Source: Sulfurimonas sp.
GTDB lineage: Bacteria; Campylobacterota; Campylobacteria; Campylobacterales; Sulfurimonadaceae
NCBI RefSeq assembly: GCF_019429335.1
Contig: NZ_JAHYJB010000007.1
Coordinates: 1 to 64,000, forward strand
Length of the DNA: 64,000 bases
Reading direction: 5' to 3'
Shown here: positions 1-64,000 of the stretch, piece by piece
Layout of the letters: every line of letters begins with the position of its first letter
Numbering within the stretch: position 1 is the first letter of the stretch
Program-made: the position numbers and the translations under genes
Notes under the pieces: model-generated
The model's input: the letters and a program-made list of their open reading frames with translations, nothing else
What the model was told of the DNA's origin: nothing
Database searches by the model: none

Positions 1-1
1 T

Positions 2-79
2 ACCCATAAAAAAGCCTTCTATAATGGTGTTTTGGTTGATACAATTATAGCAAAAAGTGCCTATTTATGGGCTTTGTAG
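2..79 (+). CDS. possible C-terminal end of an unidentified gene, cut by window edge
   Basis: An open frame enters from the left edge and stops at TAG at 77-79. It encodes 25 residues ending SAYLWAL. No start is visible and the peptide is not recognised. It may equally be chance, since the following kilobase is full of broken frames. Confidence 0.2.
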   Translation, partial: THKKAFYNGVLVDTIIAKSAYLWAL

Positions 80-799
80 ATTGATTTTAGTTGGTATTTT
101 TACTGAAATCTATGTGCGAAAGTTGAGTTATCTTTTTAAAACTATTAATAGATTGCTGTAACGCCTCTTCCGATGAAACAAAACTACTGATTAGTACTTT
201 CCATACAAAGAAAAAAAGAACTTTTTATTATAATGAAGATTTTCTACCAATTATTAAAAAGATGAATTGTCCTATATTAGATATCTTTTAAAGACAAGAA
301 TTCCAGAGTGAGATGGGAGAAAGAACTGCATGAAGGGCTGAGAAGTAGCCTGAAATTCGGGCACACCTCTCCGCTCTCGATTTTATGTATTTTGCAAACA
401 TAATACAAAATGTTATAATTCCATCGTTTCGATCGGTTATCGTAACTGCCTCTTCGCCTTTTTCACGCTCGGCAAGAGCATACTATCAACTGTCGGTTGT
501 GCTGTACAGTCTGTTCCATGCCAAATATGTTAGAGTTTTTGGTTTAGGTCTAGTATGAGAAGGTGATGAGAGCATAGTATCATCCACAGCGCCACTATCT
601 GCGTGTAGTCGATTCCTCTTTTTGTTTCCATTTGAGAACCAGCCACAACTGTATCAATTTCTACTATTTTTTCAATATTTTGGGTACTCAATACATGAGT
701 TAACTATGATTACACATATACAAAATATCTACTTCACCGGACGCTTGATAATACGCCTATCAATTTTTTGAACAATGAGATTTGTTTGAGTGAGAAACA

Positions 800-903
800 G
801 GTACCAAGTGCCCCAGTTGAATTACTCAACGGGAAGCCAAAGAAAGCTTCCTTCACTTTGGGAGTGAAAAACACTTGGTACCCCGTTGAATAATTGTAAC
901 GGG
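800..903. repeat. cloverleaf-like cluster of inverted repeats
   Basis: GGTACCAAGTG (800-810) pairs perfectly with CACTTGGTACC (872-882). Inside this 11-bp stem lie three hairpins: GTTGA/TCAAC (816-820/826-830), GGAAGC/GCTTCC (832-837/846-851) and TTCACT/AGTGAA (852-857/863-868). A further hairpin, CCCGTT/AACGGG (882-887/898-903), follows. The segments 812-833 and 882-903 are imperfect direct repeats of each other. An alternative pairing of 824-833 with 882-891 has RYYYAAC/GTTRRRY ends like an integron attC site. It could be a recombination site, a structured RNA or a terminator. Confidence 0.6.
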
Positions 904-936
904 CTAATAATATTAGAAATTTAGGGAGATGTTAAT

Positions 937-954
937 AAAGGCTTTTTTGCCTTT
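937..954. repeat. 6-bp hairpin AAAGGC/GCCTTT
   Basis: AAAGGC at 937-942 and GCCTTT at 949-954 pair around a loop of six T. It resembles a weak terminator, but no T-run follows on either strand. Confidence 0.3.
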
Positions 955-1085
955 CAGAAGGTGTCATTTTGTAGTAAATTATTTCATTGGAGTTCATATT
1001 GTGTCATCAGTTTTGAAAATTGAAGAGTTATTTTGAAGAAAAAAATTTAGTAGTAGAAATTTATACCGGCTAAAGACTAAGAGTT

Positions 1086-1107
1086 GTAGTAAAAAAGTAG
1101 TAAAAAA
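1086..1107 (+). repeat. two tandem copies of an 11-bp unit GTAGTAAAAAA
   Basis: The unit GTAGTAAAAAA occurs at 1086-1096 and again at 1097-1107 without mismatch. Related GTAGTA motifs followed by A-rich sequence occur at about 972-979 and 1050-1058. Their position beside the 3' end of a tRNA gene would suit arm-type integrase sites, but no integrase is visible. Confidence 0.4.
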
Positions 1108-1152
1108 TTGATTTTGAAGTTTTCTTAAAGTGAGAGTAAAATCTCTTGAAAG

Positions 1153-1167
1153 TACCTATTTTAGGTA
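1153..1167 (-). terminator. hairpin directly after the tRNA operon
   Basis: TACCTA (1153-1158) pairs with TAGGTA (1162-1167), immediately beyond the CCA end of tRNA-Leu on the minus strand. A second weak repeat (GAGA/TCTC) lies just further out. It is probably the end of the tRNA transcript or a 3' processing signal. Confidence 0.45.
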
Positions 1168-1252
1168 TGGTGCGGATGAGAGGACTTGAACCTCCACACC
1201 TTACGGCACCAGATCCTAAGTCTGGCGTGTCTACCAATTTCACCACATCCGC
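1168..1252 (-). tRNA. tRNA-Leu (anticodon TAG)
   Basis: The minus strand folds as a class II tRNA. The acceptor GCGGATG (1252-1246) pairs with CATCCGC (1178-1172), the discriminator is A (1171) and the CCA is encoded (1170-1168). A long variable arm and the T-loop GTTCAAGTC are present. The anticodon loop reads CTTAGGA, so it decodes CUA. It is the last gene of the tRNA operon. Confidence 0.95.
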
Positions 1253-1285
1253 ATCTTTAAGTGTTTAATGTCTCTTCAGACAAAG

Positions 1286-1362
<77 letters not shown>

Positions 1363-1377
1363 ATGCATTTATAAAAA

Positions 1378-1454
1378 TGGTGCGCCCGATAGGATTCGAA
1401 CCTATAACCGTCGGATCCGAAGTCCGAAACTCTATCCAGTTGAGCCACGAACGC
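1378..1454 (-). tRNA. tRNA-Arg (anticodon TCG)
   Basis: The acceptor GCGTTCG pairs with CGGGCGC (two G-T wobbles), with an A discriminator and encoded CCA at 1380-1378. The anticodon stem TCGGA/TCCGA encloses CTTCGGA, giving TCG for CGA codons. It is the third gene of the operon. Confidence 0.95.
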
Positions 1455-1500
1455 CACAAAGTTTATCATTTTTATCAAGTTTTTTTATATTTTTTTGTTA

Positions 1501-1578
1501 TGGGGTGGGATGCGGGGCTCGAACCCGTGACCCCCGGCACCACAAACCAGTGCTCTAACCAACTGAGCTAATCCCACC
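1501..1578 (-). tRNA. tRNA-His (anticodon GTG)
   Basis: The anticodon loop TTGTGGT gives GTG. The gene encodes the extra G at -1 (1578) opposite a C discriminator (1504), the identity signature of tRNA-His. CCA is encoded at 1503-1501. Confidence 0.95.
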
Positions 1579-1600
1579 ATGTCTCTAAAAAATATAAAAG

Positions 1601-1678
1601 TGGTCGGGGTGAAAGGACTCGAACCTTCGGCCCCTTGGTCCCAAACCAAGTACTCTAACCATACTGAGCTACACCCCG
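1601..1678 (-). tRNA. tRNA-Pro (anticodon TGG)
   Basis: The acceptor CGGGGTG pairs with CACCCCG, with an A discriminator and encoded CCA (1603-1601). The anticodon loop TTTGGGA gives TGG. It is the first gene after the operon promoter. Confidence 0.95.
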
Positions 1679-1721
1679 ACCTATACATTAAAGCAATCTT
1701 TCAGCTGATTAATGAGGCGAA

Positions 1722-1750
1722 ATTATAGTTAATAACTTCCAAAATGTCAA
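1722..1750 (-). promoter_or_regulatory. near-consensus sigma70 promoter of the tRNA operon
   Basis: On the minus strand TTGACA (1750-1745) and TATAAT (1727-1722) are separated by exactly 17 bases. They lie about 44 bases before tRNA-Pro. Both hexamers match consensus, as expected for a stable-RNA operon. Confidence 0.9.
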
Positions 1751-1851
1751 TAGCTTTTTTTACATATTTTAAAACTTTCTCTTAAGCGACACAAAAAAGA
1801 GATTAAGATTACTTTGTTACAATACATTTATATAGTTTTAAAGGGTTAGTT

Positions 1852-3297
1852 TTGGGTGAATTTATTAGCAGTGTCAACTCTATTTTAGAGACGGCTCTAT
1901 TTTTTGATATTCTTTTTGGGACAGTTGAGGGGGTGAAACTTCCGTTTTTGGTTGTTTGGCTTATCTCAGGAGGTGTTTATCTAACATTTTTAACAAAATT
2001 TATAAATGCGAGAATGTTCAGGCACTCATTCAATATAATAAGAGGCAGATACAATACCGCAGATGATATAGGGCAGATATCCTCTTTTGGTGCGCTGACT
2101 ACGGCACTAAGTGCAACTGTAGGACTTGGAAATATTGCCGGTGTTGCTTTGGCTGTTGCCATAGGAGGTCCAGGGGCTACATTTTGGATGATAGTAGCCG
2201 GCTTTTTAGGCATGAGTTTAAAATTTACCGAAGTGACACTCTCACTGCAGCACAGAGAGTTTTTAAAAGACGGAACGATTATGGGCGGTGCAATGGAGTA
2301 TCTCTCAAAAGGTTTGGCGAAAAAGGGTTATGCAGAATTCGGTAAAGTTTTGGCGGTGGTTTTTGCCGTATTTATGATTGGAGGAGCGATAGGCGGAGGG
2401 AATACTTTTCAGGTCTCACAAGCTTTAAGCGCAGTATCTCAAGAGGTGCCATTTTTTCAAGAATTTCCTATAGTATTTGGAATTATTATCGCATCTTTGG
2501 TGGGCTTTGTTATTATCGGCGGTGTTACAAGAATCGCTAAAATTACCGAAACCCTCGTGCCTTTCATGGCTATAATATATATCTCGGCATCTCTATGGAT
2601 TTTAGGAGTTCATTTTGAGAAGATAGGCGATGCCATTAGCATTATATTTACGGAGGCCTTTTCAACAAGTGCTATTTACGGCGGTGTTATCGGTTCACTT
2701 ATACAGGGATTTCAAAGAGCGGTTTTCTCAAGCGAAGCAGGGATCGGCTCCTCGCCAGTTGCTCATGCTCCCGTAAAAACAAAATATCCTGTAAGACAAG
2801 GGCTGGTAGCGCTATATGAACCGTTTATAGATACTATAGTCATATGTACTATGACAGCACTTGTAATCGTAATAACAGGTGTTTATGCTCATGACGGGGC
2901 TTATGTTGCCCTTATTGAAGCAAAGCAGGGAGCGGCACTAACAAGCGCAGCATATGGAACGGTTATAGAGTGGTTTCCTGCTATTTTGTCCGTCAGCATA
3001 ACACTCTTTGCTTTTTCAACACTGATATCGTGGTCTTACTACGGTGAGCGTGCTTGGGTCTATCTTTTTGGCTCAAAACTTTCCATTATTTATAAAATTA
3101 TGTTTTTATCTTTAACCATTATAGGAACTGTTGTGAGTACTGGATTGTTAGTAGATTTTAGTTTTATGCTTCTTCTTGCCATGGCACTTCCAAACATTTT
3201 GGGACTTTTCATATTAGGAGGGGACGTAAAGAGAGAGCTTGAAGAGTACATGTTAAAATTAAAAAGCGGTGAATTGGACAGAGAGGCAATCAGATGA
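1852..3297 (+). CDS. alanine/glycine:sodium symporter (AGCS family)
   Basis: A predicted inner-membrane carrier that imports alanine or glycine with Na+. The 481 residues are strongly hydrophobic with about ten membrane spans. The family signature GLGNIAGVALAVAIGGPGA lies at about 91-109, followed by a FWM stretch and an SSEAGIGSSPVAHA region in the middle, all typical of AlsT/YaaJ proteins. The start is taken as TTG at 1852 because AAGGG lies at 1841-1845 with suitable spacing and no upstream ATG fits. The stop overlaps the start of the next small gene by four bases, so the two are probably translated together. The exact amino-acid substrate cannot be read from sequence. Confidence 0.93.
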   Translation: MGEFISSVNSILETALFFDILFGTVEGVKLPFLVVWLISGGVYLTFLTKFINARMFRHSFNIIRGRYNTADDIGQISSFGALTTALSATVGLGNIAGVALAVAIGGPGATFWMIVAGFLGMSLKFTEVTLSLQHREFLKDGTIMGGAMEYLSKGLAKKGYAEFGKVLAVVFAVFMIGGAIGGGNTFQVSQALSAVSQEVPFFQEFPIVFGIIIASLVGFVIIGGVTRIAKITETLVPFMAIIYISASLWILGVHFEKIGDAISIIFTEAFSTSAIYGGVIGSLIQGFQRAVFSSEAGIGSSPVAHAPVKTKYPVRQGLVALYEPFIDTIVICTMTALVIVITGVYAHDGAYVALIEAKQGAALTSAAYGTVIEWFPAILSVSITLFAFSTLISWSYYGERAWVYLFGSKLSIIYKIMFLSLTIIGTVVSTGLLVDFSFMLLLAMALPNILGLFILGGDVKRELEEYMLKLKSGELDREAIR

Positions 3298-3569
3298 ATA
3301 TACTGGCGCAAAAATGCAAAGAGCTTTTGCTAAAACATAATATTAACGTGCTATCTGAGATTGATTTTGATATAAACGGAGAGATTAATACACTCTCATT
3401 TGAGTATATTATAGATGCATATATGAAAGCGTCCCACGAATCTCAACTTGTTTTTTTAACTGCTTTGGAGAGGTCGATAAAAGCCGAGGATGACGGAGCA
3501 AGAAAGTTTTTTGAGGGAATGGGGCAGCTTCTGCTGCTTATTCACCTCTCAAAAAATATTGAGGTTTAA
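3294..3569 (+). CDS. small hypothetical protein, coupled to the symporter gene
   Basis: A 91-residue soluble protein that I do not recognise. It overlaps the symporter stop (ATGA), so it is very likely real and co-translated. It is rich in charged helices, has no cysteine motif apart from one Cys near the N-terminus, no signal peptide and no membrane span. The C-terminal half contains FFEGMGQLLLLIHLSKN, a probable amphipathic helix. A role linked to amino-acid transport is only suggested by position. Confidence 0.75.
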   Translation: MNILAQKCKELLLKHNINVLSEIDFDINGEINTLSFEYIIDAYMKASHESQLVFLTALERSIKAEDDGARKFFEGMGQLLLLIHLSKNIEV

Positions 3570-3585
3570 ATCAAAAATAAAACTC

Positions 3586-3657
3586 TCACATCAAAAGATG
3601 TGAAGCTTTAGTAGCCACAGCGGCTTCAGCGAAGCTTTTTGGACTTGTTCAAAAAGC
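3586..3657 (+). repeat. dispersed structured repeat, copy 1
   Basis: TCACATC/GATGTGA (3586-3592/3597-3603) forms hairpin A. It is followed by a core at 3603-3633 that begins AAGCTTTAGTAGCC and contains AGCGGCTTCAGCG. Hairpin B follows, GCTTTTTG/CAAAAAGC (3634-3641/3650-3657), with loop GACTTGTT. The element fills the gap between two convergent genes and may serve both as terminator. Related copies lie near 37594, 42563, 57127 (minus) and 62688. Confidence 0.6.
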
Positions 3658-3664
3658 GTTCAAA

Positions 3665-4444
3665 TTAAAACTGTATCATCCCGTTAATCGGCGAAGAAGC
3701 AGTTGCATAAGGACGCTTTGCAATTCTTCCTGCCAAATAGCTCATACGTCCTGCAATAACTGCATGTTTCATAGCCTCAGCCATCATCATAGGGTTTTGC
3801 GCTCCTGCAATCGCGGTATTTGTCAGTACTCCATCAGCACCAAGCTCCATTGCATAAGCCGCATCACTTGCACATCCAATCCCTGCATCAACTATTACCG
3901 GAAGGCTTACCGCTTCACGAACAAAGACTATGTTATATGGATTTTGAATTCCAAGGCCGCTTCCTATCGGAGCCGCAAGAGGCATAATAGCATGCGCACC
4001 GGCATCCTCAAGCCTTTTTGCCATAATCGGGTCATCGGAAGTGTAAGCCATAATTGTAAAACCCTCTTTTGCAAGTATCTGACATGCTTTTATGGTCTCT
4101 AAAACATCAGGATAGAGAGTTTTTTGCGTATCGCCTATAACCTCTAGCTTAATAAGGTCTATTCCCGTAGCTTCGCGCATAAGGCGAAAAGTGGTAATCG
4201 CCTCCTCCGCTGTTACACATCCTGCAGAGTTTGGTAAAAACTTTACATTAGTCCCTTTAAATGTGTCACGAAGGTTCTCTTTGTCAGGGTCTGTAATATT
4301 TAAACGGCGAACCGCAACGGTAATAAGCTCACTTCCGCTTGCAAGCGTTGCCTCTTTTGTAGTTTGAAAATCTTTATATTTTCCGCTTCCGACAATTAGG
4401 CGGCTGTTTAACTCATATTTTCCGATTTTTAAAATATCTTTCAT
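3665..4444 (-). CDS. thiG: thiazole synthase ThiG
   Basis: ThiG forms the thiazole phosphate ring of thiamine from deoxyxylulose 5-phosphate, dehydroglycine and ThiS thiocarboxylate. The 259 residues match the family length. The Schiff-base lysine is expected at about K99 in IKLEVIGD. The phosphate-binding loops [12 protein letters not shown] and [12 protein letters not shown] of the TIM barrel are present, as is PNSAGC near 71-76. It lies just downstream of the NAD(P)HX repair gene, with nine bases between. No other thi gene and no TPP riboswitch is visible nearby, so thiamine synthesis genes are scattered in this genome. Confidence 0.96.
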
Positions 4445-4453
4445 TTTTTGTTC

Positions 4454-5818
4454 CTATAATTTACTTATCTCTTCTATCAAATCATCAGGCGTGAGCGAAA
4501 AGTCAGTGCCTGCATAATTTAGTGCCAGCTTTGTATGAGCCAAAGAGGCGTTTATCGCCGCGTTTAGAGGAGCGTATCCTTGTGCTAAAAGCGCCCCGAT
4601 TAAACCTGTTAGAACATCACCGCTTCCGCCTTTTGCCAAAGATGCTTTGCCGTGCGGATTTATGTAAAATTCATCCCCTTTGGCTATTACAACGTTTGCA
4701 CCTTTTAAAATCAACGTAACATGAGGATACGCTTTGCAAAACTCCTCAGCATACTTGAAACGGTTTTTTTGCAACTCTTCAGTCGTTATATCAGCTAGTT
4801 TTGTTACTTTTAATAGAGAAACAAACTCTTTTGCATGCGGAGTTACAACCACGCCCTCTCTCTTTAGAATTTCCAAAATGATTGGCAAAGAGAGTATATC
4901 TGCATCGGCCACGAGAGTAAGGTTGTTGTCTAAAAACTTATTTAGCTCTATCTGGCTAAATTCAGCTCCAAGCCCCATCCCCAATGCCAGCGCTGTTGCA
5001 TTTTTTGGAACTTCATGCGAATACATAAGCGTATGAGGTATTTGTATATCCTCGTATCCGACAAGCGTTACAAGACCCGCTCCAAATTTCAAAGCAGCGA
5101 GCGCACTCATTATACTTGCTCCGCTTTTTTCACCGCTTGCTACACCCAGATGGCCGTAAGAGCCTTTATGTGAATCTTTTTTTACCCTGTTTGGAAGTTT
5201 TAAATCATCCAAATCAAGTAAATTCCAGCAGCTCTGCTTCTCATAAATCTCTCTAGAGACGCCAAGATTTATGACTTTTATCTCACCTACGAACTCTTTT
5301 GCGCTGTCCATAAACATGCTCTTTTTCAAAGCACCCATAGTCAAAGTCACATCTGCTGCAAATTTGTATCCGGATGGGATGTCGCATGCGATTTTAAATG
5401 CTCTCAGCGCGTTCATCTCTTCAATCAGAGAGGCAATCGCATCGCTAAATTCGCCACTAAATCCTGTGCCGACAATTGCATCGACTAAAACATCGCACTC
5501 TTGAAGTTTTGCGCACTCCTTTACGCCTATGCCAAGAGAGCGTTTTTGCTGTAGAAGCGCCATCTTTGACGCAGGTTTTTTTGCATAAAATATTGATGTG
5601 TCGTACTCTGCATGCAGAAGCCTTGCAAGAGCAATTCCGTCAGCTCCGTTATTTCCGCTTCCGCAAACTATGATGACTTTTAAGCCTTTTTTAAAATTGC
5701 TGCGGATATACCCAGCCATACCGCCTGCGGCATGCTCCATCAGAATATCCTCGCTTAAAAAAAACTCCTCGCAACACCTCTTGTCTAAAGATGCAACCTC
5801 ATCAAAAAGTTTTTGCAT
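4454..5818 (-). CDS. nnr: bifunctional NAD(P)HX epimerase / ADP- or ATP-dependent dehydratase
   Basis: Repairs hydrated NADH and NADPH: the N-terminal YjeF domain epimerises NAD(P)HX and the C-terminal ribokinase-like domain dehydrates it. The N-terminal domain shows CGSGNNGADG near 52-61 and a VDAIVGTGFSG stretch. The C-terminal domain shows KGSYGHLGVASG, PHAKEF, LKGANVVIAK and GGSGDVLTG near 397-405, the catalytic and nucleotide-binding region. At 454 residues it is slightly shorter than the E. coli fusion (about 515). It sits two bases after the upstream P-loop gene and probably shares its transcript. Confidence 0.94.
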   Translation of the reverse strand: MQKLFDEVASLDKRCCEEFFLSEDILMEHAAGGMAGYIRSNFKKGLKVIIVCGSGNNGADGIALARLLHAEYDTSIFYAKKPASKMALLQQKRSLGIGVKECAKLQECDVLVDAIVGTGFSGEFSDAIASLIEEMNALRAFKIACDIPSGYKFAADVTLTMGALKKSMFMDSAKEFVGEIKVINLGVSREIYEKQSCWNLLDLDDLKLPNRVKKDSHKGSYGHLGVASGEKSGASIMSALAALKFGAGLVTLVGYEDIQIPHTLMYSHEVPKNATALALGMGLGAEFSQIELNKFLDNNLTLVADADILSLPIILEILKREGVVVTPHAKEFVSLLKVTKLADITTEELQKNRFKYAEEFCKAYPHVTLILKGANVVIAKGDEFYINPHGKASLAKGGSGDVLTGLIGALLAQGYAPLNAAINASLAHTKLALNYAGTDFSLTPDDLIEEISKL

Positions 5819-5820
5819 AA

Positions 5821-6555
5821 CTACTCTTCAAACACATATTCGTCTATCTGAACTACATTACTCTTGATATCATTGAACAGAAGCGTATGGTAGTTCGTTC
5901 TGTATTGATAAAAAAATCTGTTTTTAGGGAACTTTTTCAGGCTTGAAGTGTTGAAATATTCAATATTTGAGCACTTTCCAAGATATAAAAAAGTAAATAG
6001 CAGTTTTATCTGCGGATTTTCAAATGTACTATGAGGCTGAGCCAAGAATGTAAGACCATACTTTTTAAGATTTAAAAAATTTAACATGTAGAGCAAAAAG
6101 TCTTCAAATTTTGTGTAAAACCCGTTTAAATTTTCAATATCATGGAAAAAATAGTAGTAACTCTCTAACAGCCCCTTATGCTGAAGAGTCGTTGTCAGCT
6201 TGCTTGTAATGTCCCTTTTATTTGAGAAGTAACTAGGATCTGTTGCCATGTAGATATGTTTCTTTGCGGAGACAAGCGCATCAAACTTCTCTTGGAACTC
6301 TTCGCTCTCATCAAACCTTATATAGTTAAAATGCTCGTCTTTGTATCTTAGCTCTATGCTGTTCTCATCTGAGTTGGAAAAATCAAGATATAGAGTCGCA
6401 ACACCGTTGTCAATAATATAGTTTCTTATTTTACACGCCAAATTTGTTTTGCCGGCACCCTCTTCCGCCAAAATCAACGTATTATAAAACAGCACCCTCT
6501 CTTCAACTTTTAAAGTATTTATACTGCTTACATATTTTCCGAGCTTATCTCTCAT
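5821..6555 (-). CDS. P-loop ATP-binding protein of unknown role
   Basis: A 244-residue protein with a Walker A-like sequence AEEGAGKT at 30-37 (the first glycine is alanine) and a possible Walker B region FFHDIEN near the middle. The rest is rich in aromatic residues and helices and matches nothing I can name. The ATP-binding region faintly resembles HerA-type ATPases. It is the first gene of a minus-strand run with nnr and thiG. RBS: AGGAAAAAT just before the ATG. No signal peptide or membrane segment. The function is unknown. Confidence 0.7.
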   Translation of the reverse strand: MRDKLGKYVSSINTLKVEERVLFYNTLILAEEGAGKTNLACKIRNYIIDNGVATLYLDFSNSDENSIELRYKDEHFNYIRFDESEEFQEKFDALVSAKKHIYMATDPSYFSNKRDITSKLTTTLQHKGLLESYYYFFHDIENLNGFYTKFEDFLLYMLNFLNLKKYGLTFLAQPHSTFENPQIKLLFTFLYLGKCSNIEYFNTSSLKKFPKNRFFYQYRTNYHTLLFNDIKSNVVQIDEYVFEE

Positions 6556-6704
6556 ATTTTTCCTTTAAAAAAATTTAGCATATATTATATCTTATCTCGT
6601 ATAAATAAAATCATGGGTTCATATGTAATAAAAAAAATAATGTTTAACAAAGCTGAAAAAATGTAAGATTTATGACAAACTTTACAAACAAAAAAAGGAA
6701 TAAC

Positions 6705-7724
6705 ATGCACACTAAAATACTTTTAACATTAGCTTTGGCAGCTTCATCGGTTTTAGCTTCAGACTTGGCTATGGACGCGAAAAATGCAGGATTAAAACCA
6801 ATCCCAAGCTCCACATCCGAGCTTCTAAAGCTGATTGACAATCCAAAGAATCCTATAACTCCTAAAAAAGCAGAGCTCGGAAAAAAACTCTACTTTGACC
6901 CTAGACTCTCAAAGAGCGGTTTTATCAGCTGTAACAGCTGCCACAACCTAAGCGAAGGCGGAGATGACGGAATCAGCGCCGCAATAGGGCACAGATGGAC
7001 AGCAAATCCTCATCACCTTAACTCGCCTACCGTTTACAACTCAGTATTTTTCTCATCACAGTTTTGGGATGGACGCGACCCGCATTTAGAAGCACAGGCG
7101 CAAGGTCCTATTCAAGCAGCTCCTGAGATGGCAGCGACACCTGACCATGTTCTCTCGGTTGTTACATCAATTCCTCAATACGTAGATGAGTTTAAAGGTG
7201 CTTACGGCGATGACGTAAAGATAACTTTTGAAAAAGTCGCAGACACAATAGCAACTTTTGAGCGCACGCTTGTTACTCCATCTGCGTTTGACGACTTTTT
7301 AAATGGAAACGATAACGCTTTAAACAAAACTCAAAAAGATGGTCTGAAAACTTTTATAGACAAAGGTTGTACTACATGTCACAACGGAGTCGCTCTTGGC
7401 GGAGAGATGAACGCGTTTAACATTACAGGCATATATAAATTCCAAAATGTAGGCGATTTTAAGGGTGACAAGAACGGTATGGTTAAAGTACCTACTCTTA
7501 GAAATATCACTCAGACTGCACCATATTTCCACAACGGTCAAATCTGGGAGCTCAAAGACGCTATCAAAGAAATGGGACGTATCCAACTTGGAACTGACAT
7601 CAGCGATAAAGAGGCTGCTTCAATCGAAGAGTTCCTAAAAGCGCTTGAGGGCAGAAAACAAGATATCGTTATACCTCAGCTACCTGTTTCTACCTCTAAA
7701 ACTCCTAGACCAAACATTAACTAA
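6705..7724 (+). CDS. periplasmic di-haem cytochrome c peroxidase
   Basis: Reduces hydrogen peroxide in the periplasm with electrons from c-type cytochromes. An N-terminal signal peptide (HTKILLTLALAASSVLAS) ends near residue 18. Two haem-binding CXXCH motifs are present, CNSCH at 76-80 and CTTCH in the second half. The conserved WDGRDPHLEAQAQGPI and PTLRNITQTAPYFHNG segments fit CcpA/MauG-type enzymes. The start is placed at ATG 6705 because AAAGGAA lies seven bases ahead and the signal peptide begins there; an upstream in-frame ATG at 6672 would add eleven residues before it. The gene stands alone on its transcript. Confidence 0.93.
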   Translation: MHTKILLTLALAASSVLASDLAMDAKNAGLKPIPSSTSELLKLIDNPKNPITPKKAELGKKLYFDPRLSKSGFISCNSCHNLSEGGDDGISAAIGHRWTANPHHLNSPTVYNSVFFSSQFWDGRDPHLEAQAQGPIQAAPEMAATPDHVLSVVTSIPQYVDEFKGAYGDDVKITFEKVADTIATFERTLVTPSAFDDFLNGNDNALNKTQKDGLKTFIDKGCTTCHNGVALGGEMNAFNITGIYKFQNVGDFKGDKNGMVKVPTLRNITQTAPYFHNGQIWELKDAIKEMGRIQLGTDISDKEAASIEEFLKALEGRKQDIVIPQLPVSTSKTPRPNIN

Positions 7725-7737
7725 ATCTTCTACGCTT

Positions 7738-7759
7738 TTATACCCAAAAAGGGTATAAT
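7738..7759 (+). promoter_or_regulatory. palindrome overlapping the -10 box of kdsD
   Basis: TTATACCC (7738-7745) and GGGTATAA (7751-7758) pair around AAAAA. The right arm contains TATAAT (7754-7759), a consensus -10 whose end lies seven bases before the kdsD ATG, so the mRNA probably has almost no leader. The hairpin may also end the peroxidase transcript. Confidence 0.6.
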
Positions 7760-7766
7760 TGCGTTT

Positions 7767-8729
7767 ATGAATTACAGACAAATAGCACAAGAAACCCTTA
7801 CAATTGAAGCAAACACCCTTTTGGAGAGCGCAAAGCATATTGACGATGTTTTTGACAAAGCTGTCGAGATTATTCTTGGCTGCAAAGGAAAGCTTATCGT
7901 AACAGGTGTAGGCAAATCAGGTCTTATCGGCGCCAAAATGGCGGCAACATTTGCTTCAACGGGAACTCCAAGCTTTTTTCTGCATCCTACCGAAGCGCTT
8001 CACGGCGACCTTGGAATGATAAGCGGCAGTGATGTCGTTATCGCAATAAGCTACAGCGGAGAGAGCGAAGAGCTAAGCTCAATACTTCCACATGTAAAAA
8101 GATTCAACATCCCGCTAATCGGCATGACGAGAGACAAAAACTCTACGCTTGGAAAATATAGCGATATTGTAATAAAAGTCGTAGTTGAGAAAGAAGCATG
8201 CCCTCTCAATGTCGCGCCAACAAGCTCAACAACCCTGACACTCGCGCTCGGTGATGCTCTTGCTGTTTGTCTTATGAGAGCAAAAAACTTTAAAAAAAGC
8301 GACTTTGCCTCTTTCCATCCCGGTGGAGCCTTGGGAAAACGCCTATTTGTCAAAGTGAGTGATTTGATGAGAACAAAAGAGCTGCCTATAATCTCGCCAC
8401 AGACAGAAGTAAAAGACGCTATCGTTAAAATCAGCGAAGGCAGGCTCGGAACGGTTTTAATAACCGACAATGAGAACAAACTCCTAGCGCTTATGAGTGA
8501 TGGTGACGTCCGCAGAGCACTTTTGAGCAAAGATTTTTCACTTGATGATGAAGTTTTAAAATATGCGACCATAAATCCAAAAACAATTGATGATGAAAAC
8601 ATACTTGCAAGCGAAGCGCTTGTGATTATAGAAGAGATGAAGATACAGCTGCTTGTTGTAACGGATAAACAAAAGAGAGTAAAAGGCGTGCTTCACATCC
8701 ATACTCTGATAGAAAAAGGGATATCATGA
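7767..8729 (+). CDS. kdsD: arabinose-5-phosphate isomerase (KdsD/KpsF/GutQ family)
   Basis: Interconverts ribulose 5-phosphate and arabinose 5-phosphate, the first step to Kdo for lipopolysaccharide. An SIS sugar-isomerase domain fills residues 1 to about 190, with TGVGKSG, TGTPSFF, SYSGESEE and FHPGGALGK. Two CBS domains fill the rest (SDLMRTKELPII and GDVRRALL regions). The length of 320 matches the family. The stop overlaps the next start by four bases (ATGA), so it is co-translated with the pseudouridine synthase. Confidence 0.95.
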   Translation: MNYRQIAQETLTIEANTLLESAKHIDDVFDKAVEIILGCKGKLIVTGVGKSGLIGAKMAATFASTGTPSFFLHPTEALHGDLGMISGSDVVIAISYSGESEELSSILPHVKRFNIPLIGMTRDKNSTLGKYSDIVIKVVVEKEACPLNVAPTSSTTLTLALGDALAVCLMRAKNFKKSDFASFHPGGALGKRLFVKVSDLMRTKELPIISPQTEVKDAIVKISEGRLGTVLITDNENKLLALMSDGDVRRALLSKDFSLDDEVLKYATINPKTIDDENILASEALVIIEEMKIQLLVVTDKQKRVKGVLHIHTLIEKGIS

Positions 8730-9682
8730 GATTAAATAAATACATCGCCCACCACTCAAGCTACTCAAGAAGAGAGGCTGACAAGGTGATACAAGAGGGC
8801 TATGTAAGGGTCGATGGCGAGATAGAGACCAACCCCGCAACCGATGTACATGAGGGAGTTTCAGTAGTGTATGTCAGCGGTAAACAGGTAACCCCAAGAG
8901 ACAAATATACGGTCATCATCTACAACAAACCAAAAGGCGAGCTTGTTACAAAAAGCGACCCAAAAGGCAGACGTACCATTTATGAGACTCTAGGCAAAGA
9001 GTATAAACACTATGTTCCAGTAGGAAGACTTGACTACGCCTCCGAGGGACTTCTTCTTCTGACTGATGCTTCAAAGGTTGCCTCTGCTCTTATGGAGTCA
9101 GATTTGGAGAGAATTTACAAGATTAAAATCAAGGGTGAAGTGACTCAGGAGATGGAGCAAGCGATGCTTCAGGGAATGGTACTAGATGATGCGACGGCAG
9201 GCGGACACAGCCACTCTAAAGTTACGTCCATGGTATTTAAGCCTTTCATAGGCTATAAAATCCAAAAAAATGAACCAAACTACTCAGTTTTAAAAGTGGC
9301 TCTTAGCGAGGGTAAAAATCGTGAACTTAGAAGATTTTTTGCGCACTTTGGTGCAGATATAGCAGACCTAAAAAGAGTCAGTTTTGCTGAGATTGAATTG
9401 AATAATCTTCCAACCGGCAAGGTTAGATTTCTAAGCCGCAGCGAATACTCCGCACTCTTTAAATTTTTAAAAGAAGAGAATAAAGAAGGGAAGAAATCAA
9501 GCCCTAGAGAGAGCAAAAAAGCAAATACTCCAGAGAGTAAAAAACCTACCTTTAAAAAAAATGATGACAAAAACTTCAAAGATGGCAAAAAAAGTGTAAC
9601 CAAGATTGGAAAGAAACCTCTCTTTAAAGATGATAAAAAAAAGAGTTTTACAGGTAAGAAAACCACTAAAAAGAGTGGTTAA
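8726..9682 (+). CDS. rRNA pseudouridine synthase (RsuA/RluB family) with lysine-rich tail
   Basis: Converts a uridine of 23S (RluB-like) or 16S rRNA to pseudouridine. An S4 RNA-binding domain occupies about 1-50 (RLNKYIAHHSSYSRREAD). The catalytic aspartate is D103 in GRLDYASEGLLLLT. The catalytic domain ends with GKNRELRRFF. After about residue 250 comes a tail of some 65 residues made of Lys, Ser, Asp and Phe repeats, probably disordered and RNA-binding. Such tails are common in this family but vary. It overlaps kdsD at its start and abuts rarA at its end. Confidence 0.92.
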   Translation: MRLNKYIAHHSSYSRREADKVIQEGYVRVDGEIETNPATDVHEGVSVVYVSGKQVTPRDKYTVIIYNKPKGELVTKSDPKGRRTIYETLGKEYKHYVPVGRLDYASEGLLLLTDASKVASALMESDLERIYKIKIKGEVTQEMEQAMLQGMVLDDATAGGHSHSKVTSMVFKPFIGYKIQKNEPNYSVLKVALSEGKNRELRRFFAHFGADIADLKRVSFAEIELNNLPTGKVRFLSRSEYSALFKFLKEENKEGKKSSPRESKKANTPESKKPTFKKNDDKNFKDGKKSVTKIGKKPLFKDDKKKSFTGKKTTKKSG

Positions 9683-10867
9683 GTGGCAGATTTTACCCAT
9701 CATTTACGACCAAAATCTTTTGATGAGATAATAGGGCAAGAGCATTTAAGCGCAAAAGATGCTCCCCTTAGAGTATTATGTGAAAAAGGCGCGCTTGGGC
9801 ACAGTTTCTTTTTTGGACCATCAGGGTGCGGAAAAACCTCTATTGCACGAGTTATCGCAAAAGTTATGGAACTGCCTTTTTACGAGTTCAATGCCACAAG
9901 CATCAAAATTGATCAGCTAAGACAGATTTTTGAGCAGTATAAAAACACCCTCCAACGACCGCTTATCTTCATCGACGAAGTACACAGACTTGCAAAAAAT
10001 CAGCAGGAAGTCCTGCTTCCTGTTATGGAAAACAACTCTGTTTTGATTATTGGAGCGTCGACAGAGAACCCATTTTTTTCTCTCACCTCGGCAATCCGCT
10101 CCCGCTCTATGCTTTTTGAACTTTACAATATCTCAAACGAAGCTCTATTTAAACTTTTAGACCAAACATTAACACAGACAAATATTACATGCAATAAAGA
10201 AGCAAGCGAGTATTTGGTTGCAAGCAGTGGCGGTGATGCAAGAGCAATGCTTAAACTTTTGGAGTTTGCCTCAAACATAAACAGCGATATAACACTTGAA
10301 ATTTTAAAATCTCTCAGACCTAATGCACTAAGCGCAGGAAGTAGCGAAGCGGGAGTTCATTATGATTTGACAAGTGCGATGATTAAGTCTATAAGAGGCT
10401 CAGATATGGACGCAGCTATCTATTACCTAGCGAGACTTATAGACGGAGGGGAGAGTGCCGACTTTATAGCAAGACGGCTTGTAATCCTTGCTAGCGAAGA
10501 TATCGGAAATGCAAATCCGCAGGCCTTAACTCTTACTACTAGCGCCATGACAAGTGTGTCAAAAATCGGCTATCCCGAGGCAAGAATCATTCTATCACAA
10601 GCGGTCATCTATCTCTGCGCTTCTCCAAAATCAAACTCTGCATACTTAGCAATTAATGAAGCTCAAAAAGCGGTAAATGACGGCATTATGCTCGACATTC
10701 CAAAAAACATCAGGCAGAAAAACGAGGGGTATCTATACCCGCACGATTTCGGCGGATACGTAAAACAGCTCTATATGTCAAAACCGCTGAAATTTGTAGA
10801 GCTTAAAAACATCGGCTATGAGAAGAAAATGAAAGAGTGGATAGATGGGATAAATGGTTTTAGTTAA
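9683..10867 (+). CDS. rarA: replication-associated recombination ATPase RarA/MgsA
   Basis: A AAA+ ATPase that acts at stalled replication forks. Walker A GPSGCGKT lies at 45-52, Walker B LIFIDEVHRL near 95, then sensor 1 GASTENP and an arginine-finger region SAIRSRSM. The helical C-terminal domain (IARRLVILASEDIGNANP) is the MgsA tetramerisation part. Start is GTG directly after the previous stop TAA, so translation is probably coupled. At 394 residues it is slightly shorter than the E. coli protein (447), as in relatives lacking insertions. Confidence 0.95.
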   Translation: MADFTHHLRPKSFDEIIGQEHLSAKDAPLRVLCEKGALGHSFFFGPSGCGKTSIARVIAKVMELPFYEFNATSIKIDQLRQIFEQYKNTLQRPLIFIDEVHRLAKNQQEVLLPVMENNSVLIIGASTENPFFSLTSAIRSRSMLFELYNISNEALFKLLDQTLTQTNITCNKEASEYLVASSGGDARAMLKLLEFASNINSDITLEILKSLRPNALSAGSSEAGVHYDLTSAMIKSIRGSDMDAAIYYLARLIDGGESADFIARRLVILASEDIGNANPQALTLTTSAMTSVSKIGYPEARIILSQAVIYLCASPKSNSAYLAINEAQKAVNDGIMLDIPKNIRQKNEGYLYPHDFGGYVKQLYMSKPLKFVELKNIGYEKKMKEWIDGINGFS

Positions 10868-10932
10868 CTTTAATTGTTTAAATTATAAACTACTAACAAC
10901 ATGTAGTATTTATTACACGAAGGATAGACAGT

Positions 10933-11220
10933 ATGGAAATAGAAACATCTTCAAACACAATCAAAATTACAGGCAACATCAAAAGCATAAGTGATTTTCA
11001 AAACATTAAGCAGAGTATTGATACTCTAATTCTCCAGCATAAACAGATTAATATTGCCGTTGTAGATTCACTCTCTATTACCTCTTCCGTAATAGGTTAT
11101 TTAAACAAACTTGTTTTAAAAGACAATATTGATATCCGCATGAATGTCGGGAATGAACAGCTTTTGCACCTTTTAGATGACTTGAATCTAATACAAACAT
11201 TTAAAGCTAAAAGAGCTTAA
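10933..11220 (+). CDS. STAS-domain protein, anti-sigma-antagonist-like
   Basis: A 95-residue protein with the fold pattern of a single STAS domain: beta strands followed by [19 protein letters not shown]51 and S52 lie where RsbV/SpoIIAA proteins carry the phosphorylated serine. Two bases separate it from a NIT-type chemoreceptor, and the third gene of the set encodes a PP2C phosphatase joined to a HATPase kinase-like domain. In known partner switches such an enzyme phosphorylates and dephosphorylates a STAS partner. The partner assignment is inference from order. RBS: GAAGGA at 10919-10924. Confidence 0.8.
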
Positions 11221-11222
11221 AA

Positions 11223-13199
11223 ATGACAATAAAATATAAATTAAACCTTATCACGGCCATAGTTGTTTCATTTGCTCTTGTTATTATTGCTATTACGCTT
11301 AACAGAACGATCACAAACAGCGCGCAGATTGCCCAAGCGCAACTGCTCAATGAGCTTTCTAAAAAGTTAAGCCACTTGATTCATGAGACGCAAAAAGAGA
11401 GGGGTGCTAGTGCCGGTTATATCGGCTCAAAAGGCGGGCAATTTGGTGATATCCTACCAAAGCAGAGAGAGTTGACAAAAGAAGAGTATGATGATTTAGC
11501 TTCATACATAAAAACTCTTGATATGGGAAAGTTTCCAGAAGAGCTTAACAGCGAGATATCAGGCTTTAACGCTGATATGAACAAGATATCAGATATCCGC
11601 TCTCGTGTTGATACACTTTCGATAAGCGTTGGCGATGTTGTTTCATACTACACCAACATGAATAAAAAGATTTTAAATATAGTCTCGCTTAGCGCAAAGC
11701 TTGCAAATACTCAAGAGCTCGTAAAAGCACTTGACTCATATAGCAACTTCCTAAAATCAAAAGAGCGCGCAGGTATAGAGAGAGCGGTGCTAAGCGGTAC
11801 TTTTGCAGCCAACAGATTTGAGGATGGTGTCTTTGCAAAATGGATTACGCTCGTTGCAGAGCAGGACGCCTTTTTAGACTCTTACCTCTCTATGGCAACC
11901 GATGATTCAAAAGTGCTCTACCAGTCAACGATGAACTCCCCTATTATTACCGAAGTTAATAAAATGAGAGATATAGCAAGGACTAAAGCCCTAGAGGGCA
12001 ATTTTGGTGTAGACAGCGTTATATGGTTTCAAACTATAACTAAAAAGATAGACCTTTTAAAAGAGATTGATGACGAGCTTGCAAAACAAAATAGCCTGCT
12101 TTTGGATGAAATTGGGTCAAAAGAGAACAGAACTGCCCTGATAACACTGTTTAGCTATACAATTTTTGCTATTGTTATATTTACAATTATCTTTATAGTA
12201 AGCAGAGGTGTAAACAGAAGTGTTCGCAGCTCCTTAGAGAAGATAGAGTGCGTATCTAGCAATCTTGACCTAACATGCGATATTATAGTGGAGGGCAAGG
12301 ATGAGATTTCTCAAATCTCAAGAGCTCTCTATGTCATGATTGTTGCGTTTAAAGAGAGCGTTTATCAAGCTAAAGATGTCTCTTCTACTACGTCAAAAGA
12401 GAGCAAAATATTAAACAATATAGTTGATGAACTTACAAAAAATGGCGAACATGCTGATGGCAAAATTACAAAAATAAATGTTTTAGTAGGTGAGGTCGGG
12501 GTTCGTCTTGATGCTATCGAAGAGGCTTCCATTACTGTAACGGAGGATTTAAAGAGGACTTTTGGCGTACTTGACGGATTTATAAGCGAGCTTAATTCGG
12601 TTGTCAAGGCAATTGAAGAGGGGAGCGAACATCAGCAAGATTTGGTTCAAAAAGTTTCATCATTGACAGAGCAGGCAAAAAATATAAAAGATGTTTTAGC
12701 AATTATCTCAGATATAGCAGACCAGACAAACCTTCTTGCGCTTAATGCAGCAATAGAAGCAGCGCGTGCAGGCGAGCATGGACGCGGATTTGCAGTTGTC
12801 GCAGACGAGGTTAGAAAACTGGCAGAGAGAACGCAAAAAAGTCTAAGCGAGATTAGTTCAAACGTAAATCTAATAACTCAAAATGTTGTCGAGATTTCAG
12901 AAGAGACACTAAGAACATCAAGAAATATGAGCAATATTGCGGGCTCTGCACAGGAGTTAATCTCATCTTCACAAGAGACAAAAGAGAATCTCTTAATTAC
13001 TACAAATAAATCCAGCGACGTTATGCACCAAAGCACTTACATTGCTACCAAAACAAAAGAGCTTATCCGCGATATGGATGAGATTATAGAGATTTCTCAG
13101 AAAAATACAGAGCACAGAAACCTAGTAGATGAAGCTGCTACCAAACTATCCAGCGATGCAAACAGATTGCAAAACGAGCTGAGCAAATTTAAAATTTAA
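11223..13199 (+). CDS. methyl-accepting chemotaxis protein with NIT-type periplasmic domain
   Basis: A 658-residue transmembrane chemoreceptor. TM1 lies at about 10-28. A periplasmic region of some 270 residues with the [16 protein letters not shown] signature marks a nitrate/nitrite-sensing (NIT) helical domain. TM2 lies near 305-325, followed by HAMP. The cytoplasmic signalling tip is intact ([20 protein letters not shown], then [18 protein letters not shown]). There is no C-terminal CheR-tethering pentapeptide. It sits between a STAS gene and a REC-PP2C-HATPase gene, overlapping the latter by one base. The ligand is not proven; nitrate, nitrite or another small anion is possible. Confidence 0.92.
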
Positions 13200-14884
13200 T
13201 GCACGGCAACATCGACAGCTCAGTATTGGACTACCTAAAATCTTTAACACTTCTATGTGTTGAAGATAACAAAACTACACAACTCCTTTACGACTCCATA
13301 TTTGAAGATTTAGTAAAAAAGATAATATTTGCCAACAACGGCGAAGAGGGTTATCAAAAATTTTACGATGAAGACATAAGCCTCATTATTGCCGATTACG
13401 ACATGCCTGTGCTTAACGGCATAGATATGATTAAAAAAATCAGAAGTGTTGATGAAGATATCCCTATTATTCTCGTCTCAGCAATACAAGATATAGATAT
13501 AATCGTTCAAGCGCTCCAGCTAAATGTAAACAACTTCATTAAAAAGCCAATAGTGGCAATAGAAGTTATGCAAGCTATCGAGAACGTATCCAAACTCCTG
13601 ATTGCAAATAACTACATAAAAGAGCAGAGAGAGAAAAGAATAAGAGAGTTTGAGAAAAAAGAGAAGTACAACTCATACCAAGAGGATTTGGCATTCTCAA
13701 AAGAGCTAAACATCGTTAGAAATGATTTCTACTACCACATGATTGACAATCAGTGCATGGCGCTTATAGACTTTTACTACAAACCGCTTGATATCTTAAG
13801 CGGAGATGCTTACAGTATAAGAAAGATTAACAACGACGTTGCATTTTACTCTATTGTAGATGGAATGGGCAAAGGGTTGTCTGCATCGCTAACCTCAATG
13901 CTAATGACTTCGTTTGTAAATCATTCTATTGATTTGATGATTAAAAATAAGAACTTTGATTTAAGAAATCTAATAGAGATCTCTCTAGAATATATCAGAC
14001 CTATTTTGCTTGATGAAGAGGCACTATCGATGGATTTTATAATAATTGACTGCAAAGAATATGTTATTCATTATGCTAAATTCGCGATGCCCTCAATTCT
14101 AATGCAGTCAGCAGATGGACAAATCATTAAACTAAAGTCAAACAACCCTCCGATGAGCAAATACACAAAAGAGCTAAATTTATCAACATGTACAACTAAA
14201 AATATTTCAAAGTTTCTTTTTTACAGTGACGGCGTTATTGAGAACAACACAATCACAAGCGGCAAACAATACGCGGAGTTTATTGAGGGTGATTTTCTAA
14301 ACTCTTTTTCCAAAGAGGATATGGTAAACAACTTTTTGCACAGAACATACTCGCAAGAAGATGATATAACCTTTATAATCATCAATCAGCTAAGTCTAGA
14401 CGAGAGCAGCAAATTTGCGCAAAAAGAGTTCAGAAGCACGCTTGATGAAACGAAAGAGGCTAACGATTGGTACGCAAATACTTGGATTGGTCTAAACAGT
14501 AACTGCAAGCTTGCTTATAATGCCGGGGTTGTTTTTTCCGAGCTCTTTATGAATGCTTACGAGCATGGGAATTTGGGCCTTGATACCGACACAAAGCACA
14601 GACTGCTAAGCGACAATACCTATTTTGCAAAACTTGAAGAGATGCAAAAAGATTGCACAAAAAATATATCCGTAAACATTCATAAGGTAGAGCACGGTTC
14701 AAGCATCTATATCGTTACTGTTATTAAAGATGAAGGTGAAGGATTTGATACTAAAATTTTAAGTACTATGTTTAAAAAATCGACATCTTTTAATGGAAGA
14801 GGTATTTTTATATCTAAGAAGTCGTCACTAGGGGTTTACTACAACAGTGTGGGAAACTCGGTACTGTTTTTACATAAGATTTAA
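13199..14884 (+). CDS. response regulator with PP2C phosphatase and HATPase kinase-like domains
   Basis: A 561-residue three-domain switch. The receiver domain occupies 1 to about 130 with phospho-acceptor D66 in IIADYDMPVLNG and K in NFIKKPI. A helical linker (about 140-180, rich in EKR) leads to a SpoIIE/RsbU-type PP2C domain (SGDAYS, VDGMGKG, FYSDGV, EDDITF). The C-terminus is an RsbW-like HATPase domain with FSELFMNAYEHG, DEGEGFD and GRGIFISK. This arrangement is that of HsbR (Pseudomonas) and SypE (Vibrio), which act on a STAS partner; the upstream 95-residue STAS protein is the obvious candidate. It may affect flagellar or surface functions, but no target is visible. Confidence 0.9.
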   Translation: MHGNIDSSVLDYLKSLTLLCVEDNKTTQLLYDSIFEDLVKKIIFANNGEEGYQKFYDEDISLIIADYDMPVLNGIDMIKKIRSVDEDIPIILVSAIQDIDIIVQALQLNVNNFIKKPIVAIEVMQAIENVSKLLIANNYIKEQREKRIREFEKKEKYNSYQEDLAFSKELNIVRNDFYYHMIDNQCMALIDFYYKPLDILSGDAYSIRKINNDVAFYSIVDGMGKGLSASLTSMLMTSFVNHSIDLMIKNKNFDLRNLIEISLEYIRPILLDEEALSMDFIIIDCKEYVIHYAKFAMPSILMQSADGQIIKLKSNNPPMSKYTKELNLSTCTTKNISKFLFYSDGVIENNTITSGKQYAEFIEGDFLNSFSKEDMVNNFLHRTYSQEDDITFIIINQLSLDESSKFAQKEFRSTLDETKEANDWYANTWIGLNSNCKLAYNAGVVFSELFMNAYEHGNLGLDTDTKHRLLSDNTYFAKLEEMQKDCTKNISVNIHKVEHGSSIYIVTVIKDEGEGFDTKILSTMFKKSTSFNGRGIFISKKSSLGVYYNSVGNSVLFLHKI

Positions 14885-14887
14885 ACT

Positions 14888-14902
14888 CCGTGCAAAGCAC
14901 GG
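14888..14902. terminator. hairpin between convergent genes
   Basis: CCGTGC (14888-14893) pairs with GCACGG (14897-14902) around AAA, just past the stop of the REC-PP2C gene and past rplT on the other strand. A pronounced T-run is lacking, so it is a probable rather than certain bidirectional terminator. Confidence 0.5.
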
Positions 14903-14916
14903 AATCCAATTTAAGC

Positions 14917-15276
14917 TTATTTGCCTAATGCTGCTTTTGACGAAGCTGCAACTGCACTAAATGCTGCTGCATCATTCATAGCCATATCAGCAAGAATTTT
15001 ACGGTCAAGCTCGATGCCAGATTTGTGAATACCGTTCATAAACGATGAGTAGTTCATACCGTTAAGACGACAAGCTGCATTTATACGGATAATCCACAGT
15101 TTACGGAAATCACGTTTTTTCTGCTTACGGTCACGGAACGAATAGTACATTGAACGTTCTAATTGTTCTTTAGCTTTACGGTAATGTTTGCGGCGACCGC
15201 TATAAAAACCTTTTGCTAGTTTTAATATCTTTTTGTGTCTTCTTCTACGAACAACACCTGTCTTTACTCTTGGCAT
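14917..15276 (-). CDS. rplT: ribosomal protein L20
   Basis: Binds 23S rRNA early in 50S assembly. The sequence begins [20 protein letters not shown] and continues with the [11 protein letters not shown] and [15 protein letters not shown] basic helices typical of L20. At 119 residues the length is normal. The start is ATG 15276 with AAGGAAA ahead; an in-frame ATG 14 codons upstream (15318) is not used by homologues. It follows rpmI in the same direction. infC, which often precedes, is absent here. Confidence 0.97.
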
Positions 15277-15379
15277 TTTATTTCCTTTTTTCTTTACCCA
15301 GTCACTTTTTGTGTTCAAGGTGCCACATCTCGGTGGTCTTGCCCAGAATCAATCTGGAGATTGAATAATTAACTAAATA
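15277..15379 (-). other. structured rpmI-rplT spacer
   Basis: About 100 bases between L35 and L20 genes. On the minus strand CCAGA/TCTGG and CCAC/GTGG small hairpins can form. L20 represses its own operon through leader structure in other bacteria, so a regulatory fold here is plausible, but I cannot show it. Confidence 0.3.
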
Positions 15380-15571
15380 TTAGTTAATCATAGCCTTTAC
15401 ATTTTTTTCATCAACTTTAGCAATAACTTTTGGTTTATGTTGCTTACTACGAGTATCTGAATCTTGTTTTGTCAAGATATGGCTTCTATACGCTGTACCG
15501 CGTTTAACTGTGCCGTTTTTCTTAACTTTAAAACGCTTTACAGCGCCCTTAACCGATTTCATCTTTGGCAT
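15380..15571 (-). CDS. rpmI: ribosomal protein L35
   Basis: A 63-residue basic protein of the 50S subunit. [20 protein letters not shown] at the N-terminus and HILTKQ in the middle are the family signature. AAAGGAG precedes the ATG. It is the first gene of the rpmI-rplT transcript. Confidence 0.97.
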
Positions 15572-15624
15572 CGAAACTCCTTTGTAAAATTCCCTTAGAG
15601 TACAAAATGTACTTTGAGAGCGAA

Positions 15625-15630
15625 ATTATA
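15625..15630 (-). promoter_or_regulatory. -10 box of rpmI-rplT
   Basis: TATAAT on the minus strand, about 54 bases before rpmI. No clear -35 element is seen, which is usual for promoters of this phylum. Confidence 0.6.
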
Positions 15631-15664
15631 CCAAAATATTTTGAATTTTTGTTATACTCACAAA

Positions 15665-15892
15665 ATGAATTCTATTAAACATATTAATAATGCACTGCTT
15701 GATTTAGATAAAGAGGTAGAGGCGGTACTTTTGGACATGAGTCTGCCTATGAACGAGAAAGACAACTGCATGCTTCCATTATTGCAGCAAAAGAGAGTTT
15801 TAACGCAAACACTCGAAGATTTGACATATCTTAAAAACAATCCGCCAAAACCAAATCAGGCATGCGGAATTTCCAAACACAGAAAAGATTGA
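15665..15892 (+). CDS. small hypothetical protein
   Basis: A 75-residue protein that I do not recognise, divergent from rpmI. It is helical and acidic in its first half (HINNALLDLDKEVEAVLLDM) and ends with CGISKHRKD. The first ATG at 15665 is preferred since the longer frame starting at 15614 would run through the rpmI promoter. A TATACT lies only seven bases ahead of this ATG, which leaves the start uncertain or the message nearly leaderless. Confidence 0.55.
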   Translation: MNSIKHINNALLDLDKEVEAVLLDMSLPMNEKDNCMLPLLQQKRVLTQTLEDLTYLKNNPPKPNQACGISKHRKD

Positions 15893-16040
15893 TCGCAAAA
15901 AAATTTGTACCGAGATAAAGACAACTGATTTTGTTAAAGTTTGAGGCGAAATTAAGTTAATTTGAGGAGTTTACTTGAGGTAAATGACGAAAATTCACTT
16001 CTTTTCAACGAAGAAATTTATCAAAAGCATTGTTTTAAAA
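15893..16040. other. non-coding stretch before the SRP RNA
   Basis: No gene seen. Three TTGAGG motifs lie about 20 bases apart between 15941 and 15984. On the minus strand this is the region beyond the end of the SRP RNA. Confidence 0.35.
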
Positions 16041-16147
16041 AGACTCCTCTCCAGATACCTGCGGCACATAACGCTCTAAGCCGTGCTGCTGTATTCCTAC
16101 CCTGACACTGTAACTTAAAGCACCATTGCACAGGTCTAAAGAGAAGC
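16038..16147 (-). ncRNA. ffs: signal recognition particle RNA, small (4.5S-like)
   Basis: The RNA scaffold that binds Ffh and targets membrane proteins. Read on the minus strand, the apical domain shows the conserved TGTCAGG, a GGAATACAGCAGC asymmetric-loop side and the closing stem. The outer stem pairs AGACCTG with CAGGTATCT, and an inner stem pairs GCTTTAAG with CTTAGAGC. A TATAAT (16158-16153) lies about six bases before the proposed 5' end. GGAGAGGAGTCTTTTT ends the transcript in a T-run. The ends are accurate only to a few bases. Confidence 0.87.
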
Positions 16148-16152
16148 GACGA

Positions 16153-16158
16153 ATTATA
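16153..16158 (-). promoter_or_regulatory. -10 box of the SRP RNA gene
   Basis: TATAAT on the minus strand, placed so that transcription would begin at the 5' end of the SRP RNA. Confidence 0.7.
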
Positions 16159-16186
16159 GCCAAAAAAGTTAAAATAGCAAAGATTT

Positions 16187-16537
16187 TTAAAGAGAGATAG
16201 TTCCTATTGCGGTTTTGATAGCTTCAAAATAGGCTTCGTACTCAAAACTGCCCTCCTGTTTTACACCGGCAAACTCTATATCTCTTGCCATCTCGTAAAC
16301 TTCGTTGAATTTCAGGTTTCCTGCACTCCCTTTTATTGCATGTGCGCTTGACCTTATTTTTTCATAATCTCTTGCCTCTATTGCATTTTTTAACGACTCC
16401 ATCGTTGAGGCTGACTCTTCTATAAAACTTGCTATAAGTAGCGGAATATGTTTAGGTTTGAGGCCTATGGCTTTTGCCATATCTTCATAATCCACTCTTG
16501 AATAATCTGCATCTAAAATAGGCATTGTTAAGTCCAA
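16187..16537 (-). CDS. histidine phosphotransfer (HPt) domain protein
   Basis: A stand-alone HPt protein of about 112-116 residues that passes phosphate between a hybrid kinase and a response regulator. The helical bundle carries the phospho-histidine in SAHAIKGSAGNL. The start is uncertain: TTG at 16537 gives 116 residues, while ATG at 16525 has GGACTTAAC ahead and gives 112. No kinase or regulator lies beside it; the nearest receiver protein is at 13199-14884. It lies downstream of the fliD-fliS-fliT-like run on the same strand, 89 bases from it. Confidence 0.88.
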   Translation of the reverse strand: MDLTMPILDADYSRVDYEDMAKAIGLKPKHIPLLIASFIEESASTMESLKNAIEARDYEKIRSSAHAIKGSAGNLKFNEVYEMARDIEFAGVKQEGSFEYEAYFEAIKTAIGTISL

Positions 16538-16626
16538 CCATTATTATATTTGAAATTATTCTATCATAAAAAATAGCATTTTTGCAGCAATATTAAAAGT
16601 TTAAATTTTTGAAATTTCTAAAAAGG

Positions 16627-16881
16627 TTACGTGCGGATATCTAGTTTTTTAGATGTAGGAATATCAGTAGAGCGCAGAAAATCAAGATTTTTCTTTATCT
16701 GCTTCATAGATGCTTTTGTCTCATCTCGAAGGCTCTCCATCAAAGAGGTCGCCTCTTTTAAAAGATATATCGCCTCTTGGATCTCTTTTGGATCTTGGAG
16801 TTGCGGAACATCATCCAAAAGCTTACCCAAAGCATTTGGATTTTTCTCAATAATTGCTATTTTTAGCTTATTTAGCCACAT
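16627..16881 (-). CDS. small helical protein after fliS, candidate FliT-like chaperone
   Basis: An 84-residue helical protein overlapping the end of fliS by 14 bases, hence translationally coupled. It contains LLKEATSLMESLRDETKASM, a long amphipathic helix, and no cysteine. In other bacteria fliT follows fliS and encodes the chaperone of the cap protein FliD. Position and helical character suggest the same here, but sequence similarity to FliT is not evident to me. Confidence 0.65.
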   Translation of the reverse strand: MWLNKLKIAIIEKNPNALGKLLDDVPQLQDPKEIQEAIYLLKEATSLMESLRDETKASMKQIKKNLDFLRSTDIPTSKKLDIRT

Positions 16882-17242
16882 TTGTGGTCTCTCTCCAAGC
16901 TTCTAACAACCCCTTGAATACATTGCTGACCTCATCAAGTCTTGACTCGTCTTTTTTAATATTTGCTTCATTTAAAAGCTGTATCTCATAATTATAAAGC
17001 CCCTCGAGATATTGCGTTACACGTCCACCTTTTACATCTAACATGGAGATAAGCTCAGTTATCACAGCAACAGAGCGATTTATCCAGTAAACTCTCTTTT
17101 CTATGTTACCATCTTTCATAGCCTTCTTTGCCTGCGCGTTAAAACGAAGAACCCCTTCATAGAGCATCTCAATAAGCTTTGCCGGAGACTCTATCCCAAC
17201 ATTATTTTGTGCGTAAATATTATGAGCTACATTACCATACAT
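16868..17242 (-). CDS. fliS: flagellar export chaperone FliS
   Basis: Binds the flagellin C-terminus in the cytoplasm and prevents early polymerisation. The 124-residue protein starts MYGNVAHNIYAQNNV and contains SPAKLIEMLYEGVLRF and INRSVAVITELISML, both typical FliS helices. The start is ATG 17242, which has AAAAAAGGA ahead; an in-frame ATG at 17296 would add 18 unconserved residues. It lies 86 bases after fliD and shares its sigma28-type promoter. Confidence 0.95.
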   Translation of the reverse strand: MYGNVAHNIYAQNNVGIESPAKLIEMLYEGVLRFNAQAKKAMKDGNIEKRVYWINRSVAVITELISMLDVKGGRVTQYLEGLYNYEIQLLNEANIKKDESRLDEVSNVFKGLLEAWRETTNVAK

Positions 17243-17328
17243 TTCAAATCCTTTTTTACTATTTTTATCGTTCTCTTCATGCATAAATATCGTCATCTAA
17301 GAGGCTTTCTTTAATCTTTTTATACAAA

Positions 17329-18717
17329 TCAATTATTATAATCATTTGACGTATTTGCCATCTCAGTAAACATAGAAGAAGCATTGTTGAACTTTGCTAT
17401 CATCGCATCATATGCTGCATACTGTTTTGCCAAAATCTCATACTTTGCATCAAGTCTCTCTGTCGCTGATGTTTTTCTATCTTCTAAGGAATCTATTGTA
17501 TCGTTGACATAATTTTTATACTGGTCAAGCGTTCCGTTATACTTTGTATAAACACTAGTTATTGTTGACATCTCATTAAATATTCCCATTACTTCAGTTG
17601 TCGTTCCATCTGCCTTGGTAAATGTGCCGCCAGAAAAAAATGCTTCTACATTAGCTGGATCTTCATCCATCTTGACATTTAAAACATCTTTATCCACACT
17701 CATCTTTCCATCTTTATCTATATCAAAACCAAAATCTGACATAAATCCCACTCCGCCACCGACAGTTGAAAACATATTTTCCAACTCTCTTTTCATGCTC
17801 TTAATCGTGCTCTCGTTAGAGAAAATACCCCTCTCGCTACTCTCGATGCTTGACTTTGTCATTCTATTTAGCTCAGTTATAGCTGCATTGTACTTCTCTA
17901 CAAAACTATCTATTTTCGTCATAATACCTTCACGGTCTTGTGCGACACTGACAGTAGAAGTTCCAACCTCTTTTAGTGTAATATCAAGACCCACAATCAA
18001 GTCTGTTATATTGTTACTTGAGCGAGTTATCGCTTGTCCATTAAAAGTAAAATTTGCATCAACTCCAGTTTGAACCGCAGCCAAATCAAAATCTGTTGTC
18101 AAGCGGCCGTCTTTAAGGTTTGCTCCAAGTCCATCAGCATTGTCTGTAATCGTAATATTCTGTGTTGTACCGGTATCCGCTGAGCTTACAAATAGACGAA
18201 ATTCACCACTACTTATCTGCACTATTGTGGCATCTACTTTATCGCCTGCGATGTCGTTGATTGAATTTTTTAAATCCGTAAGCGTAGTAGTCTCATCATA
18301 AGCTATCTGAAAATCCTGACCATCAATATTGAGATTCATAACTCCTGCAGCATTTGCGATTAATTCAGTGTTTGAAGTAAAAGCACCAGACTGCTCTATC
18401 TGCTTTGTTGCCAAGTTTGCAACATCAAGCGTAAAGTCCTGAATATCACTGTTTGCAGCAGCCGTTACTGCTACAGACGTTCCCACAACTGAAGTAGTCC
18501 GCTCATCATATAAAAGAGGCGTCTTAAGAGCATCGATGCTGTCTATCAAGTTTGTCATATTTGCATCTAAGAGATCAAACGCGTCTATTTTATCCTTTTC
18601 ATTAGCAAGTTTCAAATCTACCGGTCTGATGAACTGTGCCTCATCCGCCTCGCGTAACTGGTCTAAAACATCTTGTGTTAAAATCCCTGATCCAACACCT
18701 AGTGAACTGATAGCCAT
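17329..18717 (-). CDS. fliD: flagellar filament cap protein FliD (HAP2)
   Basis: Forms the cap at the filament tip where flagellin is added. The 462-residue protein has the FliD N-terminal domain (SSLGVGSGILTQDVLDQLREAD), a central domain with repeated Thr/Asp-rich strands and a C-terminal coiled-coil domain (YTKYNGTLDQYKNYVNDTID, then TSATERLDAKYEILAKQYAA). The length is about that of E. coli FliD and shorter than Helicobacter FliD (near 685). AAAGGATTTATT lies before the ATG, and a sigma28 promoter lies upstream. Confidence 0.95.
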   Translation of the reverse strand: MAISSLGVGSGILTQDVLDQLREADEAQFIRPVDLKLANEKDKIDAFDLLDANMTNLIDSIDALKTPLLYDERTTSVVGTSVAVTAAANSDIQDFTLDVANLATKQIEQSGAFTSNTELIANAAGVMNLNIDGQDFQIAYDETTTLTDLKNSINDIAGDKVDATIVQISSGEFRLFVSSADTGTTQNITITDNADGLGANLKDGRLTTDFDLAAVQTGVDANFTFNGQAITRSSNNITDLIVGLDITLKEVGTSTVSVAQDREGIMTKIDSFVEKYNAAITELNRMTKSSIESSERGIFSNESTIKSMKRELENMFSTVGGGVGFMSDFGFDIDKDGKMSVDKDVLNVKMDEDPANVEAFFSGGTFTKADGTTTEVMGIFNEMSTITSVYTKYNGTLDQYKNYVNDTIDSLEDRKTSATERLDAKYEILAKQYAAYDAMIAKFNNASSMFTEMANTSNDYNN

Positions 18718-18774
18718 AATAAATCCTTTAGTCGAAAATAGTTAGCATAAACTAGTTTGCCTTTATTGAATAGT

Positions 18775-18801
18775 AAATCGGCAATAAAGATATTTAGTTT
18801 A
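18775..18801 (-). promoter_or_regulatory. sigma28 (FliA) promoter of fliD-fliS
   Basis: On the minus strand TAAA (18801-18798), fifteen bases, then GCCGATTT (18782-18775). This matches the flagellar late-gene consensus TAAA-N15-GCCGATAA. Confidence 0.8.
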
Positions 18802-18839
18802 ATTAGAAGAAGAAAAAGTTAGAAAATTTTAGAAGAAAA

Positions 18840-18862
18840 GCAAAGGGTGTAAAACCCTTTGC
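18840..18862 (-). terminator. second terminator after flagellin
   Basis: GCAAAGGGT (18840-18848) pairs perfectly with ACCCTTTGC (18854-18862). On the minus strand TTTTCTTCT follows. It backs up the stronger hairpin at 18876-18903. Confidence 0.75.
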
Positions 18863-18875
18863 AGAAGAAGCAAAA

Positions 18876-18903
18876 CCGCCCTTTGTCTAATATAAAAGGG
18901 CGG
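18876..18903 (-). terminator. main intrinsic terminator of flagellin
   Basis: CCGCCCTTT (18876-18884) pairs perfectly with AAAGGGCGG (18895-18903), GC-rich and followed on the minus strand by TTTTGCTT. It lies about 27 bases past the flagellin stop. A tandem terminator suits a very strongly expressed gene. Confidence 0.85.
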
Positions 18904-18930
18904 AAGTGTTTTTTTAAAAAATGCTCTAAA

Positions 18931-19758
18931 CTACTGAAGTAGTCTTAAAACATTCTGCTGAACTGCGTTAGCCTGACTCATAGCATATGAACCAGATTGA
19001 GCCAAGATATTGTGCTTTGCAAATGTAGCAGACTCAGCCGCAAAGTCAACATCACGGATTTGAGACTCAGCCGCACTAACATTCACCTGTGTAACAGAAA
19101 TGTTTCTAACGTTTGACTCTAGTTTATTTTGAGCCGCACCAAGCGTAGATCTAAGCGTATCAACAAGTACAATACCAGCATCAGCTGAAGCTATAGCAGT
19201 TTCTGCACCAGCTTGAGTAGTTACATTAAGAGCATTCACGCCCAGAGTTGCAGAATCAGCCGCAGTAATAGTTACTGATGTTGTTTCATTAGTATATGCA
19301 CCTGTATGAAATGTAAACATACCTGCAGTTCCACCTGTCGCATCAAGAAGATTTTGACCGTTAAATGAAGTTCTGCTAGCTATATCATCAAGTTGCCCTA
19401 TTAAAGCATCAACTTCATCTTGGATATAAGCTCTTGTATCTGCAGTTTGAGTATCATTGGCTGCTTGAACAGAAAGAGTTCTAACTCTTTTTAGTATGTT
19501 CCCTGTCTCCTCCAAAGCACCATCCGCAGTCTGAATAAGACCGATACCGTCATTAGAGTTTCTAATCGCTTGACCAAGTCCACTTGATTGAGCAGAGAGT
19601 TGATTTGCAATTGCAAGACCCGCCGCATCATCAGCCGCTTTATTAATTCTTAAACCTGAAGAGAGAGCCGTTAAGCTTTTGTCAAGTCCAACATTGTTTT
19701 TTGTAGCATACATGTGCGCATTCATCGCACCTACGTTTGTGTTAATTCTAAATCCCAT
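18931..19758 (-). CDS. flagellin, short D0/D1 type
   Basis: Main filament protein of 275 residues. The N-terminus (FRINTNVGAMNAHMYATKNN, then LSSGLRINKAADDAAGLAIA) and the C-terminus (ESQIRDVDFAAESATF, ending VQQNVLRLLQ) are the conserved D0/D1 parts. Only a short central region of about 80 residues separates them, so the variable D2/D3 domains found in Campylobacter FlaA (about 570 residues) are missing. The C-terminal helix is the FliS binding site. RBS AAAAGGA and a sigma28 promoter precede it, tandem terminators follow. Only one flagellin gene is in this window. Confidence 0.96.
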   Translation of the reverse strand: MGFRINTNVGAMNAHMYATKNNVGLDKSLTALSSGLRINKAADDAAGLAIANQLSAQSSGLGQAIRNSNDGIGLIQTADGALEETGNILKRVRTLSVQAANDTQTADTRAYIQDEVDALIGQLDDIASRTSFNGQNLLDATGGTAGMFTFHTGAYTNETTSVTITAADSATLGVNALNVTTQAGAETAIASADAGIVLVDTLRSTLGAAQNKLESNVRNISVTQVNVSAAESQIRDVDFAAESATFAKHNILAQSGSYAMSQANAVQQNVLRLLQ

Positions 19759-19832
19759 AATAAATCCTTTTCGGGTAGAGCCTTACGCCCCAGTTAAATT
19801 TTTATCTCGGCTTCCTTGCCTTGATGTTAACT

Positions 19833-19859
19833 AGATCGACAGCAAAAAAAATAACTTTA
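19833..19859 (-). promoter_or_regulatory. sigma28 (FliA) promoter of flagellin
   Basis: On the minus strand TAAA (19859-19856, within TTAAAGTT), fifteen bases, then GTCGATCT (19840-19833). It fits the sigma28 pattern of Campylobacterota flagellin genes and gives a leader of about 70 bases. Confidence 0.8.
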
Positions 19860-19950
19860 ACAAATTTATGAAATTTTTTTAAAAAGATACTATTTTTACA
19901 ATTTATACTTTTTTTGCTACACTTCCAAACTTAAAAATAACTACACTATA

Positions 19951-19956
19951 TATAAT
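19951..19956 (+). promoter_or_regulatory. -10 box of topA
   Basis: TATAAT 24 bases before the TTG start of topA, preceded by an AT-rich stretch without a clear -35. Confidence 0.55.
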
Positions 19957-19979
19957 GTATAGCGCAATAGGAAAACTAT

Positions 19980-22205
19980 TTGAACTTAATTATCGTCGAA
20001 TCACCCGCTAAAGCCAAGACCATTAAAAACTTTCTCGGCAAAGATTATGAGGTCATCGCCTCAAAAGGTCATATACGGGACCTTCCAAAATCCCGTTTTG
20101 GGATTAGCATAGATGAGGAGAACCATCTTGTTCCCGCTTATAGTGTTGCAAAAGAGAACGCCGCAATCGTTAAAGAGATAAACGCTTTGGCAAAAAAGAG
20201 TGAGACCATATACATCGCGACCGATGAGGACCGCGAGGGTGAAGCAATCGGATGGCATATAGCCCATGCAATCAAAAGAGACCCAGAGACACTTCCGCGC
20301 ATCGTTTTTCACGAGATAACCAAAACTGCTATAAACCACGCTTTGGAGAATGCTCGCAAAATAGATATAAACATGGTAAATGCTCAGCAGGCACGCCGTA
20401 TACTTGACCGTGTTGTGGGTTATAAACTCTCTCCGCTCCTTAGCTCAAAAATCCAAAAAGGGCTCTCGGCAGGACGTGTTCAATCATCAGCACTCAAACT
20501 CGTTGTTGACAGAGAACGTGAGATAAAAGCTTTTGTTCCAGAGGAGTACTGGACAATAGATACGCTCTTTAAAAAAGATATAGAGGCGACTCTAATCTCT
20601 CACAATAATGAGAAACTCTCAAAACTCTCCATCACAAACAAAAAACAGGCCGATGAGATAGCAGAGAGCGTAAAAGCTGACTCGTTTGTCATTACAAAGA
20701 TTGAGACAAAAGAGAGAAAAAGCTCGACACCTCCGCCGTTTATGACATCAACTCTTCAGCAGACCGCATCAAGCAAACTAGGATTTACTCCTAAAAAAAC
20801 AATGATGGTCGCTCAAGCTCTTTATGAGGGTGTAAAAACTCCAAGCGGCACTTCTGGTGTCATCACATACATGAGAACAGACTCGCTAAACTTGGCTCAT
20901 GAAGCAGTCAGTGCGGTTCGCGGTGTAATAGAGAGCAGATTTGGCAAAAAATATCTCCCAGATGAGCCTAAGGTTTACATCAAAAAAGCAAAAGGCGCGC
21001 AAGAGGCTCACGAAGCAATCCGCCCTACAATGCTGCAGTTTACACCAGAGGTGGCGCAAAGCTTTTTAAAGCCTGACGAGATAAAACTTTACCGCCTTAT
21101 TTACGAAAGATTTATGGCATGTCAGATGAATGATGCAATTTTTGAACAGCAGAGCATCCTCTTTAGCGGAAAAAATAACGAATACAGGGCAATCGGACGT
21201 AAACTTACGTTTGATGGTTTTTACGCGCTAACAGGAGCAGAAGACAAAGACAAACTCTTACCTGCTCTTAAAGAGGGCGAAGCCGCAGATATACAAAAAA
21301 TAAGCCAAGAGCAGCACTTTACTGAGCCTCCTGCTCGTTATTCCGAAGCAGCGCTTATCAAAAAACTTGAGGCAGAGGGGATAGGAAGACCTTCAACATA
21401 CGCTCCAACCATTGCAACTCTTAGCAATAGAACATATGTGACCATTGAGAAAAAGCAGATTATCCCTACAGAGATGGCGTTTACCGTTACGGAGATTTTA
21501 GAGAAAAACTTTGCAAATATCGTTGATGTCTCTTTTACGGCAAATATGGAAGAGAAGCTTGACGAAGTGGCAGAGGGAGAGAATGATTGGCAAAAGCTTT
21601 TAAGCGATTTCTATTTCCCGTTTTTAGAGCAGGTTGAAGAGGGCAAAACAAATATTCTATCGCTTAAAACAGCAAAACCTCTAGGTCGTGCTTGTCCTAA
21701 ATGCGGGGAGGAGCTTCTTCTCCGCTCTGGAAGATTCGGAGAGTTTATAGCTTGCAGCGGCTTTCCAAAGTGTAAATACACGGAACAGGTAGAGAGCGAA
21801 GGCAAAGAGGAGAGTGAGAAATCAAACTCTGAGCCGAGCGATGAAATATGCGACAAATGTGGCAAGGAGATGGTTGTTAAAAACGGAAGAAACGGTCCAT
21901 TTTTGGCATGCAGCGGCTATCCTGATTGTAAAAACACAAAGAGCCTGAATGTCGAAGAGAAGGTAAGCCTTACTCCATGCCCTGACTGCGGCGGCAAAAT
22001 AAGCCTAAAGAACTCAAGACGCGGTCCGTTTTGGGGGTGTGAAAACTATCCTAAATGTAAGTTCATATCAAAATTTGAACCATCAACCATAAAATGTAAA
22101 GAGAAGGGTTGTGATGGCGCTTTGGCAAAAAGGGTTTACAGAGGCAAAGAGGTCTATGAGTGTATCAAGTGTAAAACAAGAACGCCCGCAGAAGAGATAA
22201 ACTAA
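19980..22205 (+). CDS. topA: DNA topoisomerase I
   Basis: Relaxes negative supercoils by transient single-strand breakage. The Toprim domain is N-terminal (IIVESPAKAKTI, TDEDREGE at 81-88). The active-site tyrosine is Y297 in GVITYMRTDS. Four cysteine zinc-ribbon repeats form the C-terminus: CPKCGEELLLRSGRFGEF, CDKCGKEMVVKNGRNGPF, CPDCGGKISLKNSRRGPF and a final CX4C...CX2C. At 741 residues it is a usual bacterial length. Start is TTG with AGGAAAA ahead. Nine bases separate its stop from the next gene. Confidence 0.97.
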   Translation: MNLIIVESPAKAKTIKNFLGKDYEVIASKGHIRDLPKSRFGISIDEENHLVPAYSVAKENAAIVKEINALAKKSETIYIATDEDREGEAIGWHIAHAIKRDPETLPRIVFHEITKTAINHALENARKIDINMVNAQQARRILDRVVGYKLSPLLSSKIQKGLSAGRVQSSALKLVVDREREIKAFVPEEYWTIDTLFKKDIEATLISHNNEKLSKLSITNKKQADEIAESVKADSFVITKIETKERKSSTPPPFMTSTLQQTASSKLGFTPKKTMMVAQALYEGVKTPSGTSGVITYMRTDSLNLAHEAVSAVRGVIESRFGKKYLPDEPKVYIKKAKGAQEAHEAIRPTMLQFTPEVAQSFLKPDEIKLYRLIYERFMACQMNDAIFEQQSILFSGKNNEYRAIGRKLTFDGFYALTGAEDKDKLLPALKEGEAADIQKISQEQHFTEPPARYSEAALIKKLEAEGIGRPSTYAPTIATLSNRTYVTIEKKQIIPTEMAFTVTEILEKNFANIVDVSFTANMEEKLDEVAEGENDWQKLLSDFYFPFLEQVEEGKTNILSLKTAKPLGRACPKCGEELLLRSGRFGEFIACSGFPKCKYTEQVESEGKEESEKSNSEPSDEICDKCGKEMVVKNGRNGPFLACSGYPDCKNTKSLNVEEKVSLTPCPDCGGKISLKNSRRGPFWGCENYPKCKFISKFEPSTIKCKEKGCDGALAKRVYRGKEVYECIKCKTRTPAEEIN

Positions 22206-22214
22206 GAAGCAGTC

Positions 22215-22739
22215 ATGAAAATAGGCATCATCTCAGACACTCACACCAAGGTAAAGAAGGCAAAAAGAGCCATTGACATCTTGATTAAAGACGGTGCTAA
22301 CTTTATTATTCACGCAGGCGATATTGTAGAGGTTGAGATTCTTGAGTATCTAAAGAAGACAGGAATCAGATACGTAGCGGTTTATGGCAACAATGATGCT
22401 CATCTAGCAGAGCATCACGCCAGATTCAATCTTGTTCAGGAGCCCTACTATTTTAAGCTATCGGGCACAACGTTTAAGCTTATGCACCTTCCGTTTTACA
22501 TGTTGGGCGATGCGGATGTGGTAATATTCGGCCACACGCACAAAGCCTACGTAGACTTTGTAGACAATACGCTCTTTTTGAACTCTGGAGAGATATGCGC
22601 CAGAAACAAGGCTCTCTCTGAGTGGTCGATGCTAGAGCTAAAGAGCGAACACTATTTGGTAACCAACTATACAAGAGCCAATAAAAGCGAAGAGATTAAA
22701 AAAGAAGAGATTGAGCACATGAGGCAGCGCAGTGAGTAA
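22215..22739 (+). CDS. metallophosphoesterase, YfcE/MJ0936 family
   Basis: A 174-residue single-domain phosphodiesterase with the calcineurin-like metal-binding blocks ISDTH (7-11), HAGDIV, GNND and GHTH in order, all ligands present. Members hydrolyse phosphodiester bonds of unidentified natural substrates and need Mn or Ni in vitro. The C-terminus is a charged helix after the core. It overlaps bioB by eight bases and follows topA closely. Confidence 0.88.
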   Translation: MKIGIISDTHTKVKKAKRAIDILIKDGANFIIHAGDIVEVEILEYLKKTGIRYVAVYGNNDAHLAEHHARFNLVQEPYYFKLSGTTFKLMHLPFYMLGDADVVIFGHTHKAYVDFVDNTLFLNSGEICARNKALSEWSMLELKSEHYLVTNYTRANKSEEIKKEEIEHMRQRSE

Positions 22740-23577
22740 AGAGATATTTTTATGCTCGATATGCAACATAAACAGCGGTACATGTAACGAAGATTGCAAA
22801 TTCTGCTCTCAAAGCGTAAGATACAAAGCAGACATTGAGCGTTATAGACAAAAAGATATAGCTCTTATCCTAAAAGAGGCTAAAGCAGCCTATGAGAGCG
22901 GTGCCTTGGGATTTTGTTTAGTTACAGCGGATAAAGGGCTAAACGATAAAACTCTTCTCTTTGTCTGCTCTGTCGCTGAAGTTTTGACAAAAGAGGTTCC
23001 CCAGCTTCGTCTTATCGCCTGCAACGGAACGGCAACAATTGAGCAGCTTTTAACTCTAAAGGCAGCGGGAATAAAAGCATATAACCACAATCTTGAAACC
23101 TCAAAAGAGTTCTATAAAGAGATATGCACAACCCACTCATGGCAAGAGCGTTATGATACATGTCAAAATGTAAACGAAGCGGGGTTAGTTCTTATAAGCG
23201 GCGGTATTTTCGGCCTTGGAGAGAGCAAAGAGGATAGAATAGCGATGCTTGAATCTTTAAAATCGCTAAATCCGACATCGGTTCCTATTAATTTTTACCA
23301 TCATAATGAAGCACTACAACTTCAACCAAACCCGCTTGATGTGGACGAGGCTCTCTCTCTTATCAAGCTTACAAGAGAGATGATTCCAAATGCGCAGAGA
23401 ATAATGGTAGCAGGCGGGCGGGAGCTGATGTTTGGAGAGAGACAAAATGAGATATTTAAGTTCGGAGCCAACTCTATCGTGATAGGAAACTACCTAACTA
23501 CAAGCGGTCGCGCAATGGAGAAAGATTTGGAGATGTTAAAACATCTTGGGCTTTGTGTAGCAAAAGCGGTAAAATAA
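22732..23577 (+). CDS. bioB: biotin synthase
   Basis: Radical-SAM enzyme that inserts sulfur into dethiobiotin. The 4Fe-4S ligands are C18, C22 and C25 in TCNEDCKFC. The family blocks AYNHNLETSKEFY, LISGGIFGLGES, PINFYHH and VAGGRE follow. The protein has 281 residues against about 346 in E. coli, the short form known from Campylobacterota, lacking the N-terminal helices. GTG start overlapping the phosphoesterase gene. No other bio gene is present here. Confidence 0.94.
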   Translation: MSKEIFLCSICNINSGTCNEDCKFCSQSVRYKADIERYRQKDIALILKEAKAAYESGALGFCLVTADKGLNDKTLLFVCSVAEVLTKEVPQLRLIACNGTATIEQLLTLKAAGIKAYNHNLETSKEFYKEICTTHSWQERYDTCQNVNEAGLVLISGGIFGLGESKEDRIAMLESLKSLNPTSVPINFYHHNEALQLQPNPLDVDEALSLIKLTREMIPNAQRIMVAGGRELMFGERQNEIFKFGANSIVIGNYLTTSGRAMEKDLEMLKHLGLCVAKAVK

Positions 23578-23595
23578 AAAATTATCAAAAGAGGG

Positions 23596-23601
23596 TATAA
23601 T
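23596..23601 (+). promoter_or_regulatory. -10 box of the AMMECR1-like gene
   Basis: TATAAT 33 bases before the ATG at 23634, in a 56-base gap after bioB. Confidence 0.5.
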
Positions 23602-23633
23602 ATACTACGATTCTGATATTTTAGGAGCTTTGG

Positions 23634-23984
23634 ATGTCCCGTTCTGTTTTACTTCAACTTGCCAGAGACTCTATACAAGAGGTATTAGAAGCAAGCAGAA
23701 CAATAGATAAAGAGCATCTTTTAGAGCAATATCCGCTGCTTGGCGAGAAAATAGCCACTACTCTAAATATCTATTTAAACTTCGAGCTAAGAGGCTCATC
23801 ATCAACTAAAACTCCATTGAACTCTCTGCTTGAAGATATAGTAAAAAATGCAAAAAAAGCGGCATTTGAAGATAAAAACTCCTCGCCGATAACCACCTCA
23901 GAGTATCTGCATTGCGAGATTGAGCTGATTTTGGCAACCGAGGATGGAGAGATGAGCGAAAGAGACAAGGCTATAATCAAATAA
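23634..23984 (+). CDS. half-length AMMECR1-like protein
   Basis: A 116-residue protein whose blocks resemble the N-terminal half of AMMECR1 (AmmeMemoRadiSam protein A). It has LLQLARDSIQEVLEA, then FELRG where AMMECR1 has LRGCIG, then LLEDIVKNAKKAAFEDKNSS and the strand CEIELILAT. The cysteine and glycine after LRG are replaced by SSS. Full AMMECR1 proteins have about 180-200 residues, so the C-terminal half is missing; the gene ends cleanly with TAA and has its own promoter, so it may be a functional variant. The call rests on pattern memory, not on an alignment. Confidence 0.6.
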   Translation: MSRSVLLQLARDSIQEVLEASRTIDKEHLLEQYPLLGEKIATTLNIYLNFELRGSSSTKTPLNSLLEDIVKNAKKAAFEDKNSSPITTSEYLHCEIELILATEDGEMSERDKAIIK

Positions 23985-23994
23985 TAACAGCCCG

Positions 23995-24948
23995 CTAGTT
24001 GTGATTCTTCTGGATATAACATGCGATTGCGTATCCGTGGTTTAACCCGAGAGCTATGCTACCGCCAGACTCTTGTGTTATATCTCCCGCTACAAAAAGT
24101 CCGCTAATATTTGTCTCATAATTCTCATCATGAACAGGCTTGCCGCCCTCCTCTTTTATGCCAGAACTTGCCAAAAACGCACTTGGCGTAGTGCCGCCGA
24201 TTGCATAAACAACTCTCTCAAAAGTACGGGGCTCTATATTGTTAAAGAGAACTTTGACTAGTCCCTCGTCACTCTCAAGCGAGACGATATCTATCCCTAA
24301 AATAGGCTCAACATCCTTATTCATTATCGCGTTTGCAATATCTCGCTGGTTTGTAGGGTTTGCGCGTCCGAAAGTCTCTCTTCGGTAGCAGATGCAAACC
24401 TCATTTTTGGCGCTTAAATCAACCGCATACTCGATTGCGCTGTCTCCGCCACCGACAACTAAAACCTTCTCACCGCCCACACAGCCATCAAGCGTATGTC
24501 CTACCCTGCTTTTTATATCTAGCGGTATCTTGTACTCAGGTTTATTAGGCTTGCCCATTCTCCCTATTGTTACTACGACATACTTTGCCATAATGGTGCC
24601 GCCTGCAACAAAAACTTCAAACAACCCGTCTCTTTTCTCTATCTTTTGAACCTCGGTATGAGTTTTAAGTTCCACAGAGTGGTTCGCCAAAATCTCATCA
24701 AAGAAATCGAGTGTAGTCTCTTTTGTTCCGTCAACAAAGTAGATTCTGCCATCAAGCTCTACTTTTTGACCCTTCCAATCCTTGTCTACTCTTTTGTTAT
24801 CCTTGTAATATTTGCGTATCGTAGAGTTGTGATTTTGGTCTTTTTCAAGTAAAACAATATCCTTGATGCCCTGCAGATAACTCTCAACCGCCGTTGCAAT
24901 CCCAGCAGGACCGGCGCCTATTATCGCAAGATTGTAGACATGACTCAT
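23995..24948 (-). CDS. FAD/NAD(P)-dependent oxidoreductase, YpdA/thioredoxin-reductase-like
   Basis: A 317-residue two-dinucleotide flavoprotein. The FAD fold is GAGPAGIATAVESYL near residues 10-24. The NAD(P) fold is VLVVGGGDSAIEYAV in the middle. The late FAD motif is GLFVAGDIT near the C-terminus. The redox CXXC of thioredoxin reductase is absent, as in YpdA-type enzymes or in ferredoxin-NADP reductases of the same fold. Its acceptor is unknown. RBS AAGGATTTATT precedes the ATG. It is convergent to the AMMECR1-like gene, ten bases apart. Confidence 0.88.
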   Translation of the reverse strand: MSHVYNLAIIGAGPAGIATAVESYLQGIKDIVLLEKDQNHNSTIRKYYKDNKRVDKDWKGQKVELDGRIYFVDGTKETTLDFFDEILANHSVELKTHTEVQKIEKRDGLFEVFVAGGTIMAKYVVVTIGRMGKPNKPEYKIPLDIKSRVGHTLDGCVGGEKVLVVGGGDSAIEYAVDLSAKNEVCICYRRETFGRANPTNQRDIANAIMNKDVEPILGIDIVSLESDEGLVKVLFNNIEPRTFERVVYAIGGTTPSAFLASSGIKEEGGKPVHDENYETNISGLFVAGDITQESGGSIALGLNHGYAIACYIQKNHN

Positions 24949-25112
24949 AATAAATCCTTATAATTAATTGGATATATTTTAACATAATAAGATGAATATG
25001 TTTTATATTATATTTGATGTTACGCACCAAAACTGACACTTTACGCTCTTTTTTACGAAAGTGCGCAAGGTAGGCTATAATTCGAAAACCAAATCTTTTA
25101 TCGGGAAAAGCC
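24949..25112. other. divergent promoter region
   Basis: No gene seen. On the plus strand TATAAT at 25076-25081 serves the methyltransferase gene. On the minus strand an AT-rich block (24955-25015) precedes the oxidoreductase. Confidence 0.5.
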
Positions 25113-25703
25113 ATGCCTCGCATTGACAGCCAAAAATTCTACTCCTCTGCCATAGACAAATACGGCATTACGGCAAAAGGTGTAAACTGGCACTCAAAAG
25201 AGTCTCAAAAGATGAGATTTGACATTATTTTAGATATGTTGCCCCATAAGATAAGCAGATACAGCATCGCCGATGCGGGCTGCGGTTTTGGGGATTTGTA
25301 TCTCTACATGTTAAAAAAGAAAAGAGCCCCAAAAGAGTACATCGGCATAGACTCTCTCAGCGACATGTACTCCATTGCAAGTGATAGAACGGGCTGTGAG
25401 ATAGTTATAGTAGATATCTGCAAAGAGAAACTTCCTGCTGCTGATTATTATGTCTGCAGCGGTGCGATGAATGTTTTAGAGGAGTTTGAAACGCATCTCT
25501 TTATGCGCAACTGTTTTAACGCCTGCAGAGTCGGTTTTATATTTAACGTGCTTCACGGAGATAAGAAAAGCGAAACGTACAACTACCTGACAACAGCGCA
25601 GATAGAGCAGATGGCAAAAGAGCTGGGTGTTAAAAAAGTAATTTTTCGGGATGACTACATGCAAGACGATATAACTGCTCTTTTTCTAAAAGAGTCTATC
25701 TGA
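25113..25703 (+). CDS. class I SAM-dependent methyltransferase
   Basis: A 196-residue Rossmann-type methyltransferase. Motif I is IADAGCGFGDLYLYM near 51-65, the acidic loop is YIGIDSLSDMY, and motif IV-like EKLPAADYYVCSGAMNV follows. The substrate is unknown. It overlaps the start of asnB by one base (TGATG), so the two are expressed together, which may point to a small-molecule or surface-polymer substrate, but that is only inference. Confidence 0.85.
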   Translation: MPRIDSQKFYSSAIDKYGITAKGVNWHSKESQKMRFDIILDMLPHKISRYSIADAGCGFGDLYLYMLKKKRAPKEYIGIDSLSDMYSIASDRTGCEIVIVDICKEKLPAADYYVCSGAMNVLEEFETHLFMRNCFNACRVGFIFNVLHGDKKSETYNYLTTAQIEQMAKELGVKKVIFRDDYMQDDITALFLKESI

Positions 25704-27508
25704 TGTGCGCTGTTTTTGGTATTTTAGGCGAATATGACGCCAATACTGCAAGGGTTGCTCTTGGCAAACTTGCCCACAGAGGACCAGACTTTTGCGGTGT
25801 AGTTGAGAGAGAAAATCTCTTTTTTGCGCATCAGCGTCTTGGCATAACCGACACACACTCCCGCTCAAACCAGCCGCTCTCCCATGAGAAGATTCTGCTC
25901 TCGTTTAACGGAGAGATTTACAACTTTAAAGAGTTAAAAAATGAGCTAAAAGATGGGTTTGATTTTAAAACCCAGAGCGATAGCGAGGTTATCATTGCGG
26001 CGTATCTGAAATGGGGAGTCGGTTTCGTCTCTCATCTGCGCGGTATGTTTGCAATCGCACTGCTTGATGATGGCACACTCTACCTTTTTCGCGACAGGCT
26101 GGGCAAAAAGCCGCTATTTTACCTTCATGGCAACGCATTTGTCTTCGCTTCTGAGATAAAAGCGCTTATACCGTTTTTGCAAAAAATAGAGATGGATGAG
26201 GATGCACTTCTTAGCTACCTCTCATATCTGGCACCGACTCCGCCCTTTACTTTCTTCAAAAACATTAAAAAGTTAGCGGCAGGAGAGTATCTTACCTTTA
26301 AAGAGGGGCGCGTAGAAGTGAGGCAATATTTTGACCTGCTTGACACTAAGCCAAACCTCATCACAGACAAAGACGAAGCTGTTTTCATGTTGGAAAAAAT
26401 ACTTGAGGAGTCTGTTGGCTTGAGGCTTAACGCAGATGTTCCAATAGCATCCCTGCTCTCAGGCGGAATAGACAGCGCGCTTATAAATGCTTTTGCCTTA
26501 AAGGGCGGAGTAAAATTGCAGACATATACTTTGGGATACAAAAATTTTGCAAAGTACGACGAGAGACAAAATGCAAAAGAGAGTGCAGAGTTTTTAGGGG
26601 TCTCTAACATAGAGGTCGAGATATCGCAAAACGAGTTTATTGACGCCAGCGATAGAGTTTTAGAGACAATGGATGAGCCGCTAAACGACCCTGCGGCTGT
26701 TCCGCTTTACCTCCTTTTTGAGCATATTAAAAAAGACGGTTATAAGGTGGTCTTAAGCGGAGAGGGGAGCGATGAGCTCTTTTTGGGATATAGGCAATAT
26801 TTTGAATTTTTGGATGTGCAGTCGCTTAGTAAGCTTAAAAACAAAAACTGGCTAAGCAACTATTTCCACTCAAACTTCTCTATGAACAGGGAGTGGGAAC
26901 GCTACAAGAGGGTTTTTGACGACACGCTTTTGTTTCGTACAACAGGAGAGAGCTTTACCGATTTGCAAAAAAATATGGCGTTGCGAAGAAATGTCAGAGA
27001 CAACGAGTCACTCAAATATATAAAAAAGTATCGTGACAGATTTGAGGCTTCTTCACATACAGACGAGAGTATCTGGTACAGCTATATTGATATCCATATT
27101 TTTCAGGCAGAGCACTTTTTAACAAAACTTGACCGCGTCAGCATGGCACACAGCATTGAGTCGCGCACACCTTTTTTAGACCATAAGTTTGCATCTGCCC
27201 TCTTTAGCATCGACCCAAAACTCCGCTACGAGGATGGCGTTACAAAATCACTTTTAAAGTCCATTGCAAAACCATATCTTGATGAAAAGATTCTCTCACG
27301 CAAAAAGAAGGGATTCTCGAATCCCTACATGGAGTATCTCATTGAGAGCAAAAGGATAGAGCTTATAAGAGAGGTAAACGACAAAAGTGGGATATTTAAA
27401 AAAACAGCGATTGAGGAGTATATAAATAAAGCCTCAAGCGGAGGCTTTAAACAGCATGTATGGGGACTTTATGTCCTTAGTGTTTGGATTAAAAAGTATC
27501 TTCTCTAA
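25703..27508 (+). CDS. asnB: asparagine synthase (glutamine-hydrolysing)
   Basis: Makes asparagine from aspartate, ATP and glutamine, or an amidated product in a related pathway. C2 after the initiator Met is the glutaminase nucleophile (MCAVFGILGEYD). RGPDFCG and SFNGEIYNF complete the N-terminal Ntn domain. The synthetase PP-loop is SLLSGGIDSAL near 250, and VVLSGEGSDELFLGYRQY follows. The length of 601 residues is usual for the type A/XDR group. Its last four bases overlap the convergent carbonic anhydrase gene. Confidence 0.95.
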   Translation: MCAVFGILGEYDANTARVALGKLAHRGPDFCGVVERENLFFAHQRLGITDTHSRSNQPLSHEKILLSFNGEIYNFKELKNELKDGFDFKTQSDSEVIIAAYLKWGVGFVSHLRGMFAIALLDDGTLYLFRDRLGKKPLFYLHGNAFVFASEIKALIPFLQKIEMDEDALLSYLSYLAPTPPFTFFKNIKKLAAGEYLTFKEGRVEVRQYFDLLDTKPNLITDKDEAVFMLEKILEESVGLRLNADVPIASLLSGGIDSALINAFALKGGVKLQTYTLGYKNFAKYDERQNAKESAEFLGVSNIEVEISQNEFIDASDRVLETMDEPLNDPAAVPLYLLFEHIKKDGYKVVLSGEGSDELFLGYRQYFEFLDVQSLSKLKNKNWLSNYFHSNFSMNREWERYKRVFDDTLLFRTTGESFTDLQKNMALRRNVRDNESLKYIKKYRDRFEASSHTDESIWYSYIDIHIFQAEHFLTKLDRVSMAHSIESRTPFLDHKFASALFSIDPKLRYEDGVTKSLLKSIAKPYLDEKILSRKKKGFSNPYMEYLIESKRIELIREVNDKSGIFKKTAIEEYINKASSGGFKQHVWGLYVLSVWIKKYLL

Positions 27509-28167
27509 ACTTCAACTTTGAGTGAACTAATGGGGATAAACTGCGAAATCTCAGGGTCGTAATACTCTATCTCTCCGCTCTCAATATCATAAATCCAGCC
27601 ATGAATCGCAATTTCATCACTATCAACTCTTTTTTTTACCGATGGGTATGTCAAGAGATTTTCAAGCTGGGAAATTACGGATAGCTTCTCTGTAAGGCGA
27701 TATAAAACTTCTTTGTCAGCATTTAAACCCAAAGCAAGTATTGCTTGCGATTTTGCACTCTCTCCGAGGGTGAGCCATGTTCTTGTATGGACTAGTTCTG
27801 GATTGTCACTGAAGCTTTTATCATGAATAGCCTCTATTGCACCGCACTTTGTGTGTCCACACACTATAATATTTTTTACGTTTAGCACACTCACGGCATA
27901 CTCAATAGCTGAAGCGGTCGAGTGAAAATCTTCATCAGGTCTATAAGGGGCTACAAAATTGCCGATGTTTCTGATGACAAACAGATCTCCAGGAGCGCTG
28001 TTTGTCATCAAATCGGGTACAACTCTTGAGTCTGAACAGCCTATATAGAGCGCTTTTGGCGTCTGCCCTTTTTTTGCAAGCTCCAAAAACTTTTTCTCAT
28101 GAGCTTTAAAATAACTTTTACGAAAGAGTTCGTTTCCTTGAATAATATTGTCATGAGTCATCTGCAA
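27505..28167 (-). CDS. beta-carbonic anhydrase
   Basis: Interconverts CO2 and bicarbonate with zinc. The ligands C44, H105 and C108 lie in GCSDSRVVPD and CGHTKCGAI; D46 and R48 form the Asp-Arg dyad. The length is 220 residues, without a signal peptide, so it is cytoplasmic. It may feed the reductive TCA cycle used by such autotrophs, an inference from lineage. A second ATG two codons on could be the start. Confidence 0.94.
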   Translation of the reverse strand: MQMTHDNIIQGNELFRKSYFKAHEKKFLELAKKGQTPKALYIGCSDSRVVPDLMTNSAPGDLFVIRNIGNFVAPYRPDEDFHSTASAIEYAVSVLNVKNIIVCGHTKCGAIEAIHDKSFSDNPELVHTRTWLTLGESAKSQAILALGLNADKEVLYRLTEKLSVISQLENLLTYPSVKKRVDSDEIAIHGWIYDIESGEIEYYDPEISQFIPISSLKVEV

Positions 28168-28211
28168 ACCTTTCGAGTTTTAAAACAAAATTGTACCCAA
28201 AGAAAAAGAAT

Positions 28212-29105
28212 TTAAATTTGTGCTATTTTTCTCGCACTCAAAAAGAGATAATCCTTCCCCGTTACCACTGCTCTGTACTTTTTTTGCTGAAGATACTTTT
28301 TGCAGAAGTGTATATCTTTTAGAACAAGGCTAAGCTCGCTAAAGCTGTAGTTTGGAGCCTTTGCCCCATAAATCATCTCGCCGTCTATCCATCTGCAGTT
28401 TGGAAAACCGAGCAGCATTGCGCCGCCCTCTGCCAAGTAGTTTTGGTATATAGACATAAACGCGGCGTTAAAGGCGATGTTTGAACTCTGTAATGTACCG
28501 ATGGAGATAATAAGGTCAAATCTTCCTAACTCCAGCTCACTAAGAGCGTTTATGTCATGACAAAAAAACTCGACATTTTCACAACGAGAGAACTCTTTTT
28601 TTGCAAACTCAATTGCCGAAGCGGAGTAGTCAATGCCCACAAACTCAACAGTGCTAAACTCTTCACATGTAAGCATCTCTTGTATCACTCTAAACTCATC
28701 ACCGCGGTTTACTCCAAGATTTAAAACCCTCTTTTTGCCCTTGAAGTTTACAAACTCAAGCGCTTTTTTGTAGTGGTATAAAAAACTAAACTGTGCAGTT
28801 TTATCAATCGCAAAAAAGTCGCTCTGAGCGCCGTATTTTTCACTGCCGTTATCATCAGAGTTGTGAAAAGAGTTTTTAACATGTAGCTTTTGAAATCTTA
28901 AAATAGCTGCTGTTTCATCTTTTTTTATAGGAGTGAGCAGCCTCATAAAATAGAGCTGTGCCAAATCTGCAAAAGCCTTATATCCGATGGTTTGTATATC
29001 GGACTCTAAAACCTCAACCTTTAATATTTCACTGCCGTCTACATTTAGAGCTTCAAAAACAGCGAGTATCTCGTTTGAGGTTTTCCCTCTTAAGTTTATA
29101 ATCAT
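28212..29105 (-). CDS. SAM-dependent methyltransferase
   Basis: A 297-residue protein. Residues 1-110 are not recognised. A Rossmann methyltransferase core follows, with RVLNLGVNRGDEFRVIQEM as motif I, FVGIDYSASAIEFAKKEF, and FDLIISIGTLQSS as motif IV. NCRWIDGEMIYGAKAPNYSF near the C-terminus may form the substrate site. It directly follows upp with no gap, so it is co-transcribed with it. The substrate is unknown. Confidence 0.82.
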   Translation of the reverse strand: MIINLRGKTSNEILAVFEALNVDGSEILKVEVLESDIQTIGYKAFADLAQLYFMRLLTPIKKDETAAILRFQKLHVKNSFHNSDDNGSEKYGAQSDFFAIDKTAQFSFLYHYKKALEFVNFKGKKRVLNLGVNRGDEFRVIQEMLTCEEFSTVEFVGIDYSASAIEFAKKEFSRCENVEFFCHDINALSELELGRFDLIISIGTLQSSNIAFNAAFMSIYQNYLAEGGAMLLGFPNCRWIDGEMIYGAKAPNYSFSELSLVLKDIHFCKKYLQQKKYRAVVTGKDYLFLSARKIAQI

Positions 29106-29732
29106 CTACTGTTTTACTGTGTTGTAAGAGCGGTCACCAGCATCCCCAAGCCCCGGAATAATAAACTTGTCGCTATTGAGCCTCTCGTCTATCTGCGCAA
29201 TGTAGATATCTACGTCAGGGTATGCCTTACTTACTTTTTCCAAGCCCTCAGGCGAACCAATGATATTTAGCGTGATTATTTTCAGCGGCTCTCTGCCTTT
29301 GATAAGCTCCAGCGCATCCATCATAGAACCGCCAGTTGCAACCATCGGATCAACCAAGATAACGGTTTTTCCCTTGCAATCCGGAAGCCTGTCATAGTAT
29401 AAAACGCTCTTGTGCGTCGTCTCGTCCCTCTTCATAGCCAAAAATCCCGCAGATACTCCAGGCAGAAGGTCTACCGCGCTATCAAGCATAGGCATGCCGG
29501 CTCTTAAAACCGTTGCAACGACTATGTTATCCTCATCAATAACCTCATAACTCTCTTTGCCGCGCCATGTCGTTATGCTCTTTTGCCTTAAAACAGGCTC
29601 TTTTAGCGCTTCATACAGAAGCTGTTTCGTAAGTTCGCCGATAATATGTCTAAAGCGCAGAGCATCGCTGCTTTGGTCTCTTAGATGCATAATTAAAGTT
29701 TTTGTAACGGGATTTGACAATTCATAAACCAT
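29106..29732 (-). CDS. upp: uracil phosphoribosyltransferase
   Basis: Salvages uracil to UMP with PRPP. The PRPP loop is VILVDPMVATGGSMMDALEL and the uracil-binding C-terminus is FIIPGLGDAGDRSYNT. The N-terminal RDQSSDALRFRHIIGEL block is typical. The length of 208 residues equals that of E. coli Upp. It is followed without gap by a methyltransferase gene. Confidence 0.96.
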   Translation of the reverse strand: MVYELSNPVTKTLIMHLRDQSSDALRFRHIIGELTKQLLYEALKEPVLRQKSITTWRGKESYEVIDEDNIVVATVLRAGMPMLDSAVDLLPGVSAGFLAMKRDETTHKSVLYYDRLPDCKGKTVILVDPMVATGGSMMDALELIKGREPLKIITLNIIGSPEGLEKVSKAYPDVDIYIAQIDERLNSDKFIIPGLGDAGDRSYNTVKQ

Positions 29733-29785
29733 TTTATGCCCCTGAAATTTTACTAAATTGTACTATTGTAAATATTCAATAGCTC

Positions 29786-31102
29786 TTAATTTTTCATATC
29801 GTAAATAGTTTTATTCAGTGCCAAGAGCAGATAATCAATATCACTTATCTCTTGAGAAAAATGAATACTTATGCGAACCCATCCCGGTTTCTCCTCAGGA
29901 TTGTGGTCATCTTCCAATCCCAAAAGATCATGTCCGTAGGGTCCTGCACATGAGCAGCCTGCTCGGGTTTGCAGACCGTTCTTGCTTGACATGCTTGAAC
30001 ATAGGCTATACGGATCGACTCCCCTTATATTGAAAGAGATAATTCCTATATTCTCCTCGTTCATATTTCCATAAATAGTACAGTCTGGAATTTTTAACAA
30101 ACCATCCATAAGATGCTTCATCAGCCTGTTTTTCTCTTTTTTTATCCATGTAAACCCAATCTCGTTGCGAAGCTGATATGCCAGCGCCGCACGTATCAGC
30201 TGTAAAATAGGGGATGTTCCTGCATCCTCTCTAGACTCTTTTTCATCTACAAAGGTATGAGCAGTGCGGTCAACATACGAGACCGTGCCTCCGCCCGCAA
30301 ACGATGGAGCAATACTTAAGTCTATAAGAGATTTCCTTATGACTAATATCCCGCATGAACCGGGACCTCCTATGAGTTTATGCGGGGAGAGAAACATGAC
30401 GTCATATAGCGATGATGGAACATTCATATATGGTGATGATGCCGCCGCGTCAAAACAGACAACGGCACCATATTTACGAAGAAGCTCAGAGATTTTTTTA
30501 TAAGGCGTTATGATACCGGTTACATTTGAAGCTATGCAAAATGCTCCTATCTTTTGCCTATGTTCGTTCTTTTTTAAAACATCCTCAAGCTCTTGTAAAT
30601 CAACTACCCCCTCATCGCTAATTCCTATACGAACAATATCGCATAGTGCTTCGCGATAACTCACCTCATTTGAGTGGTGTTCATAAGGTCCTACTATTAC
30701 CAAAGGGCGTGACTCGACACAGCTTTGAATATTGAATCTTTTGCGTGTTGCAGGCGGAATATATATCCCAAAAATCTCCTGAAATTTTTTTATGGCTGCC
30801 GTTGCTCCGCAGCCCGAAGGGAGTATCGCAAAATCTTGCTCAAGTTCTAAAGAGTTTTTTATATGTCTGCGTGCTTCTTTGTATAAAAGGTCTGTTTTTG
30901 CAGCCATTGAAGCCTCTTTTGAGTGCGTATTTGCATAAGTTCTCAGCACCTCCGCCATACGTTGTTCTATAACTTTATACGCTAACCCCGAAGCCGTATA
31001 ATCAAAATAGTACTTTTTATGAACACCGATAATATTCTTTTTAATCTCATCTTTTAGCTCTTTTTTGCTGGCAAGAAGCGGTCTAAATATATCTTTACTC
31101 AT
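29786..31102 (-). CDS. class V aminotransferase, cysteine-desulfurase-like
   Basis: A 438-residue PLP enzyme. The PLP lysine lies in VMFLSPHKLIGGPGSCGIL; HSNEVSYREALCDIV and VCFDAAASSPYMNVPS carry the usual His and Asp. TRAGCSCAGPYGHDLLG near the C-terminus places cysteines where desulfurases have their persulfide Cys loop. It overlaps the start of the sulfite reductase gene by eight bases and is the last member of the cys operon. It may release or transfer sulfur from cysteine, or act on another sulfur amino acid; the substrate is not decided by sequence. Confidence 0.85.
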   Translation of the reverse strand: MSKDIFRPLLASKKELKDEIKKNIIGVHKKYYFDYTASGLAYKVIEQRMAEVLRTYANTHSKEASMAAKTDLLYKEARRHIKNSLELEQDFAILPSGCGATAAIKKFQEIFGIYIPPATRKRFNIQSCVESRPLVIVGPYEHHSNEVSYREALCDIVRIGISDEGVVDLQELEDVLKKNEHRQKIGAFCIASNVTGIITPYKKISELLRKYGAVVCFDAAASSPYMNVPSSLYDVMFLSPHKLIGGPGSCGILVIRKSLIDLSIAPSFAGGGTVSYVDRTAHTFVDEKESREDAGTSPILQLIRAALAYQLRNEIGFTWIKKEKNRLMKHLMDGLLKIPDCTIYGNMNEENIGIISFNIRGVDPYSLCSSMSSKNGLQTRAGCSCAGPYGHDLLGLEDDHNPEEKPGWVRISIHFSQEISDIDYLLLALNKTIYDMKN

Positions 31103-32654
31103 AAATTATTCCGTAAGCATAATCATAAAAATTTTTGTAATGGCTCCCCTGATAACTCTCTACTATGCTCTCAACAACCCTAAATGTATCATCTGCTGCA
31201 AATTTTATCCCCGTTTTTCTCCCAAAACTGCTCTTATCTCCCTCTAAATTTCCACCTAAGACAAGCTCAAATCCTGAGACACTCTCGCCGTTCCTCTTCA
31301 CTTTGCAACCTAAAAGCCCAATATCAACGATATGCGGATGAGCACATGAGTTTGGACATCCGTTGACGCTAAAAGATAGTTTCTCTTCAAAGTTTGGAAA
31401 CCTTTTTTCCAAGTGTTCCACCAGTTTTGCAGCCAAATTTTTCGTCTCTGAAACTGCAAATTTACAAAAATTCATCCCCGTGCAGGAGAGCATTCTTGCC
31501 TTAAAAGGCGATGGATTTACATCTATACCCATCTCTTTTAATTTTTCTTCCACGACATGGATATTTTCACTCGGCAAATCTGTTATAACAAAATTCTGTG
31601 TCGCTGTCGCTCTAATGTTCGTGATATCATATTTTTTAGCTATCTTTAAAAACTTCTCAAGTCCATCGGCTCCTATTCTTCCGCCCTCTATTGCACAGCC
31701 GATATAGCTCCTCGCATCTTTTATGCTCTCATGTGCACCGAAGTGTTCCCTGTTTGCATAAGGAGTATATGACTGTGCCTCATCTTTTTTAATTGTAAAC
31801 TCTATTTTTGGGTGCAGAATCTCTACAAACTTCTCCATACCTAATGAATCCAGCAGATGCCCAAGTCTTGCTCTGTTTCTGTTTTCTCTGTTGCCGTAAT
31901 CTCTGTAAATCTCAGTAACCGCTTTAGTAACCGCTAAAATCTGATGAGATTCAATGGAGCCGATATATGAAGCAATGCGCTTGTTTGAAGCCAACCCTCC
32001 GCCGATGCTCACATCAAAGAGCACTTTGCCCTTAGCGCTTTTTTTTGCGTTAAAACTTAAATCCTGTATCTCATGAGAAGCGCACTGTTTAGAACAAGCG
32101 CTAATTCCAACTTTATATTTTCGTGGAAGATTAGAAATTTCTCTGTTAGCGTCAAAATAATTATAAACATCTTTTACTATAGCTTCTACATCATAAATCC
32201 GCTCTCTATCGACATCGCTTACAGGGCATGTAACTATATTTCTAGCAACATCTCCCGCCGCAAAAACAGTAGTTAATCCAGCCTCACTGAGGCGAGAAAA
32301 AATTGCGGGCAAATCTGCTACTTTAATAAAATGAAACTGCAAATCCTGTCTTGTCGTAAAGTCTGCCGTGCCTCTTGCATATTTTCGTGAAACTTCCTCA
32401 ACTGCCTCAAGCCCTTTAATATCAAGCCTGCCGCCCTCTAGCTTGACTCTTAACATAAAGTAGAGCGTATTATCATTTTCATCTTGAAGATTCCGGTTTT
32501 GTGTATAAAGACCGTACCACTTAAATCTGTCTATATCTTCGGGGTCAACCTCTTCGCCACTTTTTGCATAGCGGTAGATATCTTTCAAAACATCCAAACC
32601 ATTTTTTTCTTTTTTTATTCGCTCCACTCTTTGCGCTTTTGTCTCTTTTGACAT
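31095..32654 (-). CDS. ferredoxin-type sulfite/nitrite reductase (sirohaem, 4Fe-4S)
   Basis: Six-electron reductase. The cluster-sirohaem ligands are the paired motifs CTGMNFC and CPNSC in the C-terminal part. Two repeated ferredoxin-like halves are visible (FTTRQDLQFHFI and IRATATQNFVIT). The length is 519 residues. Sequence alone does not separate nitrite from sulfite reductase, but the position between cysN and an aminotransferase in a sulfate-assimilation operon favours sulfite. RBS AGGAAAATA precedes the ATG. Confidence 0.9.
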   Translation of the reverse strand: MSKETKAQRVERIKKEKNGLDVLKDIYRYAKSGEEVDPEDIDRFKWYGLYTQNRNLQDENDNTLYFMLRVKLEGGRLDIKGLEAVEEVSRKYARGTADFTTRQDLQFHFIKVADLPAIFSRLSEAGLTTVFAAGDVARNIVTCPVSDVDRERIYDVEAIVKDVYNYFDANREISNLPRKYKVGISACSKQCASHEIQDLSFNAKKSAKGKVLFDVSIGGGLASNKRIASYIGSIESHQILAVTKAVTEIYRDYGNRENRNRARLGHLLDSLGMEKFVEILHPKIEFTIKKDEAQSYTPYANREHFGAHESIKDARSYIGCAIEGGRIGADGLEKFLKIAKKYDITNIRATATQNFVITDLPSENIHVVEEKLKEMGIDVNPSPFKARMLSCTGMNFCKFAVSETKNLAAKLVEHLEKRFPNFEEKLSFSVNGCPNSCAHPHIVDIGLLGCKVKRNGESVSGFELVLGGNLEGDKSSFGRKTGIKFAADDTFRVVESIVESYQGSHYKNFYDYAYGIIYE

Positions 32655-32663
32655 GTTATTTTC

Positions 32664-34076
32664 CTAAAATATCTCTTTTGCTTCCCAATGAGGAAAATGT
32701 TTCCTTATAAGCGCATTTAGCTCTATCTCAAACTCTCCATATTCTGGAGCTTTAGTTTTTGAATCAGTTTGCGATTTTTGGGTAATCATCCCCGCTCCAA
32801 CAGTATTGTTTGTGACTCTGTCTATGATTATAAAACTTCCCATTGCCTTATTCTTAATATATGGGTCATATGCCAAAGATGTTTCTAACTCCAATTGAGC
32901 ATGCCCTATCTCATTAAGATTTAACAAATTCGCGCTTTGATGCTCTTGTGTATTCACATCCGTTTTATAGTAAAAACACTTGATGCTACCTGCAACTACA
33001 GATGAAGCGCGTTTTATCAAGTATGACTTATGTTTAAGCAGCGGTTCTTCACTCATCCAGACTATATTTACATCAAACGCATTTGCACTATCGGGCTGTT
33101 CATCACTCTTTACGATAGTATCACCGCGACTTATATCTATCTCATCTTCAAGAGTAAGCGTTATTGCTTGTTGTGCATAAGCGTACTCCAAGTTGCCATC
33201 ATACGTAACAATCTCTTTTACTTTAGAGCTTTTTTTAGACGGTAATACGGTAATGTTGTCTCCAACGCTTATAATCCCTGAGGAGATTGTCCCGCAGTAT
33301 CCTCTAAAGTCTAGGTTTGGTCTGTTTACGTACTGCACCGGCAATCTGAAATGAACCAAATCTCTGTCGCTTCCTATCTCTATATTTTCTAAAAGATGCA
33401 GAAGCGTCTCGCCTTTGTACCACGGTGTTTTTTGGCTTACATCAACAACATTGTCCCCGTTTAGTGCAGAGAGCGGAATAAGTGTAATATCCTCACTTAA
33501 CTCTATATCCTTTGCGAAAGAGAGATACTCTTTTTTAATATTTTCATAAACATCCTCAGAAAAATCTATCAGATCCATCTTGTTTACGGCAACTACAATA
33601 TGCTTAATTCCAAGCAGTTTTGCTATAAAAGAGTGTCTTTTCGTCTGTGTCTGAATTCCATATCTCGCATCGATGAGAATTATCGCCAAATCCGCCGTGC
33701 TCGCACCCGTTGCCATATTTCTCGTGTACTGCTCATGTCCTGGAGTATCTGCGATAATAAACTTTCGCTTGTCGGTTGTAAAGTATCTGTAGGCAACATC
33801 AATGGTAATCCCCTGCTCTCTCTCGCTCTGCAGACCATCAACTAGAAGTGATAAATCAAATTCATCGCCTGTTGTACCGCTCTTTTTACTATCTTTTTTA
33901 ATAGCTGCCAGCTGATCTTCAAAAATCATCTTAGAGTCATGCAAAAGCCTGCCGATAAGCGTACTTTTACCGTCATCCACGCTTCCACATGTAATAAATC
34001 TGAGCAACTCTTTGTTCTCATGCTCTTTAAGATAACTCTCTATATCCGCTGCTATTTTTTTCTCTAATATTGACAT
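32664..34076 (-). CDS. cysN: sulfate adenylyltransferase large subunit (GTPase) CysN
   Basis: GTP-driven subunit of ATP sulfurylase, which makes APS from sulfate. G1 is [16 protein letters not shown]3 [13 protein letters not shown]4 VNKMDL, followed by EF-Tu-like beta-barrel domains. The start is ATG 34076 ([12 protein letters not shown]) with GGAGGGG just ahead; a longer in-frame version from 34139 lies within cysD and is not credible. There is no fused APS kinase (CysC) domain, consistent with direct reduction of APS by CysH. Confidence 0.95.
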
Positions 34077-34077
34077 C

Positions 34078-34989
34078 TTAAAAATACCCCTCCATTTTTT
34101 TCTTCTCCATTGAACCTGCCGAGTCATTATCAATAACACGACCTTGTCTCTCGCTTGTTTTTGTCAGAAGCATCTCTTGTATAATTTCCGGCAATGTTGT
34201 AGCACTTGATTCGACCGCACCGGTGAGAGGATAGCACCCCAAAGTTCTAAAACGAACCATCTCCTCTTTTATCTCTTCGCCCTCTTCGAGGGGCACTCTC
34301 TCATCATCAACCATTATCTTAATCCCGTCTTTTTGAACAATCGGTCTTTTTTTGGCAAAATAGAGCGGAACTATCGGGATATGCTCCAAGTAGATATATT
34401 GCCAGATATCAAGCTCCGTCCAGTTTGAGAGGGGAAAAACTCTTATAGATTCGCCCTTGTGGACGCGTGAATTATAGATACTCCATAGCTCAGGTCTCTG
34501 ATTTTTAGGGTCCCATCTATGGTTTTTATCCCTAAAAGAGTAGATTCTCTCTTTTGCTCTGGACTTCTCCTCATCTCTCCTTGCTCCGCCAAATACTGCA
34601 TCAAACTTATATTTGTTGAGTGCCTGTTTTAAACCCTCTGTTTTCATAATATCCGTGTGAACCGCCGAGCCGTGGACAAACGGGTTGATACTCTTCTCAA
34701 CTCCCTCTGGGTTAGTATGAACAAGAAGCTCAAACCCCTCCTCCTTTGCCCTTTTATCCCTAAACTCAATCATCTCCTTAAACTTCCATCCGGTATCTAC
34801 ATGCAGAAGCGGAAACGGCAGTTTTGCAGGGAAAAAAGCCTTTAGTGCAAGATGGAGCATCACGGCAGAGTCTTTACCGACAGAGTACATCATCACTGGA
34901 TTGTCAAACTCCGCGACTACTTCTCGCAGTATATGAATCGATTCGGCTTCAAGCTGTTTTAAATGTGTCAATCTCTTTGTGTCTATCAC
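34078..34989 (-). CDS. cysD: sulfate adenylyltransferase small subunit CysD
   Basis: Catalytic ATP-sulfurylase subunit of the PP-loop family. It carries the variant PP-loop [17 protein letters not shown] and the conserved [34 protein letters not shown] and YPLTGAVES blocks. The start is GTG at 34989: AAAGGAGAC lies five bases ahead and GTGA overlaps the cysH stop by four bases. In-frame ATGs further upstream lie in cysH. It is co-translated with cysH and cysN. Confidence 0.95.
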
Positions 34990-35696
34990 TTTGTCTCCTT
35001 TATGTGCAATCCACACTCTTTGTGTTCTGGGCTTTCCCACCACCACCTGCCGCTTCGTATATCCGCACCAACTTCTACGGCTCTCGTACAAGGCTCACAC
35101 CCGATACTTGGATATCCTTCATCATGCAAGGCATTATATGGCACACCGTTTTCTTTAATGTAACTCCAAACATCACTCTCTTTCCACAAAATAAGCGGAT
35201 TTAGTTTGATTACGCCGTTGCTCTCATCCCACTCTAATGGCTGCATCTCTTCTCTCGTCGGACTCTGTTCGGCTCTAAGCCCCGTAATCCAAACCTCAAC
35301 CCCTTCTAGAGCTCTTTTAAGAGGTGCTATCTTTCTCACATAACAGCACTCTTTTCTATTCTCTATGGAGTCGTAAAATCCGTTGGCACCCTGCATATAG
35401 TAGAGCTTTTCTATATCTTTGCTCTCTGGAAAATAGACCCTTATTTTTATCCTATATTTTAAATTTGTTCTATCCATTACATCATAAGTCTGTTGCGGCA
35501 ATCTTCCTGTGTCAAGCGTGAATATATAGGCATCTGGGTCTATCTTTAAAATCATGTCACTCAAAACCTGGTCTTCTGCCCCAAAGCTCGACGATAGCGC
35601 AATTTTACCACTGTATTTTTTTAAAAAATGCTCCAGCAGACCCTTGGCATCCAGATGCTTAAACTCTGCATTTAGTTTTTCTATCTTCTCTCTCAT
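34986..35696 (-). CDS. cysH: adenylylsulfate (APS) reductase, assimilatory, CysH
   Basis: Reduces APS to sulfite and AMP. The pairs C117-C118 (ECCYVRK) and C200-C203 (CEPC) ligate the 4Fe-4S cluster that marks APS-using enzymes; C228 in ECGLH is the catalytic cysteine. The N-terminal PP-loop is [11 protein letters not shown] at about 35-45. The length is 236 residues. Absence of a CysC kinase in the operon supports APS rather than PAPS as substrate. Confidence 0.95.
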
Positions 35697-35708
35697 TATG
35701 TCCTCTTT

Positions 35709-35939
35709 CTAGATATGATAATCGTTAGCAGATGCTTTGTGTTTGCCAATCTCTATCTTGTTCCACACTCTCTCATGGTAGTAGTACAAAATCATTTTTG
35801 TAATAACCTCTATTGAGCCGATAGACGCCGCCATAACCAAGTTGCCCGTTATTATGTATGAGATTATCATCGTATCAACGGTACCAACCGTTCTCCATGA
35901 TATTGTTTTGATAACCGATCTATACGCTTTTTCTTGCAT
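35709..35939 (-). CDS. DUF2061 small membrane protein
   Basis: A 76-residue protein with two membrane segments (near 20-37 and 38-55), and SWRTVGTVDTMIISYIITGN plus YYYHERVWNKI, which mark DUF2061. In several bacteria such genes lie in sulfate-assimilation operons, as here between a DUF4395 gene and cysH. The function is unknown. Confidence 0.85.
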   Translation of the reverse strand: MQEKAYRSVIKTISWRTVGTVDTMIISYIITGNLVMAASIGSIEVITKMILYYYHERVWNKIEIGKHKASANDYHI

Positions 35940-35984
35940 CTTTACTACCTCCGAGTGAGCCTAAAACTATATTTATTGCATAAT

Positions 35985-36431
35985 TCATAGTGACTCCAGC
36001 TCGATATTTCTGCTCTTCAGCAGCTCATAAAACTTGCACGCAAAACAGACTCCTCTTGTCGCTTCTGCAATTTTCCACACGTTCAAAAATCCAACCAGCA
36101 GATAAGCCACTGTTATCTCATTTAAAAGCTCTGCGCCAAGGGCCGCAAATAGAAGCGTCAAGCCGACATGTGAAGCAAACTCTTTTTCATTCTCATCAGT
36201 AAGCTTTTCTTTTGAACCTGTAATCTTGACTAAAAAGGTAGAGATTAAATATATAGGGCTCATCTGCGGCAACATATATATTCTAATTAAAAAGTCATAA
36301 ACTAAAACATATAAAATTGCTACATTTGCGCTAATCATATAAGCACACATCAATACAACCAAAAGAGCGGCATGTATGCGACTCTGATTCTTGCAAAGAA
36401 GGTTTTTTATTTCATATCTAGTTTGTGACAT
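35985..36431 (-). CDS. DUF4395-type membrane protein, first gene of the cys operon
   Basis: A 148-residue membrane protein with about four hydrophobic segments. The pattern ILYVLVYDFLIRIYMLPQMSP and GVCFACKFYELL matches DUF4395. A second member lies at 37083-37517, past the Rrf2 gene; the two share the YDFL-R block and the C-terminal Cys-X-X-Cys-like motif (CFAC here, CIGC there). It is the first gene read from the promoter at 36468-36496. A sulfur-related transport or redox role is inference from position. Confidence 0.78.
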   Translation of the reverse strand: MSQTRYEIKNLLCKNQSRIHAALLVVLMCAYMISANVAILYVLVYDFLIRIYMLPQMSPIYLISTFLVKITGSKEKLTDENEKEFASHVGLTLLFAALGAELLNEITVAYLLVGFLNVWKIAEATRGVCFACKFYELLKSRNIELESL

Positions 36432-36467
36432 GTTAATTTTTCTCCGTTTTCTAATTTATTTGACGAA

Positions 36468-36496
36468 AGTATAATCTGTTTCAGAAACAATGTCAA
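36468..36496 (-). promoter_or_regulatory. sigma70 promoter of the cys operon with operator-like palindrome
   Basis: On the minus strand TTGACA (36496-36491), 17 bases, TATACT (36473-36468). The spacer contains the palindrome GTTTCAGAAAC (36478-36488). A repressor there would block polymerase, and the divergent Rrf2 gene is a candidate. The promoter lies 37 bases before the DUF4395 ATG. Confidence 0.8.
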
Positions 36497-36665
36497 GTGA
36501 TTTTGTTGTGTTATACTATATCATTTTAGTATGGATTATATATTTATCCAATAAATAGGGCTTTAGAGTGAGTAAAAAATTTATATTTAAATACGACTAA
36601 ATCACTTTACATTATTTAAAAAAAAATGTATACTTCCTTTTGACATATCTTTAAACGGAGTTGCT

Positions 36666-37070
36666 ATGCCACTAATATCCACCAAAGGAAGTTACGGTCT
36701 TGCCGCAATATGCGAACTAAGCAAACACAAAGAGGATTCTCCTATGCAGATAAGAGAGATAGCGCAAAATGCTAAAATCCCTCAAAACTATCTTGAGCAG
36801 CTGCTTGGAAAATTGAGACGCGCGGGGATTGTAAAAAGTGTAAGGGGTGCTAAAGGCGGCTATATTTTGGCGCGTGCTCCTGAAGATATAAAAGTCTTAG
36901 AGATATTAGTCGCACTAGAAGATGACCTTAAAATCGTTGATGCCAATACTGAGCATCCGATTATAAATCTATTTTTTGAAGATGCGAGAGAGAGCGTAAA
37001 AAATATTTTTGACATAAATATTACAAAGCTCACTAACTATCAGAATCAATTTTTAAACTACTCAATATAA
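36666..37070 (+). CDS. Rrf2-family transcriptional regulator, CymR-like
   Basis: A 134-residue winged-helix repressor. The helix-turn-helix region is PMQIREIAQNAKIPQNYLEQ, followed by LLGKLRRAGIVKSVRGAKGG, the Rrf2 wing signature. The three cysteines that hold an Fe-S cluster in IscR or NsrR are absent, as in CymR, the cysteine-metabolism regulator of Firmicutes. Divergent from the cys operon, it probably controls it in response to cysteine or sulfide. The target is inferred from position only. It is followed by a second DUF4395 gene. Confidence 0.9.
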   Translation: MPLISTKGSYGLAAICELSKHKEDSPMQIREIAQNAKIPQNYLEQLLGKLRRAGIVKSVRGAKGGYILARAPEDIKVLEILVALEDDLKIVDANTEHPIINLFFEDARESVKNIFDINITKLTNYQNQFLNYSI

Positions 37071-37082
37071 AAGGAAAAACAG

Positions 37083-37517
37083 ATGGGGTCTTGTCCTGTA
37101 AATTTTAAAAAAGTTGACCAAAACGTAGTCAGAATTATGGCGGGTTTGGTCTCTGCTATAGGGGTTATATTTATCATATCTCCGCAGCTCTGGCTTTTAG
37201 CAATTCTGCTCTATGACTTTTTAGTACGCTCTCTTAGCTACAAAAACGCAAGCCCTCTATTTCATCTGGCAAGACTTATCGCAAAAACGCTAGGGCTTAA
37301 AAAAGAGGATATAGATGCGGGACCTAAAGAGTTTGCCCTTAAAATGGGTTTTGTGTTTGTATTTATATCTTTTTTGATGTTTGCCTCAGGGGAAGTGGTT
37401 GTTGCTGCTCTAGTCGTTGCAGTCCTTGTAATCTGCGCATTTTTAGAGGTTGCGTTCAACTACTGCATAGGGTGTCAGATATATATACTTTTAAAAAGGT
37501 TTAAAAAACTTTTCTAA
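37083..37517 (+). CDS. DUF4395 membrane protein
   Basis: A 144-residue membrane protein with about four hydrophobic segments, starting MGSCPVNFKKVDQNVVRI. LLYDFLVRSL and NYCIGCQIYILL are shared in pattern with the gene at 35985-36431. It lies 12 bases after the Rrf2 gene and shares its transcript. The conserved cysteines (SCPV, CIGC) suggest a thiol or metal role. Function unknown. Confidence 0.82.
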   Translation: MGSCPVNFKKVDQNVVRIMAGLVSAIGVIFIISPQLWLLAILLYDFLVRSLSYKNASPLFHLARLIAKTLGLKKEDIDAGPKEFALKMGFVFVFISFLMFASGEVVVAALVVAVLVICAFLEVAFNYCIGCQIYILLKRFKKLF

Positions 37518-37527
37518 ATGTATTATG

Positions 37528-37572
37528 CACAGAAACGAACGCGTCCGTTTCTGTGGCAGGGACATCTGTCCC
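37528..37572. repeat. two adjacent hairpins after the DUF4395 gene
   Basis: CACAGAAACG (37528-37537) pairs perfectly with CGTTTCTGTG (37546-37555). Then GGGAC/GTCCC (37559-37563/37568-37572) follows. The left arm word GAAACGAACG recurs at 38222-38231, where another strong hairpin follows. It may be a repeat family and may also end transcription. Confidence 0.6.
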
Positions 37573-37593
37573 TTGCAACCCCCTTATCATGGA

Positions 37594-37660
37594 GTATGCC
37601 ATTGGTTAGCATACCTAAAAGCTACGAAAACTAGCGAAAGCGGTTTTTGCGAAGCAAAAA
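37594..37660 (+). repeat. dispersed structured repeat, copy 2 (diverged)
   Basis: GTATGC/GCATAC (37594-37599/37609-37614) as hairpin A, a core with AGCTACGAAAACTAGCG and AAGCGG (about 37619-37643), then TTTTTGC/GCAAAAA (37644-37650/37654-37660) as hairpin B. The architecture matches the copies at 3586, 42563, 57127 and 62688, while the core is the least similar. Confidence 0.4.
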
Positions 37661-37719
37661 AGTTTCTTTAGTAAAAACAAGTTTTTCGAGATTCATAGAT
37701 ATTTTATGAACTTTTCTCT

Positions 37720-38175
37720 CTAAGAGAGGATGTGTCTTAACTGCATCGCATACCAAAGCACAATAAGATTTAAAATAAATATCATCATAGAACTGGCACG
37801 AGATACAATCTTTTGAACCATTGTACGCTCACTCTTGTGTGTCTTTAGCGCAATTCTCATATGAATAATCGTAAAGAGCGTTATAGCTCCTACATAAAAG
37901 AGCTTGTTGCTCATCATGTAGCCCAATGTTGATTCGTCTATATCGAGCGTTAGTACTGAGATAAGGTTGAAGTTAAAGAAGAGAAATGCCCCCGTACTTA
38001 GCAAAACCGCCAGCCAGAATGTTTCAAAATATCCATAAAGCGGCCCAAGATGTTCATATGTCTGCTCCTGCGCCTCTTTGCCTTTTAGAAGTATGCCAAG
38101 AGCAAACAGAAGCAGTGAGCCTCCTATCCAGGCAGTTGCCCCCAATATATGAACATAAAGCACTGCATCTACCAT
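37720..38175 (-). CDS. CopD-like integral membrane protein
   Basis: A protein of about 151 residues with four membrane helices. YVHILGATAWIGGSLLLFAL near the N-terminus carries a histidine and the GATAWIGG motif found in CopD/DUF2269-type proteins; a second histidine lies in LFTIIHMRIALKTHK. A copper- or haem-related role is possible. Start is ATG 38175, with GGGGGATTTT ahead; a TTG four codons upstream is less likely. Flanked on both sides by hairpin repeats. Confidence 0.75.
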   Translation of the reverse strand: MVDAVLYVHILGATAWIGGSLLLFALGILLKGKEAQEQTYEHLGPLYGYFETFWLAVLLSTGAFLFFNFNLISVLTLDIDESTLGYMMSNKLFYVGAITLFTIIHMRIALKTHKSERTMVQKIVSRASSMMIFILNLIVLWYAMQLRHILS

Positions 38176-38221
38176 AAAATCCCCCAATGTCTGTTTTTTT
38201 ATACCTCTTTTATAGCCATAC

Positions 38222-38277
38222 GAAACGAACGGTTCTGCAACCTTAGGGTCATCGCACGCGAGATTTGACCCTAAGGT
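38222..38277. repeat. perfect 12-bp inverted repeat with shared GAAACGAACG word
   Basis: ACCTTAGGGTCA (38240-38251) pairs perfectly with TGACCCTAAGGT (38266-38277) over a 14-base loop. GAAACGAACG at 38222-38231 repeats the word at 37532-37541. It lies between the divergent CopD-like and arsC-like genes, so it cannot be a simple terminator of either. Confidence 0.6.
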
Positions 38278-38358
38278 GAAGCCTAAGTGAGTAAGTATGG
38301 TTATAAAAATATCTGTTTTTCAATTATAGTGTAAAATACCGGCAAAAAAGAGGTCAAA

Positions 38359-38712
38359 ATGCAAGAAGTAAAAATATGGCACAATCCAAAATGCTCAAAA
38401 TCACGCGAAGCTATGGCGATACTCCAAGAGAACGGGTGCGAAGCAGAGGTGGTAAAATATTTAGAAGAGAAACCTGACACAAATAAGATAAAAACTATTT
38501 TAAAAATGCTCGGCATCAAGCCAAGAGAGCTGATGAGAACAAAAGAGGATATCTATCAAGAGCTCCATCTTATGGATGAGAAGAGTGACGAGGCTCTTAT
38601 AGAAGCTATGGCAAAACATCCAAAACTAATAGAGCGCCCTATAATTATAAAGGGAAATATAGCGATTATAGGAAGACCTAGCGAGAGAATTGCCGAGTTT
38701 TTAAAGAACTAG
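38359..38712 (+). CDS. arsC: arsenate reductase-like protein (ArsC/Spx thioredoxin family)
   Basis: A 117-residue glutaredoxin-coupled ArsC. The catalytic cysteine is C12 in HNPKCSKSREAM, as in E. coli ArsC, and the LMRTKEDIY and IERPIII blocks supply the arginines. It would reduce arsenate to arsenite with glutathione/glutaredoxin. No arsenite pump or ArsR is nearby, so it may instead be a related YffB-like enzyme. Its last four bases overlap the convergent NifU-like gene. Confidence 0.87.
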   Translation: MQEVKIWHNPKCSKSREAMAILQENGCEAEVVKYLEEKPDTNKIKTILKMLGIKPRELMRTKEDIYQELHLMDEKSDEALIEAMAKHPKLIERPIIIKGNIAIIGRPSERIAEFLKN

Positions 38713-39251
38713 GAGTTCTTCTTCTCTTTTTTAACCAAGTTGCACTCTTTTGTCGAGTATGGGCAGGTTTTAACTATACTCATCTCAAACTGCTCCTCTT
38801 CTATGCCGCTCTGCTTGCGCTCATAGTGGCGCATTGCGGCGCGAAATGCGGTGAGAACCATATTGGCGCTGTCCTGATACTCGGTTGAGATACGCTCAAC
38901 CTGCTCACCTTCGGGTTTGGTTGTGTCAACCTTTGGAGCGGGAATTGCAGCATAGCTAGCCTGCAAATCTCTCTCCAATGACGATGTTATCTCTATCGCA
39001 CCCTCAATCGTGTCACCCTTTATCATCTCTGTAAATAGTGAACCTAGAGTCGTAGTATCCTGCGTACCGTTTGTTCCAAACATTGCATCCAAGATGGTAT
39101 GCTCATCTCTTTTTATATACAGAATAACATAACTCTTTGTACCGTGATCTATCCCCACCCCGACACAGTCCGCGTCTTCAAGCTTCCCGTAGTTTTCGGG
39201 CTGCATAAAATGTTTGCCGATTTCCGCTTCTAACTCTTTTTGTTCATTCAT
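38709..39251 (-). CDS. NifU/IscU-like protein lacking the usual ligand cysteines
   Basis: A 180-residue protein whose first two thirds resemble the IscU/NifU N-terminal scaffold: HFMQPENYGKLEDADCVGVG, then ILDAMFGTNGTQDTTTLG and LFTEMIKGDTIEGAIEI. Where scaffolds have the cluster-binding FGCGxxxAxSS, this protein has TNGTQDTTTLG, so that cysteine is lost. Three cysteines remain: one near the N-terminus and a pair in CPYSTKEC at the C-terminus. It may be a partner protein or a divergent scaffold. Fold assignment is by pattern only. Three bases separate it from the dCMP deaminase. Confidence 0.65.
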   Translation of the reverse strand: MNEQKELEAEIGKHFMQPENYGKLEDADCVGVGIDHGTKSYVILYIKRDEHTILDAMFGTNGTQDTTTLGSLFTEMIKGDTIEGAIEITSSLERDLQASYAAIPAPKVDTTKPEGEQVERISTEYQDSANMVLTAFRAAMRHYERKQSGIEEEQFEMSIVKTCPYSTKECNLVKKEKKNS

Positions 39252-39254
39252 TTT

Positions 39255-39698
39255 CTACTCTTTTTGACCAAGCATCTCTATACTTACGCTGTTGTCTTTA
39301 ATAAATTTTGAAATAATTGCAGAGTGGTTGTGCTCATAAGGTTTAAGATAAACAATCCTAACAACTCCGCTTGCTATAATGTTTTTGCTGCATTCGCTGC
39401 ATGGTTCAAGCGTTACATATATCGTTGAACCCTCTATTGAGATCCCTTTTCTTGCCGCCCAGATGATAGCATTCATCTCTGCATGTATCTCGTATGTTTT
39501 CGACCACTCATGATGTTCTGAAGTATACTCTGAGTCCCAATGTTCACGGCAGTTTATATAGCCTGCAGGCGTGCCGTTGTAGCCAGTACTTAAGATTCTT
39601 CCCTCTTTTACGATAACGGCACCGACTTGCTTAGAGACGCACTTTGAAGCGCTAGCTATCTCTCTGGCTATATTTATAAAATTTTCATCGCTTAGCAT
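39255..39698 (-). CDS. dCMP deaminase family protein
   Basis: A zinc cytidine-type deaminase of 147 residues that converts dCMP to dUMP for dTMP synthesis. The active site is EIHAEMNAI (His ligand and catalytic Glu) and TLEPCSECSK (two Cys ligands). QVGAVIV and STGYNGTPAGYINC are typical of dCMP deaminase/ComEB. It overlaps the SurA-like gene by one base. Confidence 0.92.
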   Translation of the reverse strand: MLSDENFINIAREIASASKCVSKQVGAVIVKEGRILSTGYNGTPAGYINCREHWDSEYTSEHHEWSKTYEIHAEMNAIIWAARKGISIEGSTIYVTLEPCSECSKNIIASGVVRIVYLKPYEHNHSAIISKFIKDNSVSIEMLGQKE

Positions 39699-40534
39699 TA
39701 CTCAACTTCTCTAAGGATTTTAATATCTGCGTTGCCCCTTAGCCTCGCAAAATAGTCGCTTAAAACCTGCTCCCTTTTCTGTCCCATTATCATGTTTTTA
39801 ATCTGCTCTTTAACATCTTCATAGCCGGTTTTGCTCGGTTTTTGAATCTCTTTGACGTAAAATGTGACAAAAGAGCCCTTGTTGTTCATGATAACAGGGG
39901 TAAATGTATTCACATCAGCTTTTTCCAAAAGCCCTGCAAGTTCAGGAGAAATTCTATTATACGGGAGAGTTTGCTGCTCTGTTTTTATCTCATTTGAGTG
40001 AAACACAGGAGTGTTTATCTTTTTTTGAAGAAGCTCTCTATTTTTTGAGGTGTAAGTCGTAGCAACGAAAGCTATTGGACGTAAAAACTCATCTTTATGA
40101 AGTTTATAATACTCTTTCATCTCATCTTCACTCGGAGACTCTGCAGATGAGTAGGCTATCGATGAGTAAAGCTTTTGTGAGAGAAGTTTCTCTTTTGTCT
40201 TCTCTTTCAACTCTGCAGAACTAAGTCCGTTTGAGTTTCTCACAGCCTCATAAAACTCATCTATGCTCATCTTGTTTGCAGCTGCCACTCTTTTGATATC
40301 ATCATAAACTTCGGCGCTCGCAACGCTTATTTTTCGCTCTTCTATCTCAGCAACTTCTAACTTTTTTCGTATCAAAATATCAATTGCCGTAGCCGAATCG
40401 ACATTCGACATGTGCATCTCCTCTTTAACATCACGAAGAGTAATTGCTTCACCCTTTACAACCACGCTGACCCCATTTATTAGCTCCGCACTAAGCAGTG
40501 CGCCAAAAAAAAGAGATAAAAATATTTTATACAT
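39698..40534 (-). CDS. periplasmic SurA-like chaperone / peptidyl-prolyl isomerase
   Basis: A secreted 278-residue protein with signal peptide MYKIFLSLFFGALLSA. The N-terminal helical chaperone region (NGVSVVVKGEAITLRDVKEE) matches SurA. The C-terminal half (about 140-250) is placed where a parvulin domain lies but is poorly conserved (LPYNRISPELAGLLEKADVN, FVTFYVKEIQKP). It would help outer-membrane proteins fold. RBS GGATGAC before the ATG. Confidence 0.85.
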   Translation of the reverse strand: MYKIFLSLFFGALLSAELINGVSVVVKGEAITLRDVKEEMHMSNVDSATAIDILIRKKLEVAEIEERKISVASAEVYDDIKRVAAANKMSIDEFYEAVRNSNGLSSAELKEKTKEKLLSQKLYSSIAYSSAESPSEDEMKEYYKLHKDEFLRPIAFVATTYTSKNRELLQKKINTPVFHSNEIKTEQQTLPYNRISPELAGLLEKADVNTFTPVIMNNKGSFVTFYVKEIQKPSKTGYEDVKEQIKNMIMGQKREQVLSDYFARLRGNADIKILREVE

Positions 40535-40622
40535 CTGTCATCCTGTAAATTAAAAGGAGTATTTTACCCGCTTTTAACAAATGATAGCCTAAAATTCCAT
40601 AACTATTTACCAAAGGCTTTTT

Positions 40623-42011
40623 ATGGTTGTCACTCGTTTTGCTCCAAGTCCTACGGGCTATTTACATATCGGCGGTTTAAGAACAGCTCTTTTTTCCTAT
40701 CTTTGGGCAAGAAGACATAACGGGAAATTTCTTCTTCGCATCGAAGATACCGATAAAGCAAGAAATTCACAGGAAGCGGCAGAGGCAATTGTCAATGCGT
40801 TTCATTGGCTTGGCTTGGAGCATGACGGCGAGATAATCTACCAATCTCAAAGAGATGAGATATACGCAAAATATATCAATCAGCTCTTAGAAGAGGGCAA
40901 AGCCTACAGATGCTACATGTCAAAAGAGGAGCTCTCGGAACTTAGAGAGACGCAGAGCGCAAACAAAGAGCGTACAAAGTATGACGGCAAATATCGTGAT
41001 TTTAAAGGCACTCCTCCCGAGGGCGTTAAACCAGTTATCCGCATAAAAGCACCTCTTAGCGGAGATATCATCGTACGAGACGGCGTTAAGGGCGACATTG
41101 TTTTTAGAGCTGAAGATATTTTAGATGATTTTGTAATCGCCAGAGCCGACGGCTCTCCTACATACAACTTTGTCGTAGCGGTTGATGACCATCTTATGGG
41201 AGTCACCGAGATTATACGCGGGGACGACCATCTCTCAAATACACCAAAACAGATTATTATTTATGAAGCACTCGGATTTGATATGCCGAATTTTCATCAT
41301 GTTCCGATGATTCACAATTCAGAGGGGAAAAAACTCTCCAAACGTGACGGCGCGACAGACGTTATGGCGTACAAAGAGATGGGATATACTCCCGAAGCAC
41401 TTTTGAACTTTTTAGTACGTCTTGGATGGAGCCATGGGGATCAAGAGATTTTTTCCATGGATGAGATGAGAGAGCTTTTTGACCCTAAAAACATCAACAA
41501 GTCGGCATCTATCTACAACACCGAAAAACTTGACTGGCTAAACTCCCACTATATCAAAAATGCTCCAAACAGCGAGCTAGCAAAGCTTCTTGAACAGTAT
41601 GGTCTGCTGCTTGCCTCCCATGACAAAAAAGAGATCTTGCTAGATGCCATAAAAGAGCGCGCAAAGACTCTAAAAGAGATGGCAGCCCTTGTCTATGAGG
41701 TTATTACCACTCCGACTTATTATGAGCAAACAGCCGTAGAAAAAGCGCTTAAAGGCAATGCGCTGGAAATTTTAAATATTTTCGGTGCAAAAGTATCTGC
41801 CGCAAAAGAGCTTCATCTTCCAAGCGATTATCACCATCTTATGCAAGAAGTGGTTGATGAGATGGGGATAGGCTTTGGAAAAATCGGTCAGCCTTTGCGC
41901 GTGGCACTTTTGGGCAAAATGAGCGGTCCGGGACTTGATAGCGTTATGGCGATAATCGGCAGAGACGAGACGATGCTGCGCATCACAAACGCTATTGCCA
42001 AGCACTCATAA
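40623..42011 (+). CDS. gltX: glutamyl-tRNA synthetase
   Basis: Charges tRNA-Glu and perhaps tRNA-Gln. The HIGH motif appears as SPTGYLHIGGLRTALF at about 9-24 and KMSKS as GKKLSKRDGA near 240. The length is 462 residues. Campylobacterota often have two GltX proteins, one glutaminyl-specific; this window holds only one, and which type cannot be decided here. Four bases precede the next gene. Confidence 0.95.
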   Translation: MVVTRFAPSPTGYLHIGGLRTALFSYLWARRHNGKFLLRIEDTDKARNSQEAAEAIVNAFHWLGLEHDGEIIYQSQRDEIYAKYINQLLEEGKAYRCYMSKEELSELRETQSANKERTKYDGKYRDFKGTPPEGVKPVIRIKAPLSGDIIVRDGVKGDIVFRAEDILDDFVIARADGSPTYNFVVAVDDHLMGVTEIIRGDDHLSNTPKQIIIYEALGFDMPNFHHVPMIHNSEGKKLSKRDGATDVMAYKEMGYTPEALLNFLVRLGWSHGDQEIFSMDEMRELFDPKNINKSASIYNTEKLDWLNSHYIKNAPNSELAKLLEQYGLLLASHDKKEILLDAIKERAKTLKEMAALVYEVITTPTYYEQTAVEKALKGNALEILNIFGAKVSAAKELHLPSDYHHLMQEVVDEMGIGFGKIGQPLRVALLGKMSGPGLDSVMAIIGRDETMLRITNAIAKHS

Positions 42012-42014
42012 AAA

Positions 42015-42551
42015 ATGAAGAGGATTTTAATCCTTCACGGCTGGGGCGGGAGTGATTTTCCGCACTGGCAGAGTTGGTTGGCATCTGAGATTGCAAAAGA
42101 TTATGGCTGTGTCAGTTTTTTAAACTTTAGTAACATTGACTTTCCAAACAAAGATGAGTGGTTAGTTGAGTTAACCAAAGAACTGGACGATTTTAAACCA
42201 GATATCGTTGTTTGCCACTCACTGGCAAATATACTCTGGTTTCATCTCTGCAATGAGTGCAAAATAGAGGAGATAGAAAATCTTTTTCTTGTTGCTCCTC
42301 CAAGTTTGGAGTGCAGCATAGAGGAGCTTGAGAGCTTTTTTCCATGCAGTGTTCCTAAAAAACTTTATGCAAAAAAGCAGATGCTTATTACCTCGACTAA
42401 CGATCCTTACATGTCACAAGATGAAGCTATAGAACTTCAAAAAACACTCGGTATAGAGATGAAAGTTTTAGAAAACGCAGGACATATAAACAGAGACAGC
42501 GGTTACGGCGAATGGCGATGGATACTAGAAGAGATAAAAAACACACAATAA
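42015..42551 (+). CDS. alpha/beta hydrolase, RBBP9/YdeN family
   Basis: A 178-residue serine hydrolase-like protein. ILILHGWGGSDFPHWQSWL opens the fold. The nucleophile is the serine in VVCHSLANILW, with Asp in SSTNDPYM-like TSTNDPYMS and His in ENAGHINRDSGYG, giving a complete triad. The substrate is unknown. It follows gltX with four bases between. Confidence 0.88.
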   Translation: MKRILILHGWGGSDFPHWQSWLASEIAKDYGCVSFLNFSNIDFPNKDEWLVELTKELDDFKPDIVVCHSLANILWFHLCNECKIEEIENLFLVAPPSLECSIEELESFFPCSVPKKLYAKKQMLITSTNDPYMSQDEAIELQKTLGIEMKVLENAGHINRDSGYGEWRWILEEIKNTQ

Positions 42552-42562
42552 TCTGCCGCTTT

Positions 42563-42624
42563 GTACAGCAAGCTTCAGTGCCTTAGCAGCTAGCGCAGTA
42601 TAAAGGGACTTTGTTCCTTTATAC
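42563..42624 (+). repeat. dispersed structured repeat, copy 3
   Basis: The core at 42569-42598 differs by only three bases in 30 from the minus-strand copy at 57172-57143 (AAGCTTCAGTGCC, then TTAGCAGCTAGCGCAG). It is followed by hairpin B, GTATAAAGG/CCTTTATAC (42598-42606/42616-42624), with inner GAC-TTT-GTT. It lies between two co-directional genes. Confidence 0.65.
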
Positions 42625-42649
42625 GTAATAAAATAAAAAAAAGAGTCTT

Positions 42650-44482
42650 ATGATACAACTAATAAACATCTCAAAGAGTTTCGGCAAACAGGAGCTTTTT
42701 AGCAATCTTAACTTTAAACTAAACTCAGGCAACAAAGTAGGTTTAGTAGGCCGTAACGGAAGCGGAAAATCAACGCTTTTTAAGCTTATACTGCGTGAAG
42801 ATACTCCCGATAGCGGCGAAGTAGTTATACCAAAAGGGTATAAAATAGGTGCCCTAAAACAGCATCTTGTCTTTACCGAGACCACGCTAAGAGAAGAGGC
42901 GGCGTTAGCGCTTGAAGAGGAAATGAAGTATGATATCTACCGCGTAGAGAAGATTTTATTTGGTTTGGGTTTTACGCAAGAAGATTTAGAAAAAGACCCG
43001 CTCTCCTTCTCTGGCGGTTATCAAATCCGCATAAATCTTGCAAAACTTTTAGTAACTGAACCGAACCTGCTGCTTCTTGATGAGCCTACAAACTACCTCG
43101 ACATCCTCTCACTTAGATGGCTGAAGAGTTTTTTAAAAGCATTTCAGGGTGAGGTAATTCTTGTTACTCACGACAGAGATTTTATGGACGCCGTCACTAC
43201 TCATACCATGGGGATTGTACGCAGAAATCTAAGAGTTATTGCCGGAGATACGCACAAATACTACGAGCAACTCCAAGCCAATGATGAGCTGCACGAGAAA
43301 CAGAAGATAGCGCAGGATAAGAAAGTAAAAGAGCTTGAGGATTTTATTGCAAAAAACAAAGCACGTGCTTCAACCGCCGCTCTTGCACAGTCGAAAGTAA
43401 AACAGCTTGAGAAGATGGATCTGCTTCAAGATTTAGGGTACGACTCATCTTTGGAATTTGATTTTAACTACAAAGATACTCCGGCAAAAGTTCTGCTTGA
43501 TGTTAAAAATCTAAGTTTCGGATATACGCTTGAGAACATTCTTTTTAAAAATATCTCTTTCGTGCTTGAGAAGGGCGAGTGTCTTGGGATTATCGGAAAA
43601 AACGGTAAAGGTAAATCAACCCTGCTAAATACAATTGCAGGAGAGTTAAAGCCGCTTAGCGGTGAGGTTCATATGCACACAAGCACAGCATTTGCGCACT
43701 TCGGGCAGACAAATATCGCAAGACTGCATCCAAACAGTAGCGTCTTGGACGAGATTCACTCCGCCAACACGAAACTCTCCGCGCAAAATATTCGCTCTAT
43801 TGCGGGTTCTATGATGTTTAGCGGAGATAGTGCAGATAAAAAAGTCTCTCTTCTCTCAGGCGGCGAAAAAAGCCGTGTCATGCTAGGGCAAATTTTAGCT
43901 CGTGATGTAAACCTCCTCTTTTTGGATGAGCCTACAAACCACCTAGACATGGACTCCATAGAAGCACTGACGGTAGCAATCCAAAACTTCAAAGGCTCCG
44001 TAATCGTCGTAACCCACTCCGAAGAGCTGCTACGCCGTACATGTGACAGGCTTATCATATTTACAAAAAACGGTGCAGAGTATTTTGACGGAGGGTATGA
44101 CCTGTTCTTAGAAAAAATGGGCTGGGAAGAGGAAGAGAATGAAGAGAAGGGCAAGCAAAAGCCCAAAACAAACTTTAAAAATAGCAAAAAAGCAAAAGCT
44201 GACCTAATTAGAGACAAAAACAAACTAATTTCGCCGATGAGAAAAAAGATTGACAAACTTGAAGCCTCTATCATAAAGAGCGAAGAGACTTTAGCTTCTC
44301 ATCAAAAAAAGCTTCTTGAGGCAACAACAAAAGGTGACAGTTTTAAAATTATAGAGTTTTCAAAACTAGTCTCTTTAGAGCAAAAAGAGGTTGAGAAGAT
44401 GTTTGAACTCTTAGAGATTTTACAAAATGAATTTGATGAGATTACAAACGACTACGACAAAAAGATAGCAGAAGTTGAGTAG
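42650..44482 (+). CDS. ABC-F family ATPase (Uup/EttA-like translation factor)
   Basis: A 610-residue soluble protein with two ABC domains and no membrane part. First domain: GRNGSGKST, LSFSGGYQIR, LLLDEPTNYLD. Second: GKNGKGKST, LLSGGEKSR, LFLDEPTNHLD. A P-site tRNA interaction linker (about 225-275, KARASTAALAQSKVKQLEKM) lies between. A C-terminal coiled coil of about 100 residues follows, as in Uup. ABC-F proteins act on ribosomes or recombination intermediates; the exact subtype is not clear. Confidence 0.92.
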   Translation: MIQLINISKSFGKQELFSNLNFKLNSGNKVGLVGRNGSGKSTLFKLILREDTPDSGEVVIPKGYKIGALKQHLVFTETTLREEAALALEEEMKYDIYRVEKILFGLGFTQEDLEKDPLSFSGGYQIRINLAKLLVTEPNLLLLDEPTNYLDILSLRWLKSFLKAFQGEVILVTHDRDFMDAVTTHTMGIVRRNLRVIAGDTHKYYEQLQANDELHEKQKIAQDKKVKELEDFIAKNKARASTAALAQSKVKQLEKMDLLQDLGYDSSLEFDFNYKDTPAKVLLDVKNLSFGYTLENILFKNISFVLEKGECLGIIGKNGKGKSTLLNTIAGELKPLSGEVHMHTSTAFAHFGQTNIARLHPNSSVLDEIHSANTKLSAQNIRSIAGSMMFSGDSADKKVSLLSGGEKSRVMLGQILARDVNLLFLDEPTNHLDMDSIEALTVAIQNFKGSVIVVTHSEELLRRTCDRLIIFTKNGAEYFDGGYDLFLEKMGWEEEENEEKGKQKPKTNFKNSKKAKADLIRDKNKLISPMRKKIDKLEASIIKSEETLASHQKKLLEATTKGDSFKIIEFSKLVSLEQKEVEKMFELLEILQNEFDEITNDYDKKIAEVE

Positions 44483-44553
44483 TCGCAACAGAAGACTTTT
44501 TAATTTATGCTAGCATATAAAATATATTTAACTAAAACAACAGGGTTCAAAGC

Positions 44554-46506
44554 GTGACAAATTGCAATCACTCCCTAGCGCCATTAAGAAACGGTTTCGT
44601 CTATAACAGAGCAACCATCTCGTTAGCAGTTCTATTCTCGCTTCTAGTCGGAGCTATTATTTGGAATGCCGCAAATAAATACTACCATTTTCTCGCAACA
44701 GAAAAGTTCGAGGCTGCCGTAAATGAAAATATAGAGAGCATCAACAAACGAATGCTAAAGTACGAAACGCTCCTTCATAGCGGAATAGCCTTATTTCACG
44801 TCCATGGCGGAATAGGCTTGTTTCACGCAAGCGAAAGTATAACTCGCAAAGAGTGGCATGACTTTGTAGAAAAGTTAAATCTTAAAAATAATTACCCAGG
44901 TGTCCAAGGTATCGGTTTTTCAAAGATGATTGACCCCTCAGAAGTGGCGCAAATAGAAGAGGAGATGAGAAAGGACGGATTTAAATCATTCTCCATCAAA
45001 CCATTAGGCAAACGTGGACAATACAGCTCTATACTCTACCTTGAGCCTATGGATAAGCGAAACAGAGCGGCGATTGGATACGACATGTTTTCAGAACCGG
45101 TTCGAAGAGCTGCGATGGAGAGGGCAAGAGACACCGCAAAGGCATCTATATCCAAAAAAGTAATCCTTGTTCAGGAGATTGATGAAGACGTGCAGGCAGG
45201 AATGTTGATGTATCTTCCTTTATACAAAAAAGGGGCAAAGACCCAAAGCGTAGATGAGAGACGAAAAGCTCTTGTAGGCTTTGTATACAGTCCTTTTCGT
45301 ATGAACGACCTTATGAATAAAATCGTTTTAAAATCATCAATTTTAAACTTTGAAATATATGACGGTGAGGATACCTCTGAAGAACATCTGCTTTATAGGT
45401 CGTTCAAACCAAACTCATACAGATCAAAATTCAATACCGAAAAAAGTGTTGAGCTGAATAATGCAACGTGGCGCATACGCTTCTCAAGCACAAAGGAGTT
45501 TGACAACTCTGCAGATGTAATCTATCCTCTCTTGATGACGGCGGCAGGTTTAGTTGTACAGTTTTTACTGCTTTTTATTATCTTAATGCTCTTTAAAAGC
45601 AGATATATTCTCAAAATACAAACTCAGGAGCTGACAAGGCTCTACCAAGCGGTTGAGCAGAGTCCAAGCGGCATCATAATTACAAATCTTGATGGAAATA
45701 TAGAGTATGTAAACGAAGCCTTTAGTGAAATTACAGGTTATGCAAAAAATGAGGCTATAGGCAAAAACCCGCGCTTCTTACAGTCCGGTAAAACAGACCC
45801 AAAAGTATATGATGACATGTGGGAGAGCATAAAGCTTGGGAAAACATGGCATGGGGAGTTTGTAAACAAAAGCAAAAACGGCATAGAGTACATTGAGGGG
45901 GTAAAGGCGGCACCTATTTTTAAAGCCGATGGAACAATCTCTCACTATATGGCAATAAAAGAGGATATTACCGACAGAAAACGCGCAGAAGAGCGTATCC
46001 ACTTTCTTGCTAGCTTTGACTCTCTTACCGGGCTTCCAAACAGATATCAGCTTGAGGAGCGTCTCGACTATGCCTTAAGGATGGCAAAACGTAACAGCGA
46101 GAAGTTGAGCATTCTCTTTTTGGATCTGGATCTTTTCAAAGAGGCAAACGATACACTCGGACATGATGCCGGCGATGCTCTGCTTATTGAACTTGCAAAA
46201 AGATTTAATGCTGTTTTACGCGAAGTAGACACAGTTTCACGCGTTGGCGGCGATGAGTTTATATTTCTGCTGCCAAATACGCCCCCTTCCGGCGCTTCAC
46301 ATATAGCCGAAAAACTTCTTAAAGTAAGCGATACACCGTGTGAATTCAACAGAAGTGAAATGCATGTAACAGCCTCAATAGGCATTGCAATCTATCCTAA
46401 GGACGGGCTTGACCGACAGACACTGTTTAAAAATGCTGATACGGCAATGTATGAGGCAAAAGAGAACGGAAGAAACAGATACCGTTTCTTTAACAAAGAG
46501 AATTAA
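44554..46506 (+). CDS. CHASE-PAS-GGDEF membrane diguanylate cyclase
   Basis: A 650-residue sensor that makes cyclic di-GMP. TM1 at about 27-47, a periplasmic CHASE domain at about 80-290 (YPGVQGIGFSKMI, EPMDKRNRAAIGYDM), TM2 near 330-350, a PAS/PAC domain at about 360-480 (GIIITNLDGNIEYVNEAFSE), and a GGDEF domain at the end. The active loop RVGGDEF is intact, and RxxD (REVD) lies five residues ahead, so product inhibition is likely. GTG start at 44554. There is no EAL domain. Confidence 0.94.
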   Translation: MTNCNHSLAPLRNGFVYNRATISLAVLFSLLVGAIIWNAANKYYHFLATEKFEAAVNENIESINKRMLKYETLLHSGIALFHVHGGIGLFHASESITRKEWHDFVEKLNLKNNYPGVQGIGFSKMIDPSEVAQIEEEMRKDGFKSFSIKPLGKRGQYSSILYLEPMDKRNRAAIGYDMFSEPVRRAAMERARDTAKASISKKVILVQEIDEDVQAGMLMYLPLYKKGAKTQSVDERRKALVGFVYSPFRMNDLMNKIVLKSSILNFEIYDGEDTSEEHLLYRSFKPNSYRSKFNTEKSVELNNATWRIRFSSTKEFDNSADVIYPLLMTAAGLVVQFLLLFIILMLFKSRYILKIQTQELTRLYQAVEQSPSGIIITNLDGNIEYVNEAFSEITGYAKNEAIGKNPRFLQSGKTDPKVYDDMWESIKLGKTWHGEFVNKSKNGIEYIEGVKAAPIFKADGTISHYMAIKEDITDRKRAEERIHFLASFDSLTGLPNRYQLEERLDYALRMAKRNSEKLSILFLDLDLFKEANDTLGHDAGDALLIELAKRFNAVLREVDTVSRVGGDEFIFLLPNTPPSGASHIAEKLLKVSDTPCEFNRSEMHVTASIGIAIYPKDGLDRQTLFKNADTAMYEAKENGRNRYRFFNKEN

Positions 46507-46507
46507 A

Positions 46508-47296
46508 TCAGCTCTCAACTCTTTTTATAAGCTCTTTGATACTCTCGCTCTCTCTTTGAGTTGTAAGCACAAAACTGCACTCGTCTGCATAGAGCTTCTT
46601 TAACATCTTCTGCGCATTTGAAATATTATCGACAAGAAATATAAGCAAAAAAGAGCTCTCTCCCCAGCGAATCAGCATATCGTCTTGTCTGATAATGCTC
46701 TTAAAATAATCAGCTAAATCTCTCAGAGCTAATTCATCATTTTTGTCTGTTTTTATTAAAATCGCACTGACTATTTTTTTGCTAAATTGTGCAGCATCCT
46801 GATAACTTTGTGTAACCTGCAAAAAGTAGTTCTTGGCATAAGCACCGCTCCCTTTGTCGATATTTGTATTGTTTTCAATCATAATACGTTTTATAAGAGT
46901 CTGCGTAATATCCTCAAGTACCACAACAACATACTCCTCTATCTTCTCAACTTGAACACCAAAAGCATGCGGCTCATAACTTGGCGTCATCATGCTCACA
47001 ACACGCTCCATCTCTGGGAGTTTTAGGATTGCGTCAAACCAGACGCTTGCGTCTTTAATCTTATCTTTGTGAAAATAGTGCGGATGGGGAACGAAATTAT
47101 CGACAAAGAGACCAAAGCTTGATTTGTACTCATCAAGTGATGAGACTGAAAAAAACTTCTCAAATGCTTTGTTTATCAGAACAGGCTCGCCGTTATTAAA
47201 AACAGCAATCAAATCATTTTGCGAATCAGCAATACTTTTTATAATAGCTAAACTTGTCTCTTCTCTCATAAATAGCTCCTCATCTGCTAACTCCAC
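46508..47296 (-). CDS. PAS protein with degenerate GGDEF-like domain
   Basis: A 262-residue cytoplasmic protein. A PAS domain fills about 15-130 (DLIAVFNNGEPVLINKAFEK). A GGDEF-fold region follows, in which RQDDMLIRWGESSFLLIFL stands where RxGGDEF would be, so cyclase activity is unlikely. It may bind c-di-GMP or another protein. It overlaps the YgjP-like gene by ten bases and converges on the active diguanylate cyclase gene, leaving one base between them. Confidence 0.75.
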   Translation of the reverse strand: MELADEELFMREETSLAIIKSIADSQNDLIAVFNNGEPVLINKAFEKFFSVSSLDEYKSSFGLFVDNFVPHPHYFHKDKIKDASVWFDAILKLPEMERVVSMMTPSYEPHAFGVQVEKIEEYVVVVLEDITQTLIKRIMIENNTNIDKGSGAYAKNYFLQVTQSYQDAAQFSKKIVSAILIKTDKNDELALRDLADYFKSIIRQDDMLIRWGESSFLLIFLVDNISNAQKMLKKLYADECSFVLTTQRESESIKELIKRVES

Positions 47297-47799
47297 TCCT
47301 CTATCTTGGAGAAAATCTCCATCTGTGTCAAGTATAGCCTTACATCAAACTCCACCTGATGGTAGGAGGGCTGCATATACTCGCATAGAGAGTAAAACGC
47401 TCTGTTATGCTCTTTTGCTTTAAAATGGGAGAGCTCATGCACCACTATCATCTCCAAAAATTCCAAAGGCGCACTTTTAAACATAGAAGCGATGCGTATC
47501 TCGTTTTTGCTCTTTAGTTTTGCACCCTGAACCCTTGAGATAAAGTGATGCGTTCCAAGAGCATTGTGAATAACGTTTATCTTACCGTCATAAAGAACTT
47601 TGCTTAGAGTCGGCGCATTTTTTATGTAGCTGTTTTTAATGTCGTTTATATAGGCAAAAAGCGCTTTATCCGTTTTAATTGCATGTGCAGTTGGATACTT
47701 GTTCTTAAGATGAAGTGCAAGTTTATTCTCTCTTATCAGCTCCTGCACTTGCATCTTTATATCCTGCGGATAGTGACTTATATATTTTAGAGAATCCAA
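47287..47799 (-). CDS. YgjP-like zinc metalloprotease-fold protein
   Basis: A 170-residue protein with the zinc motif HELSH at 121-125 and a third ligand H131 in KEHNRAFY, followed by the C-terminal helix of DUF45/YgjP proteins. The N-terminal 60 residues are basic and helical. The physiological substrate of the family is unknown. It overlaps dbpA by 13 bases and the PAS gene by ten, so the set is translated as one unit. Confidence 0.85.
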   Translation of the reverse strand: MDSLKYISHYPQDIKMQVQELIRENKLALHLKNKYPTAHAIKTDKALFAYINDIKNSYIKNAPTLSKVLYDGKINVIHNALGTHHFISRVQGAKLKSKNEIRIASMFKSAPLEFLEMIVVHELSHFKAKEHNRAFYSLCEYMQPSYHQVEFDVRLYLTQMEIFSKIEEWS

Positions 47800-49157
47800 A
47801 CTGAAAACTTCTTCCCTTTGATTTTTCCACTTTTAAGCTTATCATGTGCCTCATCAACTTTGAGAGCTTCTATGGCAACATAACTCTGTCTGTCGTAGAT
47901 ATCTATCTTTCCTATAACATCGCCGCTTAGTCCCGCTTCACCGGTGAGTGCACCGAGAATATCTCCCGCGCGTACTTTATCTTTTTTGCCGCCCTCGATG
48001 ACAAGCGTTATGTTCTGCGGCTTCATCTCAAAGCCGTTTACTGCTTTTAAAGTGTCGGCAGATTCAAAAAGACGGCTCTCCTTTCTATACTCATCCGCCT
48101 TGTCCGATTCATAAGCACTAAAAAGGGTAAAAGCCAGCCCCTCTTCTCCCGCGCGAGCTGTTCTGCCTATGCGGTGCGTGTATATCTCTTCGCTATGGGG
48201 CAAGTCGTAATTCACAACCATTGAGAGCTCTTTGATGTCAAGTCCGCGTGCCGCGACATCTGTTGCCACTAACACCCTACAGCTTTTGTTAGCAAATTGC
48301 ACCAACACATCGTTTCTCTCATACTGCTCCAAATCCCCATGAATAGCCAGCGCATCGATTCTGTTTTTCTGCAAAGTCTGGGCAATCTCTTGAACCTCCG
48401 CCTTTGTGTTAGCAAACACTATAACGTTATCTGGCTTGAAATTACTCAAAATATTTATAAGCACTTCTATCTTCTGTGAGTTTTGCACCTCGTAAAATCG
48501 CTCTATAATCTTGTTGGCAACTTCGGTAGAAGTGGTTTTTATATTTATGGCACTGTTTTGGATTGATGCGCTGATATCCATAATCTCATCCGTATATGTA
48601 GCCGAAAAGAGAAGCGTCTGTCTAGATTTTGGAACAAACTTTAAAACCTCGTTTATCTCCTCGCTAAAACCCATATCGAGCATTCTGTCCGCTTCATCCA
48701 AAACCAACATATCAACATCTTCAAGCGAGAGCGTCTCTTTTTTAAGATGCTTTAAAATGCGCCCCGGAGTACCTACAATGATATGCGCGCCATGACGAAG
48801 AGAGCCCAACTGTGGACCGAAAGCACTTCCGCCGCAAAGCGTCAGAATCTTTATATTGTGAGCGAATCTCGCAAGCATTCTAAGCTCACGTGCAACCTGA
48901 TCTGCAAGCTCTCGTGTCGGGCAGAGCACCAAAGACTGGACTCTGAACTTTTTGACTTGAAGTTTGTGAAGCAGCCCGATACCAAAAGCCGCCGTTTTGC
49001 CGCTTCCCGTTTTTGCCTGAGCAATTACATCCCTGCCCTCAAGTATGTAAGGCAGGCTCTGCTCCTGAATCGGCGTCATCTCTTTATAACCTATTTCATT
49101 TAGGTTATGGAGCATCTCTTTGCTAAGAGGAAGGTTTGAAAAATCTCTTGTATCCAT
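47787..49157 (-). CDS. dbpA: DEAD-box RNA helicase DbpA
   Basis: An ATP-dependent helicase that remodels 23S rRNA hairpin 92 during 50S assembly. Motif Q MTPIQEQSLPYI, Walker A AKTGSGKTAA, motif II VLDEADRML, motif III SAT and motif VI HRIGRTAR are present. The C-terminal RNA-binding domain (about 380-456, GDILGALTGEAGLSGDVIGK and SYVAIE) is that of DbpA. The length of 456 residues matches E. coli. It overlaps ywbE by one base. Confidence 0.95.
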   Translation of the reverse strand: MDTRDFSNLPLSKEMLHNLNEIGYKEMTPIQEQSLPYILEGRDVIAQAKTGSGKTAAFGIGLLHKLQVKKFRVQSLVLCPTRELADQVARELRMLARFAHNIKILTLCGGSAFGPQLGSLRHGAHIIVGTPGRILKHLKKETLSLEDVDMLVLDEADRMLDMGFSEEINEVLKFVPKSRQTLLFSATYTDEIMDISASIQNSAINIKTTSTEVANKIIERFYEVQNSQKIEVLINILSNFKPDNVIVFANTKAEVQEIAQTLQKNRIDALAIHGDLEQYERNDVLVQFANKSCRVLVATDVAARGLDIKELSMVVNYDLPHSEEIYTHRIGRTARAGEEGLAFTLFSAYESDKADEYRKESRLFESADTLKAVNGFEMKPQNITLVIEGGKKDKVRAGDILGALTGEAGLSGDVIGKIDIYDRQSYVAIEALKVDEAHDKLKSGKIKGKKFSVWIL

Positions 49158-49348
49158 TAATGTATCTTCTTTACTCTGCCGACTTCACGGCTCATCAAAC
49201 GAACTTTAATTCCATGTGGATGCGAAGATGATTTTGTCAAAATATCGCGGACTATGCCATCGGTAAGTTTCCCCGTCGCCTGATCCTCTTTGAGAACTAT
49301 CGCTACGCTCATCCCGCTTCTAATCTCTGCTCTTTTTGTACCGTCCAT
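49157..49348 (-). CDS. YwbE family small protein
   Basis: A 63-residue protein matching the YwbE family: RSGMSVAIVLKEDQATGKLT and IVRDILTKSSSHPHGIKVRL. It is a small beta-rich, probably nucleic-acid-binding fold of unknown role. It is the first gene of the ywbE-dbpA-ygjP-PAS unit, consistent with an RNA-related function. Confidence 0.9.
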   Translation of the reverse strand: MDGTKRAEIRSGMSVAIVLKEDQATGKLTDGIVRDILTKSSSHPHGIKVRLMSREVGRVKKIH

Positions 49349-49433
49349 AGGGGTATCCTCTGTTTCATATATGCAATTATATCTATTTTATGCGTTATGC
49401 TACAATACGGCAATAATTTGGAGAATATGTAAG

Positions 49434-50657
49434 ATGTTTGAAGCCCTCTATGTAATAATAGGTTTGCTCTTTGGCGCACTTGGTGTCTGGATTACGGCTG
49501 TAATTAATTTAAAAAATTCTCTGCGTCATGAAGCTGAAAAATCAACCGCTCTCTTAAACAAAAACGCTGTCTTAGAGGAGCGTATTGATGGCATAAATGA
49601 GAAAAACAGAGAGAAATTTGAACTGCTAGAACAAAGCAGAGAGCAGATGAGACTGGAGTTTCAAGAACTTGCTCAAAAAATTCTAGAAAACAACTCACAG
49701 AAGTTCTCTTTGCAAAATCAAGAAAATATCTCCAAGATGATAGACCCCATGAGAGAGCAGTTCAGAGAGTTTAAAAAGCAGATTGATGATGTCTACATCA
49801 AAGAGGCGAAAGACCGCTCCATGCTTCAAGCCGAAATAAGAAGCATCAAAGAGATAAACCATCAGATGAGCAAAGATGCCAAAAACCTCACAAAAGCACT
49901 CAAAGGCGAGAGCAAAAAACAGGGAGTTTGGGGTGAGATGGTTCTAGAGAGCGTGCTTGAACACTCCGGTTTAAGGCTTGGAAAAGAGTATGAGAGAGAG
50001 GTCGCCCTAGAGCATGAGAGCGACGGCAGCCGTTACCGCCCCGATGTTGTGGTGCATCTTCCTGATGGCAGGGATATAATCATAGATGCCAAAACCTCTC
50101 TGGTTGCCTATGAACGCTATTCGTCGGATGAGGATGAGGAACAAAAAGAGCAATTTGTTATGGCACATGTGCTTTCTATGAAAAAGCATATAAAAGAGCT
50201 GAGTGAGAAGGATTACACAAATCTAAAGGGCATAAAAACACTCGATTTTATCTTTATGTTCGTGCCAATTGAGAGTGCGCTACTTATGGCGATGGAGTAT
50301 GACGGCTCACTATTTGACCATGCTTTTAAAAGAAATGTTATTTTAGTAGGTCCTACAACCTTGATGGTATCGCTTCGTGCAGTTGAAAATAGCTGGAAAT
50401 ATGAACGCCAGCAAAAAAATGCACAGGAAATTGCACAACGTGCAGGGCTACTTTTTGACAAATTTGCTGGATTTATTGAGAGTGTCGAGAAACTCGGAAA
50501 TCAGATAACAACCGTTCAAAAAACCTACGATGAGACCTTCTCTAAACTCCACTCAGGCAGCGGAAGCATTACAAGCCAGTTTCAAAAGTTGGAAAAACTC
50601 GGAGCGGCAAATAGCAAAAATCTGCCAGAACATATAACCGACAAGATTGAATATTAA
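49434..50657 (+). CDS. rmuC: DNA recombination protein RmuC
   Basis: A membrane-anchored protein that limits rearrangements at inverted repeats. The N-terminal membrane segment (ALYVIIGLLFGALGVWITAV) is followed by a coiled coil to about residue 110 and the RmuC nuclease-like domain, with RYRPDVVVHLPDGRDIIIDA and K carrying the D-x-K core. The start is ATG 49434 (407 residues) with GGAGAA upstream; a frame extending to 49290 runs back through the divergent ywbE and is not credible. Confidence 0.93.
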   Translation: MFEALYVIIGLLFGALGVWITAVINLKNSLRHEAEKSTALLNKNAVLEERIDGINEKNREKFELLEQSREQMRLEFQELAQKILENNSQKFSLQNQENISKMIDPMREQFREFKKQIDDVYIKEAKDRSMLQAEIRSIKEINHQMSKDAKNLTKALKGESKKQGVWGEMVLESVLEHSGLRLGKEYEREVALEHESDGSRYRPDVVVHLPDGRDIIIDAKTSLVAYERYSSDEDEEQKEQFVMAHVLSMKKHIKELSEKDYTNLKGIKTLDFIFMFVPIESALLMAMEYDGSLFDHAFKRNVILVGPTTLMVSLRAVENSWKYERQQKNAQEIAQRAGLLFDKFAGFIESVEKLGNQITTVQKTYDETFSKLHSGSGSITSQFQKLEKLGAANSKNLPEHITDKIEY

Positions 50658-50695
50658 AAGTTATAATTCACTTTAAAAATAAAAAAGGAGAAGAC

Positions 50696-50926
50696 ATGAA
50701 AGAAGAGGAAATTTTAGGCGATACTGTTGAGTTTTTGGATGAAGAGCTTAAAAAAGCTCTTGGAGCAATTCAAGATATCGCGGCAAAAGTGTACGAGGGG
50801 AAGCTTGACTCATATAAAGGATTTTTAGAGACAGAAAAATATAATAAAATCGTTCTTGAGATAGGAAATAAACTCAAAGAAAAAGGAATAGATGTAACAC
50901 AAATAGAAGAGTATCAGGATTTCTAA
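50696..50926 (+). CDS. small acidic hypothetical protein
   Basis: A 76-residue acidic, helical protein beginning KEEEILGDTVEFLDEELKK. RBS AAAAGGAGAA precedes the ATG, so translation is likely. No recognised domain. It follows rmuC by 38 bases and overlaps the convergent FlhB-C-like gene by four bases. Confidence 0.7.
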   Translation: MKEEEILGDTVEFLDEELKKALGAIQDIAAKVYEGKLDSYKGFLETEKYNKIVLEIGNKLKEKGIDVTQIEEYQDF

Positions 50927-51174
50927 CTCTTCTTGCTCACCTTATAGATAAAACTAAACACCTCTGCAACAGCCCTATAAAGAGCTTCCGGAACCTCTTT
51001 GTCAAGCTCCACTTTTGAGAGCAGCTCTATGAGATCCTCATCCTTTCTGATGGGAAGATTGTGAAGTTCGGCGATTTTTATAATATTTTCCGCGCTTCTT
51101 CCCTCCCCTTTGGCAACTACTCTAGGAGCGTTCTCTCTATCTTTGTCATATCTGAGAGCTGCTGCTTTTTTCAT
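50923..51174 (-). CDS. FlhB C-terminal-domain-like protein (YlqH/FlhX type)
   Basis: An 83-residue protein equal to the cytoplasmic C-terminal domain of FlhB, the export gate switch: AAALRYDKDRENAPRVVAKG, then AELHNLPIRKDEDLIELLSK and VPEALYRAVAEVFSFIY. The self-cleaving NPTH motif of full FlhB is missing. Such free domains (YlqH in Bacillus, FlhX in Helicobacter and Campylobacter) can partly replace cleaved FlhB. It overlaps the FliK-like gene by four bases. Confidence 0.9.
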   Translation of the reverse strand: MKKAAALRYDKDRENAPRVVAKGEGRSAENIIKIAELHNLPIRKDEDLIELLSKVELDKEVPEALYRAVAEVFSFIYKVSKKS

Positions 51175-52475
51175 ACTTTTACCTCAAATCCCATATCAAT
51201 CTCTTGCGGTGGCGTCTCATAGGATGAGATGGGACTTTTCTTTGGAGTATCAAAAATGCGTATCTCTCTTGGCGTAATTTGTGATTCAATCAAAGCAGAA
51301 CGCAAAGAAGCGATACTCTCTTTTACAATCTCTTTAAACTCAGAACTATCCGAGTAGATGTGAATATTTATCTGATTCTCCTCATAAAGTGCGAGTTTTA
51401 ACTTTAGCTCCCCATACTCTTTTAGTTTCAAATCTATATCGCAGTAAAAGACGCTGTTTTTATCTTTTTTAATGTTAATACTTCCCTCCTCAAGGCTATC
51501 CCATGAGAATGGAAGGTAGAGCGAGGAGGAGTTTGAGAGGTGGGAGAGCATCTGAAAGTAATCTATCTGAAGCAGCAGTTTGTCTACATGTTTTAAAATT
51601 TCTGCCTGATTTGGATGCGGTGATTTTGCCATCTCCTCGCCCGCCTTTAGTAAAACAGCTTTTAAATCTTGTGATAAAATCTCCTTGACACTCTCATCCG
51701 CCGAGAGCTTTTGCACAGCGCTAAAGTGGGAGAGTTTAGGAATGAGAGCTGCGGTCTCTTTCGAAAAGAGCGGGTCTGCTTTTGAGAGCTGTTTCTCAAA
51801 ACCTTTAGTCGTTATGATGTCTGCACTTTTTAACTGCTCTGAGAGTTTTGAGACAATATTTTCAACGTCTTTTGCCAATAATGCCAAAACAGCTTTCTCG
51901 TTTTTGGGAGCCTGCAAAAGAGCGCTGTTTGATGCCTCTTTTAAAGTAGGTGTAGCCAACATCTCTTTTATATTTTGAGCAAGAAGTTTTACGCTTGGAA
52001 TCTCGCTTTTTTCTATACTTTTTTTAAGCGAGATAAGGATGTTTTTAAGCTCGACCTGAGGATTTTGCGCATTTTTGAGTCTGGATTCTAAAAAAACACC
52101 CGAATTTTCAAGCTTCTGTTTTAAAAGAGGCTCACTAAGCTCTTTGATATCGACGAGAAACTTCTTTAAGGCGCTCTCAATGGGCAGTGGATTTTTTTCG
52201 CTCTTTAGCACATTTAAAAGCTCTTTTACGGTGTTTGAAACATTGCCCAAATCTTTTAGCGTTGGATTGTTTTTTGCAAGATTTAAAAGAGCTTTGTCGG
52301 ACTCTGAGTTTTGAATGCTTCCTTTGAGCATGGAGTTTATAACGGACTTTAAATCTTTATCTTTTAAAATCGTCTCCATCTCTTTTGGTGTCGCCTCTTT
52401 TAAAACAACCGCCAACGCTCTGTTAGTGTTTGCAAGAGTAACGCCGAGCTGTTTGTTTGTAGATAGATTAATCAT
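51171..52475 (-). CDS. FliK-like/YlqG-like protein, hook-length control candidate
   Basis: A protein of about 434 residues with a long low-complexity N-terminal region rich in Lys, Leu, Ser and Asn and a folded C-terminus (about 320-430) whose pattern, LKLKLALYEENQINIHIYSD then SIASLRSALIESQITPREIR, resembles the FliK C-terminal domain. Pairing with a free FlhB C-domain repeats the ylqG-ylqH order of Bacillus. It may set export specificity or hook length. Start is taken as ATG 52475 (MINLSTNKQ); an ATG five codons earlier is possible. Confidence 0.7.
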   Translation of the reverse strand: MINLSTNKQLGVTLANTNRALAVVLKEATPKEMETILKDKDLKSVINSMLKGSIQNSESDKALLNLAKNNPTLKDLGNVSNTVKELLNVLKSEKNPLPIESALKKFLVDIKELSEPLLKQKLENSGVFLESRLKNAQNPQVELKNILISLKKSIEKSEIPSVKLLAQNIKEMLATPTLKEASNSALLQAPKNEKAVLALLAKDVENIVSKLSEQLKSADIITTKGFEKQLSKADPLFSKETAALIPKLSHFSAVQKLSADESVKEILSQDLKAVLLKAGEEMAKSPHPNQAEILKHVDKLLLQIDYFQMLSHLSNSSSLYLPFSWDSLEEGSINIKKDKNSVFYCDIDLKLKEYGELKLKLALYEENQINIHIYSDSSEFKEIVKESIASLRSALIESQITPREIRIFDTPKKSPISSYETPPQEIDMGFEVKV

Positions 52476-52535
52476 GTTAAAGTATATCATTTCTCAAATA
52501 AAAAGATGGAAATGGGTTTTTGAAGATAGTCTGAG

Positions 52536-52611
52536 TGGTCTCCCCACGAGGAATCGAACCTCGAGCTATCCCTTAGGAGGGGACTGCTTTATCCTATTAA
52601 GCGATGAGGAG
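52536..52611 (-). tRNA. tRNA-Arg (anticodon CCT)
   Basis: On the minus strand the acceptor CTCCTCA pairs with TGGGGAG, the discriminator is A and CCA is encoded (52538-52536). The anticodon loop CTCCTAA gives CCT, which decodes AGG. It stands alone. A TATAAT only two bases before the 5' end is too close to be its -10; TAGAAT about 20 bases upstream is better placed. Confidence 0.95.
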
Positions 52612-52728
52612 AAATTATAAGAGTAGAATTCTAGCATTAAAAACTTTCATTTTGTAAATCAACGCTTCTTTTGATGCTATATAATTTTTATTCAAGTATA
52701 ATTTCAAAAAATAATAAAAGGCTTTTTC

Positions 52729-53643
52729 ATGGCAAAACAACCTTCACTTCTAGAGCAGTTTCGCTCCTTTTGTTTTCAAAACAAGCCACAAGAACTTGGT
52801 GGTGCAATAGAGTATTTCTCTGTTTTTGGCGGCATGAGCTGGAGCGTTGACTTGAGCAAATCGCTTGAAGAGTTGATAGAGAGCAAGGTTTTAAAAAACT
52901 ACACCTATATTCACGGCGATATTACAAAACTTACACAAAGCGACAAAATTAGCCACTCCATATTAAGCGCTATCGCGGCAGGAGACGGCAAAGTTCACTC
53001 CGCACTAAAGCGGGCACGCATCTCAAGGGTTGAGGGAGAGGGAGCCATTGACAAACTCTGTGACAAAAATCTTCTAAAACGTGAGTACTCGCTTGAATCT
53101 CCGCCGATTGAAGATGATAAGGTAGATGAGAGACTAAACTTCAACACCCCTTTTATGCGCTTTTGGTTTGCTTTTGTCTCACCATACTTCAAAAGCATAA
53201 AAGATGGCGATTTCAAAGAAACAACAGAATCTTTTGCCAATCGCAAAAGCGATTTTTACGAACTTACTTTTAAAAAACTCTCCCATGAGCTTATAAAAAA
53301 GAGCCTCAAAGATGACCCGATTGTAGAGATTGGAAGCTATTGGGATAGAAATACGCAAATCGACATCTTAGCAAAGACAAAGTCGGGTAAAGTCGTTGCG
53401 GGAGTATGCAAATACTCCAACCAAAAAGCAAAAAAGAGTGAGCTGAGTAAGCTTCAAGAGCAGTGTCGCTTAGCCGAGCTAACGCCTAATATCTATGTTA
53501 TAGTCTCCAAAGGGGGCTTTTCAAACGAGCTAAAAGCCTTAAAGGGCGAAGATGTAAAACTCTTTGCGCTGAAAAACTTTAAAACACTAATAGAAGATTT
53601 GAGCGAAAAAGATTTTATAGAGTGCGTAGGAAAAAAATATTAA
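52729..53643 (+). CDS. DUF234-like protein without the usual ATPase domain
   Basis: A 304-residue protein resembling the C-terminal part of archaeal-type AAA ATPases: a winged-helix region (about 75-125, LSAIAAGDGKVHSALKRARI) and a DUF234-like PD-(D/E)XK fold (FMRFWFAFVSPY, then EIGSYWDRNTQIDILAKT and VVAGVCKYS at 222-230). D212 is kept, but the position before K228 that normally bears Glu is V226, so nuclease activity is doubtful. The N-terminal P-loop NTPase is missing. Role unknown. tex begins within its last codon. Confidence 0.7.
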   Translation: MAKQPSLLEQFRSFCFQNKPQELGGAIEYFSVFGGMSWSVDLSKSLEELIESKVLKNYTYIHGDITKLTQSDKISHSILSAIAAGDGKVHSALKRARISRVEGEGAIDKLCDKNLLKREYSLESPPIEDDKVDERLNFNTPFMRFWFAFVSPYFKSIKDGDFKETTESFANRKSDFYELTFKKLSHELIKKSLKDDPIVEIGSYWDRNTQIDILAKTKSGKVVAGVCKYSNQKAKKSELSKLQEQCRLAELTPNIYVIVSKGGFSNELKALKGEDVKLFALKNFKTLIEDLSEKDFIECVGKKY

Positions 53644-55738
53644 CAATTTAATAAATTTACTAACCAGAAAAACTGCTTTAAAAAAAGAACATGTAGAAAA
53701 TATTTTAAAGCTTCTTGATGAGGGTGCTACTATCCCGTTTATCGCACGCTATCGCAAAGAGATGACGGGCGGAGCGGATGATGAAGTGCTCCGTGAATTT
53801 GAGACTCTGTTTCTTAGTGCCAAAAAACTCTTAGAGAGAAAAGAGGAGATTTTAAGGCTTATTGCCGAGAGAGCAACTCTGAGCGAAACAATCAAAAAAA
53901 GCATAGAAGATGCTGATAGTTTGCGTGTTTTAGAGGATATCTACCGTCCATATAAAGAGAAGAAAAATTCTCGTGCGGCAACTGCCATAGAGAATGGTCT
54001 CTCTCCTCTTGCAGATATTTTAGAAAAAGTGCGACTTAGCGAAGCCGAATTCAAAGCAAAGGCGAAAGAGTTTGTAAAAGGGGGTATCCCCTCCGTAGAT
54101 GAAGCGGTGCAGGGTGCGCAGGATATTTTGGCAGAGCGTTATGCCGATATGCCTCGTGAGCGTGAGTCCATAAGAAACAACATGCTTCGCCATGGAGTTT
54201 TAGAGATTAAAAAGAGAAAAAACTTTGATGAAAACGGAACTTTTAAAAACTTTGCGGGTAAAAGTGAAAAAGTGGCTCACATGCCGTCTCACCGCTATCT
54301 TGCCATAATGCGCGGGGTTAAAGAAAAGGAGCTCTCCGTAAAGATAACTATCAATACTGATTACATTGAAGCAAATATAAAAGAGTACAAAATCCCCCGC
54401 AATGCTTCAAGTTCAAAAGAACTGCTTTTTGAAGCTTACAAAGATGGACTAAAGAGGCTTATGCTTCCTTCCCTTGAGAGAGAAGTTCAAGGAGAGTTAA
54501 AAGAGAGAGCCGACATAGCCGCAATTTCGGTCTTTGGAAAAAACCTAAATCAACTTCTTATGACTCCACCTGTTACAAAAAGAGTTATATTGGGCGTTGA
54601 CCCTGCATTTAGAACGGGGTGTAAACTGGCCGTTATTGATGAAAACGGAAACTACCTTGAGTCATGCGTTATCTATCCGACAGAGCCTCAGAAGGATTAT
54701 GAAAACTCCAAAAACAGAGTACTAACACTAACTTCCATATATAACATAACGGGTGTGGCTATCGGGAACGGAACAGGTTCAAGAGAGACGCAGGAGTTTT
54801 TTGCACGACTTAACAGGGATGAGAATGCGAAACTAAACTACACGGTCGTCTCAGAAGCAGGTGCATCCGTCTACTCCGCTTCAAAGATTGCTTCGCAGGA
54901 GTACCCGAATCTTGACGTAACCATAAGAGGCGCTATCTCTATCGCTCAAAGACTTCAAGACCCGATGGCTGCACTTGTTAAAATAGACCCGAAAAGTTTA
55001 GGTATCGGGCAGTATCAGCATGATGTAGACCAAAAACTTTTGGAGAAAAAACTGGGCGATGTTACGCAAGATCTCGTAAACCGCGTAGGAGTTGATATAA
55101 ACTCCGCATCTCTCTCGCTTCTGGCTTACGTTGCAGGTATAGGTGTAAAAATAGCCCAAAATATAATCGCTTTTAGAGAAGAAAACGGGGCTTTTTACAC
55201 AAAAGAGCAACTCTTGAAAGTAAAGGGTTTGGGCAAAAAAGCGTACGAGCAGGCCGTAGGATTTATCCGCATCAAAAACTCCAAAAATATTTTTGACAAC
55301 AGCGGAATCCATCCTGAGAGTTACGAAGTTGCTAAAAAACTTCTCGCTATTGATTTGGCAACTGTTGATATCAAGTAAAAAGCAAAAGAGTTGGGCGTCG
55401 GAGAAGAGACGCTAAAAGATATCATCAAAGAGCTGCAAAAACCCGGTTTTGACCCAAGAGAAGAGTTGCCGCCCATCCCGTTTAAAGAGGGCATAACAGA
55501 TATTAAAATGCTGAGTGTAGGAAGTTTTGTCTCTGGAGTTGTAAGAAATATTGCCGATTTTGGGGCATTTGTGGATATCGGGCTTAAAAATGACGGCATG
55601 ATTCACATCTCAAAAATGAGCGCAACAAAAATTTCTCATCCGCTTGAGGTGCTCTCTCTAAACCAGTATCTGCCTCAAATCGAGGTTGTCTCAATAGATG
55701 AAGAGAGAGGGAAAGTGGGGCTTAGCCTTGTAGGCTAA
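53639..55738 (+). pseudogene. tex: tex, transcription/RNA-binding S1 protein, interrupted by an in-frame stop
   Basis: Tex is a large RNA-binding protein (about 700-770 residues) with a helical N-part, a YqgF-like RNase H fold, HhH motifs and a C-terminal S1 domain. All parts are here in one frame: TIPFIARYRKEMTGG (N-part), GVDPAFRTGCKLAVIDENG (YqgF), QLLKVKGLGKKAYEQAVGFI (HhH) and SVGSFVSGVVRNIADFGAFV (S1). A TAA at 55376-55378 splits it between HhH and S1. The sequence resumes in frame at once with KAKELGVGEETL. The homologous N-terminus begins upstream of the first ATG (53762), and the only codon with a well-placed Shine-Dalgarno (AGGA at 53628-53631) is ATT at 53639. It may be a decaying gene, a split gene or a sequencing error. 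Confidence 0.8.
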
Positions 55739-55742
55739 GCTC

Positions 55743-56495
55743 TTAAAAACGAAGCATTAAACCTGCGTAAAAGCCTGAAAAATCGATGTCCAGTTTTGCA
55801 TCCACACTGCTTTCATCAATATCTAGTTTTTGAACTCTGTAACCGACCTCTAAAGCAGGTTGAACGGCAGGGGTAAAATCAAACGTATAATCAACTTTTG
55901 CTCTTATGTCATAAACCGTAGAGTCACCTGTAGTTACATACTTTACGTCCGTCTCTAAACCTATATCTGTTGAGGGGATCTCAACTCTTGCTCTAACGTA
56001 CAGAAGCGGAACGGCAAAAGTCACGCTGTCGCTATAGCCGGTAAATGTCCCCGAAGGAGATGCACTGTAGGATGCGTCAACGATTTTAATATCCAGTCCC
56101 AAGTCAAGTGTAATCCAAGAGGTGTTGTCAAGAATATTGTAGTATGGAATAATATCATACTGTTTCATATCATAAGAGAGTGCCGATGTATTTGCTCCAA
56201 TATCAAAATCTTTAAACTGCCCAGTTGCCAAACCACTCTCCTCTATAGAAACATACTCAACTCTAAGATTTGGCAAAATCGGAACCGGATGTTTTATAAG
56301 AGCCCAAACATATGTCTCAGTCTTGTCATTTTCGCTCGATGTATAACTACCATTAGCTCCGCCGTCGGTGTAACTTGCACTACCCTTTGGAGTCTGCATC
56401 CAAGCTCCCGCGCCCATTTCAACCCTCGTAAAATCCGCCATTACGCTTGAAGCTAAAAGTGCCGTACATGTAAGTGAATAAAAAACTTTTTTCAT
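55743..56495 (-). CDS. outer-membrane beta-barrel protein (TIGR04219-like)
   Basis: A 250-residue secreted protein with signal peptide KKVFYSLTCTALLASSVMA. The rest consists of alternating strands rich in Tyr, Thr and Ser, and ends with phenylalanine in FYAGLMLRF, the outer-membrane barrel sorting signal. VEMGAGAWMQTPKGS and KHPVPILPNLRVEY agree with TIGR04219 proteins. Function unknown, perhaps a pore. It stands alone, convergent to tex. Confidence 0.85.
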   Translation of the reverse strand: MKKVFYSLTCTALLASSVMADFTRVEMGAGAWMQTPKGSASYTDGGANGSYTSSENDKTETYVWALIKHPVPILPNLRVEYVSIEESGLATGQFKDFDIGANTSALSYDMKQYDIIPYYNILDNTSWITLDLGLDIKIVDASYSASPSGTFTGYSDSVTFAVPLLYVRARVEIPSTDIGLETDVKYVTTGDSTVYDIRAKVDYTFDFTPAVQPALEVGYRVQKLDIDESSVDAKLDIDFSGFYAGLMLRF

Positions 56496-56589
56496 TGGTC
56501 AATCCTTATATAAATTACAATTATTGTATCAAAATTTTGCTTGATTGGTATAGGGCAAAAGCCCTATAAAAGAAGGAGAAAGAGAATAA

Positions 56590-57093
56590 TTATTTAACTG
56601 CGGCGATTGCAGCATCGTAGTTTGGCTCTTCTGTGATTTCCGGAACAATCTCTTTATAAGTAACAACACCATCAGCGTCTACTACGAAGATTGCTCTACA
56701 TGTAACACCGGCAAGAACAGAACCGCCAAGTAAAACACCGTAAGCGTTAGCGAAATCTTTGTTTCTGAAGTCAGATGCAACAGTCAACTTATCGATTCCC
56801 TCTGCAGCACAGAATCTTCCTGCAGCAAATGGTAAATCCATAGAAACAACAGTAGTTTCAACACCCTCTAATGAAGCTGCTTTGGCATTGAAGTTGCGAG
56901 TCTCTGTAGCGCATACGCCGGTATCTAATGATGGAACAACTACAATCAGTTGCTTAACTCCTTGAGCGCCACCAACTACTACATCACCTAAACCAGCCGA
57001 ATTTACGACTGTAACTTCAGGTGCTTTGTCACCTACATTTACCTGATTTCCTAATAACTCTACGTCTGTACCCTTGAATTTTGTAGTTGCCAT
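56590..57093 (-). CDS. tpx: thiol peroxidase Tpx
   Basis: Atypical 2-Cys peroxiredoxin reducing peroxides with thioredoxin. The peroxidatic C61 lies in PSLDTGVCATETRNF and the resolving C95 in GRFCAAEG, at the same numbers as in E. coli Tpx. The length is 167 residues. RBS AAGGAG precedes the ATG. Its 5' region holds a copy of the dispersed structured repeat and a TTGACAC/GTGTCAA palindrome. Confidence 0.97.
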   Translation of the reverse strand: MATTKFKGTDVELLGNQVNVGDKAPEVTVVNSAGLGDVVVGGAQGVKQLIVVVPSLDTGVCATETRNFNAKAASLEGVETTVVSMDLPFAAGRFCAAEGIDKLTVASDFRNKDFANAYGVLLGGSVLAGVTCRAIFVVDADGVVTYKEIVPEITEEPNYDAAIAAVK

Positions 57094-57126
57094 TTTGGCT
57101 CCTTAATAATATTTTAAACGATGTCG

Positions 57127-57187
57127 GAGGTAACTCCACCATCTACGCTAGCCGCTAAGGCACTAAAGCTTGACACATTCGTGTCAA
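57127..57187 (-). repeat. dispersed structured repeat, copy 4, upstream of tpx
   Basis: On the minus strand: hairpin A TTGACAC/GTGTCAA (57187-57170, loop GAAT), core AAGCTTTAGTGCC then TTAGCGGCTAGCG (57172-57143), and hairpin B around GGAG/CTCC with outer GATG/CATC. The core matches the copy at 42569-42598 in 27 of 30 positions. It would lie in the tpx leader if transcription starts at the TATACT near 57218. Confidence 0.65.
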
Positions 57188-57282
57188 ATGATTCACTATA
57201 TTTTGTGCGGGAAGTATATTTTAAATCGGATAACTTAACTCTTAATTAGAAAAAGAGTAGTTTATACTAAGTGTTCTTTAAG

Positions 57283-58260
57283 CTAAATGACACTTTTTGG
57301 ACAAACTTCTAACTCTTCAATCAGACTAAACATGCCCTTTTCATACATATCTAAAGCCACCCTCCCTATCATTGCTGCATTATCCGAGCAGTATTTCAAC
57401 TCGCTTAGAAGCAGTGATGCGCCGTAAGGTTTTAACAGCCCCTCTATTTGTGATCGCAGATATAGATTTGCACTCGCTCCGCCTACTATTGCGAATGCTT
57501 GCGGCGTAACATCTTTAAAATATTTCTTTAGTTTTTGGATGATATGCGCCGTTGCTATATGCTCAAATGAAGCGGCAATATCTTTATAGTCATCCTCAAA
57601 CGCACTCTCAACTGCCAGCCTTACAGAGTTTTTCAGTCCTGAATATGAAAAAGCTATAAGCGGAGATTGGTGAAGCGGAACCGTAAAGTTATACCTTTTT
57701 CTATCACCGTCCTTTGCAAGTTTCTCTATAACTGGCCCTCCAGGGTAGCCTAGTTTCATCATTTTTGCAACTTTGTCAAAACTCTCCCCGAAGCTGTCAT
57801 CCATGCTTTTGGCAACAGTTTTTATCTCCCCTAGACTTTTAACTTCCATAACCTGAGTATGCCCACCCGAGACAAGCAAGACGGTAAGCGGAAAGTGCGT
57901 CTCTTTCTCTATAAAAAGAGAGTAGATATGCCCAACAAGATGATTTACGCCTATAATGGGGATATTTAGTGAAATAGAGAGGGCTTTTGCCATAACGACG
58001 CCCTCTACAAGCGTGACACTAAGACCTGGAGTTGTAGTAACCGCAACAGCTTTTAACTCGCTGAAATAGGGCTTGCACTCCTCCAAAATACGAGGAAGAG
58101 CCTCTGCGTGAAGTCTGGCTGCCAGTTCTGGAACGACACCGCCGTAAACACTGTGTTCCAACTCCTGCGATATTTTTTTATGAAAAAGAAGCTTTTTTGT
58201 GGCAATCTCTGTTATAGCGATAGCGCTGTCGTCGCATGAGCTTTCAATACTTAATATCAA
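57283..58260 (-). CDS. tsaD: tRNA N6-threonylcarbamoyladenosine synthase subunit TsaD
   Basis: Transfers threonylcarbamoyl to A37 of tRNAs reading ANN codons. The metal-binding motif appears as [11 protein letters not shown], with HAEALPRI earlier and the nucleotide loops SGGHTQVM and [11 protein letters not shown]. The length of 325 residues is normal. It lies two bases after the D12 methyltransferase gene and reads as the end of the dxr-to-tsaD unit. Confidence 0.96.
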
Positions 58261-58262
58261 AT

Positions 58263-59267
58263 CTAATCCTTTTGCAAAATGTGCAGATACTCATAAGTCA
58301 AATCTGCTTTGTGGTTTCTGTTCGCAGTCTTGTCTGCTTTAAACCTCTGATACTCTTTCGTTTTCAAATCATATTTACCGTACTTTGACATGATATTTTT
58401 AACATCATCTTCGCGCATAAGCCCCTCGTTGTTATAACTCAAAAAGATATATTTGAAGTTCGCATTTTTGATAAGCTCTTCAAAGCTATGTGCAACTTCA
58501 TTTTTTTTGCAATAACTAGAGCGATTATACTCTCTAAGTCCGGTTTTGCCTTTTGGAACAAACTCATCATAAAGTGCGATAGTATTTAAAATATGGTAGT
58601 TCGCACTATATTGTCTTTGGTTGTAGGGTGGATCAAGATACAAAATGTCCCCCTCAATCTTTTTTATCAACTCATTGCTGTCGCTCTTATAGACCTCATG
58701 AGAGTTATCGTTAAGCTCGAAATATGCAGGCTCCAAAACAAGCTCTTTTTGTGCCGATTTTTTAAGATGCTTTAGAAATGCTCCGTAAACCGAAGCCGTA
58801 TTTGCGACTTTATCGGCACTCTCCAAAAGTGAAGCCAACAGAAAATAGTACATGCTGTCGTCTATCTTTTTGCGTTCCCCCCACTCTTTTAGCTTTGTTC
58901 TCATCATATCTATTTTTTTACCGTTAATATCGCTAAAATATTGTCGCCCGCTCCCACTACCCATGCAGTAATGATTGTAGATAAAACCACTGTCTATAAG
59001 TGCTAAAGAGTTTAGCTCTTCTATAAAATCTTCTTTATTTTTTATCTCTTTATGATTTTGGATATAGTTTTTGTTAAGTACATAGCTATAATCTTCCAGA
59101 TCATTACTGATAACTTTTTTGACATCTTTTTTAAAAATCCGCCCGACAATCCCCGTCCCCGCAAAAATATCGCAAAATACCTTCTGGGATAAATCATCCC
59201 CTACAACATCTATAATTCCTTCTTTTAAAAACGATGCTAGTTTGAGTTTTGAGCCGATGTAGTTCAT
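58263..59267 (-). CDS. D12-class adenine-specific DNA methyltransferase
   Basis: A 334-residue N6-adenine methyltransferase of the Dam/DpnM class. The N-terminal NYIGSKLKL block, SAM motif [12 protein letters not shown] (35-45) and catalytic motif IV DPPY (212-215, [15 protein letters not shown]) are in the alpha-class order, with a target-recognition region of about 150 residues between. It overlaps the XRE gene by four bases and, with it, forms the left half of a five-gene restriction-modification-like island. Confidence 0.92.
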
Positions 59268-59476
59268 TTTTTCTCTTTTTCTTTTATGATTTCAAGGGGA
59301 CTAATATCAAAAAACTCTGCAAGTTCTACAACATTACTTTTAATGGGATTGAATTTTTCAGACAAGATATTTGATAATTGATTTTTTGAAATGCCAAGCA
59401 TCTCAGCCAATTCAATCTGACTATTTATCTTCTTTTGTGCCATCAATTCTTTTACCTTGAATTTGTTTATTTTCAA
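59264..59476 (-). CDS. XRE-type helix-turn-helix protein, likely R-M controller
   Basis: A 70-residue single-domain DNA-binding protein. The helix-turn-helix is SQIELAEMLGISKNQLSNIL, followed by NVVELAEFFDISPLEIIKEK. The size and place, just before a methyltransferase and after nuclease genes, fit controller (C) proteins that time R-M expression. A lysine-rich tail overlaps the methyltransferase start. Confidence 0.88.
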   Translation of the reverse strand: MKINKFKVKELMAQKKINSQIELAEMLGISKNQLSNILSEKFNPIKSNVVELAEFFDISPLEIIKEKEKK

Positions 59477-59529
59477 AATTATATCCTATCTTAACTTAAA
59501 ATACAAATATTTTATTAACTTTTTAATCT

Positions 59530-60189
59530 TTATTTATTAACTATTTTATTTAATTCTTCCCGCCATTTATATGGGTCGTACCAAAAACAGCCAACACATC
59601 CACTCTCATCACTTTTTGATTTACCTTGCCAACTCTTATCGCCGACATGCCAAAAATAAATCCCTAGAAAGTTTCCTCTTTCTCCAGTTTTAACACATTT
59701 TTCACATTGTCGTGATTTGAGTAAATTATTACTTCGGGTAAGTAAAATAAACTTTGATTTTATTTCATCTTCACTCATGGATACTTTATTTTCTTCTTCA
59801 TCATTTTCCCATCTAATTTGTGGAAACTTATGGTCAATTTCTAACTCTTTTGGTGCGAATTCTCTTAAAAATAGAGCTTCTACATTTTTATAAAGTATTT
59901 TGATTTTTCTAGCGAGACTTACTGGAATCCCTGTTCTCACTTTTGTATCATCCAAAACTTCTAATGTCTCTAATTTTCTATGAACTGTATTCATATCGCA
60001 AGTTTTGCAAAATCGAACTTTATAAAAATTATCTTTTTCATCTTTCGCCAATTGTATGCCACTATGTCGCCACACTTGCCATGTTTTTGCTTGCCCCGAT
60101 TTTAACTCACATTTTGTACAATGCCAATTTAAATCTTTTAAAACTTCCCAATCATTATGCGAGGTTGTGTTCGGTTTAAATGGATTCAA
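59530..60189 (-). CDS. HNH restriction endonuclease with zinc-binding cysteine pairs
   Basis: A 219-residue putative endonuclease. Three Cys pairs (C24/C27, C61/C64, C162/C165) could bind zinc. The HNH core is LEIDHKFPQIRW with H120, then TRSNNLLKSRQCEKC with N154-N155 and later histidines. Such enzymes are found among type II and IIS restriction systems. Its start overlaps the upstream 208-residue gene by four bases. Base use is visibly more AT-rich than in tsaD or dxr, which suggests recent transfer. Its target is unknown. Confidence 0.78.
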   Translation of the reverse strand: MNPFKPNTTSHNDWEVLKDLNWHCTKCELKSGQAKTWQVWRHSGIQLAKDEKDNFYKVRFCKTCDMNTVHRKLETLEVLDDTKVRTGIPVSLARKIKILYKNVEALFLREFAPKELEIDHKFPQIRWENDEEENKVSMSEDEIKSKFILLTRSNNLLKSRQCEKCVKTGERGNFLGIYFWHVGDKSWQGKSKSDESGCVGCFWYDPYKWREELNKIVNK

Positions 60190-60812
60190 TTTTTACCCTT
60201 TTGTAACCATATAATATCAGACAAAACTTCTCCTGCCCCAAAATCTAATTTACAAAGATTTTCAGTAGAAAAGTTATTGATATATATGTCTATTGATGAT
60301 TTCAATTGAATTATCTCTGATTTCATCTTCCAATGTTGCATTTCTAAACCATCATATAGAACAACAAATAATCTATTTTTTAAATGTTTTCTACCTTCTT
60401 GACTCTGATTTTCATAAAGCCACTGAATCAACTCTTTTTTATGTTCCTTAGCATATTCATAAGGTTTTCCAAATCCTTTTGGAAAAATTGATGTTTTGTG
60501 ATCAAAAGGAATATCGGTGATTTTAAAATCAATCAATTTGTCATAAATATTTTTATTTGCTTCAACATTATCATGTGATGTAAAAATATCTTCCGCTACC
60601 ATGGCTGACCAATAATTGTACCAACGGTTTAATGCGTAATCTCTAAGTTCTTGACTAAATTGCTCTGTTTTTTTCAATAAGCTTTCAAAAGTATATGTTT
60701 TATATATAAAGTTTGTATCTCTATCCCAAGAATCGGATTGTTTTCTGCCCCATCTATATGGGTAACATAACCTTTTCTTTAATTCTTTCTCAACTCTTAG
60801 TAAATCCATCAA
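60186..60812 (-). CDS. putative PD-(D/E)XK restriction-type nuclease
   Basis: A 208-residue protein between a methyltransferase and an HNH nuclease gene, overlapping both by four bases. I know no close family. IDFKITDIPFDHKTSIFP (94-111) has the spacing of a PD-(D/E)XK active site, with D95 on the first strand and D104-x-K106 on the second. RWYNYWSAMVAEDIF (63-77) could supply the helix glutamate. It may be a second restriction enzyme or a subunit of the HNH enzyme. The nuclease call is inference. Confidence 0.6.
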   Translation of the reverse strand: MMDLLRVEKELKKRLCYPYRWGRKQSDSWDRDTNFIYKTYTFESLLKKTEQFSQELRDYALNRWYNYWSAMVAEDIFTSHDNVEANKNIYDKLIDFKITDIPFDHKTSIFPKGFGKPYEYAKEHKKELIQWLYENQSQEGRKHLKNRLFVVLYDGLEMQHWKMKSEIIQLKSSIDIYINNFSTENLCKLDFGAGEVLSDIIWLQKGKN

Positions 60813-61606
60813 AACTCTTTCTTAAACACAAAAATATACTCATGTTTAAATATATAATAATCACTATTTAAAGCTCTGTATCTCCAAATACCGCCAACAC
60901 CGAGCTTTCCACGATTGCCTTCTATGTTTTTGATGATAGTGCCTTTTAATTTTACCTTGAAATTTCTTTTTATCATATCCATGCAGTAAAAGCCAAGCGG
61001 TATTACTTCACTGTTTTTATATACATCACCAATTACAATAGCAAAATATCTGTTTTTTTCTAAATGTTTCAAAGAGTTTTCGCAGATAATTTTAAATTTA
61101 TTTACAAACTCATCAATATTGTCTATCTGAGATAAATCATTTTCATTTTCTGTAAATTTCACTATGTCCATGTACGGTGGGTGCATAAGTACGAATTGTA
61201 CTTGTGAGGAATTGAATTTTTCATTTGCTTTTTTTATATTCTCATCGACTTGCAAACTATCGAGTGAGTTGCAGTCATTTATGTAAAAATTATCAGCATA
61301 TTTTTCATCACGCATGCTGCTGTTGACATACTCTAGCATTTGTGGATTTATATCAAAACCTATATATTTACGACGAAGTTTTTCACATTCAAAAAGTGTT
61401 GTTCCGCTCCCCATGAAAGGTTCTAAAACTATCTCATCTTCTTTTGTGTATCGCTTTAAAAGTTGATTTGGGATTTGTGGAATAAAGTTTCCATGATAAA
61501 CATTTTTATGTTTTCCGCTTTTATCTCTTTCGTTTATAACCCAAAGCGAATCTGTGTTTATATCTGACTCTTTCCAACTTTTCATATCTAAATCATTAAA
61601 TTTCAT
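60809..61606 (-). CDS. DNA methyltransferase, N6-adenine or N4-cytosine type, with HPPY motif
   Basis: A 265-residue methyltransferase. HGNFIPQIPNQLLKRYT (38-54) is a motif X-like block, SAM motif I is EPFMGSGTTLFECE (62-75) with YIGFDINP after it, and motif IV is MHPPYMDIV at 141-149. The usual first residue of motif IV is D (N6A) or S (N4C); H here is unusual. It starts inside the end of dxr (11-base overlap) and overlaps the next gene by four bases, so it is the first gene of the island. Confidence 0.85.
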   Translation of the reverse strand: MKFNDLDMKSWKESDINTDSLWVINERDKSGKHKNVYHGNFIPQIPNQLLKRYTKEDEIVLEPFMGSGTTLFECEKLRRKYIGFDINPQMLEYVNSSMRDEKYADNFYINDCNSLDSLQVDENIKKANEKFNSSQVQFVLMHPPYMDIVKFTENENDLSQIDNIDEFVNKFKIICENSLKHLEKNRYFAIVIGDVYKNSEVIPLGFYCMDMIKRNFKVKLKGTIIKNIEGNRGKLGVGGIWRYRALNSDYYIFKHEYIFVFKKEF

Positions 61607-62666
61607 TTTTTACAAAATCCCTAACCTCTTCATCAACGGCAAATACGTCATCAACGTTTTTTGGCAAAATGTCAAACTTCTCATACGCTCCAATGACTAT
61701 TTTAGCTATGTCCATAAAACCTATCTCTTTGGCTATGAATTTCTCTATCGCGGCTTCATTTGCGGCATTTACAACCACTCCCTTTGCAGGATTTTTTAGC
61801 AGTTCCTCTTTAATACGCCAAATCGGGTATCTGTCTTGCGTGATTTCTCGAAACTCCAAAGAGCCGACTTTTAGCAAATCTACATGTTGCAAAATATTTT
61901 CACTCATCTTGCAATCAAGCGCAAAAGCGATAGGGAGCTGCATACTTGCATTGGCAAAATGTGCGGTGGTTGAGCCGTCTTTAAAATCGATTAGCGCGTG
62001 AATAAGTGATTTTGTCTCAATAATAGCATCGTATCTGCCCTCTCCAAAAAGCCATCTAGCCTCTAATAGTTCAAATATTTTATTCACCATTGTTGCGCTG
62101 TCTATGGTGATTTTTTGCCCCATCGACCAGTTTGGATGTTTTTGAGTATCTGCCAAAGTTGCGTTTTGAAGTTTTGCAATGTCCCAATCTCTAAATGCGC
62201 CGCCGCTTGCGGTGATTATCATCTTCTCTATCGGTCTGCTTTGCATCAAGTACCAAAGCCCGAAATGTTCGCTGTCTATTGGTTGAATCCTTGAAGTATC
62301 TATAAATGCTCCGCATGCAACAAGCGATTCTTTGTTAGCAAGGGCGACTTTTTTTCCGCATGCAAGAGAAGTAAGCGTAGGACGCAGTCCTAAAAAGCCC
62401 ACAAGCGCGTTTACAACAAGCTCACTGCTAGACTCTTCAATAGCTCTTAAAATCGCCTCTTGCCCGCAAGTTACGCTACTGTGATTTACCTTATGGATGT
62501 CATCTTTGTTTGCAATAACGACTTTTTTTGGATTGTGCTCTTTTATCTGTTTATTTAGGAGTTCTATATTGTTTCCTGCAACAAGTACCTCAACGCCCAT
62601 TGAGAATTTTTTGGCAACTTCAAGAGTATTTACGCCGATTGAACCTGTGGAGCCGAGGAGTATCAA
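61596..62666 (-). CDS. dxr: 1-deoxy-D-xylulose 5-phosphate reductoisomerase
   Basis: Second step of the MEP isoprenoid pathway, NADPH-dependent. LLGSTGSIGVNTLEVA (3-18) is the NADPH fold; VALANKESLVACG, SEHFGLWYLM and SMGQKITIDSATMVNK are the metal- and substrate-binding blocks. At 356 residues it is a little shorter than E. coli Dxr (398). The start is TTG 62666 with AAGGAG six bases ahead; both are inside a perfect hairpin (62660-62683). It lies between cdsA and the R-M island. Confidence 0.96.
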   Translation of the reverse strand: MILLGSTGSIGVNTLEVAKKFSMGVEVLVAGNNIELLNKQIKEHNPKKVVIANKDDIHKVNHSSVTCGQEAILRAIEESSSELVVNALVGFLGLRPTLTSLACGKKVALANKESLVACGAFIDTSRIQPIDSEHFGLWYLMQSRPIEKMIITASGGAFRDWDIAKLQNATLADTQKHPNWSMGQKITIDSATMVNKIFELLEARWLFGEGRYDAIIETKSLIHALIDFKDGSTTAHFANASMQLPIAFALDCKMSENILQHVDLLKVGSLEFREITQDRYPIWRIKEELLKNPAKGVVVNAANEAAIEKFIAKEIGFMDIAKIVIGAYEKFDILPKNVDDVFAVDEEVRDFVKNEI

Positions 62667-62683
62667 GGAGTTCTCCTTGATAC
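62660..62683 (-). promoter_or_regulatory. perfect hairpin sequestering the dxr ribosome-binding site and TTG start
   Basis: GTATCAAGGAG (62660-62670) and CTCCTTGATAC (62673-62683) are exact inverted repeats. In the minus-strand mRNA this gives a 10-bp stem with loop GAAC. The Shine-Dalgarno AAGGAG lies in the 5' arm and loop, and the TTG start codon is base-paired in the 3' arm. It could restrain translation until unfolded by heat, a ribosome from upstream or a ligand. Confidence 0.75.
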
Positions 62684-62687
62684 TAAA

Positions 62688-62761
62688 GCAACAAGATTGC
62701 GTGGGCTTAATGCCGAATTAAACAAAGCGTTAGCGTAGCTAAATGGGCTTTGCTCATTTAG
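62688..62761 (+). repeat. dispersed structured repeat, copy 5
   Basis: GCAA/TTGC (62688-62691/62697-62700) as hairpin A, a core with GGGCTTAATGCC and AAAGCGTTAGCGTAG (62703-62738), then CTAAATG/CATTTAG (62739-62745/62755-62761) with inner GGC-TTT-GCT as hairpin B. It sits between cdsA and dxr, upstream of dxr on the transcribed strand. Confidence 0.55.
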
Positions 62762-62786
62762 TGTTTTAAAATAAAATAGTATCAAA

Positions 62787-63542
62787 TCAAACCAGTCCGC
62801 GAAGAAGCACAAGCATAACTATCGCGCCAAAAAGATATCCGTCGATGCGGTCTAAAACACCGCCGTGACCCGGGAGTATATCTCCGCTGTCTTTTACGCC
62901 AACTTCTCTTTTTAAGAGACTCTCAAAAAGGTCTCCAAAGATTGAGCTCACAGCTACCATAAAAGAGATGATAAGAGATACGCCCAAATCGACTATGCTT
63001 AGTCCTACAAACATACCTGCAACAGTTGCTACGGCTATTCCGCCTACAACGCCCTCCATTGTTTTGTTTGGAGAGGTTTCACTAAATGGGGTTTTGCCTA
63101 TGCTTTTACCGACCGCATAAGCTCCGATATCGGTCGCCGCAACAACAACCAAAAGCCATAAAAGAGAGATAACTCCATACTCTTGGTACATCGTAAGTAT
63201 AAAAAGCATACCTGCCGTTGGATAGATAAACGGCAGAAAGTTTTTCCAAGTAAGCGTTCTATTAAAAGCAACGGCGCTCGCATATGCAACACCCGCTAAA
63301 ACAAAAAGGTCATCACTGTATGGATATATAGAGGCAATCAGCCATATCCCAGCCGCATAGTAAATCAGGGTTTTGTTTTGAATACCAAAAAGCCTCATAG
63401 CCTCTTGAAACGCCAAAATATAGACGGTTCCCAAAAAAAGCCACATCAAAAAGAAGTTGTTTATAATACCGATAAGAAGTACGGCAGCAACGAGGACTAG
63501 ACCCGTAGTCACTCTCTCTTTAGAACTTGTAAATATGCTCAT
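62787..63542 (-). CDS. cdsA: phosphatidate cytidylyltransferase
   Basis: Makes CDP-diacylglycerol for phospholipid synthesis in the inner membrane. The C-terminal signature LKREVGVKDSGDILPGHGG, then VLDRIDGYLFG, is complete. About seven membrane helices precede it. The start is ATG 63542 (MSIFTSSKERVTTGLVL) with GGGGAT ahead, giving 251 residues; an in-frame start nine codons upstream is less likely. It precedes dxr by 120 bases in the same direction. Confidence 0.95.
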   Translation of the reverse strand: MSIFTSSKERVTTGLVLVAAVLLIGIINNFFLMWLFLGTVYILAFQEAMRLFGIQNKTLIYYAAGIWLIASIYPYSDDLFVLAGVAYASAVAFNRTLTWKNFLPFIYPTAGMLFILTMYQEYGVISLLWLLVVVAATDIGAYAVGKSIGKTPFSETSPNKTMEGVVGGIAVATVAGMFVGLSIVDLGVSLIISFMVAVSSIFGDLFESLLKREVGVKDSGDILPGHGGVLDRIDGYLFGAIVMLVLLRGLV

Positions 63543-63579
63543 CTGCAATCCCCAATTAAAATTAGGCAATTATAGCCTA

Positions 63580-63891
63580 TCACACTTTAATATCTAGTAT
63601 GTGCAGAGGCGGGTAACTCTCTTTTTCTTCCTCTTTCTCGGGCTTTTTGTGCTCTTCATTTCTTGCGGTCTCTTGGTCTGCCTCATTTTTTTGATGCTCA
63701 CTGTCTGGGTCGATTGCATGAACCTCTTCTGCCGGACGAACTTCCATAACCTCTTTCTCTTTCTCTTGAGCCGCGGCCTGAGCCGCCATGTTTTGAAAAT
63801 CTATACGGTTGTTATGAGCATTTACAAGCGAGGAAACACTTGCAGTTTGCTGATTAACATATATCGCATTTCCAACTAATCCTACTGCCAT
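63580..63891 (-). CDS. small hypothetical protein with charged C-terminus
   Basis: A 103-residue protein that I do not recognise. The N-terminal part (GLVGNAIYVNQQTASVSSLV) is neutral, followed by an Ala-rich helix (MAAQAAAQEKEKEVMEV) and a long Glu/Lys-rich, probably disordered stretch to about residue 93, ending PPLHILDIKV. No signal peptide or catalytic motif. It lies four bases after an upstream gene of which only the end is visible, so it is probably co-transcribed with it and with cdsA. Confidence 0.65.
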   Translation of the reverse strand: MAVGLVGNAIYVNQQTASVSSLVNAHNNRIDFQNMAAQAAAQEKEKEVMEVRPAEEVHAIDPDSEHQKNEADQETARNEEHKKPEKEEEKESYPPLHILDIKV

Positions 63892-63895
63892 TTTA

Positions 63896-64000
63896 TTAAG
63901 TCCTTGTATCCACTTCTACCGTTTTATACTTATTATAAAGTACATTAGCCCCACTTTGAATGGTAACTTCTCTTCTTGGAGTATAATCGACCAAATACCT
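63896..64000 (-). CDS. C-terminal end of an unidentified gene, cut by window edge
   Basis: An open frame on the minus strand enters at 64000 and stops with TAA at 63898-63896. The 34 visible residues include VTIQSGANVLYNKYKTVEVD. It abuts the following small gene. The family cannot be named from this fragment. Confidence 0.6.
   Translation of the reverse strand, partial: RYLVDYTPRREVTIQSGANVLYNKYKTVEVDTRT

Follow-up and report, generated by a model that had tools for sequence, protein, structure and literature searches.

The 64,000-nt window analysed here, from a Sulfurimonas-type genome, carries copies of a real family of folded intergenic elements of about 70 nt. These elements consist of two covarying hairpins and a covarying pseudoknot, are gained and lost at individual gene junctions, and keep their fold on a defined strand whatever the direction of the neighbouring genes. 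With modest confidence, we regard them as small non-autonomous mobile elements that would be active as their own folded single strand and would often reside in mRNA leaders and operon spacers.

Two covariance models were used, one built from copies in the same genome (R1) and one from copies in relatives (R2). About 40 places in the 2.06-Mb window genome were matched by these models, and the 24-base core pattern GCTTTAGTGCCTTAGCGGCTAGCG with at most 3 mismatches occurred 13 times compared with 0 for a reversed control pattern, so the family cannot be attributed to chance. The scan of the genome and its relatives that a first-pass annotation of the window had suggested thus turned up numerous additional copies, and their covariation is very strong. 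Relatives carried 0-36 copies each; at E ≤ 0.01 copies were present in 21 of 24 relatives of the same genus (1 to 35 per genome) and in 1 of the 16 other genera of the order. A phylum-wide scan of 298 genomes placed the family in 13 of 58 genera, mainly in the window's own family and another family of the order, with a maximum of 36 copies among complete genomes. Nearly all copies belong to the Sulfurimonadaceae and a Sulfurospirillum-like family. Among the matches listed for the named GTDB collection, the exact core was confined to Sulfurimonas, Sulfuricurvum, unclassified Campylobacterota and a few Sulfurospirillum records. Spread by phage was considered and rejected, the exact core being present in only 3 viral contigs. 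No Rfam 15 match above the gathering cut-off was found over any window copy, and at E ≤ 10 the copies in four loci had none either, with sub-threshold chance matches elsewhere only; the known self-cleaving ribozyme classes in Rfam did not match the element. No description of these repeats in Sulfurimonas or Sulfurospirillum was found among the papers searched. Ordinary RNA genes are present in the window as well, namely a five-tRNA cluster (1171-1678) and a small bacterial SRP RNA (16045-16142, minus).

Features of the family in the window, with the support for each.
Feature	Position	Strand	Support
Type 1 element, best window copy	57118..57187	-	R1 E=4.8e-23, R2 E=6.2e-22
Hairpin A of this copy, TGACAC-GAAT-GTGTCA	57171..57186	-	Covarying stem
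Core of this copy, AGCTTTAGTGCCTTAGCGGCTAGCGTAG, H-type pseudoknot	57143..57170	-	Covarying crossing pair; helix C CG-to-GC swaps
Hairpin B of this copy, GATGGTGGAG-TTAC-CTCCGACATC	57120..57143	-	Pairs changed on both sides across copies
Type 1 element	42553..42626	+	R1 E=4.5e-14, R2 E=8.6e-18
Type 1 element	3585..3659	+	R1 E=1.8e-12, R2 E=3.5e-17
Type 2 (sister family) element	62688..62764	+	R2 E=2.6e-07; type 2 alignment A5 with covarying pseudoknot

The first-pass annotation had proposed five copies in the window, and those near 3586, 42563 and 57187 were borne out (R2 E=3e-17, 9e-18 and 6e-22, respectively). Its count of 27 identical bases out of 30 between the copies at 42569 and 57172 is correct by direct reading, and the ORF table confirms that all four real copies are intergenic. 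The copy at 62688 is indeed related, sharing the same 3' half only, and belongs to a sister family (type 2) rather than to the same family. The weak copy at 37594..37660 (+) was dropped as a member, since it matched neither R1 nor R2 even at E ≤ 10.

The best copy lies in sense orientation 5' of a tpx-like gene (56590-57093, minus) and downstream of a tsaD-like gene, at a site that is occupied in other species too (loci L117 and L095/L056). In its core, helix C is formed by 57161-57159 with 57153-57151 and the crossing pairs by 57155/57154 with 57147/57148, and its hairpin B is preceded by AGCGTAG and followed by GT. The copy at 42553, also sense, has a degenerate hairpin A and sits between an ORF for a 178-aa alpha/beta-hydrolase-like protein (42015-42551) and an ABC-F-like ATPase gene (42650-44482). 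At 3585, the element has a helix C that is one pair longer (AGCC-ACAGC-GGCT) and is located between convergent genes (3294-3569, plus; thiG-like, 3665-4444, minus). The type 2 copy is antisense to both neighbouring genes; it starts with the 5' hairpin GCAA-CAAGA-TTGC, continues with a pseudoknot in which GGC (62704-62706) pairs with GCC (62712-62714) across the helix TTAAT/ATTAA (62707-62711/62717-62721), and ends with AGCGTTAGCGTAG and hairpin B (62739-62761).

The anatomy of type 1 was derived from 224 distinct copies, in which hairpin A, the core AGCTTYAGTGCCNNAGCGGCTAGCGTAG, hairpin B and a terminal CGTTCAAAA follow one another. Hairpin A has six pairs and, beyond a bulged C, one outer pair, and its loop is often GAAA, GTAA or GCAA. 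Hairpin B has 10-12 pairs with usually GGRC-TTT-GYTC, CTTG or TTAC at the apex, and the GGC-TTT-GCT and GAC-TTT-GTT apices that had been described before are real. In two separately gathered alignments 95-96% of stem cells were paired, compared with 68-70% after shuffling; for hairpin A alone the range over two alignments was 94-96%. The stem covariation score reached 0.738 in alignment A3 (0.218 shuffled) and 0.699 in A4 (0.221 shuffled), figures that lean towards the A and B stems because both alignments were fitted to them, and slid controls dropped to about 0.1-0.2. Across copies, 9-10 of the 10 pairs of hairpin B showed changes on both sides. A GTAG-type foot precedes this hairpin, with positions 24-27 mostly being G, T (109/156), A and G, and with GAAG, GCAG and GTAA as variants. 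Among the four-base loops of hairpin A, 26 of 49 were GNRA; although GNRA is enriched, GNA and T-rich loops, which suit DNA, are common too, and the loops therefore do not discriminate between RNA and DNA. In loci L113, L040, L109 and L087, the apex of hairpin B holds 20-50 nt of extra structured sequence, for example CGAGGTACCCCTTGAGGGTATA; the insert of L087 includes GGCACTAAATGCC, within which the core's TTTAGTGCC recurs as its reverse complement.

The AGC-rich core had been taken as unstructured, and every model that preceded our mutual-information ranking treated it as unpaired. It is an H-type pseudoknot, as supported by covariation. Over the core, pairs 10-18 and 16-22 ranked highest in mutual information. 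The helix C pairs in A4 were distributed as GC:89 and AU:6, and as CG:75, GC:8, UG:6 and AU:2, while the crossing pair was CG in 77, UA in 31, UG in 3 and other in 2 copies, with 31 two-sided changes; A3 is too conserved across the core to add much on the pseudoknot. Longer variants of helix C (AGCC/GGCT, GACC/GGTC, CGCC/GGCG) fit the same fold. The sister family has 7 exact AGCGTTAGCGNAG sites in the window genome, including the window's 62688 copy, and combines the hairpin B of type 1 with a different 5' part. An alignment of 18 type 2 copies from several genomes again gave an H-type pseudoknot, in which the loop of a variable helix is engaged by GGC/GCC, AGC/GCU or GAC/GUC pairs and 54/54 pseudoknot cells are paired. 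Since types 1 and 2 align by eye through AGCG(GC)TTAGCGTAG-B-CGT, they appear to be built from one 3' module and at least two 5' modules.

The neighbouring genes, named by eye from their translations, are unrelated housekeeping genes (nifS/nifU, grpE/dnaK, tsaD/tpx, secF/leuS, thrS/ilvD, nadC/flhB, yceD-like near plsX), and at the grpE/dnaK, nifS/nifU and tsaD/tpx junctions copies are retained in several species. Between co-directional neighbours, 97 copies were sense and 59 antisense (62% sense; p = 0.003, with related copies taken as independent), and a further 24 and 18 copies were located between convergent and divergent genes, respectively. Sense copies typically end 24-28 nt before the start codon. 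In divergent regions, 14 of the 18 copies were nearer the start of the sense gene and 8 of the 18 had an extended -10 motif upstream (1.8 expected), from which it follows that divergent copies are likely to lie in mRNA leaders. Upstream of antisense copies, no excess of -10 motifs was found for promoters on the element's own strand. A role as intrinsic terminator was rejected, since no T tract follows the element (T fraction 0.26-0.34, T4 in 6/198 copies). Replication polarity was discarded as well. The 82 of 128 copies that were oriented with the fork are close in proportion to the coding fraction of those loci (62%); orientation thus mirrors the coding bias, and there is no strong fork-related preference.

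Evidence on the selected strand came from copies at corresponding sites. Fifty copy pairs have both flanking genes in common, a few of these being duplicates of one record or tandem copies. Among the stem pairs of 14 orthologous copy pairs, 33 had changed on both sides and were still paired, 8 showed a one-sided (G-U) step and 8 were broken; 7 of these 14 copy pairs are antisense to their genes. Together with the strong covariation, these changes uphold the earlier suggestion that structure is under selection. Counted on the element strand of hairpin B, the ratio of G-U to A-C was 94:6 in sense and 52:8 in antisense copies, orientation being called with a simple ORF picker and the excess possibly being somewhat exaggerated because the alignment tool scores G-U as a pair. 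With the apical wobble pair excluded and hairpin A added, the ratios were about 61:8 and about 33:8; the apical G-U itself is kept in about half of the copies. If the host mRNA alone were under selection, antisense copies should show the reverse of the G-U excess. The excess on the element strand in either gene direction therefore indicates that selection sees the element's own folded strand and not simply the host mRNA. At the nadC/flhB junction of several species, too, antisense copies keep their own-strand fold. That the fold is kept while the letters change points to what is probably a small mobile element acting as a folded single strand.

Gain and loss were visible at one junction, where three different species have an empty site (about 10 nt between the genes), one copy and two tandem copies. 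A close relative of the two-tandem species retains a remnant there that lacks the core and in which hairpin B is starting to mismatch, which hints that the parts of the element are maintained as a unit. This remnant (L333 in relative G236, about C1:2259013) and the intact tandem copies (L250 in G088) have flanks that are 93-97% identical. Tandem copies are nearly always arranged head to tail. At another locus of G236 (L252, C1:2738300-2741220), arrays of two and three elements recur with about 55 nt of flank included in the repeat, as a tandem duplication of a larger unit. Dispersal, gain and loss, both orientations and tandem copies support the small mobile repeat that was one of the options in the first-pass annotation. 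No transposase was found beside copies. As to the marks of a MITE, terminal inverted repeats and target site duplication, the element ends (TCTG... and ...CGTTCAAAA) are not inverted repeats, and no target duplication was obvious in the single filled/empty comparison. Of the 25 genomes searched, only 13 had genes for Y1_Tnp, and 20 Y1_Tnp loci from the window's own and related genomes contained neither the element by model (E ≤ 1) nor a matching GTAG hairpin by script.

According to the reading we favour, the active form would be a folded single strand with hairpin A, the H-type pseudoknot core and the GTAG-footed hairpin B, which a putative trans-acting machinery would spread to new gene junctions. 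Many settled copies would then be kept for long, their fold being preserved by paired changes. The sense copies, which form the majority, would probably be part of mRNA leaders and operon spacers, a short distance before ribosome binding sites, and a pseudoknot and hairpins in such mRNAs would be expected to influence decay, processing or translation. The sense bias, the site before ribosome binding sites, the GNRA loops and the pseudoknot favour RNA as the selected molecule; single-stranded DNA is favoured by the antisense copies, which are conserved just as well without an excess of promoters. If the RNA were incidental, the folded single-stranded DNA could be what a RAYT/IS200-type tyrosine (HUH) transposase acts on, with hairpin B and its GTAG foot as the recognised end. 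The GTAG-type foot in most copies, the own-strand fold conserved whatever the gene direction, and the dispersed, tandem, gained and lost copies agree with this, as does the occurrence of GTAG REPs in many bacteria, including epsilonproteobacteria (PMC3733652). We nevertheless consider such a REP-like DNA element rather unlikely, because none of the Y1_Tnp genes, present in about half of the genomes, has an element nearby, two genomes (G008 and G013, both incomplete) have copies without a Y1_Tnp match, PMC3733652 describes neither a pseudoknotted core nor a second hairpin for the GTAG families, and long-term paired changes at fixed sites are unexpected of inert transposon copies.

Selection of a portable cis-acting mRNA element (a decay barrier, processing site or self-cleaving RNA) only via its host operon is possible, if doubtful. 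It would fit the sense bias, the position 24-28 nt before start codons, the compact pseudoknot, the GNRA loops in 26/49 cases and the retention at grpE/dnaK, nifS/nifU and tsaD/tpx in several species, but 38% of the co-directional copies are antisense and equally structured on their own strand, and a role in the flanking mRNA leaves fold-keeping antisense copies at conserved sites unexplained. Short-loop hairpins are known targets of template-switch correction, and paired changes could in principle arise from quasipalindrome template switching in replication instead of selection on the fold. We hold this to be very improbable, since such a process is strand-symmetric whereas G-U far exceeds A-C on one strand, since the apical G-U is kept in about half of the copies, and since the covarying crossing pair in the core is left unexplained. 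A metabolite riboswitch or autogenous leader with a shared regulon is scarcely credible: conserved single-stranded bases in a pseudoknot that precedes ribosome binding sites would be in keeping with it, but the flanking genes have no common theme or pathway, and up to 36-40 copies per genome occur in both orientations. It also seems unlikely that the copies are portable RNA modules of a new, pseudoknotted class, spread through operons of sulfur-oxidising Campylobacterota and serving there as general intercistronic devices. Such a module would join a constant 3' unit (AGC-N4/5-AGCGTAG-hairpin B-CGT) to at least two alternative pseudoknotted 5' units, and might for instance block RNA decay in the 5'-to-3' direction or be a self-cleaving RNA of a new kind.

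Among known repeats, the BOX elements of pneumococci are modular and able to fold as RNA; their sequence is unrelated to that of our element, and we know of no pseudoknot in BOX. They are interspersed intergenic repeats (PMC3049150). The GTAG-tagged REP elements and REPtrons described by Di Nocera et al. 2013 (PMC3733652) resemble our element: they too are hairpins dispersed over intergenic regions, between co-directional and convergent genes, with a GTAG foot, stems that stay complementary while their sequence varies, and frequent G-T pairs. A GTAG REP is, however, a single palindrome of 20-40 bp, whereas our element has 70 nt, two hairpins and a pseudoknot, and REP dimers are usually head-head or tail-tail whereas the tandems seen here are mostly head-to-tail. 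GTAG REPs would also be expected to flank a RAYT (Y1_Tnp) gene somewhere in the lineage. Since no examined RAYT gene carries the element, we did not file it as a REP despite its GTAG foot. The bcr repeats of the Bacillus cereus group (bcr1-bcr18; PMC3446304) are likewise small and interspersed; some of them have a conserved secondary structure, they are frequent in UTRs and operon spacers, and their spread is MITE-like, but they belong to another phylum and differ in sequence. The mobile/repeat sequence candidates (MRSC) of the GC-IGR survey (Nucleic Acids Res. 2024, PMC11109978) are also multi-copy structured motifs with inconsistent orientation to genes, the fold of which may matter as DNA according to the survey authors. 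The example MRSC-65-2 differs from our element in being a single long stem, sometimes near transposases, and a search of the survey's main text for Campylobacter or epsilon found no mention. Integron attC sites go with IntI and cassette arrays; the copies of our element sit singly between unrelated housekeeping genes. Most likely, our element is of the general kind of the REP, bcr and MRSC repeats, from which it differs by its pseudoknotted core and by structural selection on a specific strand. Among the dispersed repeats of bacteria, most are plain palindromes, the conservation of which can be explained by copying alone. The present family has a covarying pseudoknot, two sister architectures that share one 3' module, and orthologous copies that keep their fold over changing sequence on a defined strand, whatever the gene direction. 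These features make it directly testable whether such repeats do anything, and the host genera include cultured organisms.

Some copies are followed by other small sequences. A second short repeat, GTTCYCTTGAATTTATG, was found at 3 places in the window genome compared with 0 for its reversed control, and at each of them (L361, C8:12519; L362, C40:10325; L363, C44:2125) it lies shortly downstream of an element of type 1 or type 2. In addition, several copies, as in loci L027, L041 and L224, are followed by further small hairpins of the form ATGGAGG-TTCCTTCAT or ATGAAGGG-CCCTTCAT, which directly precede the ribosome binding site.
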